A stretch of 38,546 bases of DNA from Planctomycetota bacterium (lineage in GTDB: Bacteria > Planctomycetota > UBA8742 > JACQVU01 > JANLHZ01). The DNA lies in NCBI GenBank assembly GCA_024653775.1, contig JANLHZ010000311.1:1-38546 (forward strand). Direction: 5' to 3'. Of the stretch, positions 1 to 38,546 are shown one piece after another. The position numbers were made by a program, and so were the translations under genes. A model generated the notes under the pieces. It searched no databases and had not been told where the DNA came from. It was given only the letters and a program-made list of their open reading frames with translations. Position 1 is the first letter of the stretch. Each line of letters begins with the position of its first letter.

Positions 1-149
1 CAGACGAGGACGTCCACACTCCCAGGTTTGTAGTGTGCCCGTGAGGGCATATAAACGCCTGACGGCGCCACTACGAACTCGAAATGCCCGGCACATGAAA
101 ATTACTCGTGAGTGGCGGTGAAGGCAGACGAGGACGTCCACACTCCCAG
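1..149 (-). repeat. Dispersed repeat family A, mosaic copy (core, X module, hairpin module, core)
   Basis: A 25-nt core occurs as exact direct copies at 1-25 and 125-149, a 124-nt period, so the array may continue beyond the window edge. Between them lie a hairpin module (30-74) and an X module (79-122). Read on the minus strand, the hairpin module is GTAGTG, then GCGCC-GTCA-GGCGT, then TGCCC-TCAC-GGGCA, then CACTAC: an outer 6-bp stem closing two small hairpins, a three-way junction. The same modules recur on the plus strand at 19022-19168 in a different order. No coding sequence is visible here. Confidence 0.8.
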
Positions 150-189
150 AATGCGCGGATAGTTCGATTCAGGTTCGGCTCGTTCGGGT

Positions 190-255
190 AAGGAATCAGA
201 AACGAAATTCATCTGCGCGCGATTTTGTACACCTTATTACTTTGAGGTTCCTTAA
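190..255 (-). repeat. Dispersed repeat family B, short internally deleted copy
   Basis: The ends are AAGGAA.. and ..TTCCTT. The segment 213-255 matches the terminal part of the full-length copies at 29755-29938 and 37914-38113, sharing GCGCGATTTTGTA and TTATTACTTTGAGG. It lies 12 nt downstream of the stop codon of the minus-strand membrane protein gene, in the same orientation relative to that gene as the other copies are to theirs. The middle of the element is missing. Confidence 0.65.
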
Positions 256-267
256 TTTCGCGTTCTG

Positions 268-750
268 TCAGTCGCTGGAGCCGCCGGCGGAACCTTCGGA
301 GCTGTCTCCCCCACCGTGTCCTCCACAGCAGCTTCCGCCGGAGTCGCCCAAAGCCTCAAGCGGCTGACTTTTATCCTTCATCAGTTTGTAGATCAGCAGA
401 GAGATCAGGATTCCGGGCAGACTTCCCACTCCCTGGACCGCCACGATCTCGAGATTCCAGATCGTCTCTCGTCCTTCCGCGTACCAGGTCAGCAGATACA
501 ATCCGCCCGGACCGGCGATGAGACCTCCGAGGATGCCCGCGAGTGCGGGCCTGCTGCAGATCAGATACCCGCCGATGACTCCTCCAAGCGCCGCGATAGC
601 CATTGCCGCTTCGAATGTGAATGCGATTCCGAAACCGAATCCAGAAAGTTCAAGCCCCGGCACCCCGCAGAGTACCACGAAAATGACTAGCCCCGCCGTC
701 TGGCGTCTGCTGAAGTCGAATTGAGTATTCGGAGCCGATTCATTAGCCAT
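268..750 (-). CDS. Small polytopic membrane protein with Gly/Cys/His-rich tail
   Basis: I do not recognise a named family. The 160-residue product shows about four hydrophobic segments (roughly residues 18-36, 40-64, 68-90 and 101-123) separated by short loops, so it should sit in the inner membrane. The tail (about 136-160) is almost all Gly, Ser, Asp and Glu, with a Cys-Cys-Gly-Gly-His cluster that could bind a metal. An AAAGGTGAT ribosome site precedes the ATG. It follows the E1 alpha gene by 50 nt on the same strand, so co-transcription is likely. Two repeat families follow its stop codon. Confidence 0.7.
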   Translation of the reverse strand: MANESAPNTQFDFSRRQTAGLVIFVVLCGVPGLELSGFGFGIAFTFEAAMAIAALGGVIGGYLICSRPALAGILGGLIAGPGGLYLLTWYAEGRETIWNLEIVAVQGVGSLPGILISLLIYKLMKDKSQPLEALGDSGGSCCGGHGGGDSSEGSAGGSSD

Positions 751-800
751 AGATCACCTTTCCATTTCTTAAAATGATCCCGCCTATAAGGAGTTGGAAG

Positions 801-1901
801 TCAATCCGCGAACACGCGCTCCGCAGCGATTTTGCCCTCCGGATACGGCTGAGCGAGGCCGTATTCCTCGGCTTCGTCGATCTCCGCGAGAACTTTCGCG
901 TCGAGACTCTTGATGTCCTTCTCGCTCATTATCCCCGCTTCGAGGATGTACTCGCTGAACAGCTTTATCGGGTCGCGAGCGACCCAAAGTTCCATCTCCT
1001 CCTTCGGGACGTATCGCTGATCGTCGTGGATGGCGTGTCCGCGCCGGCGGTAGGTCTTGATTTCGACGAGGGTCGGTCCGCCGCCGGAGCGCGCGCGATC
1101 GACCGCGTCCTTCGCCTTTTCGTAGGTATCGAGAACGTCGTTTCCGTCGCAGATGCTGCTCGGGAGTCCGTACGCGGCAGCCTTGTCCGCGAGGTTAGCG
1201 GTGAGCGTCTGTTTTGCGGTGGGCGTCGAATACGCGTAGCCGTTGTGCTCGATGAAGCACACGAACGGCAGGTTCCAAACCGCGGCGAGATTTATCGTTT
1301 CGTGGAAGTCGCCTATGCTCGACGCGCCGTCGCCTATAAAGGTCATCCCGATCTGATCGGTCTTCTTCATCTGGAACGCGAGGCTAGCGCCCGCGCAGAT
1401 CGCCATGCTCGTCCCGAGGTGGCTGACGGGGCCGAAGAGGCCGTAGTCGAGGCTTCCGACGTGCACGTTTCCGTCGCGACCGTCGGTCGGCGTCCCGGTG
1501 CGACCGCAGTAGTTCGTCATCAGCATCTTCGCGTTCATGCCTTTCATAAGATAGCACGCGAGGTTCCGGATCATGGGCGCGCAGACATCCTCCTTCTTCA
1601 GATGGATCGCGCACGCGACGGTCGCGCCCTCCTGCCCGAGGCTGCTGAACGCGCCGCCGACGATCTTCGACTGCTTGTGCATCTGCTCGATGCGATCGTC
1701 GAAGGCGCGGGTGAGCTTCATCCAGTAGAGCATTTCGCGCATCCGCTCTTCCGTGACGCCGAGTTCCTTATGCCTTCCGGCCCACGATTTCTGCGGCAGC
1801 AGCACGCGGGTGTGCGGGATCGAAGTCTGCGCGGGCTTCTTCTCCGACGGCGTCTCCGGCTTCGACTTCGGCTTGTGTTCCTTGACGGCTGATTTTGGCA
1901 T
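801..1901 (-). CDS. pdhA: Thiamine diphosphate-dependent 2-oxoacid dehydrogenase E1 component, alpha subunit
   Basis: This is the E1 alpha subunit of a pyruvate, branched-chain 2-oxoacid or acetoin dehydrogenase complex, which decarboxylates the 2-oxoacid on thiamine diphosphate. The 366-residue length fits the family. The ThDP/Mg motif begins GDGASSIGDFHE at about 190-201 and closes with EHNGYAYS at about 218-225, where many homologues have ENN. The first 40 residues are a Lys/Pro-rich extension. The expected beta subunit and E2 gene are not next to it: the downstream gene is a small membrane protein and the upstream gene is divergent. The true substrate cannot be told from sequence alone, so the symbol is approximate. 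Confidence 0.88.
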   Translation of the reverse strand: MPKSAVKEHKPKSKPETPSEKKPAQTSIPHTRVLLPQKSWAGRHKELGVTEERMREMLYWMKLTRAFDDRIEQMHKQSKIVGGAFSSLGQEGATVACAIHLKKEDVCAPMIRNLACYLMKGMNAKMLMTNYCGRTGTPTDGRDGNVHVGSLDYGLFGPVSHLGTSMAICAGASLAFQMKKTDQIGMTFIGDGASSIGDFHETINLAAVWNLPFVCFIEHNGYAYSTPTAKQTLTANLADKAAAYGLPSSICDGNDVLDTYEKAKDAVDRARSGGGPTLVEIKTYRRRGHAIHDDQRYVPKEEMELWVARDPIKLFSEYILEAGIMSEKDIKSLDAKVLAEIDEAEEYGLAQPYPEGKIAAERVFAD

Positions 1902-1996
1902 CGCTATTTCCGTTTCAGTTTCGACGAAAGATTCAGTTGAAGTAAATGATAGATCGATACGGACGACTATTCAAGAATGACGGGATATTTGAGGGG

Positions 1997-2041
1997 TTGC
2001 CGAGCGACTTCTTCGTGATATTATCCCATTATTAAATAATG
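1997..2041 (+). promoter_or_regulatory. Putative promoter and palindromic operator of the antitoxin-like gene
   Basis: A TTGCCG box (1997-2002) and a TATTAT box (2019-2024) are separated by 16 nt. Just downstream is a perfect inverted repeat, CATTATT-A-AATAATG (2027-2041), 17 nt before the ATG at 2059. A palindrome at the transcription start suits autoregulation by an antitoxin, but this is inferred from position only. Confidence 0.4.
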
Positions 2042-2058
2042 AACGCGCGGGGGCTGCG

Positions 2059-2361
2059 ATGCTTCTTGTAAATGAATCTCTTAAAAGAATAAAGGAAGCG
2101 CTCAAGCAAAGAAAGGAAGCTAGAGAACTTCTGAAGTCGTTGACGGACGAGCAGATCGACTGCCTTTTAGAAGCGATAAATCAGGCAATCGAAGACGATA
2201 AGCGCCTGCGCTCCGCTACGAGTCGTTCTGCTACGGGCAACGTTCCGTCGAGCGGAAAATCGCTCACGGACGATCCCGCATTCGGTTTGTGGAAAGATCG
2301 AAAATTAGACTCCGTTGAATATCAGCGAACTTTGCGATCCGAATGGGATGACGAAGAATGA
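2059..2361 (+). CDS. Antitoxin-like small protein, apparently orphan
   Basis: The 100-residue, highly charged protein has a predicted helical first half rich in Lys and Glu. Its C-terminal part contains DPAFGLWKDR followed by EYQRTLRSEWDDEE. Short LWKDR-type segments followed by an Arg-Glu-Trp helix are familiar from antitoxins of type II systems, where they embrace the toxin. No intact toxin follows: the stop codon overlaps an ATG (2358) that opens only a short, decayed reading frame before the next gene. The family call rests on this motif and on context; the DNA-binding fold is not obvious. Confidence 0.5.
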   Translation: MLLVNESLKRIKEALKQRKEARELLKSLTDEQIDCLLEAINQAIEDDKRLRSATSRSATGNVPSSGKSLTDDPAFGLWKDRKLDSVEYQRTLRSEWDDEE

Positions 2362-2445
2362 ACCAGTTTAGCCGTTATGACTTGCGCTGGAAGTCCAAGC
2401 TCCGTGCCGATAGAATACGATCCGCACCTTTGAAGGAATCTGCCA
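2358..2445 (+). pseudogene. Possible remnant of a MazF/PemK-type toxin start
   Basis: The ATG overlaps the antitoxin stop codon (ATGA), as in many toxin-antitoxin operons. The first residues read MNQFSRYDLRW, which resembles the SRYD-type start of MazF/PemK toxins. After about eleven codons the similarity ends and the next gene begins at 2446. Only the overlap and this short motif support the call. Confidence 0.22.
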
Positions 2446-3516
2446 ATGTCGATGGCGGCGCTTATAAAATTCAACAGCCAGAGCGGAGCGATAATCTGCG
2501 ACGAGGAATACCTCCACGCGGGCAAGCGCAGGGTTCCGTACGGAGACTATCTCGAAAGTCTGCTCGACGAAAAGCAGGCGGACGAACTCGACGCCGAACT
2601 GATCTACGCGATGGTCGGGACTCCGAGTCTTTCGGGCGAGGTCCAGCGCGAAATCCGCAAGGCACTCGGGAAGAAACACAAACGCAGCGTGAACGACGAA
2701 CCAGAAGTCGTGCCCTTCGACGACCTCGCGAGAATATGCACCGACACCGCGCGCACCCTCGTCAAGAAGTGGCAGGACCGCAGGCTCGACGCGCTTTACG
2801 GCTTCAATTCCGACGACTTCAACCGCGGCACGTTCAGCGAAGACGGAAAAAACATCGAAATCTCGCAGGAAGCCGTCAAGAAGCGCGCATCGGAGATGAC
2901 GTCGAGGCCCGAGAAATCCATCGCGCTTATCGAACACAGCGCGATCGTCTTCGGATGGGACCGCAAAAATGGAATCGCGGGTGTCACTTTCGACAGCGCC
3001 ACCGGGTCGTCGAGTTACATCTCCGGAGCCTTCGAAGTCATCGGACGCGGCTCGACCGCGGTCAAGATGACGCTGCAGGAATTCGTCGGGAGGCAGGACG
3101 TCAGCAGTCGCCGCATAGGTCGCGATCCAATCGAAAGCTGCACCGCGCTTCTCTGCGCCTACGCAAAGTGCGAGGAGCAGTTCCACGAAGTCGGCGGCTA
3201 TCCGCGCATTATTATCCTCGACGGATCGAAACTGAAGCACTCCGAGCGGGTGAAGGAAATCGCCAACGCGCCCGCGAAGCTCGCAAAGGAAATCGTCAAC
3301 GCCTACCGATGGGAGTTCATCGATCGAAAGACCGCGCACTCGCTAATCGAAGGCGTCGTATTCGCGAATCTCGGGTTCGATGAAGCAGAGGAAAAACTCT
3401 TCGCGTCCTGCCGAGAACCGTCGAAACTCGAACTCTGCCTCCGCGGCTACAAACCCGGATCGCTCCCCACGAAAGCCGCGTCGTTCAGCGCCCACGGAAA
3501 GCCTAAGAAAAAATGA
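2446..3516 (+). CDS. Divergent proteasome-beta-fold (Ntn hydrolase-like) protein, paralogue 1, probably inactive
   Basis: The 356-residue protein is clearly paralogous to the product of 4468-5532. Both share FN..(S/Q)GAI..DEE near the N terminus, a YGF...D(F/Y)..G.(F/Y)S..DG segment, GGYP.I.I.DG, and a C-terminal LRGYK. The order looks like a proteasome beta subunit: first strand with turn Asp19, a FGWD strand (equivalent to AGYD), a GRGS loop (about 200-203) followed by a helix, a DPIE-type helix and GGYP (250-253). An extra 100-150 residues lie in the middle. AAGGA 8 nt upstream supports the start at 2446, placing Ser2 where the nucleophilic Thr1 would be. The position matching Lys33 is Tyr35, so catalysis is doubtful. 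Confidence 0.6.
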   Translation: MSMAALIKFNSQSGAIICDEEYLHAGKRRVPYGDYLESLLDEKQADELDAELIYAMVGTPSLSGEVQREIRKALGKKHKRSVNDEPEVVPFDDLARICTDTARTLVKKWQDRRLDALYGFNSDDFNRGTFSEDGKNIEISQEAVKKRASEMTSRPEKSIALIEHSAIVFGWDRKNGIAGVTFDSATGSSSYISGAFEVIGRGSTAVKMTLQEFVGRQDVSSRRIGRDPIESCTALLCAYAKCEEQFHEVGGYPRIIILDGSKLKHSERVKEIANAPAKLAKEIVNAYRWEFIDRKTAHSLIEGVVFANLGFDEAEEKLFASCREPSKLELCLRGYKPGSLPTKAASFSAHGKPKKK

Positions 3517-3654
3517 GTGGCGGGGAGTGGTCAAGGGATTCACATTCTCAATTCCTGATTCTGCATTCTGCTTATTCATTTTGTGGCGCTCCCGCGAGAA
3601 TCCTGTTCATAATGTGAAGGATCGAATACCAACCAAAGCTGCCACCGAGGACCA

Positions 3655-4323
3655 ATGACACGAGAACTCTGGAACACCGTCGATAGTTACATTTGCGACG
3701 CCCTGAACGCCTGCGACGACGTGCTCGATCTCGCCCAGCGCGAGGCGGCGGACGCCGGCCTTCCGAACATCAGCGTCAGCGCCAATCAGGGAAAGCTCCT
3801 GAACCTCATCGCGAGGATGATGAACGCGCGCAACATTCTCGAAATCGGCACCCTCGGCGGATTCAGCGCCATCTGGATGGCACGCGCGCTGCCTCCGGGC
3901 GGCCGGCTCATCAGCCTCGAAATCGAACAGCAGTGCGCGGACGTCGCGAGAAAAAACATCGAGCGCGCGGGACTTTCCAAGCTCGTCGACATTCGCGTCG
4001 CGCCCGCTATCGAAACCCTGCCGAAGCTCGTTAAGGAGGTCGAGGCGCCGTTCGACCTCGTTTTCATCGACGCCGACAAAAAGAGCATCCCTGAGTATTT
4101 CGAGTGGGCGCTGAAAATGTCCCGCGTCGGTACGATGATCGTCGTCGACAACGTCGTCCGCGGCGGAACCGTTATCGATCCGGATTCGGACGACCCAGGC
4201 GTCCACGGCATTCGAAGGGTCAACGAGCTTATCGCTAGGGAACCGCGCGTCAGCGCGACCGCGATCCAGACAGTCGGAAGCAAAGGCTACGATGGACTTC
4301 TATTCGCGCTCGTCGTTGCGTAG
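3655..4323 (+). CDS. SAM-dependent O-methyltransferase, CCoAOMT-like family 3
   Basis: The 222-residue protein has the methyltransferase motif I LEIGTLGGFS (62-71), the acidic SAM-binding SLEIE, and the divalent metal-binding region FIDADK (137-142) followed by DNVVRGG (165-171). These are typical of small cation-dependent O-methyltransferases that methylate catechol-like hydroxyls. GAGGA lies 5 nt before the ATG. It sits between the two proteasome-like paralogues on the same strand, with gaps of 138 and 144 nt. The upstream gap holds an ATTCTGCATTCTGC-type simple repeat. The natural substrate is unknown, and a link with its neighbours is only suggested by position. Confidence 0.85.
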   Translation: MTRELWNTVDSYICDALNACDDVLDLAQREAADAGLPNISVSANQGKLLNLIARMMNARNILEIGTLGGFSAIWMARALPPGGRLISLEIEQQCADVARKNIERAGLSKLVDIRVAPAIETLPKLVKEVEAPFDLVFIDADKKSIPEYFEWALKMSRVGTMIVVDNVVRGGTVIDPDSDDPGVHGIRRVNELIAREPRVSATAIQTVGSKGYDGLLFALVVA

Positions 4324-4467
4324 TCGAAGTTCATCGGAGGCGCGGAGTTCGCGGTGCAACGCGGAGGAAAGAAAATCGTTTCCGCTTACGGCGAGGAATG
4401 AATTACTTGCACTTAATTTTTAATTATTAACTATTAATTTTAAATTATTAATTATTATTTTCACGAA
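4324..4467 (+). other. Intergenic gap with AT-rich low-complexity tract
   Basis: Positions about 4405-4462 are nearly all A and T, made of overlapping TTAATTA / AATTATTAA words, in sharp contrast to the GC-rich genes on both sides. It lies directly upstream of the GTG start at 4468 and may hold the promoter, but no convincing -35/-10 pair can be chosen in such sequence. Confidence 0.6.
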
Positions 4468-5532
4468 GTGACAAGCATCAACGCCATCCGTTTCAACGAG
4501 CATCAGGGCGCCATCGCTACCGACGAGGAGATGACCATCCAGAGCGAGGTCAAGCTGCCCGTGTCGGACAAGGTGCGCAACGTAATCCCGGACTCCATCA
4601 TCGAGCAGTACGGTCTTGTCGCGAGCGTATCGACGACTGGCTCCGCGCCGTTTGGAGTTCAGCTAACGGATACCGTAAGACGAAGGATTCGCGACGATCA
4701 TGATAGCTTCATCCTACGCACCGGGAAGCCGCCGGCGATCTCGAAATCCGTCGAGGACGTCGCGGAACTCGCTTTCGAAGTCGCCGCGGAAATGCGCAAG
4801 GACTACATCGACGAAGTTCTCCTTACCCGCTACGGATTTTCGCGCAAGGACTACATCAAAGGCTTCTACTCCGGAAAGGACGGCCGCGTCGACATCAAGG
4901 ACAAAACCGTTCTCGAATCCGCGAATCAGATGATCGTCGGAAAGTCGGAATACACGAGGCACTTCTCGCGCAACCACGGCTTCATCGCCGGGTGGTCTTC
5001 CGTCGACAACTTCCGGATGTATTACTTCTCGCTCGCGACGCTGCTACTCGAACCGATCGGCACCTTCTTCCAGGCGAGCGGCTCAGGACTCGATTCCGCG
5101 GACATCGTCTTCGGCGAATACGCGCGGCACCTCCCCCTCGATCAGCGACGGGGCGACATCGATCCAGTCGACGGCCTCTTCACGCTGATCAAAGCCCTAA
5201 ACATGGCGAGTCGCATGAGCTTCGGCTGCGGCGGCTATCCGAACATCACGATCTTCGACGGCAAACAGAAAGAGAATTCGAAGAAGCGCAAGGAAATCGC
5301 GGATCACCGCGCGAAGTTCGCGAGCGAAATCGTTTACGCCGCGGAAGAGCAGCTTATTACGCGCTCGCTCGCGTCTGAATGCATCGAGGACACTCTGGTG
5401 AAGGATAAGCCATTCCACGAGTCGGAGCAGAAAATCCTTTCGAAAACGAAAAATCTTCGCGCGCTTTCGAGACTGCTTCGAGGCTACAAACGCTCGGACG
5501 GAATATCTCTCGCGGACCGAAGACGAAAATAG
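4468..5532 (+). CDS. Divergent proteasome-beta-fold (Ntn hydrolase-like) protein, paralogue 2, with intact T/D/K
   Basis: The 354-residue product starts at GTG and reads M-T-S-I-N-A-I-R-F-N, so removal of Met exposes Thr as N-terminal residue, as in HslV and mature proteasome beta subunits. Asp19 (in GAIATDEE) and Lys35 fall where Asp17 and Lys33 of the proteasome lie. Further matches are GLVASVSTTG before a helix, a FIAGW strand, ASGSG (203-207) followed by DSADIVFGEY, a DPVDGLFTLIKALN helix, then C-GGYP (254-258) and ITIFDG. About 100-150 residues, including LTRYGFSRKDYIKG, are inserted mid-protein, and a Lys/Arg-rich tail follows the fold. No strong ribosome site is seen. The fold call is by eye from motif order; the family is unknown to me. 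Confidence 0.62.
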   Translation: MTSINAIRFNEHQGAIATDEEMTIQSEVKLPVSDKVRNVIPDSIIEQYGLVASVSTTGSAPFGVQLTDTVRRRIRDDHDSFILRTGKPPAISKSVEDVAELAFEVAAEMRKDYIDEVLLTRYGFSRKDYIKGFYSGKDGRVDIKDKTVLESANQMIVGKSEYTRHFSRNHGFIAGWSSVDNFRMYYFSLATLLLEPIGTFFQASGSGLDSADIVFGEYARHLPLDQRRGDIDPVDGLFTLIKALNMASRMSFGCGGYPNITIFDGKQKENSKKRKEIADHRAKFASEIVYAAEEQLITRSLASECIEDTLVKDKPFHESEQKILSKTKNLRALSRLLRGYKRSDGISLADRRRK

Positions 5533-5595
5533 TTCCGCGGCTAAAGGCCGCTACTCTGGACGCGCCGCAGTCGTAGCTGCGACCGGAAACAAAAA

Positions 5596-5621
5596 AGGGC
5601 GGGAATAATCCCGCCCTCGAT
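5596..5621. terminator. Bidirectional intrinsic terminator between convergent genes
   Basis: A perfect 9-bp stem (AGGGCGGGA at 5596-5604, TCCCGCCCT at 5609-5617) has a 4-nt loop. The minus strand runs into six T residues (plus-strand A at 5591-5596), giving a strong terminator for the gene at 5650-7278. The plus strand has CGATTTT after the stem, adequate for 4468-5532. Two further small hairpins (GCGGC..GCCGC and CGCAG..CTGCG) lie at about 5536-5575. Confidence 0.85.
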
Positions 5622-5649
5622 TTTCCCGACTTTGATTTTAGGACTCGAA

Positions 5650-7278
5650 CTATTCTCTTCTGTTCGATCCGATAAAGTCGTAGCGATAGTAAACTTCAAG
5701 ACTGAGGCAGTTGAGCGCGGTCGCGTAGACTCTTCCGCCCGCGCTTCCCCAGGCTCCGATCGGATCCCAGGAACCGTCCGCGTCTTCCCTCTTGCCCTGA
5801 CGCTGATTCTGGACGAGAGTATCCTTCATCGCGCCGTTCCACTCTGTCCACCACGGCTCGCCCATCTGGAAAATCGCGAGCGATCCGTAGTACCAATAGT
5901 AGAAGTCGATCTTGCGTTTCGGAGTCCACGTCGGAAGATCGCGGACGATAAGCGCTGCGCCGCGCTCGTTCACCGGATCTCCGCGGGGCACGCCCATGAA
6001 CAGCTTCGCGATGAGAGCGACTGCCGTCAGCGACTGGTTGTTGTCGTACGCGGGAACGCCGTTCGCAGTGGGAAGCCTCGAGTTGAGCTGATCCCGCTGA
6101 GTGTATCCGACCTGGCCATAGTCCGGATTGGTGACGATTTCGTACCACCTTTTCGCGCCTTCGAAGCACTGTTCCGGCACGTGAAGCCCGGCGATCTTCG
6201 CGCTCTTGAGAGCAAGAACCATCCAGCCCGAAACCGAGCTGTCGTTGTCGCCTGGACGCACGCCATATCTCCAGCCGAGACCCTCATTCTGGGAGCGAGC
6301 GATATAATCGATCGCGTTTTGCGCGGGAGTCGCGAGACGCTCGAACTGCGTCATCGCGTACGCCTCAGCCATCGCCATTGCCGCGCAGGAGTGATTATAG
6401 TTCGCGTGGGAATCGAGCGACGGGCCAAAAAGTCCGTCCGGCTGCTGAACCTGAAGGAGCCAGCGAAGCCCGTTCTGCACCGTTCTGCGATAATTTCCCT
6501 GTGTGTTGGTGTGACCGGCGCCGAGGTACGCAAGGAGCGAGAGGCCCGTCACGCCGACGTCGACGCTTTCCCATCCCTCGTCGGTTCCGCCGTCGATGTT
6601 GGAGCAGGTGCCCGGGAATTCCGGATCGGAGTTGCACATCTCATGGAAATCCTTCGCCTTCCACGAACCGTCCTCCGACTGGTGGCGCTTCAGCCACTTC
6701 AGCGCCGCTTCCACCGCGCTTTCGGTTCCACCGCCGCCACGGGCGCGGAGGTTCTCGCGACCGCCGCGACCGCCGAAGCGTCCGCCGCCGCCGAGTGCGC
6801 CGCTCGCGCCGACGCCCAGCGCGCTCGCGCCGACGTTCGGGTGGGGCACGTCGCTCATACTGTTATTGTCTGAAGGCGCAAGCTCGTTGAAGTCGTCGTT
6901 CGTCGCGTCCTCGTTGCGCTCGTCCACTGCCTCCTCGACGATCTCCGGATCCTCGGTCGGCTCCTCGATTGGCTCCTCGGTGCGATCGATCGGTTTGATG
7001 TCGCGGGGAACTTCCGGATCGTACGGATCTTCCTCCTCCGGCGCGATCTCGGTGTTGATGCGCGCGATCTGATCTTCCGGATCGGGCAGACCGACGACGA
7101 TGAGCGCAAGCACAAAGAGCAGAATGCCGTGTATGATTACGGAAATCGCAAACGTCGGCGACTGCTGGATGAATTTCGAGAACCCCGTCGCCGGTGGCGG
7201 CGGGATATATTCCTCGTGCTCTTCGAATTCATCATCGAACTCGTCGTCGTAAAGCTCTTCTTCTCTTTTACGGGCCAT
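5650..7278 (-). CDS. Membrane-anchored squalene-cyclase-like (alpha/alpha-toroid) repeat protein
   Basis: The 542-residue protein has an acidic cytoplasmic start (1-30), one transmembrane helix (about 43-63, in a TonB/energy-transducer-like IIHGILLFVLALIVVG setting), a Pro/Glu/Asp-rich linker (65-145) and a Gly/Arg-rich stretch (about 150-184). Prenyltransferase/squalene-oxidase repeats follow from about 187: LKWLKRHQSEDGSW, GLRWLLQVQQPDGLFG, AIDYIARSQNEGLGW and a final NQ..DGSWDP. The repeats form a helical toroid. The Asp-rich DxDD cyclase motif is not evident, so a terpene-cyclase activity is not claimed. Similar anchored proteins are common in planctomycete-like bacteria; their role is unknown. 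A terminator follows its stop. Confidence 0.8.
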   Translation of the reverse strand: MARKREEELYDDEFDDEFEEHEEYIPPPPATGFSKFIQQSPTFAISVIIHGILLFVLALIVVGLPDPEDQIARINTEIAPEEEDPYDPEVPRDIKPIDRTEEPIEEPTEDPEIVEEAVDERNEDATNDDFNELAPSDNNSMSDVPHPNVGASALGVGASGALGGGGRFGGRGGRENLRARGGGGTESAVEAALKWLKRHQSEDGSWKAKDFHEMCNSDPEFPGTCSNIDGGTDEGWESVDVGVTGLSLLAYLGAGHTNTQGNYRRTVQNGLRWLLQVQQPDGLFGPSLDSHANYNHSCAAMAMAEAYAMTQFERLATPAQNAIDYIARSQNEGLGWRYGVRPGDNDSSVSGWMVLALKSAKIAGLHVPEQCFEGAKRWYEIVTNPDYGQVGYTQRDQLNSRLPTANGVPAYDNNQSLTAVALIAKLFMGVPRGDPVNERGAALIVRDLPTWTPKRKIDFYYWYYGSLAIFQMGEPWWTEWNGAMKDTLVQNQRQGKREDADGSWDPIGAWGSAGGRVYATALNCLSLEVYYRYDFIGSNRRE

Positions 7279-7612
7279 GGTTCAACCTCTGAAAAATTGG
7301 TGGATACCGAATGATAGATAATTCCTGGAAATATGCAAAGACTTTTAAAAGTTGTGTGAACAGACTTTTAGCCGTCACTTTAACAAATGAACGAGGGTCG
7401 TTCGAACATGGTTCGATCCGGGCAAAAATTTTTTCAGGATTTCCGTAATCCACTAACTCCGTTATGTCGTTATCGCAAGTATTGTGTAATTACTACGCAT
7501 AAACTCCGTTTGCCGCGATTCGAGAGCTTTTTGACTTGCATCTTGTTAAAATTCCTCCGCCCGACAAGAATACCTATGGATTCGGGCGCAACTCCACCGC
7601 ACAAGTCGTTAA
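7279..7612. other. Divergent intergenic region of 334 bp
   Basis: This AT-richer spacer separates the starts of 5650-7278 (minus) and 7613-9652 (plus), so both promoters should lie here. TTGACT at 7531-7536 looks like a -35 box but has no well-spaced -10 box. A GGTTCGATCC word at about 7411-7420 resembles a tRNA T arm but has no tRNA around it. Nothing else is supported. Confidence 0.5.
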
Positions 7613-9652
7613 ATGATAGACACCATCGAACTCGATCCTGCCGAAATTATCGATGAACTCGAGCTGAGACTCGATCTCGGCAGGCACAAGGATTGTCTCG
7701 ATCTAGCAAATTCCCTGGATGCCGCGGCGCTTTCCGACGAGCAGAAAGTGCGCGCGACGCTCATCCGCGCGATCTCGCACGGCGCGCTCAGGATGGACAA
7801 GGAAGCGCAAAAAGAGTTTCGCTCGATCTATACGCACGCCGCGGAGTTCCCGATAATCAACTACAAGGCCGGTCTCTTTCTTATCTCCGCCGGGAAGCAC
7901 AGCGACGGGATCGACCGGCTAATGCGGGTAATCGAAAACGATAACACCGACACGAGTCTTTTCATTCACGCCTGTTCCGCAATCGAACTCGCGAGCTTTC
8001 TCCTCGGCAGAAAACGCCTTTGTCTGTTCGCGAACGCGAAGGTTGCGGAAAGCGGACTCATTTCTCCGAAAATTCTTACCACCACCGCGACGCGCCTTAT
8101 GATGGACGGCGATGTCGAGCAGGCGAAGAGCTTTCTCGTGCATTCCATTCAGATGGATCATACCGAAATCGAGGCGTACATAAGGTTCGCGCAGATTCTG
8201 ATCGAAGAGAATCACTATTCAGAAGCGGAGGAGATTCTTCGCGCAGCCGCGGACGTTTCGCCTCAGTGTATCGAACTCCATCTCCTGTGGGGCGATCTGT
8301 TCCGCCTCGCGTCGAACCAGCAGGCGGCAATCCATTGCTATAAAAAAGTATACGAACTCGCGCCCGCGGGCGCGCTCACCGATGGCGCGCTATATTCCAT
8401 CGCCGCGATATACTTCAAGCTGCGCAGCATCGATCTCGCAAAAAGCTATTTACAGAAACTGATAGAAGGCATACCTGACAGTCCGCTAACCAAATCCTCG
8501 CGGCAGATATTGAAATCGCTATCGAAACCGCGCGCGAGCATGCAGCCCAGCTTCGAGATAGAAGGATTTCCTCATCGTCATTCAGGCGGCACCCTTCCCG
8601 CCAACATATCGAGCGTTCTTGCATACTGGGGCATAGTCGAAAAGGACGATGCTTGCGATGAACTTCCAATTATCGAAAACTGGCTCGATCTGAAATCCAG
8701 TCTAAGCGAGTTTCCAATAGCAATGCGAATTTTTCAAGGGAGTATAAACAACCTCTTCCTGCTTATAAAAAATAACATACCTATAATAGTCGATATTTCC
8801 GAAAACCACTATCCTAGATTTATAACTATAGTCGGGTCGGATCACGCTAGAGAGCTATTTATTTATCGTGACGACAGGGACTTGTTCAGAAAAGAAATAC
8901 CATTCAGTTTATTCAAGACTATATGGACGCGAAACCTTTGCATAAGCCTCGTATGCGTGCCGAAACAGCTCGCTGGAATGCTTTCCGATCTGAAGGCGGA
9001 AGATTCTGAAAACGTGCTTCTATGGCTGGACGCACTATCCGACTTCGAAAACAAAAGAATGGAACAGGCGGAAGTAAAGGTCGACGAGCTTGTCGATTCC
9101 TGGCCCGACTTCGAATTCGGCTATACCCTGAAGGCGAGGGTTCTTATAGAACGCGGAGGCATCGACGAGGCTATAGCGTTGCTTTCCGGCGCGGAGTCGA
9201 AATTCCGCCAATCGACGGAACGCCTGAAACTTCTTGGCGATGCATATTTCATAAATCAGGATCTCGAGCCCGCGTACAATAGTTATAAGCGCGCATTGAA
9301 GATATCAAAGCACGATAATGCACTTCTGAGAATTCTTGGCGAAACTTCGATGAAGCTCGGAAGGTACAAGGAGGCGCGAACTTATTTCAAACAATGCCTC
9401 GATATCGATCAATTCGACGGCCTTGCCCATCTATTGCTCGCGGAATCCATCGCCCCGGCTAAAAGAATAAAGGAAGCGGGAAATCACTACCTGATTTCCG
9501 CGCAGCTTTCCGTCAATCCGGAATACGCGATTCAGAGGTATTTCGAGCTATATCCCGAACTTCCATACTGGTGGGATACTCCCGAAGTCAAAGTTCCTAA
9601 AGGCGGATCGGGAAACGCGTTCGCCGACAATCCACGCGACGAGGACGTTTGA
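7613..9652 (+). CDS. TPR protein with an embedded, catalytically degenerate C39-like peptidase domain
   Basis: The 679-residue protein has tetratricopeptide-like helical repeats at about 1-300 and 465-660, including AYIRFAQILIEENHYSEAEEILRAA-type and AYNSYKRALKIS-type segments. Between them (about 315-445) lies a papain-like C39 outline: SGGTLPANISSVLAYWG (324-340) matches the GGT-CGPA..VL.YWG catalytic helix, YPRFITIVGSD (400-410) matches the HFVVVVGYD strand, and IYRDD...F...W matches the DP..F..W ending. The catalytic Cys is replaced in the TLPAN segment and the His by Arg402, so this is a pseudo-peptidase, perhaps a peptide-binding scaffold. There is no signal peptide, so it is probably cytoplasmic. 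The start has no strong ribosome site. Confidence 0.7.
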   Translation: MIDTIELDPAEIIDELELRLDLGRHKDCLDLANSLDAAALSDEQKVRATLIRAISHGALRMDKEAQKEFRSIYTHAAEFPIINYKAGLFLISAGKHSDGIDRLMRVIENDNTDTSLFIHACSAIELASFLLGRKRLCLFANAKVAESGLISPKILTTTATRLMMDGDVEQAKSFLVHSIQMDHTEIEAYIRFAQILIEENHYSEAEEILRAAADVSPQCIELHLLWGDLFRLASNQQAAIHCYKKVYELAPAGALTDGALYSIAAIYFKLRSIDLAKSYLQKLIEGIPDSPLTKSSRQILKSLSKPRASMQPSFEIEGFPHRHSGGTLPANISSVLAYWGIVEKDDACDELPIIENWLDLKSSLSEFPIAMRIFQGSINNLFLLIKNNIPIIVDISENHYPRFITIVGSDHARELFIYRDDRDLFRKEIPFSLFKTIWTRNLCISLVCVPKQLAGMLSDLKAEDSENVLLWLDALSDFENKRMEQAEVKVDELVDSWPDFEFGYTLKARVLIERGGIDEAIALLSGAESKFRQSTERLKLLGDAYFINQDLEPAYNSYKRALKISKHDNALLRILGETSMKLGRYKEARTYFKQCLDIDQFDGLAHLLLAESIAPAKRIKEAGNHYLISAQLSVNPEYAIQRYFELYPELPYWWDTPEVKVPKGGSGNAFADNPRDEDV

Positions 9653-9678
9653 TGCGATCGTAGGCAGACTGTGGCATC

Positions 9679-9839
9679 ATACCAACCCCATTTGACAGCC
9701 ATGTTTTGAGGGTGTAGCGAACACGTGACAGGGAAGTTGCCGCGAAGCAGGAATATTGGTAGATATGGCGATGCAGCGGCAAATTGCATGTCACGTGTGC
9801 AGTAGCCAGCAAGGGATGGATGTCAATTGGGGTTGGTAT
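9679..9839. repeat. Long imperfect inverted repeat (MITE-like, about 160 nt)
   Basis: ATACCAACCCCATTTGACA (9679-9697) pairs with TGTCAATTGGGGTTGGTAT (9821-9839) with one mismatch. Inward, ACACGTGACA (9721-9730) pairs with TGTCACGTGT (9789-9798), and TTGCCGC (9737-9743) with GCGGCAA (9776-9782). The three arms nest, so the whole gap folds as one hairpin with bulges. It fills most of the 287-bp gap between 9652 and the start at 9940. No other copy is seen in the window, and no transposase. Confidence 0.7.
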
Positions 9840-9939
9840 CAGACGCCAATATTATTTTCAGACGGGTTGAAGACGATGAGCAATGCTGGAATCCTAATCA
9901 GATCTGACCTGATGAATGGAAAGGAAAAGGAGGAGCAAA

Positions 9940-10842
9940 ATGACAATCAACAAAGTCGGAGTCGTCGGCCTCGGGCTGATGGGAAGCGGCATAGCGCAGG
10001 TCTCCGCGGCGGCGGGATGCGAGGTCATAGGAAGGGAAATGAATGACGAACTCATCGCGGGAGGAAAGGGCAAGATCGAATCGTCGCTCGCGAAGTTCGC
10101 AGAGAAGGGCAAGATCACGACTGAGCAGCGCGACGCGACTCTCAGGCGACTTTCGTTCACGACGTCCCTTTCAGGTCTCGCGGATTGCGACCTAGTAATC
10201 GAAGCGATCGTCGAGAACAAGGACGCAAAAACCGCGCTGTTCAGGGAACTCGACGGCATCGTGAAAAAAGGCTGTATTTTCGCCTCGAACACCTCGACGA
10301 TCCCGATAAATCAGATCGCCACTGTCACGAATCGCAAGGCCGATTTCTGTGGCCTGCACTTTTTCAACCCGGTGCCGCTGATGCCGCTGCTAGAGGTCAT
10401 CAGCACGAAAGAAACGTCCTCCGCCACCCGCGACGCGGCCACAGAGTGGGGCAAGCGCGTCGGCAAAGTGCCGATCAACGCGCCGGACGAGCCGGGATTC
10501 GTCGTAAACCGTCTTCTGATCCCGTACAAACTCGAGGCTGTGCGCATGCTCGAGCGCGGCGACGCGAGCATCGTCGACATCGACATCGGCATGCAACTCG
10601 GCTGCAATTACCCGATGGGACCGTTCGTGCTGTCGGACTTCGTCGGCATCGACACGATGTATTACGCCGCGAAGGTGCTGTTCGAGGAGACCGGCGACGA
10701 ACTCTGCAGGCCGCCGGAGCTTTTGAAAAAGATGGTCGAAAACGGTGAACTCGGCAATAAGTCCGGCAAAGGGTTCTATGCGGGTCATCCGGAGCGTCAG
10801 GCGGAGCTCAAGGAGCGTCTCGGGAGGTTCGCCAAACGTTGA
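9940..10842 (+). CDS. hbd: 3-hydroxyacyl-CoA (3-hydroxybutyryl-CoA) dehydrogenase
   Basis: This enzyme oxidises (S)-3-hydroxyacyl-CoA to 3-oxoacyl-CoA with NAD, or works in reverse in butyrate formation. The 300-residue product has the NAD-binding GLGLMGSGIA near residues 10-19, SNTSTIPINQIA, the catalytic-His segment GLHFFNPVPLMPLLEV, and the C-terminal domain with PGFVVNRLLIPY, DIDIGMQLG..YPMGP and GKGFY. I chose ATG 9940 over an in-frame ATG at 9916 because AAGGAGGAG (9927-9935) is correctly spaced before it. The stop overlaps the next start (TGATG), so the two genes are coupled. Length and single-domain form fit PaaH/Hbd. Confidence 0.92.
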   Translation: MTINKVGVVGLGLMGSGIAQVSAAAGCEVIGREMNDELIAGGKGKIESSLAKFAEKGKITTEQRDATLRRLSFTTSLSGLADCDLVIEAIVENKDAKTALFRELDGIVKKGCIFASNTSTIPINQIATVTNRKADFCGLHFFNPVPLMPLLEVISTKETSSATRDAATEWGKRVGKVPINAPDEPGFVVNRLLIPYKLEAVRMLERGDASIVDIDIGMQLGCNYPMGPFVLSDFVGIDTMYYAAKVLFEETGDELCRPPELLKKMVENGELGNKSGKGFYAGHPERQAELKERLGRFAKR

Positions 10843-11156
10843 TGGAAACAGCGGATTACATTTACGTCCTCAAACCTCGTCGACCGGAGATTCTCACCGA
10901 TGGTCCGACCGACGAGGAAGCCGCGGCAATCGAGCGGCATGTCGAGTATCTTCAGAATCTCGCAAAGGAAGGAAAGGCGCTGCTTTTCGGTCGGACGATG
11001 ACCACGGGTCCGGAGACCTTCGGCATCGTGCTGCTCTCAAATGTCACCGGGGATGAAGCACGAACGATGATGGAGAATGACCCCGGCGTGCATTGCGGAG
11101 TCCACATCGCAACGCTTTATCCATTCGGGATAGTTCACATTCAAGGTCGCGGCTAA
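10842..11156 (+). CDS. YciI-like protein
   Basis: The 104-residue product has the YCII outline: YIYVLKPRRPEILTDGPTDEE...RHVEYLQNLAKEGKALLFGRT, then FGIVLL...DEARTMMENDPGV, and a short final strand. YciI-like proteins form ferredoxin-like dimers with a conserved His-Asp pair, and their reactions are mostly unknown. The ATG shares one base with the stop codon of the dehydrogenase gene, so translational coupling is likely. Its 3' end overlaps by 4 nt the 3' end of the convergent phosphohexomutase gene. Confidence 0.8.
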   Translation: METADYIYVLKPRRPEILTDGPTDEEAAAIERHVEYLQNLAKEGKALLFGRTMTTGPETFGIVLLSNVTGDEARTMMENDPGVHCGVHIATLYPFGIVHIQGRG

Positions 11157-12481
11157 TGGACCGGCGTTCCGAGGAACGACAGCAGCCGCGCCATCGCTTC
11201 GTCGTAGCGGGCTTTCGATTTCGCTTCCATCGTGAGACGCAAGATGGGTTCGGTGTTCGACTTGCGGACGTTGAACCACCAGTCTTCGTACGTCGCGGAA
11301 ACGCCGTCGATGTCTTCGAGCTGACCGTCGCTGAAAGCTTCGCGGAGCCTGTCTATCACCGCGTCCTTGTCCTCGATTTCGAAATTGATCTCGCCGGAGG
11401 TGTGATAGCGCTTCAGAGGTCTTAGCTGCTCGGACAGCGTAGCTTCGTTCCTGCGAAGATGATTGATAACCTGAATCAGCGTAATGATCCCGGAGTCGGC
11501 GAAGTAATTGTCCTGATAGTAAAAGTGCCCGCTCAGTTCGCCGCCGAAGTAGGCGCCGAGTTCGCGCATCTTGGCTTTGAGGAAGCTGTGACCGACGCGC
11601 CATTTGCAGGGTCTACCTCCGTGTTTTTTGACTTCCTCCGCGACGACCCACGAACTGCGCAGATCGTAGACGACCGCGGTTCCGGGATGCTTTTCGAGGA
11701 AGTGCGGCGCAAGCAGCGCGGTCAGAAAATCGCATCCGACGATCTCCGCCTTGTCGTCCACCGCGATGCAGCGATCCGCGTCTCCGTCGAACCCTATACC
11801 GAAGTCGGCGCGGGTTTCGCGAACGAGGCGCTGCACGTCGCGGAGGTTCTCGGGCTTCAGCGGATTCGCCTCGTGGTTCGGGAAATTGCCGTCCGGCTCC
11901 ATAAACGCGGCATTCACTTCGCAGCCGAGTTCCGCGAGAATCGGGCCGTACAGCCCGCCCATGCCGTTCCCCGCGTCGACAACGACTTTCAGCTTGCGTC
12001 CGGGTTCGAGGAACGAAAGCACATGTTTTTTGTAGTCGGCGAAGACGTTCCTCGTCGTGATCGTCCCGCGCTTCGGGTTTTTATCGTATAGGCCCTGCAA
12101 GGCTTCGCGTTCGAGGACGTCGATACCGGTATCGTACGAGATCGGAATCGCCTCTTCGCGGCAGAACTTCATTCCATTGTACTTCGCGGGATTGTGGCTC
12201 GCGGTGATCACGACACCTCCCGCGGCTTTCAGGTGCCCGGTCGCGAAATACAGCGTCGGTGTCGAAACCATCCCGATGTCGATAACGCTGAGTCCGAAAT
12301 CGAGAACGCCCTCCACGAACGCAAGCTTAAGCGGCGCAGAGGATTCGCGCATATCGTATCCGACGACTACGGTCCCTTCTTCGATCAGACGCGCGAAGGC
12401 GTTTCCGATCTTGCGCGCTATTTCTTCGTTAATCTCCGGGCCGTACACGCCGCGGACGTCGTATGCTTTGAAAATGCTCAT
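11153..12481 (-). CDS. Phosphomannomutase/phosphoglucomutase
   Basis: This enzyme interconverts hexose 6-phosphate and hexose 1-phosphate to supply nucleotide sugars for cell-envelope polysaccharides. The 442-residue protein keeps all four family signatures in order: the phosphoserine loop TASHNP (93-98), the Mg-binding DGDADR (232-237), the sugar-binding GGELSGH (313-319) and the phosphate-binding RKSNTEPILR (about 413-422). It starts KAYDVRG, typical of bacterial ManB/AlgC. It lies 96 nt downstream of prmC on the same strand. Preference for mannose or glucose cannot be read from the sequence. Confidence 0.93.
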   Translation of the reverse strand: MSIFKAYDVRGVYGPEINEEIARKIGNAFARLIEEGTVVVGYDMRESSAPLKLAFVEGVLDFGLSVIDIGMVSTPTLYFATGHLKAAGGVVITASHNPAKYNGMKFCREEAIPISYDTGIDVLEREALQGLYDKNPKRGTITTRNVFADYKKHVLSFLEPGRKLKVVVDAGNGMGGLYGPILAELGCEVNAAFMEPDGNFPNHEANPLKPENLRDVQRLVRETRADFGIGFDGDADRCIAVDDKAEIVGCDFLTALLAPHFLEKHPGTAVVYDLRSSWVVAEEVKKHGGRPCKWRVGHSFLKAKMRELGAYFGGELSGHFYYQDNYFADSGIITLIQVINHLRRNEATLSEQLRPLKRYHTSGEINFEIEDKDAVIDRLREAFSDGQLEDIDGVSATYEDWWFNVRKSNTEPILRLTMEAKSKARYDEAMARLLSFLGTPVH

Positions 12482-12577
12482 TTGTGCTCCAGGTTAATTG
12501 TATTTGCGAGCACCGGAATTGTAGTTCCGTGCGAGCGGGTTTATGAGGCAGTTTTCAAAAAACTCCGCCGACGCTGT

Positions 12578-13477
12578 TCACACCTTCCTGAAAACAAGGC
12601 ATCGCGGAATGCCCGCGAGGTCGTTTATCGTGCGCTCGTGAACCACCGCGCGCTTTCTCCCGGCGTACTCGATAACGCGGCTTGACTGCTTCTCGCCTAC
12701 CTCGATCAGAAGATGTCCGCCGTCTGCAATGAAATCCGGCGCACGATCGACTACGCTGCGGATCATCGAAAGGCCGTCTTCGCCCGAAAACAGCGCTTCG
12801 TGCGGTTCGAAGTGTTTGACATCGACCTGGAGTTCGTGCGCTTCTGAAAGCGCGACATACGGCGGGTTCGAAACGATGACGTCGAAGACTTCATCTGAAA
12901 GTTGTTCGCGCCAGGGTTTCATCATATCGAAAGATATCGCGCGCAGCCGAGAATCGACTTCATGTTTCGATGCGTTTAAGCGACAGACCGCGAGCGCGTC
13001 ATCGCTGACGTCCGCCGCGACAAAGGTCGCGCGGTCGTTATGCTTCAAAACCGACACGGGAATGCAGCCCGAGCCGGTGCCGACGTCGAGCAGCCTGGGC
13101 GATTCGATCGACTCGATGAACTTCACAGTCTCCGCGACGATGATTTCCGTCTCTGGCCGCGGGATCAGCACCGCGCGCGAAACGACGAATTCGAGCGAAT
13201 AGAACTCCTTCCGCCCAAGAATGTACGCTATAGGCTCCCCAAGCCCGCGGCGTTTTACAAGTTCGCGATAGACGTCGCGCTCGCGCATCGACACGGGCGC
13301 CTGCCACATTCCGTAAATCCCGACGCGGTCGGTCCCGAGCGCATTCGCGAGAAGTAGTTCCGCCTCGAGTCTGAACGCCGCGACGCCTTTCTGCCTGAAA
13401 TAGCCGGCGGTGTAGGTCACGAGCCGTTCGACGGTCCATACTTCGTTTCGACTCGGGATGGATTCTGCTAAACTCAA
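12578..13477 (-). CDS. prmC: Peptide chain release factor N5-glutamine methyltransferase
   Basis: PrmC methylates the Gln of the GGQ motif of release factors RF1 and RF2. The 299-residue product has the N-terminal helical RF-binding domain (about 1-95), PRPETE (106-111), the SAM-binding DVGTGSGCI (131-139), and the diagnostic VSNPPYV (202-208), whose NPPY contacts the Gln side chain. In many bacteria prmC lies next to prfA; here it is followed by phosphomannomutase instead. Confidence 0.93.
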   Translation of the reverse strand: MSLAESIPSRNEVWTVERLVTYTAGYFRQKGVAAFRLEAELLLANALGTDRVGIYGMWQAPVSMRERDVYRELVKRRGLGEPIAYILGRKEFYSLEFVVSRAVLIPRPETEIIVAETVKFIESIESPRLLDVGTGSGCIPVSVLKHNDRATFVAADVSDDALAVCRLNASKHEVDSRLRAISFDMMKPWREQLSDEVFDVIVSNPPYVALSEAHELQVDVKHFEPHEALFSGEDGLSMIRSVVDRAPDFIADGGHLLIEVGEKQSSRVIEYAGRKRAVVHERTINDLAGIPRCLVFRKV

Positions 13478-13611
13478 TGAAATTCGTAGTTAGTGGTCGG
13501 GGGATAGAACCCTGGAAAATCAAACCATGATGTCTTCGTCCATCACCATAGGCCCTTTCCTCAGCGGCGAAGGTGGATTCGCACACGAAATTACTTCAAA
13601 AATCAAAAATC

Positions 13612-14364
13612 TCAGATGTCCGCGGAGACTGCGTCCTTCTGCGGCAGGTAGATTCCGAGCGCGACGTCGGGATAATCTGTGATGAGACCGTCGACGCCGA
13701 TTTCGATCAGTTTGCGCATCTTGCCGGCGTTATTGACGGTCCAGGTTCGAATCTTGATTCCGTTTCTGTGAAGCTTTGCCACGAGGCGCTTGTTTGTAAG
13801 CTGGAACGCAATGTGGAGCCAGCGCGCGCCGAGCTTCTTGATTATCCCGAGCGGAAACGCTTCGCGAAGTCTCACCTGCGGCTTGATGGTCCGAGTACCC
13901 ATTATCGGGATGATTTCGAGTCCCGGGTCCATACTGTGCGCGAGTTCGAGCGCTTTGAAGTCGAAGCTCGAAATAACGACGGAATTCCGCGCGCGATGGC
14001 TCTCGACGCAACGAACGACGTGCGGAACGCTCAGCCAGTCCTTGATTTCGATGTTGATGAGCAACTTTTTTTTGAATTCGTCGAGAACGTCGCTGAGTAG
14101 AGGAATCCGCTCTCCATTAATTAACTCGACGGACGCCAGTTCCTCCGCCGTGAGTTCCTTGATCTTCTCGGGCCTACCAGCAAGACGTTTCAACGTGTCG
14201 TCGTGAAAAACCACTGGAATGCGATCCTTCGAGATATGCGCGTCAAGTTCGACAGCCTTCGCGCCAAGTTCTACGGCGTGGCGGAACGCGGACATCGTGT
14301 TTTCAAGACTGTAGCCCGACGCGCCGCGGTGGGCCATTACCGGTTCATCGTATGATATCGTCAA
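13612..14364 (-). CDS. Glycerophosphodiester phosphodiesterase
   Basis: This enzyme hydrolyses glycerophosphodiesters to glycerol 3-phosphate and an alcohol. The 250-residue TIM-barrel protein has the catalytic AHRGASGYSLENT near residues 11-23, the metal-binding ELDAH (39-43), the catalytic VVFHDDTLKR (about 51-60), NIEIKDW, and the late WTVN and GVDGLITDYPD. No signal peptide is present, so it is a cytosolic UgpQ-like form. Its ATG overlaps the stop of the Nudix gene (ATGA), so the two are co-translated. Confidence 0.9.
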   Translation of the reverse strand: MTISYDEPVMAHRGASGYSLENTMSAFRHAVELGAKAVELDAHISKDRIPVVFHDDTLKRLAGRPEKIKELTAEELASVELINGERIPLLSDVLDEFKKKLLINIEIKDWLSVPHVVRCVESHRARNSVVISSFDFKALELAHSMDPGLEIIPIMGTRTIKPQVRLREAFPLGIIKKLGARWLHIAFQLTNKRLVAKLHRNGIKIRTWTVNNAGKMRKLIEIGVDGLITDYPDVALGIYLPQKDAVSADI

Positions 14365-15026
14365 AGGAACTGCTCCAGCCAGAGATCGTTCCCGGCGTCG
14401 AAACTCGCGCGCCGGATTCCGAAAACCTCGTTTATGAACCTGTGGATCAGCATTGCCGTGAATCCCCAGATTCGCGCTTCCTCGTGATTATACGCGACCA
14501 TCTGGTATTTGTAGCCCTGCCAGTTAGAAATTGTCGTTTCGAAGCCGTGGCCAGAAATGAAATACTCGAACGGAATCCTGAGAATCCGCGCGACCTCGTT
14601 CTCCTCGGCGCTGTAGGCCTTTCTCCCGCGGACTAGACCGATCACGGGAGTGACTGCGAAAAACGTGATCGTCGGGTAGTCGTCGAAAAGCCCGAGCGGT
14701 TCGACGTCCCGCGGCACGAGACCGATTTCCTCGTAGCTCTCGCGGAGCGCGCACGCGACGGGAGTCGGATCGCGAATGTCCATCCTGCCGCCCGGAAAGC
14801 TGACCTGCCCGCGATGGTTTTCGACGCGGGTCGAACGCTCGGTAAGAATCAGGTGGTAGCCGTCATCGTCGTCGTGCTCGACGCAGAACAAAACCGCCGC
14901 GGGCGTCAGTGCGTCCTGGCGTCTCAACTGGACGCGTTTACGGCTCCGGAGCGCGTCCGCGACCGTGAAACAGAATTCGTCCGGCGAGAGGCTGAGGAAC
15001 TCGTTCGCTGGATTGTTCGTCTTCAT
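14361..15026 (-). CDS. Nudix hydrolase, CoA pyrophosphatase-like
   Basis: The 221-residue protein has the two hallmarks of the CoA pyrophosphatase branch: an LTERS...ENHRGQVSFPGGRMD segment (GQVSFPGG at 73-80) and the Nudix box ending RESYEEIGL (95-103). It would cleave CoA or a similar dinucleotide to the 4'-phosphopantetheine and 3',5'-ADP moieties. It leads a minus-strand run of Nudix, phosphodiesterase, prmC and phosphohexomutase. About 30 C-terminal residues beyond the usual core are not recognised. Confidence 0.85.
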   Translation of the reverse strand: MKTNNPANEFLSLSPDEFCFTVADALRSRKRVQLRRQDALTPAAVLFCVEHDDDDGYHLILTERSTRVENHRGQVSFPGGRMDIRDPTPVACALRESYEEIGLVPRDVEPLGLFDDYPTITFFAVTPVIGLVRGRKAYSAEENEVARILRIPFEYFISGHGFETTISNWQGYKYQMVAYNHEEARIWGFTAMLIHRFINEVFGIRRASFDAGNDLWLEQFL

Positions 15027-15145
15027 AGCACTAATTTTACCGAACTTTTGACTTTATGACGAACGCCGTCGATAAATTGTGCTCGCGCTAAACCGCCGGG
15101 GCAAGCTCATTGTATTTTGCCCGAAACAAGGAGTCTAATATTCAA

Positions 15146-16213
15146 ATGACAAGAACGAACACGCTGTCGCTATTTCGAAAAAGCATTCTCGGCGCCGCCG
15201 GCTACACGCCGGGAGAACAACCTTCGAGCCCGGACGTCATAAAGCTGAACACGAACGAGAATCCATACCCGCCTTCGCCTCGCGTGACGGAATTGCTGAG
15301 GGCTTTCGATCCCGCGACGCTTAGAAAATATCCGGAGCCGACGTCGCGGGCGCTTCGGGAAGCCATCGCGGCGCGGCTTGACCTCGATGCCGGAAATGTC
15401 CTCGTCGGCAACGGTTCTGACGAACTGATAAAGCTTCTGATAAACGCGGTCTGCGAGCCGGGAGATTCGATAGCGTATCCATTCCCGACGTATACGTACT
15501 ATAAAAGTTCCGCGGATCTATTCGGCGTACGAACTATAGAAATTCCATTCACCGAAGATTTCAGATTGTCCGCGAAGTTCGCCGAAAATTCATCGCCTGC
15601 GAAGCTGATATTCCTCTGCCGACCGAATTCACCGAGCGGCACGAACGTTCCATTATACGAAATCGAGAAAATTTGCGCTTCAAACGAGGCTATAGTCATA
15701 GTTGACGAGGCTTACGTCGATTTTTCGGAGGATAGCGCTCTTTCATTATTATTCGTACATTCGAATCTCGTCATTCTGCGAACATTCAGCAAGGGATATT
15801 CCCTTGCCGGGATTCGCGTCGGATATATGCTCGCCGAAAAAGAGATAATAGCCGAGATGAATAAACTCCGCGACAGCTATAACGTCAATTCGCTATCCCA
15901 GATGATAGCGCTCGCCGCGTTCGAGGACGAACCATACCATAGCGAGTGTATTTCGAAAGTGACAAAGGAACGCTCTCGCTTGTCATCAGAATTGAAAAAG
16001 ATGGGATTTCGACTATTCGACAGCCAGGCGAACTTTATACTCGCCGCGCACGATGGCGTCGCTGGGGGTGCATTCTATAACGCTCTCAAAACGAACGAAG
16101 TATTCATCCGCTACTTTGCGCACATTCCGGAGTACATTCGCATAACTATAGGTACGCCTAAGCAGAATGACGCGCTGATTGAAGGTATTGCCGAGATTAT
16201 TGCGCCCAAATGA
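15146..16213 (+). CDS. hisC: Histidinol-phosphate aminotransferase
   Basis: This PLP enzyme makes L-histidinol phosphate from imidazole acetol phosphate and glutamate. The 355-residue protein shows NTNENPYPPSP near the start, NGSDELI, PNSPSGT (160-166), DEAYVDF (187-193) and the PLP-lysine segment TFSKGYSLAGIRVGY (213-227, Lys216). ATG 15146 was chosen because the enzyme aligns from here; AAGGAG lies about 12 nt upstream, a slightly long spacing. No other his gene is present, so a related aminotransferase role (such as aromatic amino acids) remains possible. It converges with the hydrogenase large-subunit gene, 2 bp apart. Confidence 0.88.
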   Translation: MTRTNTLSLFRKSILGAAGYTPGEQPSSPDVIKLNTNENPYPPSPRVTELLRAFDPATLRKYPEPTSRALREAIAARLDLDAGNVLVGNGSDELIKLLINAVCEPGDSIAYPFPTYTYYKSSADLFGVRTIEIPFTEDFRLSAKFAENSSPAKLIFLCRPNSPSGTNVPLYEIEKICASNEAIVIVDEAYVDFSEDSALSLLFVHSNLVILRTFSKGYSLAGIRVGYMLAEKEIIAEMNKLRDSYNVNSLSQMIALAAFEDEPYHSECISKVTKERSRLSSELKKMGFRLFDSQANFILAAHDGVAGGAFYNALKTNEVFIRYFAHIPEYIRITIGTPKQNDALIEGIAEIIAPK

Positions 16214-16215
16214 AC

Positions 16216-17517
16216 TCAAGTACGCTCGATTTTGAGTCTCAGGAAATGCGTCGCGCAGGAAATGCAGGGATCATAGTTCCGTATTGTCTGCTCTGCCAGA
16301 AAGCGAGCCTCGTCGTCGGATAGTTCCACTATAGTCTGCGCAATGTCTCGAAGGTCATTTTCGATGGTCGGCTGATTCTGCGACGTCGGCGGAACTATCT
16401 TGGCGGAGACTATAGACTCTGAACTATCTATTTCGTAGCGATGGAACAGTATCCCGCGAGGCGCTTCGGTACAGGCCGTTCCTTTTCGCATACTCGCGCC
16501 GGTGGTAGCCGGAGTATGGATGAACGGCGGACCACCAAAACTATTACCGCGAATAATCCGTATGGATTCTTCCGCGGCGAAGATCACTTCGATCAGGCGG
16601 ACGAGTATACCTTTGTATGGATTCGCCACCGGCGGCGCGAGGCCTATGGCCTTTGCGGTTTGCAATGCCAGCGGGGATAGTTTCTCGAAATTCAGATTGA
16701 ACCTGGCTATGGGTCCAACGAAATAAGCGCCGCGATTTTTGATATGTGAATGGAGCGCGTTCGAATGGCGGACGTGTTCCTCGACGAAATTATCCTCATA
16801 TTCCGCGCACGCGATATCGAGACCGCTGCTCGAAACTATCCTCCCGTCGTTCAGCGGGTATTCCGCGGGATGGCAAAGCGCAACGAACTCGTAATCGCGA
16901 CTATAGTCCCGGAAATCCTTCTTAGCGAAAAACGTTGCGGCTTTCGCAGCCTCGTCCCGGACGAATTCAAGCTCTGGAACCAATGCTTCGAAATCCTTCC
17001 TCGGCAGGATTTTATAAAAGCCGCCGACGCGGACGTTTATCGGATGGATTTCGCGGCCGCCGAGGAGTGACATAATTGCGTTCCCGGCTTTTTTCATACG
17101 GAGCGCGGTCTTGACGAGGTCCGGATTCAATTTCGCGAGCGCGACCGCGTCCGGCACTCTGAACATATCCGGAGCCTGGAGCATAAAAACGTGCAGCACG
17201 TGGCTTTCGATCCATTCGCCGCAGTAAAGGAGCCGTCGAAGTTCACGATTTTCGCCTTCGATTTTCATTCCGAGCGCGTTCTCGATCGCGTGGCAGCTAG
17301 ACATCTGATACGCCACAGGGCAGATGCCGCAGATTCGCGCGGTGATGTCCGGGACTTCCATCATCGAGCGGCCGCGCAGGAACGCCTCGAAGAACCTCGG
17401 CGGTTCGAAAATGCGGAACTCCGCGATCTCGCACACGCCGTCCTTGACGCGGATCGTGAGCGCGCCTTCGCCTTCCACGCGCGCGATGTAATCGACTTTG
17501 ATGGTTCTGTCTTTCAC
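16216..17517 (-). CDS. hydA: [NiFe] hydrogenase large (alpha) subunit, group 3b / sulfhydrogenase type
   Basis: The large subunit carries the Ni-Fe active site of a cytoplasmic bidirectional NAD(P)-linked hydrogenase. The 433-residue protein has both cysteine pairs: [17 protein letters not shown] (61-77) and DPCISCATH (416-424), all as Cys codons. Only nine residues follow the final His, so any C-terminal extension removed on maturation is short. The gene lies 2 nt after the small-subunit gene. Full enzyme assembly needs the beta and gamma subunits encoded at 24021-26644 on the same strand; no maturation (hyp) gene is in the window. Confidence 0.92.
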
Positions 17518-17519
17518 GA

Positions 17520-18296
17520 TTACCTCGCGTATTTGATTCCCGCAGACGCGAACGGCTCCGCGGCGGCGTTGAAGGTGTGAAAAAGGCGCTGGATGTCTAT
17601 CGGAGACGCGCCGAGTTCGGTGAGGCGGTGCGCGAGCGCGGTGGTGTTCGCGGTCTCGTTCGGACCGTAGCAGCCGAAGCAGGCGCGGTCGTAGGTCGGA
17701 CAGAGAGCGTTACAGCCCGCATTCGTGACGCCGCCCGCGCAGAATTCGCCGCGGGTGACCATTATACAAGGATTCCCGCGCATTTTGCATTCGATACATA
17801 CGCTGTGGCTGAAAATCGCGGCTTTCCGGTGGTTCAGGAACGCGCTGATGACTTCGAGGAGCTGCGATTTGTTTATCGGGCACCCGCGAAGTTCGAAATC
17901 CACGCGCACGACGTCTTTTATCGGACTGCTTTTGTCGAGAGTCTCGATGAACTCGGGCGAAGCGTAAACCGCCCGCGCGAATTCCTTCACGTCGGCGTAG
18001 TTGCGGAGCGCCTGTATGCCGCCTGCGGTGGCGCACGCGCCGATGGTGATAAGGACGCGGGAGTTCGCGCGGACTTCGAGAATGCGCTTTCGATCGTGCT
18101 CCGTCGTGATCGAACCCTCGACGAGGGAAAGGTCGTACGGACCCTCGCGCATCCGGCTGGAGCCTTCAGGGAAGTACGCGATATCGACCGCGTCAGCGAC
18201 GGCGAGAAGCTCGTCCTCGCAGTCGAGCAGGCTGAGTTGGCAGCCGTCGCAGGAGGCGAATTTCCACACGGCGAGCTTTGGTTTCTTGTTGGTCAT
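17520..18296 (-). CDS. hydD: [NiFe] hydrogenase small (delta) subunit
   Basis: The small subunit carries Fe-S clusters passing electrons to and from the Ni-Fe site. The 258-residue protein opens with [19 protein letters not shown] (CDGCQ at 16-20), continues with [15 protein letters not shown] and [10 protein letters not shown], and then has the C-terminal Cys set ([29 protein letters not shown]) of the group 3 F420/NAD-type small subunits. I chose ATG 18296 (MTNKK) over an in-frame ATG 21 nt upstream because an AAAGG site precedes it. In related operons this gene directly follows hydG; here hydG begins about 5.7 kb away, beyond plus-strand genes. Confidence 0.9.
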
Positions 18297-18473
18297 TTCG
18301 AACTGCCTTTGTAACATCCCTGCGATGTAATTCTAACCCGGACAATTGATTTCGAAACATCCCGATGCGAAGAAAGTCAAAATAGAGCAGCACGCGCGGG
18401 AAAGGATGAAGTAGTACGGCACGGCGGAAACCTTTTAGCCTCCTAAGTCTTCAAAAACGCATTCGAAGAAAAA

Positions 18474-18502
18474 TAGACAAAGCAAACACTTTGTGGTACT
18501 GA
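18474..18502 (+). promoter_or_regulatory. Weak putative promoter of the VOC gene
   Basis: TAGACA (18474-18479) and TACTGA (18497-18502) are 17 nt apart, in the 238-bp divergent gap between hydD and the VOC gene. The -10 match is poor. Confidence 0.25.
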
Positions 18503-18534
18503 TTATTCCCTCACCACTTTTTCAGGAGTCCATG

Positions 18535-19017
18535 ATGGCAGTTAAACCGATTCCCAAGGGATACCATACTCTTACCCCACATCTCGTCGTCCGTGAAGCC
18601 GCGAAGGCGATCGCGTTCTACAAGAAAGCATTCGGCGCCACCGAGGTGATGAAGATGAAAGGTCCGGACGGCAAATCGATCATGCACGCCGAAATCATGA
18701 TCGGCGATTCGCATCTGATGCTCGCGGAGGAGAATAAGGAGCAGTTCGCGCTTTCGCCGCAATCGCTAAGCGGTACTCCCGTGAGCGTTATGATCTACGA
18801 CAAGGACGTGGACGCGCTGTTCAAGAAGGCCGTCAAGGCAGGCGCGACTCCTCTGATGGAACCCGCGGATATGTTCTGGGGAGACCGCTTCGGCGTCGTC
18901 CAGGATCCCTTCGGGCACAAGTGGGAACTTGCGACCCACAAGGAAGACCTCGATCCCGCCGAGATGAAGAAGAGGATGAAGGCCTTCTTCAAGCAGATGA
19001 CGGAGCAACAGCACTGA
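18535..19017 (+). CDS. VOC family protein, PhnB/glyoxalase-like
   Basis: The 160-residue protein has a vicinal-oxygen-chelate outline: LTPHLVVREAAKAIAFYKKAFGATEV, then HAEIMIGDSHLMLAEE, then SVMIYDKDVDALFKKAVKAGA and DRFGVVQDPFGHKWELATHKED. Many homologues of this subtype have no known reaction. Two ATGs lie in tandem (18532, 18535); CAGGAG at 18523-18528 is better spaced for the second. It is the first plus-strand gene of the block splitting the hydrogenase locus. A family A repeat starts 4 nt after its stop codon. Confidence 0.82.
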   Translation: MAVKPIPKGYHTLTPHLVVREAAKAIAFYKKAFGATEVMKMKGPDGKSIMHAEIMIGDSHLMLAEENKEQFALSPQSLSGTPVSVMIYDKDVDALFKKAVKAGATPLMEPADMFWGDRFGVVQDPFGHKWELATHKEDLDPAEMKKRMKAFFKQMTEQQH

Positions 19018-19021
19018 CATA

Positions 19022-19168
19022 TCTGGGAGTGTGGACGGTCCTCGTCCGCGGCAAGTTCGTAGTGACGCCGTCAGGCGTTAATATGCCCTCATGGGCACAC
19101 TACGGGCGTAGTGCGGGTTGAGCGTCTTCACCACCTCCCGCGCGCGATCTCCACATGCCGGGCACTTC
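19022..19168 (+). repeat. Dispersed repeat family A, mosaic copy (core, hairpin module, X module)
   Basis: The core at 19022-19049 matches the copies at 1-25 and 125-149 in reverse orientation, with one extra G. The hairpin module at 19059-19103 folds as GTAGTG, ACGCC-GTCA-GGCGT, TGCCC-TCAT-GGGCA, CACTAC. Against the first copy, one closing pair reads A-T here and G-T there, so pairing is kept. The X module (19125-19168, ending GCCGGGCACTTCGA) follows rather than precedes the hairpin. It starts 4 nt after the VOC stop codon. Confidence 0.8.
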
Positions 19169-19250
19169 GAAAGTGACCGGCACGTTTCGCCCACGCGAAA
19201 TTTCGTGAACTACCTTCTTTCCATAACTACAATCAGGGAAAGGAGTGCCT

Positions 19251-20123
19251 ATGGCGTCGATCACAAAACGAAGACGGGAAAACGTGGAAGGCAACTTCTA
19301 CGTGGACGATACGTGCATCGACTGCGACACATGCAGGTGGATGGCTCCAGAGACGTTCCACGAAGACCACGACATGAGCGCGGTTCATCATCAGCCGCGA
19401 ACGCGCGAAGAGGCGCTCTCAGCCGCAGAGGCGCTAGTCGCGTGCCCGACGGCTTCGATCGGCGTGCGCGAGAAGATTCCTGAAATTGCGGAGGCGAGCG
19501 CGAGTTTCCCGAAGCTCATCGCGGATAACGTCTACCACTGCGGCTATCACTCGGAGGACAGCTTTGGCGCAGCGAGCTATCTGATCGTGCGGGAAAGCGG
19601 GAACGTGCTGATCGATTCTCCCAGGTTCGCGGGAAGGCTCGTTACGAACATCGAAAAGCTAGGCGGCGTCCGGACGATGCTGCTCACGCACAAGGACGAC
19701 GTTGCGGACCACGCGAAGTACGCGAACAAATTCGGCTGCGAGCGCGTGATGCACGCCGGCGACGGCGCGAGGGCGCGCGGGATGGAACGGGTAATCGATG
19801 GTGAAGACGCAATTGAACTTGACGACGAACTGAAAATCATCCCCGTCCCCGGCCATACCCGCGGGTCGATGGTTTTTCTCTACAAGGACGAGTTTCTCTT
19901 CACAGGCGATCACCTGGCGTTTTCGCGGAGGCTTGGGCACCTGTACGCGTTCCGCGGCGCGTGTTGGTATTCCTGGACCGAGGTCAAGCGCTCCGTGCGA
20001 AAGCTCGCGGATTACAGGTTCCGTTACGTGCTTCCGGGGCATGGAGCTCCCTTTCGGGGAAGCTTCGAGGAAGCGGAGAAGCAACTCGGATTCTGCATTG
20101 AATGGATGGAGCGAAACTCTTAG
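19251..20123 (+). CDS. MBL-fold hydrolase with N-terminal ferredoxin domain
   Basis: The 290-residue protein joins a small ferredoxin (about 10-75) to a metallo-beta-lactamase domain (about 85-285). The ferredoxin part has DDTCIDCDTCRWMAPETF, then ACPTASIG, enough for one Fe-S cluster. The MBL part has LTHKDDVADH in place of the usual THxHxDH, then VPGHTRGSMVFLY, FTGDHL and LPGHG, so the first metal site uses an Asp for the first-motif His. AGGAG 5 nt before ATG 19251 fixes the start over one 6 nt upstream. Similar ferredoxin-MBL fusions exist in other bacteria; the substrate is unknown, but redox coupling is a reasonable inference. Confidence 0.8.
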   Translation: MASITKRRRENVEGNFYVDDTCIDCDTCRWMAPETFHEDHDMSAVHHQPRTREEALSAAEALVACPTASIGVREKIPEIAEASASFPKLIADNVYHCGYHSEDSFGAASYLIVRESGNVLIDSPRFAGRLVTNIEKLGGVRTMLLTHKDDVADHAKYANKFGCERVMHAGDGARARGMERVIDGEDAIELDDELKIIPVPGHTRGSMVFLYKDEFLFTGDHLAFSRRLGHLYAFRGACWYSWTEVKRSVRKLADYRFRYVLPGHGAPFRGSFEEAEKQLGFCIEWMERNS

Positions 20124-20148
20124 AATCCCAGTTGATGGAGGCGACCGC

Positions 20149-20436
20149 ATGAACATCGAGGAGGCGATCGAAAAACTGCGAGGATTGAAGCATTCGCTTC
20201 GCGACGAGTACGGAGTGGAGAAGATCGGAGTTTTCGGGTCTGTCGCGCGCGATGAATCCGATGAAAAGAGCGACGTCGATGTCGTCGTCGAAATGCCACC
20301 GGATGTGTATTTAGTGGTACACCTTAAGGAACGACTAGAGGAAGAGCTCAAAGTGCCCGTCGATCTGGTAAGGTACAGAAAGAAAATGAATCCGTTCCTT
20401 AAGAAGCGAATCGACATCGAGGCGCGCTATGTCTGA
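20149..20436 (+). CDS. mntA: MntA-type minimal nucleotidyltransferase (antitoxin)
   Basis: The 95-residue protein has the polymerase-beta-like motif GSVARDESDEKSDVDVVVE (GSxAR, then DxD), followed by VDLVRYRKKMNPFLKKRIDIEARYV. In MntA/HepT systems this enzyme AMPylates and so neutralises the HEPN toxin. GGAGG precedes ATG 20149. The 3' end overlaps the HEPN gene by 8 nt, the usual order and coupling for this pair. Within the plus-strand block it follows the ferredoxin-MBL gene by 25 nt. Confidence 0.87.
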   Translation: MNIEEAIEKLRGLKHSLRDEYGVEKIGVFGSVARDESDEKSDVDVVVEMPPDVYLVVHLKERLEEELKVPVDLVRYRKKMNPFLKKRIDIEARYV

Positions 20437-20812
20437 TCTTTCTCTCCTCGATGAGATTTTAGGTCAGATTCTTACCGGCATCGAACGCATCGAGCGAAGG
20501 TTTGAAGGAATTTCTTCCCCCGACGATTTTCTGATCGACGCCGCCGGCGTAGACAAGCTCGACGGCATAGCGATGATGTTGATCGCAATTGGCGAAAGCG
20601 CGAAAAACTTCGAAAAATCTGGCGGCAAAGCGCTGATGGATAAACATTTGGAAATCGATTGGAAAGGCGTAAATGGAATTCGAGACTTTCTCAGTCATAA
20701 CTATTTCGATATCGATTCAGAGATCGTTTACGCAATTTGCGAAAATCGAATTGCCGAGCTGAAGGAAACGGTCGAAGCGATGAGGCGGGAACTTGATGAA
20801 GATTTCGAATGA
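20429..20812 (+). CDS. hepT: HepT-type HEPN ribonuclease toxin (DUF86)
   Basis: The 127-residue all-helical protein has the HEPN catalytic motif RDFLSHNYFDID (Arg-x4-His-x-Tyr), including the Tyr that MntA modifies in characterised systems, and the IAIGESAKNF helix of DUF86. It is predicted to cut RNA when free of MntA. It overlaps mntA by 8 nt. All residues expected for activity appear intact. Confidence 0.87.
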   Translation: MSDLSLLDEILGQILTGIERIERRFEGISSPDDFLIDAAGVDKLDGIAMMLIAIGESAKNFEKSGGKALMDKHLEIDWKGVNGIRDFLSHNYFDIDSEIVYAICENRIAELKETVEAMRRELDEDFE

Positions 20813-20847
20813 AGAAGTCGGTTTAGAACGCTTGCCCACAACTTCTG

Positions 20848-20876
20848 GTCACAGAGTTTGGAGCGCTATTTATAAT
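20848..20876 (+). promoter_or_regulatory. Putative promoter close to the secreted MBL gene start
   Basis: GTCACA (20848-20853) and a perfect TATAAT (20871-20876) are 17 nt apart. The -10 box ends only 8 nt before the ATG at 20885, which would leave an almost leaderless transcript, so the match may be fortuitous. A GAGGGA site overlaps this interval. Confidence 0.28.
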
Positions 20877-20884
20877 GAGGGAAT

Positions 20885-21988
20885 ATGAAAACCGTCCTGA
20901 AAGTTTTATTGCTCTTTTCACTTCTTGGAGTCTTTAGCGGTTTGGCTAGCGCCGGGGAGCTGACGGTCAGCTTTTTCTACATAGGTCACGGGGACTGTAT
21001 TCTCGTGCAGGACGAAGAGCACGCGATTCTCATCGACGCGGGAATGGCGATACAGGGGGATCGCGTGGTCGAGCTTTTAAAGAACGCGGGCGTCGAGAAG
21101 ATCGACCTGCTCGTCCTCACCCACGCAGATCCGGACCACATAGGCGGGATGAGCGCGGTGATCGAGAACTTCGAGATCGCGCGCTGCCTCGAACCCGGCT
21201 GGCCCGACACGTCGCGGACCTACGCGAATTTTCTGCGCGACCTGGAACGCAAAAACGTGCCGGTGGAAAATCCGCGCGCCGGAGACGAGTATGACCTTGG
21301 CGAAATTCACATCGAGGTGCTGTTTCCGGAGATGCCGTTCATCGAGGGCGCGCATTCCGACGGTAACGCCAACTCCGTCGTTTTCCGGATAGAGTTTGAT
21401 GAGGTGTCGTTTCTCTTTACCGGAGATATGGAACTCGAAACGGAGCAGCGGCTGCTTGAAGCGGAGGCGAACGTCCGGTGCGACGTGCTCAAAGTCGCGC
21501 ACCACGGAAGCAGAACCTCGTCGAGCGCGGAATTCCTGGACGCGACGAAAGCGAAATACGCAGTGGTTTCCTGCGAGACGAATTCCCCTCTCGGGCATCC
21601 GCGACCGGAGGTTGTCGCGCGGATTCTGGAGCGTGATATGGAATTCTACCGGACGGATGTAAACGGCACCGTCGTCTGTAAAACGGATGGTTCGAGCGCG
21701 GATTCTATCGAATGGAAAGTCGAACGCGGCGACGCGAACGACGAAACCGTGAACCAGAATCCCGCCGAACGATTGCGCGATATGGTTACTGGCGGGAATT
21801 CGGGCAGCGAAGAGGAGCAGGCGCAGGAGGACGATCAGCCGGAGCCCTCGGGTTCGCGGCTGCGCGGGATGTTCGATCGCTTCCGCCGCGGCAGGCAGCC
21901 GCGGGGCACGGAAGGCGACCAACAGCAGAATCAGGATGGTAGTCAGGAAACGCAAGGCGAGCATCCGGAGAACCCGCCAAACGACTGA
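20885..21988 (+). CDS. Secreted ComEC/Rec2-type metallo-beta-lactamase-fold hydrolase
   Basis: The 367-residue protein starts with a signal peptide (Lys-rich start, hydrophobic LKVLLLFSLLGVFSGL, cleavage near ASA-GE at about 23). The MBL domain shows FYIGHGDCILV (compare VGQGD), LTHADPDHIGG, FLFTGDME and VAHHGSRTSSS with SHPRPEV-like GHPRPEV, the pattern of the soluble domain of ComEC. There are no membrane helices beyond the signal, so it is a free exported enzyme, possibly acting on DNA or phosphodiesters. Residues from about 285 form a low-complexity Glu/Gln/Asn/Pro tail with an RLRGMFDRFRRGRQPR basic patch. Confidence 0.85.
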   Translation: MKTVLKVLLLFSLLGVFSGLASAGELTVSFFYIGHGDCILVQDEEHAILIDAGMAIQGDRVVELLKNAGVEKIDLLVLTHADPDHIGGMSAVIENFEIARCLEPGWPDTSRTYANFLRDLERKNVPVENPRAGDEYDLGEIHIEVLFPEMPFIEGAHSDGNANSVVFRIEFDEVSFLFTGDMELETEQRLLEAEANVRCDVLKVAHHGSRTSSSAEFLDATKAKYAVVSCETNSPLGHPRPEVVARILERDMEFYRTDVNGTVVCKTDGSSADSIEWKVERGDANDETVNQNPAERLRDMVTGGNSGSEEEQAQEDDQPEPSGSRLRGMFDRFRRGRQPRGTEGDQQQNQDGSQETQGEHPENPPND

Positions 21989-21999
21989 CTCATCCAGAG

Positions 22000-22028
22000 T
22001 TGACAAAACCTCCTGATGGTCATATACT
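22000..22028 (+). promoter_or_regulatory. Strong sigma70-like promoter of the Phd/VapC operon
   Basis: TTGACA (22000-22005) and TATACT (22023-22028) are separated by exactly 17 nt, near consensus. The start of transcription would be about 28 nt before the antitoxin ATG at 22063. GTCAT and ATGAC half-sites flank the -10 box, which could be an operator for autoregulation, but this is weak. Confidence 0.75.
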
Positions 22029-22062
22029 TTGTACATCTAAGATGACTATAACCGAGGTCAGA

Positions 22063-22335
22063 ATGAAAACTCATACAGTAAGCATCGCGGAAGGAAAGAA
22101 AGACTTCAGCAAGCTGATAAACGAAGCGGCGGAGAATCACGAAGATATCGTTGTGACCAAGCGTGGGAAGCCAGTCGCGGTGATCGTATCGTTTGAAGAC
22201 TACAAACTCGATGCGAGGCATCGCGCGTATCTAAACATCCTCAAGCTGCGCGAACAAGTCTCTCCTCCCGGAGTGACTTCAGAAGAAATTCTCCAGGAAT
22301 CAAAGGATGAGTTGGAGCGCCGAAGCCGGATATGA
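22063..22335 (+). CDS. Phd/YefM family antitoxin
   Basis: The 90-residue protein has the Phd/YefM DNA-binding start THTVSIAEGKKDFSKLINEA, then VVTKRGKPVAVIVSFEDYK, and a charged C-terminal tail able to wrap a toxin. ATG 22063 is preferred over ATG 22042 because GAGG lies 5 nt upstream and the fold starts here. The stop overlaps the toxin start (ATGA). It probably represses the promoter at 22000. Confidence 0.88.
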   Translation: MKTHTVSIAEGKKDFSKLINEAAENHEDIVVTKRGKPVAVIVSFEDYKLDARHRAYLNILKLREQVSPPGVTSEEILQESKDELERRSRI

Positions 22336-22760
22336 AACAGATGGTGGTTGACTCAAGCGTAGTCCTCAAGTGGTTTCTTCCCGGCGAAGTCTATGAAGCG
22401 CAGTCCTTATCGATATTCGAAGATTTTGTCCAAAGGAAGGTTGAAATACACGTGCCGACAATCTTCCACTATGAAGTGTTAAATGTAATTGTTGTTTCTA
22501 TAAGACGCGAGAGATTGAACCATTCAAAAGCTGACACTGCCCTTCAAAACTTTCTCAACCTGAAATTCCCCACACATGACGCGCTTGATCTCGCGTGGGA
22601 TGTTCTCCAGGCCTGTAAAGAGTACCCGATCTCAGGCTATGACGCTTCGTATTTGAGCCTTTCTACCAGCTTGAACGCCGACTTCTTTACCGCAGATAAA
22701 AGACTTTTTAATAACGTAAAGAAATTGCAATTTGTTAAGTGGATTGGCGATTACAAGTAG
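22332..22760 (+). CDS. vapC: VapC-like PIN-domain toxin ribonuclease
   Basis: The 142-residue PIN-domain protein has VVDSSVVLKWFLP (first catalytic Asp), FHYEVLNV (Glu), SGYDASYLSLS (third acidic residue) and FFTADKRLFN (fourth Asp), so all metal-binding positions are present. It should cut specific RNAs unless bound by the antitoxin encoded just upstream with an ATGA overlap. This is the second toxin-antitoxin pair in the block between hydD and hydG. Confidence 0.9.
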   Translation: MKQMVVDSSVVLKWFLPGEVYEAQSLSIFEDFVQRKVEIHVPTIFHYEVLNVIVVSIRRERLNHSKADTALQNFLNLKFPTHDALDLAWDVLQACKEYPISGYDASYLSLSTSLNADFFTADKRLFNNVKKLQFVKWIGDYK

Positions 22761-22773
22761 GGCAGGAGTAACT

Positions 22774-23349
22774 TTGGCGCTCGAATGGTTCAGACTCCTT
22801 GACGGAATACTCCCGCTGATAAAAACGGGCGAGCTCGACTACGCAGTGTGCGCATGCGAGGCTGCGCTTTGCGAGACTTCGGAGAGTCCGTTTCGCATCG
22901 CGCTCGAATGCGACTTCACGAACCCGCCCGAGGACGTCGCGGCACACATCGCGGAGTTCATCTCGCGCGAATCGTCGAAGTTCGAGATCAAGTGTCTCTA
23001 CGCGGAGACCTGCGCGCTGCTTTCGAACCCAGGTCGCTGGTTTTTCAATCTCTACGCCTACGACAAGCAATGCGGCGACGACTACTACGACTGGCTTGCT
23101 TACTTCGCGAGCGATCCGTTCCCCGAATTCACGCTGATCGGGATGGAAAAGCTGCAAGAGGTCTACGCATCGGATGCGATCCGCGACGAAAACCTTCGCG
23201 CGCAGTCGATGATCTGCGATGCGATCGTGCTCACGAAGTTCCAGCGATTAATGCAGCGCGCGGCGCCCTTGATCGAAGGATTGCAAGTACCGCTGCTCGC
23301 GTCGGTGTACGACATGGATTTCATTTTCGAATACCGGAGTAACAAATGA
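22774..23349 (+). CDS. Uncharacterised soluble protein
   Basis: I do not recognise a family for this 191-residue protein. The reading frame extends upstream into vapC, but TTG 22774 is preferred because AGGAG lies 5 nt before it, giving a start MALEWFRLLDGILPL. The sequence is mixed alpha/beta, rich in aromatic residues (WFFNLYAYDKQ, DDYYDWLAYFASDPFPEF), has no signal peptide or membrane segment, and has five Cys in the first 100 residues. Its stop overlaps the ATG of the DHFR-like gene (ATGA), so the two are translationally coupled. Confidence 0.6.
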   Translation: MALEWFRLLDGILPLIKTGELDYAVCACEAALCETSESPFRIALECDFTNPPEDVAAHIAEFISRESSKFEIKCLYAETCALLSNPGRWFFNLYAYDKQCGDDYYDWLAYFASDPFPEFTLIGMEKLQEVYASDAIRDENLRAQSMICDAIVLTKFQRLMQRAAPLIEGLQVPLLASVYDMDFIFEYRSNK

Positions 23350-23894
23350 AAATCACGGTATACTGCGGAACGAGTCTCGACGGTTTCATCGCACGGGAGA
23401 ACGGAGGGATAGACTGGCTTAGCTGCGTCCCAGACCCGCCCGGCGAGGACTACGGGTTCAAGGAATTTTTCGCCACGGTGGACGCGCTCGTTCTCGGAAG
23501 GAAGACCTTCGAGTTCGCCGCGCAGCCGGGGCACTGGCTATACGGAGACACGCAGGTGTTCGTGCTCGGCAGCCGGGAAGTCCGGATTCCGGAGATGTGC
23601 GCGAAAACGACCACGTGGCTAAGCGGCGCTCCGGAGGAAATCGCGAAGGAACTTGGAAGCCGCGGCTACGAACACATTTACGTCGACGGCGGGAAAACGA
23701 TCCACGGATTCCTGCAAGCCGGGCTTGTTACGAACATCGTGGTAACGGTACTCCCGATCCTGATCGGCAGCGGCATCCCGCTGTTCGGACCGCTCGAAGA
23801 GGACGTCCTTCTCGAACTCGTCGGCACGAAATCGTTCGAAAACGGACTCGTGCAGCTTCGGTACGAGGTAAGGACACGCGTCCTAAAAGAATAG
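23346..23894 (+). CDS. Dihydrofolate reductase-like (RibD C-terminal) family protein
   Basis: The 182-residue protein has the family start ITVYCGTSLDGFIARENGGIDWL, then ALVLGRKTFEF, VFVLGSREV, YVDGGKTIHGFLQAGLV, and VTVLPILIGSGIPLFG, matching the YwjB/YyaP-type NADPH reductases rather than true FolA. The substrate is unknown. It is the last plus-strand gene of the accessory block and converges on hydG. Confidence 0.87.
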   Translation: MKITVYCGTSLDGFIARENGGIDWLSCVPDPPGEDYGFKEFFATVDALVLGRKTFEFAAQPGHWLYGDTQVFVLGSREVRIPEMCAKTTTWLSGAPEEIAKELGSRGYEHIYVDGGKTIHGFLQAGLVTNIVVTVLPILIGSGIPLFGPLEEDVLLELVGTKSFENGLVQLRYEVRTRVLKE

Positions 23895-23960
23895 CCACCA
23901 GCGAAAATTGAAGAGTTGTCTCATGCTACGGATTTGACAATTCAACTCTATTCGGCTCGG

Positions 23961-24017
23961 AGCGCTCAGACGAGACGTCTGAGCGCTTTTGCGGACGAGG
24001 ACGTCCGCGGTCCCAGG
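23961..24017 (-). repeat. Dispersed repeat family A', core plus 12-bp hairpin
   Basis: Read on the minus strand, CCTGGGACCGCGGACGTCC starts 4 nt after the hydG stop codon, followed by TCGTCCGC and AAA. Then comes a perfect 12-bp hairpin with a TCT loop (arms 23961-23972 and 23976-23987). The copy at 35076-35132 has the same core and loop but a stem changed at several paired positions. The core is itself partly palindromic (GCGGAC..GTCCGC). It could end transcripts from hydG, though no long T tract follows. Confidence 0.8.
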
Positions 24018-24020
24018 CAC

Positions 24021-24863
24021 TCAGATCTCGCGGATGCCGATTATGTCGCGCACGCGGTCGTAGCGAAACACCGGGCCGTCCGCGCAAATGAACTCCGGAC
24101 CGAACTGGCAATGCCCGCAGAGTCCGACCGCGCATTTCATGTTGCGCTCCATCGAGACGTAGATCTTGTCCTCCGTAAGACCGCGGTTCTGGAATTCGCG
24201 CACGACGAACCGCATCATCACCTCGGGGCCGCAGACCATCGCGATAGTGTCGATGGGGTCGAAATACACCTTCGGGATCAGAGTCGTCACGACGCCGACG
24301 TGAGTGCGCCACGAGGAAGGCGCGCGATCGACGATGACCTTCACGCCCATATCGAACCTGCCGCGCCACCTATGAAGCTCGCTCTCGAAAATCATATCCT
24401 CGGGAGACCTCGCGCCGTAGAGCAGTACGACGTTGCCGTAGTCGTCGCGATGGCGAAGCGCGTGGTAGATCACGGGCCGCAGCGGCGCGAGTCCGATGCC
24501 TCCCGCGACGATGACGATGTCGTGGCCGCGAGCCTTCGCCATCGGCCAGCCCTCGCCGTATGGACCGCGAACGCCGAGCATATCGCCCGGCCGGAGCGCT
24601 TCGAGGCGTTTCGTCACCGCGCCGACGCTGCGAATCGTGTGAACGAGTCTCGAAGAGTCCGCGGGATCGCCTGAAATCGAGATCGGGACTTCGCCTGCGC
24701 CGAACGCGTAAAGCATGTTGAACTGCCCCGGCTCGAACCGAAAGCCGCGGTCGAGGTCCATCGTGAACGTATCGACGGTCTCCTTCCGCACCGAGGTCAC
24801 TCTCGCGGTTTCGGGAATCAGAGCGTCGAAACTATTTGGCGCAATTGTCGAACGTTGCTGCAT
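24021..24863 (-). CDS. hydG: Hydrogenase/sulfhydrogenase gamma subunit, FAD- and NAD(P)-binding
   Basis: The gamma subunit links the hydrogenase to NAD(P). The 280-residue protein has a ferredoxin-reductase fold: FAD-binding FEPGQFNMLYAFGAGEVPISISG, nucleotide-binding IVIVAGGIGLAPLRPV near residues 116-131, then MVCGPEVMMR, and a C-terminal [2Fe-2S] set Cys244-x4-Cys249-x2-Cys252-x7-Cys260, as in dihydroorotate dehydrogenase K subunits. It follows the cNMP-binding gene on the same strand. A simple repeat lies just before its start and a family A' repeat right after its stop. Confidence 0.92.
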   Translation of the reverse strand: MQQRSTIAPNSFDALIPETARVTSVRKETVDTFTMDLDRGFRFEPGQFNMLYAFGAGEVPISISGDPADSSRLVHTIRSVGAVTKRLEALRPGDMLGVRGPYGEGWPMAKARGHDIVIVAGGIGLAPLRPVIYHALRHRDDYGNVVLLYGARSPEDMIFESELHRWRGRFDMGVKVIVDRAPSSWRTHVGVVTTLIPKVYFDPIDTIAMVCGPEVMMRFVVREFQNRGLTEDKIYVSMERNMKCAVGLCGHCQFGPEFICADGPVFRYDRVRDIIGIREI

Positions 24864-24866
24864 AGT

Positions 24867-24914
24867 CGATAGTTGTTAGGCGATAGTTGTTAGTTGTTGG
24901 TCGATAGTTATTGT
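24867..24914. repeat. Simple repeat upstream of hydG
   Basis: Three imperfect copies of CGATAGTTGTTAG occur in about 48 nt, directly before the hydG start codon. Related TAGTTGTTAG words occur at about 35050. No promoter or ribosome site stands out in it. Confidence 0.6.
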
Positions 24915-24939
24915 AGCAAGGTCGATCCGAAATCAAGGC

Positions 24940-25434
24940 TCATAACTGTTCGACCTGCGGCGGTTTATAGAGGTCTAGCATGTGCATCCTCGTCTGCTGG
25001 AGTCTGTTCTGCGCGACCAGCAGCAGGCGCTTTATTATTTCGTACCCGAAGTCGTGATCTTCGTCGCAGCGATCCTTTAACTTGTTCGCGTCCAGCGATA
25101 CGACGCGGGTCAGAGTCAGCGCCTTCGCATCGAAGTGCCAGCGATAAGGCGGGAGCGACCACGACCACCCGAGAACGTCTCCCGTGCCGATGGTGGTGAT
25201 CGGAACCGCTCCTCGGCCCGGAGCATACATTTCGATAAAAAGCTTCCCCGTGCGGATAAGATAGAACCGATCGGCTTTGCCTCCCTCGCGGATTAGAAAC
25301 CTTCCCGGCTCGATCGACACGGCCTCCGCCATCGAAGCGAGCGTCTTCAAATGCGCGTCCGAAAGTCCCGTGCAGAACTTATGCTGCGTTATCGCTATAA
25401 GTAACGCTTCCGGATTAGATTCCTCTGGGTTCAC
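24940..25434 (-). CDS. Stand-alone cyclic nucleotide-binding domain protein
   Basis: The 164-residue protein consists of one cNMP-binding domain: SIEPGRFLIREGGKADRFYLIRTGKLFIEMYAPG, then TTIGTGDVLGWSWSLPP, then a C helix (YEIIKRLLLVAQNRLQQTR). The Arg of the phosphate-binding cassette is not clearly conserved. No helix-turn-helix follows, so it is not a CRP-type regulator; a binding or regulatory subunit is more likely. GTG 25434 is chosen because GGAGG lies 6 nt upstream. It sits between hydB (77-nt gap) and hydG, as cNMP-domain genes do in some group 3b operons. Confidence 0.8.
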   Translation of the reverse strand: MNPEESNPEALLIAITQHKFCTGLSDAHLKTLASMAEAVSIEPGRFLIREGGKADRFYLIRTGKLFIEMYAPGRGAVPITTIGTGDVLGWSWSLPPYRWHFDAKALTLTRVVSLDANKLKDRCDEDHDFGYEIIKRLLLVAQNRLQQTRMHMLDLYKPPQVEQL

Positions 25435-25510
25435 CGTCGCCTCCGTTTCCTTCCCGAAAATCCATTTCGATCGCCGCAAATTTTCTTGCGGGCGGGACGA
25501 TCCCGTTATA

Positions 25511-26644
25511 TCAGGGCGCCGCCAATTGTCTGAAAACCGCCATTTCCTCGGTGATGTCGATTCCCGTCGGACACCACGCGATGCACCTTCCGCAACCAAC
25601 GCAGCCGATGCCGCCGAACTGGTCGTGCCAGGTGCCGAGCTTATGCGTGATGAACTGTCTGTACCTCGCGCTGACGCTCTGACGGACGCTCCCGCCGTGC
25701 AGTTGCGAATACGAAAGCGTGAAGCACGAATCCCAGTGGCGGACCCGCTCGGCGTTATCGCCTGTGAGGTCGGTGACGTCGAAAATGTTCGTGCAGAAGC
25801 AGGTCGGACAAACCATCGTGCAATTCGCGCACGCAAGACAGCGCTCCGCGATCTCCTCGAACCTGTGGCTCGTCTGCACGCGCTGAAGAAGCTCCGCGAT
25901 GCCGCTGGTGTCGATGCTTCGCATCTGCATCTTCGCGGCTGCGACTATCAGCACGTCCGCGGCTCGATCGTCTTCGTCCGGCGCGTCCTCGAACGGAACG
26001 CCGCACAGGAGTTTCGCGCCTTCATCGCTCCCGACTTCGCAGAGGAAGACGTGGCGCTCGTCATCGATAATCTCCGTCAGCGCAAGATCGAAGTTCGCCC
26101 TCGCCCGCGGCCCGGAGTTCATCGACGCGCAGAAACACGTATCAGCAGAGGTCGTACAGTTAACCGCGATGTTCATCACGGGCTTCCGGCGATCGTCGTA
26201 CGCGGAATCGACGTAATCGCCCTGCAAGAGCACATCGTCGAGTTTCGACATCGCCGTCAGATCGCAGCTCCTTATCCCGAAAAACGCGAAGCGCTTTTCC
26301 TCCCGCTCCGGCTTTTCGATCGTGAACCCGTTTTCGTCTTTCTTCGCCTTGAATACGCAAAGATGCGGGTCGTGCAGGAAGCTTTTGTAGGAAAAGCACG
26401 AGACGTTGTTTTTGAACAGATCCCGCTCGCCTTCGATCTGTTCCGCGCGGTAGGTCCCCTTCTCCTGCTGGTCGCGCACTCCGCGCGGGAGATCGTCCGC
26501 GCTCTCGATTTCCGCGAGCTTCATCACGCCGGCTTCGAAAACGGGCGCAATCACGCTGTAGCCCTCGCGTCGGAGGTTCGAGACGATTTTCCCGAGTCCT
26601 TCGAGTCCAAGGATCACCTTGCCGCTAATCGAAACTTCAGTCAA
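25511..26644 (-). CDS. hydB: Hydrogenase/sulfhydrogenase beta subunit, 4Fe-4S
   Basis: The beta subunit carries Fe-S clusters between the gamma and delta subunits and resembles anaerobic sulfite reductase subunit A. The product, 377 residues from the chosen start, contains FFGIRSCDLTAM, two ferredoxin sets CLACANCTMVCPTC and CVGCGRCIAWCPTGID, and DPHLCVF. TTG 26644 is preferred because AAGGAG is 6 nt upstream and a TATAAT box lies 28 nt upstream; a longer frame to 26728 would include that promoter. It leads the minus-strand order beta, cNMP, gamma, then (after the insert) delta, alpha. Confidence 0.9.
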   Translation of the reverse strand: MTEVSISGKVILGLEGLGKIVSNLRREGYSVIAPVFEAGVMKLAEIESADDLPRGVRDQQEKGTYRAEQIEGERDLFKNNVSCFSYKSFLHDPHLCVFKAKKDENGFTIEKPEREEKRFAFFGIRSCDLTAMSKLDDVLLQGDYVDSAYDDRRKPVMNIAVNCTTSADTCFCASMNSGPRARANFDLALTEIIDDERHVFLCEVGSDEGAKLLCGVPFEDAPDEDDRAADVLIVAAAKMQMRSIDTSGIAELLQRVQTSHRFEEIAERCLACANCTMVCPTCFCTNIFDVTDLTGDNAERVRHWDSCFTLSYSQLHGGSVRQSVSARYRQFITHKLGTWHDQFGGIGCVGCGRCIAWCPTGIDITEEMAVFRQLAAP

Positions 26645-26672
26645 GATTCGCTCCTTCAGGTCCGACAACCAA

Positions 26673-26701
26673 ATTATACCAGACGCGCGCGCTGCTTCAC
26701 G
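26673..26701 (-). promoter_or_regulatory. Putative promoter of the hydrogenase beta-cNMP-gamma operon
   Basis: On the minus strand a perfect TATAAT (26678 to 26673) lies 28 nt before the TTG start of hydB. A weak GTGAAG (26700 to 26695) sits 16-17 nt further upstream as -35. The good -10 box and the ribosome site after it support the short start of hydB. Confidence 0.5.
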
Positions 26702-26757
26702 GGTCGCCCCGAATATTCGAGCACACATCTACTCAGATCGAGGATGGCCGGGAGCGA

Positions 26758-27954
26758 TCACATTGAAAAAGGGGCGATCAGGTAAAAGTAGCCGGAAAGA
26801 AGACTGCTGGCGAACCTGTATTCTCCTTTAGGGACGTCGCCCCCGGTTTTGAATACATTCAGGCTTTTCATGCGCGATAAAAAATTATCGAGCGATCTTT
26901 TTTCATCAGGGTCGAGCACGTCGCTGAGTTCGGATTTTCTGAATTGAAGCGAGGAATCGTTCTTTTTTCCAAGGTCGCTAAATCTTGCTATTATATTTCG
27001 GTATTTTTTGCTTCGGATGGCGTCGAGTATCTGCGGCCCGAAATATTTGATACCCACTGTTTGAAGTGCGCTTATAATCCCATTACTTACATCTTCCTCG
27101 TTAATGTTGCTGTCGGTATCTTCGCGCCATACAGCGTCACCAACCTCATGCATGAATACGGGGAGTCCGCCTGAATGGTAGACCATCAGATCAAGTAGTT
27201 TATTGGAGATTTTCGCTCCCTTGCTCTCAAATGATTCCGCGAAGAAGGTTCGAACGGATAGGGGATCGAGTTCCTTGACCTCTATCGGAGTAAACACTCT
27301 ATCGAGCGAATTCTGATTTTTGAGCAACTGAAATCTTCTCTCGGGAAGTCCAGCGAAGATAAAAACCAGCGGGAACCGGTTATCCCAGAGCGCAAATCCG
27401 TCATTGAAACTTTTATACCAATTGGCAAACGTCGCGTTTTCCGCTAGCCCATTGATATCGTCAAGAAAAATCGCCAGGCCTTCAAACCCTATCTTGTTCT
27501 TTATTTCCGCAAGAGCGAATTTAAAGTCGCTTGCGGAGACAGGTAATTCATCTGGATTAATATCTAATTTGAAGTGAATGCCGAAAAGATCGACGGATTT
27601 CAGCCGCTCTCCGAAGAAGTCTTTTACTTTCGTATAGGTATTTTCCTTGGATCTAGTCTCCCTGACAAGTGAGCGTAGCAATTCGCGTATCAGGTTCTCG
27701 ATTGTATCGATTCCCCCGAGTTGCGCTCCGATACAAAGAAAGCGGTTTTTTACTTCTAATACGGTTCTGACGAAACTGCATAATGAGCTTTTGCCAATAG
27801 CTCGTTCTCCGAGGACGAAAATGCTCTGTATGCTTCGATTCGAAAGCGCTTTGTCGCAACAATCGAAAATGATTTTTTTTTCGATTTCCCTACCAACGAA
27901 TTTCTCCGGAAGAACTGGAGTATCAGGCGTGAATGGAGAACCTTCCTTGTACAT
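26758..27954 (-). CDS. AAA/STAND-like P-loop ATPase (archaeal ATPase/ORC1-Cdc6-like)
   Basis: The 398-residue protein has FVGREIEKKII before the P loop LGERAIGKSSL (about 48-58), Walker B LAIFLDDINGL (160-170), a sensor-1-like PLVFIFAGLPERR (195-207), and a C-terminal winged-helix-like part (about 300-385). This is the layout of small ATPases related to ORC1/Cdc6 and to regulatory STAND proteins; the partner process is unknown. Codon use is clearly more AT-rich than in its neighbours, suggesting acquisition by transfer. It has no partner gene on its strand closer than hydB, 113 nt downstream. Confidence 0.75.
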   Translation of the reverse strand: MYKEGSPFTPDTPVLPEKFVGREIEKKIIFDCCDKALSNRSIQSIFVLGERAIGKSSLCSFVRTVLEVKNRFLCIGAQLGGIDTIENLIRELLRSLVRETRSKENTYTKVKDFFGERLKSVDLFGIHFKLDINPDELPVSASDFKFALAEIKNKIGFEGLAIFLDDINGLAENATFANWYKSFNDGFALWDNRFPLVFIFAGLPERRFQLLKNQNSLDRVFTPIEVKELDPLSVRTFFAESFESKGAKISNKLLDLMVYHSGGLPVFMHEVGDAVWREDTDSNINEEDVSNGIISALQTVGIKYFGPQILDAIRSKKYRNIIARFSDLGKKNDSSLQFRKSELSDVLDPDEKRSLDNFLSRMKSLNVFKTGGDVPKGEYRFASSLLSGYFYLIAPFSM

Positions 27955-28027
27955 ATCTCTTTTTTAGATTGCCTATAGCACTCGATTACAAATGCTATTT
28001 TACTTGAAGCTGGAAAGCTAAACAATA

Positions 28028-29752
28028 TTATTCGTTCAGAAGATCGCGATATTTGAGCGTAAGATTGAAATACGTCTCGCGCGCCTCGTTTTTCCGGCTG
28101 AGATTCGTGTTTATAAGCCACTTGATGTCCGCGACTACGTTCATCGTCGCGCCATAGTCGGTGGCGTAGAACAGCGTCCGCGAAATCGACTCGCCCAGGC
28201 TATAGCCGACCAGCCTTGCGGCACTGTAGAAAATCACCTCCGGCGCGACGAACAGCGCGGATTCCGTAAGCTCGTCATAGAAGTCCTCCCGGCTCTCCTC
28301 GTCCCCGGACGCGGAGATGAAGTCGAATATCAGCTTCCGATGTTCGAAGAACCAGTACGCGCCGTCCGCGAGAAACGTGAACGCGTCCGAGCGCTCCATC
28401 TGCGAATGATAGGACGAAAGCACCTCGCGAAGCCGCGGGACGTCGTACGGCACCCTTTGCGGATTGATAAGCTTGCTCCCGATCCACGCGACCGCGTGCT
28501 CGATCACCAGGTTGTAGAAGCGATCGACCTGATTCTTCGCCGGCGCCAGCGCGCGACCTTCGAGCCTCGACCTCCTGCACTGGTAGAGCAGATACCTCGA
28601 AACGAGTTCGCTGATGACGTCGAGCGAAAGGTCGGCGAGATGGATGATCTCGCGGTCCTCGAAAAAGTAGCCCTTGACCCGCTCGATCAGATCCCGCGCG
28701 TGTTTCTTCTGTCCGGCGCCGCGGAGGAATTTCAGGTCCGCGCCGAAGTGGATCTCCGCATCGAACTCGGGCGCGTCCAGCGAGAGAAGTTCCCCGAGCG
28801 CGCCGTAGAGCATCACGAAGGCGTTCTCCAACTCCTCCGCGTCCTCCGTGACCCCGGCGAAACTCCGATGAAGCTTCGCGCGCAAAATGTGACTGTTCGA
28901 TTCCCAGAGGTAATAGCTCTGGAGTTTCGCCACGGGGTTTGTGTTGAAAATGACGTACCTCGAATCTCCGAGGTCCAGCGCGCGGCCGTTGTCGAGAAGA
29001 TTCTCGTGGCAGAGTTTGAAGTACAGGTTCTCGTAGTTCTGGAACAAAGTCGCGAAGTCGAGATCGCGAAGGTCCCCCACTTCCTTCCTCACAAGGTCCG
29101 GAAGATGCGGCGTCGCGACGTGCAGATCGCCGAAGATGCAGACGAACAGCGCGTCCGGTTCTTTCACGAGAGTCTTCGCGATTATCGACGCCGCGCGGTG
29201 GTCGCGCTCACCCAGACCGAGCGATCCATTCGTCTGCGGAGGAAGCGAATTCAGGCACACCACGGGAATCTTCGCCGCGCGGCAGAAGTCGATCACGAGC
29301 CTGTAGTTGTTCCAGTCGAAACCCCAGGTTTCACTGTAGGCGGTCTTTTCGAGAAGAGTCGACGCGCGCCGGATTCGTCCCGCAAGATACATCGAAACCG
29401 AATCCTGATGAACGCTCCTGAAAATCTCGGTCCCGACGACTATCCTGCGGCCGGTGCGATGGAGCGCCCGCAGAATCTGGAGCTGCTCGAGCTGACTCTG
29501 ACGGAGCGTATGGAAATCCCCGATGAATATGGCGTCCCTTCGGCTGAGGCCTTCAACGAGCGCGTCGACGCTGACAATCCTGCCTGCGAGTTCGTCCGAA
29601 CCTGTTATTCCCTCGAATTCCCGCGCGTACTCGTCGTAATACTTTCTTGCCGCGGGAGAAGCGTCGAGCCGATAAGCGTCGAGACCATCGCTTACGGCCT
29701 GCATCAGCTTCTCCTGCGTGGAAATCAGTTTGGACCTGAACTCTTCGTGCAT
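28028..29752 (-). CDS. ChaN-like (haem-binding/EreA-Tiki superfamily) protein with long C-terminal region
   Basis: Residues about 60-240 of this 574-residue protein match the ChaN/DUF399 outline: AIFIGDFHTLRQSQ (74-87), VVGTEIFRSVHQDS..YLAG (106-125), WGFDWNNYRLVIDFC, and CIFGDLHVATPHLPDL. The paired GDFH and GDLH histidines and Glu109 are the likely metal or haem ligands. There is no lipoprotein signal, unlike ChaN, so it is probably cytoplasmic. Residues 240-574 are helical and unrecognised. A full-length family B repeat starts 3 nt upstream of the ATG and would supply its 5' leader. Confidence 0.72.
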   Translation of the reverse strand: MHEEFRSKLISTQEKLMQAVSDGLDAYRLDASPAARKYYDEYAREFEGITGSDELAGRIVSVDALVEGLSRRDAIFIGDFHTLRQSQLEQLQILRALHRTGRRIVVGTEIFRSVHQDSVSMYLAGRIRRASTLLEKTAYSETWGFDWNNYRLVIDFCRAAKIPVVCLNSLPPQTNGSLGLGERDHRAASIIAKTLVKEPDALFVCIFGDLHVATPHLPDLVRKEVGDLRDLDFATLFQNYENLYFKLCHENLLDNGRALDLGDSRYVIFNTNPVAKLQSYYLWESNSHILRAKLHRSFAGVTEDAEELENAFVMLYGALGELLSLDAPEFDAEIHFGADLKFLRGAGQKKHARDLIERVKGYFFEDREIIHLADLSLDVISELVSRYLLYQCRRSRLEGRALAPAKNQVDRFYNLVIEHAVAWIGSKLINPQRVPYDVPRLREVLSSYHSQMERSDAFTFLADGAYWFFEHRKLIFDFISASGDEESREDFYDELTESALFVAPEVIFYSAARLVGYSLGESISRTLFYATDYGATMNVVADIKWLINTNLSRKNEARETYFNLTLKYRDLLNE

Positions 29753-29754
29753 CT

Positions 29755-29938
29755 AAGGAGCCTCAAACTAATAAGTCATACATCTCGCATCTCATATTCA
29801 CGTCATCTTCACATCGCGCTCAGTCGTCAAATCCTCATCGGAACTATAGCTACGACTGCGGTTTGACTCAATCGCGCAATGCGAATCTGCCGCAACTCTG
29901 AGCGCGATTTTGTAGGACTTATTACTTTGAGGCTCCTA
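29755..29938. repeat. Dispersed palindromic repeat family B, full-length copy
   Basis: The 184-bp element has 27-nt terminal inverted repeats (29756-29782 and 29911-29937) beginning AGGAGCCTCAAA and differing at two positions. An internal perfect 11-bp pair ATCGCGCTCAG / CTGAGCGCGAT lies at 29813-29823 and 29898-29908. The whole unit folds as one long hairpin. One end overlaps the stop codon of 29936-30415, the other abuts the start of 28028-29752. It has no coding capacity. Confidence 0.85.
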
Positions 29939-30415
29939 ATCCTGACCCGCCGCTCCTTCCGAAGGTTTGCTCTCCGAACCGGGCGCCGCGCTTCCGAAGG
30001 CCGGCTCGGAATCCTGCAACTCCGGTTCGTCGAAGTAATTCTTTTTCGCATAGAGGTAGCCGAGGGAGATAAGGGTCATCACGAGAACGAACACGAGGGT
30101 GATGATGAGTCCGCGGACTTTCGCCGTAATCTCCTTTTCGATGCGCTCGTCGAGCTTGATCTCGATCTCTGTAACCATCATCTTGATCTCGAGTTTGATC
30201 TCTTCGAGCTTCTGCACCACGAACTCGTCCGCGATGTTCTTCGCCTCGGAAATCTTCTTCGAGATGAGATGGTCCGCCTCCTCCTTGAGCGCCTTCATCG
30301 CGCCGTCGGCGACCTTCGGCCCATGAGTCGTAATCATCGAAGATATGATGTGCTCGGGAGACAGTTTCCGTGCGGCGCCGGCGAGCTTATCCTTGATCGA
30401 GCGAAAGAATCCCAT
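29936..30415 (-). CDS. Coiled-coil membrane protein
   Basis: I do not recognise a family for this 159-residue protein. Residues about 35-100 are Lys/Glu-rich heptads (ALKEEADHLISKKISEAKN... to KLDERIEKEITAK), followed by one transmembrane helix (about 101-122, GLIITLVFVLVMTLISLGYLYA) and a short Pro/Ser/Glu tail. It would sit in the membrane with the coiled coil on the cytoplasmic side. Its stop codon lies within the terminal repeat of a family B element, so the end may have been set by that element. It is 183 nt upstream of the ChaN-like gene on the same strand. Confidence 0.7.
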   Translation of the reverse strand: MGFFRSIKDKLAGAARKLSPEHIISSMITTHGPKVADGAMKALKEEADHLISKKISEAKNIADEFVVQKLEEIKLEIKMMVTEIEIKLDERIEKEITAKVRGLIITLVFVLVMTLISLGYLYAKKNYFDEPELQDSEPAFGSAAPGSESKPSEGAAGQD

Positions 30416-30513
30416 AGTCTTACTGCGCTAAAACGCGAGCCTGTACCTTGTCCTGCGCGAGACGGGAAGTATATTGGATAGCCTTCAAAAAATCGATTCA
30501 CAATTGTTAAAAA

Positions 30514-32331
30514 GTGCCGAAAGAGACCCATAAAACTCTGCTGAAGCTCGCCACGCCCGCAGCCGCGGGGATTTCAGGATTTCGCTCGAAGTCGATCCGG
30601 GAGAATCTTGGGCGCGCGATCTCCGGCATCTCGGACGATCGCGTTCTTCGGGCGCTCGAAAAATTCTTTTCGCGATACTACGTCGAAGGCGTTTTCACGC
30701 CGCGAGGACTCGGCCAGGGAAACGATGGCGTCGGCTTTCGCTGGCGGGACGAGCGCCGCGTGTTTGTGCAGGATTCTCGAGCGGGAGCAAAATCGAAGGA
30801 CGTTTTCATCCACGAAAATCTTGGCGGCTATCTTCGCGCTGAACTCGGCGCGTTCGTCCGCGCGGAGATCGTGGAAATCGAGAACGCTTCGTCGCTAGCG
30901 CTTGCGAAAGATGTTCTCGAAGCTGGGAATGCAATCGTGGACGCGCTCGCCGAGAAGGAGGACGCGCTTTTCGAACTGTGGACGTCTACGCGGAAAGTTT
31001 TAAGCGAGGATTACATCGTGACGCTCGATCTCGTTCCGGAGGCGCTGATTTCTGAAGTCCGCCGAAACGAAGAGCAGCAGCGTTCGTGGGCGATTCTTGG
31101 ATTCGATCCGTCGTCCGGGGGAACGTTTTCGATAGACACGAAATTCTTCTCCCCGGAGTTCAGGTCGAAGCTGCTTGGCTGCCTTCGGGACCGCGCGAGG
31201 AATCCGGACGGCGTTATGATCCACGCGGACAACGCCGCGGGACTCAGGCATCTGCTTCTCGGCCGCGCGGGCGGAATCAAATGCGTCTACATCGACCCGC
31301 CGTACAACACCGGCGAGGCCGGCTTCACGTACCGCGACTCCATAGACGGTTCCGCGTGGTGCTCGATGATGCACGAACGCCTCGAACTTGCGCGCGCGCT
31401 CCTCGCGGATAACGGTGCGCTTTTCGTCAGCATCAGCGACGAAAGCTCCTCGAAACTGAGGTTCATCCTGGACGACGTCTTCGGCGCGAAGAACTACGTC
31501 GGCACCATCGAATGGAATTCCACGAAAAGCGTCACGAACACGCAGCTCCTCGCCACGCAGCACACGCACAATTTCGTTTACGTGAAGGACTCGGAATTCT
31601 TCAGGAAACGCCGCGAGTTGTTTCGCCTTTCGGACGTTCCGGACGGATTCTCGAATCCGGATAACGATCCGCGCGGACCGTGGAAGGCCGATCCGTTCCA
31701 GGTCGGTGGCGAACGTCCGAACCAGCTCTACAAGGTAACGAATCCCACCACCGGGGAAGTTTACCGCCCTAGACCGGGGTGCTCGTGGAAGAACGACTTC
31801 CAGACCTTCGAAAAACTGATGGCGGAGGGCCGGATCGTCTTCGGCAAGCGCGGCGCCTCAGGCCCGCAGCGAAAGCGATTCTGGAGCGAAGCGAAGGCAC
31901 GCGGTCGCGTTGCGAAGACGTGGTGGGACGACGCCGGAACGACGACGGGCGCGACTCGAATGCTCCAGGATATGTTCGGGGAGTCGCCTTTCACCAATCC
32001 GAAGCCGGTGGAGCTGATAAAGCGCTTTATCGAGCTTGGGACGTACGAAAACGATCACGCGGTGCTGGACTTCTTCGCTGGCTCGGGAACTACGGGGCAC
32101 GCCTGCCTTGAACTTGGAAAGCCGTTCGTTCTGATCGAATCCGGCGCGCACTTCGAAACTGTGTTGAAGCCGCGGATTCAGAAGGCGATCTTCGCAAAAC
32201 GATGGAAAAACGGTAAACCCGCGCCGGACCGCTCCAGCGACTCTGATCGCCGCGAAAACGACTCCCGCCGCGAGCGCGTGATCAAGTATCTCCGCCTTGA
32301 GTCATTTGACGACGCGCTGGAACGATACTAA
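30514..32331 (+). CDS. Type III-like (beta class) site-specific DNA adenine methyltransferase, orphan
   Basis: The 605-residue protein (GTG start) has an N-terminal LRALEKFFSRYYVEGVF segment typical of large type III-like methyltransferases, the catalytic IDPPYNTG (260-267), then GALFVSISDE, and the SAM-binding DFFAGSGTTGH (519-529), so DPPY precedes FxGxG as in beta-class enzymes making N6-methyladenine. It ends at RVIKYLRLESFDDALERY, where long Mod proteins, as far as I recall, continue, so the C terminus may be truncated. No helicase-nuclease (Res) gene is present; the next genes are kelch proteins on the other strand, overlapping by 4 nt. Confidence 0.85.
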   Translation: MPKETHKTLLKLATPAAAGISGFRSKSIRENLGRAISGISDDRVLRALEKFFSRYYVEGVFTPRGLGQGNDGVGFRWRDERRVFVQDSRAGAKSKDVFIHENLGGYLRAELGAFVRAEIVEIENASSLALAKDVLEAGNAIVDALAEKEDALFELWTSTRKVLSEDYIVTLDLVPEALISEVRRNEEQQRSWAILGFDPSSGGTFSIDTKFFSPEFRSKLLGCLRDRARNPDGVMIHADNAAGLRHLLLGRAGGIKCVYIDPPYNTGEAGFTYRDSIDGSAWCSMMHERLELARALLADNGALFVSISDESSSKLRFILDDVFGAKNYVGTIEWNSTKSVTNTQLLATQHTHNFVYVKDSEFFRKRRELFRLSDVPDGFSNPDNDPRGPWKADPFQVGGERPNQLYKVTNPTTGEVYRPRPGCSWKNDFQTFEKLMAEGRIVFGKRGASGPQRKRFWSEAKARGRVAKTWWDDAGTTTGATRMLQDMFGESPFTNPKPVELIKRFIELGTYENDHAVLDFFAGSGTTGHACLELGKPFVLIESGAHFETVLKPRIQKAIFAKRWKNGKPAPDRSSDSDRRENDSRRERVIKYLRLESFDDALERY

Positions 32332-33542
32332 TCTCCGTCCGGATCGAATTCCCAAAGTTCGTTGTGTGGATCGCGCCTTCCCGGACCGCACCCCGCGAAA
32401 ACCAGCATCTTCGATCCGGTCCACACCGCGCAGTCGAGGGCGGTTCCCTTGCGCTCCGGATGGACTTCGATCTTCCGCCATTCGTCCTTCTCTGGATCGT
32501 AAATCGCGCCGTCCTTCAGTCCCGCACCGGACTCGTTCTCGAGACCGCCGTAGACGATGAAACTCTTCCCGGTCCAGAGCGTGCCCGCGTAAAGCCTCGG
32601 AGGGATAACGTCACAGGTTTTGATCTCGGTCCACTTGTTCTGCTCGAAATTGTAGAGCCTGGCGGAACACACGAGCGCGCGTCCGCCCTCGGCCTCTTCG
32701 CGGGCCGCGCTGAAACAAAGAAGCGCGCTTTCCGAGCACGCCCCCGATTGCGCGATGCTCCCCCGCAACGCCCCCTCTTCCGCCATCGACTGCCAGGAGT
32801 CAGTTTCCGGATCGTAAATCCCGCCCGTGGCGAGACCCGAGTTCTCGCCCTCTGACGTCGATCCGCCGAAAACGATGAACTTCGATCCGCTCCAGAACCC
32901 GAAACTGCACGCGATTCGCGCTTCCGGCGCGTTTTCGGAGGACATATTCTCCCAGGTGTCGGTCTTCGGATCGTATAGCTTTCCGTCTCCGAGGGATTTG
33001 CCATCCGCGCCCATTCCGCCCCAGACAATCATTTTCGAACCCGTCCACGTGCTCGCGAAGGCAGACCGGGGGGAAGGCGCGTTTTCAGCGCTCATCGTAG
33101 TCCATTCGTTGCGGGAAAGATTGTACCGCGCGCCGTCAGCCTTAAGTTCCGCGACGTGACCCGGTTTGATCATCCCGCCCCAGACGATCATCTCAAGGCC
33201 GGTCCAGACCTTACTGCTCAAATACCGGGGCGAAGGCGCGAACTTCGTAGACATGCGATTCCAGTGGTCCCTCTGTGGGAGATAGATCGCGCCGTCGCCC
33301 AGCGCGTCGGTCCCGTTCGGGCCGCGCCTTCGGTGCCTCGACATTCCGCCCCACACGATCAGCGAGTCGCCGGACCAGACGATCGCCTGCGCCCCCCGCG
33401 AAGCGGGCGCGTCGTTGCTCGAAAGTCTTCGCCACGTTCCGACGCCGTCATCCTCCGCGGCGGCGCCTACTCCGAGGATCGAAATTATCAGAGCGATCAG
33501 AACGATAATCCTCAGTTCCGACCTCGATTCCTGTCTCGTCAT
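32328..33542 (-). CDS. Secreted kelch-repeat beta-propeller protein, paralogue 1
   Basis: The 404-residue protein starts with a signal peptide (RIIVLIALIISILGVGAAAE, about 10-30) and then repeats of about 55 residues with the pattern WTG.KMIVWGG...GDG..YDP..D.W...S..NAP..R, about six to seven blades of a propeller. AAGGAG directly before ATG 33542 selects this start over a longer frame. It is a tandem paralogue of 33847-35016 and would act in the periplasm or outside the cell as a binding protein. The blade after about residue 230 (ACSESALLCFSAAREEAEGG) is less regular. Confidence 0.87.
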   Translation of the reverse strand: MTRQESRSELRIIVLIALIISILGVGAAAEDDGVGTWRRLSSNDAPASRGAQAIVWSGDSLIVWGGMSRHRRRGPNGTDALGDGAIYLPQRDHWNRMSTKFAPSPRYLSSKVWTGLEMIVWGGMIKPGHVAELKADGARYNLSRNEWTTMSAENAPSPRSAFASTWTGSKMIVWGGMGADGKSLGDGKLYDPKTDTWENMSSENAPEARIACSFGFWSGSKFIVFGGSTSEGENSGLATGGIYDPETDSWQSMAEEGALRGSIAQSGACSESALLCFSAAREEAEGGRALVCSARLYNFEQNKWTEIKTCDVIPPRLYAGTLWTGKSFIVYGGLENESGAGLKDGAIYDPEKDEWRKIEVHPERKGTALDCAVWTGSKMLVFAGCGPGRRDPHNELWEFDPDGD

Positions 33543-33846
33543 TTTCTCCTTCCAGTTCCTAACCCGGACGAGCCGGAACCAAAATTCTTCAGCGCGGAGC
33601 CGCGGAGCGCGCAGAGCTTCGCAGAGAATTTTTCGAATCTCCTCAATTCTCCCTCCGAATTCTATGTGGCCTGGCGCCTTTGCGCGAGACATAAATTGAA
33701 CGCCGTTCGCAGGTCGGACGCGCGCGCTTTGCGGGGTCTGCGAACGAGAATTTCTATTCTCCGCGAGCCTCCGCGTCCTCTGCGCCTCTGCGCCGAAGAA
33801 GAATCGAAAATCGTCTCGTTTTGCTGATGTTTTCATTGATAAAAGA
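33543..33846. repeat. Intergenic gap with degenerate CGCNGAG repeats
   Basis: The gap between the two kelch genes has no convincing gene. Words of the GCGGAG/CGCAGAG type at about 33594-33630 face CTCCGCG/CTCTGCG words at about 33758-33800, giving a loose inverted repeat. Related words occur at about 4336-4370 and in the 64-bp insertion at 38201-38264, so this may be a decayed member of that REP-like family. Confidence 0.45.
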
Positions 33847-35016
33847 CTACTTGCCCTCTGGATCGTATTCCCAAAGTTCGTTCGTCATCGCGCGGGGAGT
33901 TTCGCCGCCGCCGAAGACGAGCATTTTCTCCCCGGTCCAGACCGCGGAATGGGCGACTCGTCCGATCATATCCGGATCGACCTTGATCGCCTCCCACTCG
34001 TCCCCAGCGGTTGTTGTTGCGGGATAATAAATCCCGCCGGTTTTTAGTCCGTCGCCGCCCTGGTTCTCGATTCCGCCGTAGACGATCATCGAGTTTCCGG
34101 TCCACACGGCGCTGTGAAGCGCCCGTCTTCCCGGGGAGTTTTTGTGCGAAATTTCCCGCCATTCGCCCGATTCGAGGTTGTAGATACCGCCCGAATCCGT
34201 CGCGTCCCGCTCTCTCTGACCTCTGACGCCGCCGAAGACGATGATTTCGGAGCCGGTGGAAACCACGGTCTGATACATCGCGCCGCCGGGCGAATTCTCG
34301 TCCGACATCCCCTCCCAGGCGTCCTCGGCGGGATCGTAAAAGCCTCCCGTAGAAAGCGCTTGCTCTTCGAGATCCTCGAACCCTCCGAAAACGAGCATGC
34401 GATCGTTCTCGAAAATCGCGACGTAACCCGCGCGGCCTCCAGGATTTCCGAGTGATGAAATATAGCTCCAGCTATCAGTTTCCGGGTCGTAGGCTCTTCC
34501 GTCGCTGAGCGGTTTTTCCTTTTCGCCGATGCCGCCCCAGACGATCATCTCGGTGCCGGTCCATACCGAATTTGCCATAAATCTTGCCGAGGGCGCGTCC
34601 TGTTCCGAGATTTTGGTCCAGGTATCGGTTTCGAGATCGTACGCGGCTCCGTCGGATTTTACATCCGCCGGTCCGCCCCGGCCTCCACCGCCCCAGATTA
34701 CGAGCTTCGAGCCAGTCCAGGCGGCAGAGTGGAAGAATCGGCCCTCGGGAGCGTTTTCGTCCGACATTATCGTCCACTTGTCCTCCTTCGGATCGTAGAT
34801 GCCGCCATTTTGGGGAAACGTCCGGCCATCGCTCGTACCGCCCCAGACGATCAGTTTATCGCCGGTCCAGAATGCGCTGAACGCACCCCGTCCGTCAGGC
34901 GCGCCTTCGCTCGAAAGCCTGCGCCACGACCCGCGGCCTTCGTCCCCGCGAACCACGGACAACGACACGGTCAACGAAATAATGAAGGTGAGAAGGAATA
35001 TCAGCGTTCGCGTCAT
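33847..35016 (-). CDS. Secreted kelch-repeat beta-propeller protein, paralogue 2
   Basis: The 389-residue protein has a signal peptide (RTLIFLLTFIISLTVSLSVVRG) and about six to seven kelch blades with WTG..LIVWGG, DGG.YDP..D.W...SDENAPEGR and related units, ending NELWEYDPEGK; its neighbour ends NELWEFDPDGD. Two ATGs lie 6 nt apart (35022, 35016); GGAG is better spaced for the second. The shared WRRLSS start and closing sequence show a tandem duplication with strong divergence. Confidence 0.87.
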   Translation of the reverse strand: MTRTLIFLLTFIISLTVSLSVVRGDEGRGSWRRLSSEGAPDGRGAFSAFWTGDKLIVWGGTSDGRTFPQNGGIYDPKEDKWTIMSDENAPEGRFFHSAAWTGSKLVIWGGGGRGGPADVKSDGAAYDLETDTWTKISEQDAPSARFMANSVWTGTEMIVWGGIGEKEKPLSDGRAYDPETDSWSYISSLGNPGGRAGYVAIFENDRMLVFGGFEDLEEQALSTGGFYDPAEDAWEGMSDENSPGGAMYQTVVSTGSEIIVFGGVRGQRERDATDSGGIYNLESGEWREISHKNSPGRRALHSAVWTGNSMIVYGGIENQGGDGLKTGGIYYPATTTAGDEWEAIKVDPDMIGRVAHSAVWTGEKMLVFGGGETPRAMTNELWEYDPEGK

Positions 35017-35075
35017 TTTCATCTCCGGGTGGTTTTGAGTCGATATGGGGTAGTTGTTAGAAACTATCGTGGGCA

Positions 35076-35132
35076 CCTGGGACCGCGGACGTCCTCGTCC
35101 GCAAAAGCCGTCAAACGTCTCGTTTGACGGCT
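35076..35132 (+). repeat. Dispersed repeat family A', core plus 12-bp hairpin
   Basis: The core CCTGGGACCGCGGACGTCC (35076-35094) then TCGTCCGCAAA is identical to the copy at 24017-23988 (minus). The hairpin arms AGCCGTCAAACG (35106-35117) and CGTTTGACGGCT (35121-35132) pair perfectly across TCT. Compared with the other copy, both arms change together, keeping 12 pairs. Here it lies upstream of a kelch gene and downstream of the VOC gene at 35222. Confidence 0.8.
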
Positions 35133-35187
35133 CCGAAATGTCCTGTTCGCTTGCTTGAGATAGTTTCTTAGTGGTTAGAGTATTCTC

Positions 35188-35215
35188 ATTCGTAATTCGT
35201 AATTCGTAATTCGTA
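35188..35215. repeat. Short tandem repeat, four copies of ATTCGTA
   Basis: Four exact 7-bp units are followed by ATTCC, just downstream of the VOC gene stop at 35222. Copy number could vary between strains. Confidence 0.9.
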
Positions 35216-35221
35216 ATTCCC

Positions 35222-35608
35222 TCAGGCGTCAGTGTTCGAGTGCAGCGCGATGCGGTTGCCCTCGCTGTCGAGACAGATCGCCCGGAATCCGTGTGGTCCG
35301 ATCTGGTGGGTTGTCTCGAGGATCTTGCCACCTGCGGGCTCCACCTTCGAAACCGCATCCCTTATCCGTTCGTTGACGTTGAAATAAAGAAGCAGACCGC
35401 CCGTGGAGGTGATCTGTTCCGGCGCTTCGATAAGACATCCGCCGTTGCCATCCTTGTGCTCGAACACACCGAACTTCATTCCTTCCATCTCGTGGACGCT
35501 GACTTCGCAGGCGAGCACGGCCTGATAGAATTCCGCGGACCTCGAAAGGTTTTTTACGGGAACGTCAAACCACACTGCTCGGTTATGAACGGAATTTAAA
35601 TCCGACAT
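35222..35608 (-). CDS. VOC family protein (glyoxalase/bleomycin resistance-like)
   Basis: The 128-residue single VOC module has AVWFDVPVKNLSRSAEFYQAVLACEV, then MKFGVFEHKDGNGGCLIEA, LLLYFNVNERIRDAVSKVEPAGGKILE and GFRAICLDSEGNRIALHS, with the usual metal-site positions. The reaction is unknown. AAGGAG 5 nt before ATG 35608 selects this start. It is not close in sequence to the VOC protein at 18535, and its neighbours give no functional hint. Confidence 0.85.
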   Translation of the reverse strand: MSDLNSVHNRAVWFDVPVKNLSRSAEFYQAVLACEVSVHEMEGMKFGVFEHKDGNGGCLIEAPEQITSTGGLLLYFNVNERIRDAVSKVEPAGGKILETTHQIGPHGFRAICLDSEGNRIALHSNTDA

Positions 35609-35837
35609 CGGAACTCCTTTGTTTTCAGACTGGATATACAATTCGACTTCATTCGCAGGGAAAACAAATGATAGTGCATCATTCGTGCAAATGCACCCCC
35701 TCTAATCCCCGCTGGCAAAATATTTTCGAAAACGCACTAGTCTACGAACGAGGTCTGTACGCCGGTAACTCAAGGTTTCGCGCCTTCTCGCAGGAAAAAT
35801 TGTAGTGCTTACTGCCGGGCCAAACTACAATCCTTCG

Positions 35838-37142
35838 ATGCCTGTAGATAAGCGTCAGCACAGAATCAACTTGTCTTACTGCACCAACGTTCATGCAGCG
35901 GAGGGCTACGACGGCTTTTTGTCCATGATCGAAAGTTTCCCGGTTCAAGTTATCGAACGAGTACTTTCCGAATGCAAAATTCCGGAGAACGTATCGATCG
36001 GCGCAGGCCTCTGGTTTCCCCGTGACGTGACGCAGAAGGAACTCGCGCGAACTTTCGACTACGAAAGATTCCGGAACCTTGTCGAATCGAAGAAACTGAA
36101 CGTAACCGGGCTGAACGGATTTCCGTACGCGAACTTCCACGCGGAGAAAGTGAAGCACGACGTCTTCCGTCCGGGATGGGACGACCGGCTTCGTCCGAGA
36201 TACACCCGCGAATGCGCGCTGACCCTCGCTCCCGTGATGACGGGCGAAGTTTCGTCCGTTACCACGGTCCCGGGAGGTCCGAGGGAAATCTGGAACAGCG
36301 ATCGACTCGTGATGAAAACGATCCGGAACCTCGTCGAAAGCGTTATCGATCTCTACGAACTCTGGCAGAAAACCGGCAGGATGATTATCCTCGCGATCGA
36401 GCCGGAGCCGATGACGATGCTCGAGACTACGGGCGAACTGATCGATTTTCTCCGCGAAAGGCTAATCCCCGCCGCGACAGCGCGGCTCTCGTCGTCGAAG
36501 GGATTATTCCATGATTCCGCGGAACGGATCGTGCGCAGGCACGTCGGAATCTGCCTCGACCTCTGCCACCAGGCGGTGATGTTCGAGGATCCGGAACAGG
36601 TGCTTTTGAACCTCTCCGCGGCGGGAATCAGGGTTGGGAGGGTGCAGGTATCGAGCGCGCTCCGGATTCCGCGGACGCAGAAGAAACACGCCGACGCGCT
36701 CAGGAGGGACATTTCGAAGTTCCGCGGCGACAGATACCTCCATCAGATAGTGAAGCAGGACGCGGACGGAGCGGGAACCGTAGTCGGAGACCTCGACGAT
36801 TTAGGCGACAAGAAGCTGATCGAGCTTGCAAGCGCAGGCGAACTGCGGTGCCACTACCACGTCCCGATCTACCTCGAAAACATCGGAAGCGTTCAGACAA
36901 CGCGCGATTACTACAAAAGATTCATCAAGCTGATTCTGGAGATGGAACGAAGCCCGGAATTCAGGACGCTGTTTCCCGATGAAACCATCCCGCTCGAAAT
37001 CGAGACCTACACCATGGCAAACCTCCTCGGCGAATCCGGCAGGGACGCGGAACTTCGGAATTCGATTTTTAAAGAGTTCGAGTTCCTGCTGGACGTGATA
37101 AAATCGACGGAGGAATTCGTCGCGGAAGAAAACGGTTCTTGA
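35838..37142 (+). CDS. eboE: EboE-like TIM-barrel protein (sugar phosphate isomerase/epimerase-like)
   Basis: The 434-residue protein has the EboE start INLSYCTNVHAAEGYDGFL, then IGAGLWFP, VTGLNGFPYANFHAEKVKHDVFRPGW, IEPEPMTMLETTGELIDFL, VGICLDLCHQAVMFEDPEQVL, and ETYTMANLLG near the end. EboE belongs to the ebo cluster, linked to moving scytonemin precursors and related metabolites; eboA-D and F are not in the window. ATG 35838 has no clear ribosome site. GTG 35805, with AGGA upstream, would add eleven residues. Its stop is 10 nt before the hydrolase gene, so they form an operon. Confidence 0.78.
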   Translation: MPVDKRQHRINLSYCTNVHAAEGYDGFLSMIESFPVQVIERVLSECKIPENVSIGAGLWFPRDVTQKELARTFDYERFRNLVESKKLNVTGLNGFPYANFHAEKVKHDVFRPGWDDRLRPRYTRECALTLAPVMTGEVSSVTTVPGGPREIWNSDRLVMKTIRNLVESVIDLYELWQKTGRMIILAIEPEPMTMLETTGELIDFLRERLIPAATARLSSSKGLFHDSAERIVRRHVGICLDLCHQAVMFEDPEQVLLNLSAAGIRVGRVQVSSALRIPRTQKKHADALRRDISKFRGDRYLHQIVKQDADGAGTVVGDLDDLGDKKLIELASAGELRCHYHVPIYLENIGSVQTTRDYYKRFIKLILEMERSPEFRTLFPDETIPLEIETYTMANLLGESGRDAELRNSIFKEFEFLLDVIKSTEEFVAEENGS

Positions 37143-37152
37143 AGGAGCAAAG

Positions 37153-37908
37153 GTGAACGTCGAGAAAGTGATGGACGAAACGTTCCTCGCAAACGCGTAT
37201 CTCGTTTACGACAAACCCGGCGGAAAGGGTTTCTTCGTCGATACCGCGTTCGATCCGGGCGAGCTGATCGAGCGCGCGAAGGAACTCGATCTCGATGTCT
37301 CCCACGTGATCTGCACCCACAGGCACGCGGACCACGTCGCGGGGAGCAGGCTGATCAAGGAACGCCTCGGATCGAAGGTCGTCGCACACGAACTCGACGC
37401 CTCCGAAATCCCGACCTGCGACGAAACCGTGAAGGAAGGCGACCAGCTTACGATCGGCGGAATCTCACTCGAAATCCTCCACATTCCCGGACACACGAAA
37501 GGACAGATCGCGATCATCGCGCAGAAAGAATATGTCTTCACTGGCGACACGCTTTTCCGCGGCTCTATAGGAGGCTGCGTCGGTCCCGGACACGGCACCT
37601 TCGAACAGCTTCACCACTCGATAATGGAACGACTGATGAAACTCCCGCTGGAATGGACCGTATATCCGGGACACATGGAAAAAACCACCGTCGGAGAGGA
37701 ATGGGAGCGGAATCCGTTCATCCGCGCGTTCCGTGGTATCGACGCGCCCGGGAACTCGATATGCGAGGCCTTCGGACGGGCGGCGGAACTGAAGGTCATC
37801 GCGCGGGACTACGACGGCGGAAAGAAAGCATGGATACGGTTTCTGGACACGAATCAGGACGCGGTCGTTCCAGGGAGCAGGATTGAAAAATTAGAAATCA
37901 GGGATTAG
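37153..37908 (+). CDS. Glyoxalase II-like MBL-fold hydrolase
   Basis: The 251-residue protein (GTG start, AAGGAG at 37143-37148) has THRHADH (55-61), IPGHTKGQIAI, FTGDTLFRGSIGG and VYPGHMEKTTVGEEWERNPF, the complete binuclear metal site of glyoxalase II-like hydrolases acting on thioesters or similar compounds. About 45 C-terminal residues after the standard domain (KVIARDYDGGKKAWIRFLD...) are extra. It is probably co-translated with the EboE-like gene. A family B repeat begins 6 nt after its stop codon. Confidence 0.87.
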   Translation: MNVEKVMDETFLANAYLVYDKPGGKGFFVDTAFDPGELIERAKELDLDVSHVICTHRHADHVAGSRLIKERLGSKVVAHELDASEIPTCDETVKEGDQLTIGGISLEILHIPGHTKGQIAIIAQKEYVFTGDTLFRGSIGGCVGPGHGTFEQLHHSIMERLMKLPLEWTVYPGHMEKTTVGEEWERNPFIRAFRGIDAPGNSICEAFGRAAELKVIARDYDGGKKAWIRFLDTNQDAVVPGSRIEKLEIRD

Positions 37909-37913
37909 GAATT

Positions 37914-38113
37914 AAGGACGCGTAAAATTATAAGTTGCCGAAAATCGCGCTCAGATTTGCGTCAGGTTCGATTCGCACGATTGAGTCAAACCACAGTCGT
38001 AGCCATAGTTCCGATGAGCCATTACCTCGACGTTTCGGGACGACTGAGCGCGATGTGAAATTGGCGCGAAGACGTGATGCGAGATGGATTACTTATTGTT
38101 TCGCGCCTCCTAA
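37914..38113. repeat. Dispersed palindromic repeat family B, second full-length copy
   Basis: This 200-bp copy matches 29755-29938 in reverse orientation, sharing AAAATCGCGCTCAGA, GATTGAGTCAAACC, AGTCGTAGC.ATAGTTCCGATGA and GACGACTGAGCGCGATGTG. Its outer arms differ from the other copy (CGCG in place of GCCTC near the left end), and the right arm has changed to match (CGCGCCTCC). It ends inside the small broken gene at 38093-38363. Confidence 0.82.
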
Positions 38114-38363
38114 AGGGGTTCGATTCGCTTTTTTCTTTTTACGGTTGAAGTATTCAACGAGTTTGTCCACGTAGTGCAACCGTCCCGCCTGCACGATATC
38201 CTTTGTGCTCTTTGTGGCTATTCATTTTCCATCAACCGCAAAGAACGCGGAGATCGCAAAGAGGATCATCCAATTCACTTGCCGATTCATCGATGAACTC
38301 AATGATCTTCTGGAACTCGACGCGGGCTTCTGTTACGCTGGTTTCGAAATCTAAAGCGGTCAT
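38093..38363 (-). pseudogene. Small gene of about 67 codons split by a palindromic insertion
   Basis: A strong GAGGAGG site precedes ATG 38363. The first part reads MTALDFETSVTEARVEF to SASELDD, then the frame breaks at a 64-bp palindromic element (38201-38264) flanked by ATC on both sides. Removing the element and one ATC (67 nt) restores one frame that continues DIVQAGRLHYVDKLVEYFN, then NRKKKKANRTPLGGAKQ and stop (38093-38095). The restored product is small, acidic then basic, and of unknown family. The last codons lie within a family B repeat end. Confidence 0.6.
38201..38264. repeat. 64-bp REP/MITE-like palindromic insertion with ATC target duplication
   Basis: The element runs from CTTTGTGCTCTTTGTGG to CCGCAAAGAACGCGGAG..GCAAAGAGG, with arms that pair around an AT-rich centre. 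ATC at 38198-38200 and 38265-38267 looks like a 3-bp target-site duplication. It interrupts the small gene described at 38093-38363. Confidence 0.65.
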
Positions 38364-38546
38364 TTTCTTACCTCCTCGGGGATTGGTCATTGGACCGGAA
38401 TTAAAATGTCCCAGCCCTTTTACCATGACCCGAGGAGCACTTTTAGTTAGTCGTCCCAGAAAAACAGCTTTTCGGCACGAGACCGGTGAAAAGCGGGCCG
38501 ACTACGCCGCGGGGGGCGGGTTCAGTTCGCAAGACCATCGGTTCAC
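38364..38546 (-). promoter_or_regulatory. Leader of the small gene with sequestered ribosome site; window end
   Basis: CTCCTCGGG (38372-38380) and CCCGAGGAG (38429-38437) form a perfect 9-bp inverted repeat. In the minus-strand RNA this pairs the GAGGAG ribosome site with an upstream anti-site, leaving 48 nt between the arms. Translation of the small gene could thus be switched by refolding. From 38440 to the window end I recognise nothing. Confidence 0.5.

What the first reader, a model, noticed from the sequence alone, without database searches (positions are those of the whole stretch)
2446..5532. Pair of divergent proteasome-fold (Ntn hydrolase) paralogues flanking an O-methyltransferase
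Two proteins of about 355 residues share motifs with each other and, in order, the landmarks of a proteasome beta subunit: GAI..DEE turn, (F/A)GW strand, G.GS-type loop plus helix, DP(I/V) helix, GGYP and a final strand. They are far longer than HslV or beta subunits because of a mid-domain insertion with YGF...D(F/Y)..G. No HslU, Mpa, ARC or alpha subunit is nearby. This may be an undescribed self-compartmentalising or solitary Ntn hydrolase family.
Basis: partly seen in the sequence, partly recalled or inferred. Interest (0 to 1): 0.85.

Follow-up and report, generated by a model that had tools for sequence, protein, structure and literature searches.

The report
Active/inactive proteasome-like gene pair
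Two neighbouring genes encode a previously undescribed kind of proteasome-like protein pair, one apparently an active threonine enzyme and the other its catalytically dead partner, found together in several obscure bacterial phyla, which suggests bacteria built a second two-part proteasome-like machine independently of the known one.

Summary
Genes A (2446-3516) and B (4468-5532) encode 25%-identical paralogues. Both have confident predicted proteasome folds (pLDDT 89.6 and 91.4), and Foldseek's best PDB matches are all 20S subunits. Pfam and NCBIfam do not recognise either; only a family profile reaches proteasome sequences (E 2.5e-4).

I found 36 distinct B and 33 distinct A proteins in CSSED10-310 (7 of 8 genomes, up to four pairs each), Planctomycetota, Wallbacteria and other candidate-phylum MAGs. 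A lies directly upstream of B; half the pairs overlap by 4 nt. A and B form two separate clades.

B keeps the proteasome catalytic set in 36/36 (N-terminal Thr after Met removal, Asp17, Lys33, oxyanion Gly, Ser129). A never has Thr1 or Lys33 and almost never Ser129. So B is probably an active Thr Ntn hydrolase and A its dead partner.

A and B share a helical insertion and C-terminal helices that known subunits lack, so their duplication is independent of alpha/beta. The methyltransferase between the genes is specific to this genome. The host also has HslVU. Assembly, substrate and activity are untested; identity with a family listed in 2021 (such as PHI) is unlikely but not excluded.

The parts
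2446..3516 (+). Gene A: catalytically degenerate proteasome-fold paralogue (356 aa)
   Evidence: AF2 pLDDT 89.6, pTM 0.86; Foldseek PDB best hits all 20S subunits, E 7.7e-10; lacks Thr1, Lys33, Ser129 equivalents like the family A members
4468..5532 (+). Gene B: predicted active N-terminal-threonine hydrolase (354 aa, GTG start)
   Evidence: AF2 pLDDT 91.4, pTM 0.87; Foldseek PDB E 2.7e-10, TM-score 0.79 over the target; T2, D19, K35, G58, S206 invariant in 36 B proteins
4471..4473 (+). B Thr2 codon (Thr1 of the mature protein after Met removal); A has Ser here (2449-2451)
   Evidence: T in 36/36 B; A, S or G in 30/30 A that cover the site
4522..4524 (+). B Asp19 codon (proteasome Asp17 equivalent, end of strand S2); A keeps Asp19 (2500-2502)
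   Evidence: D in 36/36 B and 30/30 A; position at end of second strand
4570..4572 (+). B Lys35 codon (proteasome Lys33 equivalent); A has Tyr here (2548-2550)
   Evidence: K in 36/36 B, not seen among A proteins (N, H, S, Y, others)
4639..4641 (+). B Gly58 codon (proteasome Gly47, oxyanion-hole equivalent, just before helix H1)
   Evidence: G in 36/36 B and 29/30 A; helix starts at residue 60
5080..5088 (+). B Gly-Ser-Gly 205-207 (proteasome Ser129 loop); A has Gly-Arg-Gly (3043-3051)
   Evidence: GSG in 36/36 B; S in only 2 A; aligned to the KAIGSGSEGA loop of proteasome alpha5 by the family profile
4834..4971 (+). B helical insertion after H1/H2 (residues about 123-168, YGF...D..G motif)
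   Evidence: extra elements H126-131, E133-136, E139-142, H146-157, H164-167 in the model; conserved in A and B
5305..5487 (+). B C-terminal helical extension (residues about 280-340) ending in the conserved LRGY motif
   Evidence: four helices after the last core strand; R338, G339, Y340 largely conserved in both A and B
2800..2925 (+). A helical insertion (residues about 119-160), counterpart of the B insertion
   Evidence: aligned with B
3655..4323 (+). Class I SAM O-methyltransferase gene separating A and B in this genome only; judged not part of the unit
   Evidence: Methyltransf_3 E 2.3e-46; A and B directly adjacent in the 28 other pairs measured
5595..5618 (.). GC-rich inverted repeat 63 bp after B, possible terminator closing the unit
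   Evidence: 10-pair stem; terminator-like sites are not enriched over shuffles, so weak

Best explanation
A and B are two subunits of an undescribed, divergent proteasome-like (T1/Ntn) family. Methionine aminopeptidase removes Met1 of B and exposes Thr as the N-terminal nucleophile. Lys34 and Asp18 (mature numbering) activate it, Gly57 forms the oxyanion hole and the Gly-Ser-Gly loop supplies Ser205, as in HslV and proteasome beta subunits. No propeptide is needed. A has the same fold but has lost Thr1, Lys33 and Ser129, so it is a structural or regulatory partner, made in most members in translational coupling just before B. The two most likely assemble as a mixed A/B complex in which A does the gating, substrate-docking or scaffolding job that alpha subunits or an AAA+ ring do elsewhere. 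The substrate is probably a peptide or isopeptide bond. Shown by computation: fold, homology, conserved pairing, conserved catalytic set in B and its loss in A, two clades. Inferred: Met removal, catalysis, physical association, stoichiometry, substrate.
For: Fold: confident AF2 models whose top PDB matches are all proteasome-family subunits. Sequence: the family profile hits only proteasome subunits among PDB matches at E<=0.02, best 2.5e-4, with its G-x-G loop on the GSGS loop of alpha5; 3 of 35 members match Pfam Proteasome, best 7.2e-4. Catalysis: a blind screen for columns at least 94% conserved in B but not in A returned seven (T2, A6, residue 110, K35, S206, G253, R281), which include the Thr1, Lys33 and Ser129 equivalents; T2, D19, K35, G58, S206 are 36/36 in B. 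Members found by whole-genome profile search, not by the TSINA pattern, also keep Thr2. Pairing: 29 pairs; in the 28 other than the window, spacing is -4 to 99 nt, 14 of them with the 4-nt overlap. A and B are each one side of a branch at 99 SH-aLRT, with correlated divergence (Mantel r 0.86, p 0.0001). A copy that seems to lack A has a transposase in its place.
Against: No activity, complex or substrate has been tested, and no A/B complex was modelled. The 2021 survey (PMC8665760) argues that long insertions after H1/H2 may clash with ring formation, so a ring is not assured. One deep-branching B occurs without a recognised A next to it (L074). HMM-HMM comparison with five HslV sequences gave nothing, so the sequence link to known families is faint and the fold carries the argument. 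The distance correlation may reflect shared inheritance rather than contact.
Confidence: 0.7

Rival explanations
1. B is not a protease but an amidohydrolase, peptide ligase or transpeptidase working on a narrow substrate, as connectase is, with A as its substrate-binding partner. The pair acts as a small, non-ring heteromer in peptide or isopeptide metabolism.
For: In one subfamily the order is M20 peptidase - A - B (L019, L072, L082), followed in two of them by a circularly-permuted-ATP-grasp-like protein. This resembles the Anbu operon, which carries an ATP-grasp protein (PMC5666114). An M29 aminopeptidase follows B in L020. No unfoldase is seen near the pairs examined. Insertions at this site are argued to hinder ring stacking (PMC8665760).
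Against: The peptidase/ATP-grasp neighbourhood is confined to a few CSSED10-310 loci; other pairs have unrelated neighbours (polyprenyl synthetase, UbiA, transporters). The catalytic set of B is that of proteolytic HslV and beta subunits.
Confidence: 0.2
2. B (or both) belongs to a proteasome-like subfamily already listed in 2021 (PHI, with a helical insertion after H1/H2, or a PMI variant), so only the dead partner and the pairing are new.
For: [quoted passage not shown]
Against: PHI makes some of the closest sequence connections to proteasome subunits in that study, whereas B and A are not found by PF00227 at E<=1 in their own genome nor by Pfam at E<=10. PMI-2 to PMI-6 need an insertion between H3 and H4, which the models lack. 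All but one of the accessions found look like post-2020 MAG depositions (my reading of the prefixes), and that survey demanded conserved catalytic residues and at least 10 members. I could not fetch PHI sequences to compare.
Confidence: 0.12
3. A is not dead but has evolved its own activity or ligand site in the old active-site cleft, so the two subunits are two different enzymes or an enzyme and a sensor.
For: A has its own conserved residues around the old site: Arg28 in all, Pro60 (97%), Gly56 (83%), His63 (77%).
Against: His63 is not universal (Ser in the window's A), and no known catalytic constellation is seen.
Confidence: 0.1
4. The resemblance is incidental and these are ordinary metabolic proteins of another fold.
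For: No Pfam or NCBIfam match for the window proteins.
Against: Two confident models and all top structural matches are proteasome-family, and the catalytic residues fall in the right places.
Confidence: 0.01

Closest known systems
20S proteasome beta and alpha subunits
   Same: Same alpha-beta-beta-alpha fold; B keeps Thr1/Asp17/Lys33/Gly47/Ser129 equivalents; a division into an active and an inactive paralogue
   Different: About 12% identity; longer by a helical insertion after H1/H2 and a four-helix C-terminal extension shared by A and B; no propeptide on B; A and B are each other's closest relatives, so this duplication is separate from alpha/beta; no ATPase partner nearby
HslV (ClpQ)
   Same: N-terminal Thr, Asp17/Lys33/Ser124-type set, no equivalent of proteasome Asp166 conserved
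   Different: HslV is about 175 aa, a single gene, paired with HslU; this genome has a true HslVU as well; no detectable HMM-HMM match
Anbu (ancestral beta-subunit)
   Same: Thr exposed by Met removal, no propeptide, C-terminal helix, no AAA+ partner (PMC5666114); Anbu is among the top structural matches
   Different: Single gene, no dead paralogue, no insertion after H1/H2; its operon with transglutaminase and Alpha-E was not seen here
PHI and PMI proteasome homologues (Fuchs, Alva and Lupas 2021, PMC8665760)
   Same: Insertion after H1/H2 in PHI, PMI-3, PMI-4; sparse distribution
   Different: No paired inactive paralogue described; PMI-2 to 6 have an H3/H4 insertion absent here; PHI is much closer to proteasome in sequence. 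Not compared directly
Connectase
   Same: Proteasome-like catalytic domain with a helical insertion and no ATPase
   Different: Connectase inserts between S3 and S4 and lacks H1/H2 (PMC8665760); A and B keep H1/H2

Membership tests
Proteasome-like family (MEROPS T1 / Ntn hydrolase), for B | Four-layer alpha-beta-beta-alpha sandwich of proteasome topology | tested here: met
   predicted model and Foldseek
Proteasome-like family (MEROPS T1 / Ntn hydrolase), for B | N-terminal Thr nucleophile | tested here: met
   Thr at position 2 in 36/36 by sequence; removal of Met itself not testable
Proteasome-like family (MEROPS T1 / Ntn hydrolase), for B | Asp17, Lys33, oxyanion Gly47, Ser129 | tested here: met
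   D19, K35, G58, S206 in 36/36; Ser129 position confirmed by profile alignment, the others by strand order in the model
Proteasome-like family (MEROPS T1 / Ntn hydrolase), for B | Significant sequence match to PF00227 | tested here: inconclusive
   none for window proteins; 3 of 35 family members match, best E 7.2e-4; profile vs PDB E 2.5e-4
Proteasome-like family, for A | Proteasome fold | tested here: met
Proteasome-like family, for A (as an enzyme) | Thr1/Lys33/Ser129 catalytic residues | tested here: not met
   0/30 Thr2, no Lys35, Ser206 in 2
HslV | About 175-residue subunit next to HslU | tested here: not met
   354 aa; no HslU in the window; the genome's HslVU is on contig C41
20S proteasome alpha/beta | Alpha-type N-terminal helix H0 and a proteolytic beta with D166/S169 | tested here: not met
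   both models start directly at strand S1; no conserved Asp at the D166 position (columns 249-251)
PHI (2021) | Sequence clusters with PHI members | not testable with these tools
   PHI sequences not held; only the description in PMC8665760 was read
Self-compartmentalising protease | Ring or barrel assembly with proteolytic activity | not testable with these tools
   no complex prediction or experiment available

The most novel reading that the evidence does not exclude
A second, independently evolved two-component proteasome: an active/inactive subunit pair that arose by its own duplication, assembles into a mixed compartment with the inactive subunit as gate or docking part, and works without an AAA+ partner. 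It is a core machine of phylum CSSED10-310, where several specialised pairs coexist per cell, and was spread to Planctomycetota and other candidate phyla.
Probability: 0.35. Interest if true: 0.85.

Novelty: new variant of a known kind. Interest (0 to 1): 0.66.

Why it matters
The alpha/beta split, a dead subunit guarding an active one, is thought to be the founding step of the proteasome. A pair that repeated that split independently, with different decorations and no known ATPase, would be a natural control for asking what the inactive partner is for. It would also add a proteasome-like machine, present in several copies per genome, to a phylum with almost no biochemistry. The pair is small and usually encoded back to back, so it is directly testable by co-expression.

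Tried and rejected
Chance similarity: rejected by the profile comparison and fold results. Methyltransferase as a functional third member: rejected, since A and B are adjacent in the other pairs measured. Ser/Thr kinase neighbours, seen near several pairs: set aside, because nearly all the host genomes carry tens to over a hundred kinases (9 in G399, more than 20 in the rest), so some proximity is expected. Phage, plasmid or defence origin: no relatives in phage or plasmid records or viral contigs, no PADLOC match. HMM-HMM match to HslV: none. Literature searches found no description of the pair (one search was malformed).
Full report
OBSERVATION. A finds B at E 1.8e-29 and 25% identity in its own genome, and there is no third copy. 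Profile against profile, the two align over 340 columns, including the insertion and C-terminal part, at E 4.9e-69.

FOLD. With a 35-sequence family alignment, AlphaFold2 gives pLDDT 91.4 / pTM 0.87 for B and 89.6 / 0.86 for A. Foldseek against the PDB returns 20S proteasome subunits first: B E 2.7e-10 with TM-score 0.79 on the target length, A E 7.7e-10 with 0.74; all top-50 rows are 20S or Anbu. In the viral library the best match is an HslV-like phage protein. By sequence the link is faint: no Pfam or NCBIfam match at E<=10 for the window proteins, and PF00227 finds only HslV in this genome. Yet the family profile hits only proteasome subunits among PDB sequences at E<=0.02, best 2.5e-4, aligning LAGYD..EGF..Y....G-S-G with the matching hairpin and GSGS loop of alpha5. 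Three of 35 members match Pfam Proteasome, best 7.2e-4.

ANATOMY OF B. Strands S1 3-8 and S2 13-18 are followed by Asp19; Lys35 sits just before the next strand; Gly58 follows strand 51-56 and precedes helix H1 (60-85); H2 is 95-122. This is the order of Asp17, Lys33 and Gly47 in the proteasome. An extra segment (about 123-168, with the YGF motif) lies after H1/H2, and four helices follow the last core strand, ending in LRGY. A has the same additions, so the duplication that made A and B came after this family left the proteasome stem; it is not the alpha/beta duplication. That last step is inference from shared architecture.

DISTRIBUTION. One scan of 84,980 species genomes gave 18 loci in MAGs labelled CSSED10-310, Planctomycetota, Wallbacteria, Eremiobacterota, Schekmanbacteria and Bacillota, among others. 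Whole-genome profile searches showed 3 of 392 genomes in the window's phylum, 7 of 8 in the phylum of G393, a CSSED10-310 genome, 4 of 40 in the phylum of the Wallbacteria genome and 2 of 78 in each sample of the phylum of G392 and G396 (the two samples overlap). Several genomes hold three or more pairs. No relatives were found in phages, plasmids or viral contigs. The genome scan used peptide patterns, so it undercounts.

THE PAIR. Deduplicated, there are 36 B and 33 A. In 29 pairs A precedes B; for the 28 other than the window the spacing is -4 to 99 nt and 14 have the 4-nt stop/start overlap typical of translational coupling. The window is the exception, with the methyltransferase in between and an AT-rich stretch before B. 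One B with no A (L021) has a DUF772 transposase just upstream. One B is alone (L074) and branches deepest among B. A and B each lie on one side of a branch at SH-aLRT 99 (quick tree), and their pairwise distances correlate (Mantel r 0.86, p 0.0001), as expected for inheritance as a unit.

DIVISION OF LABOUR. T2, D19, K35, G58 and S206 are 36/36 in B. In A, position 2 is Ala, Ser or Gly (30/30), Lys35 is not seen, and the Ser of G-S-G remains in 2. A screen without prior knowledge for columns at least 94% conserved in B but not in A returned T2, A6, residue 110, K35, S206, G253 and R281, which include the three catalytic equivalents. The genome scan used a TSINA pattern, but members found by whole-genome profile searches (TVVNA, TVVSA, TTINA, TVINA starts) also keep Thr, so Thr conservation is not a product of the search. 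Residue 2 is small in both subunits, so Met should be removed from both (established rule for methionine aminopeptidase; in Anbu this was observed, PMC5666114).

CONTEXT. No unfoldase was seen next to the pairs examined. In the TVVNA subfamily of CSSED10-310-type genomes, an M20 peptidase lies directly upstream in three genomes, and a circularly-permuted-ATP-grasp-like protein downstream in two (Pfam scores for the latter are below the curated cut-offs). Another subfamily is followed by a polyprenyl synthetase in five genomes. Neighbours otherwise differ, so they do not fix a function. The genome has an ordinary HslVU.

MECHANISM AND RIVALS. The best reading is a heteromeric proteasome-like Thr hydrolase with B active and A a dead gating or docking partner. 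Rivals: a narrow ligase or amidohydrolase like connectase; an A subunit with a new site of its own (Arg28 in all, Pro60, Gly56, mostly His63); or membership in a listed subfamily such as PHI.

KNOWN WORK. PMC8665760 listed 22 new proteasome-like families in 2021 and predicted more. It relied on conserved catalytic residues and at least 10 members in an August 2020 database, which would pass over dead A proteins and most of these MAGs. It describes no paired inactive homologue in the parts I read. No later paper in the open library describes this pair. I therefore rate it a new variant of a known kind.

LIMITS. The genomes are MAGs. No complex was modelled and no activity is known.

Noticed in passing
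window 22000-22760 (+): Phd/YefM-type antitoxin followed by a PIN-domain protein: a likely type II toxin-antitoxin pair.
   Followed up: no
window 32328-33836 and 33847-35358 (-): Two adjacent kelch-repeat proteins of about 500 aa, probably tandem paralogues.
   Followed up: no
window 16216-18317 (-): Nickel-dependent hydrogenase large-subunit-like and 20-kDa oxidoreductase subunit-like genes side by side.
   Followed up: no
window 4410-4465 (+): Strikingly AT-rich stretch directly upstream of gene B, in an otherwise GC-rich region; possible separate promoter for B in this genome.
   Followed up: partly
window 2059-2361 (+): Small 100-aa ORF 84 bp upstream of A without a convincing family match; not found near other pairs.
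   Followed up: partly
L071 (G394:C154), 2204-5440 (-): Triple arrangement A-B-B', the second B keeping all catalytic residues.
   Followed up: partly
L074 (G396:C42), 3167-4255 (+): Lone, deepest-branching B with no recognised A beside it; could resemble the state before duplication or be a loss.
   Followed up: partly
G000, G051, G087, G392-G402: Most hosts of the pair are very rich in Ser/Thr protein kinases: 9 in G399, 21 or more in each of the other genomes searched, over 100 in some.
   Followed up: no
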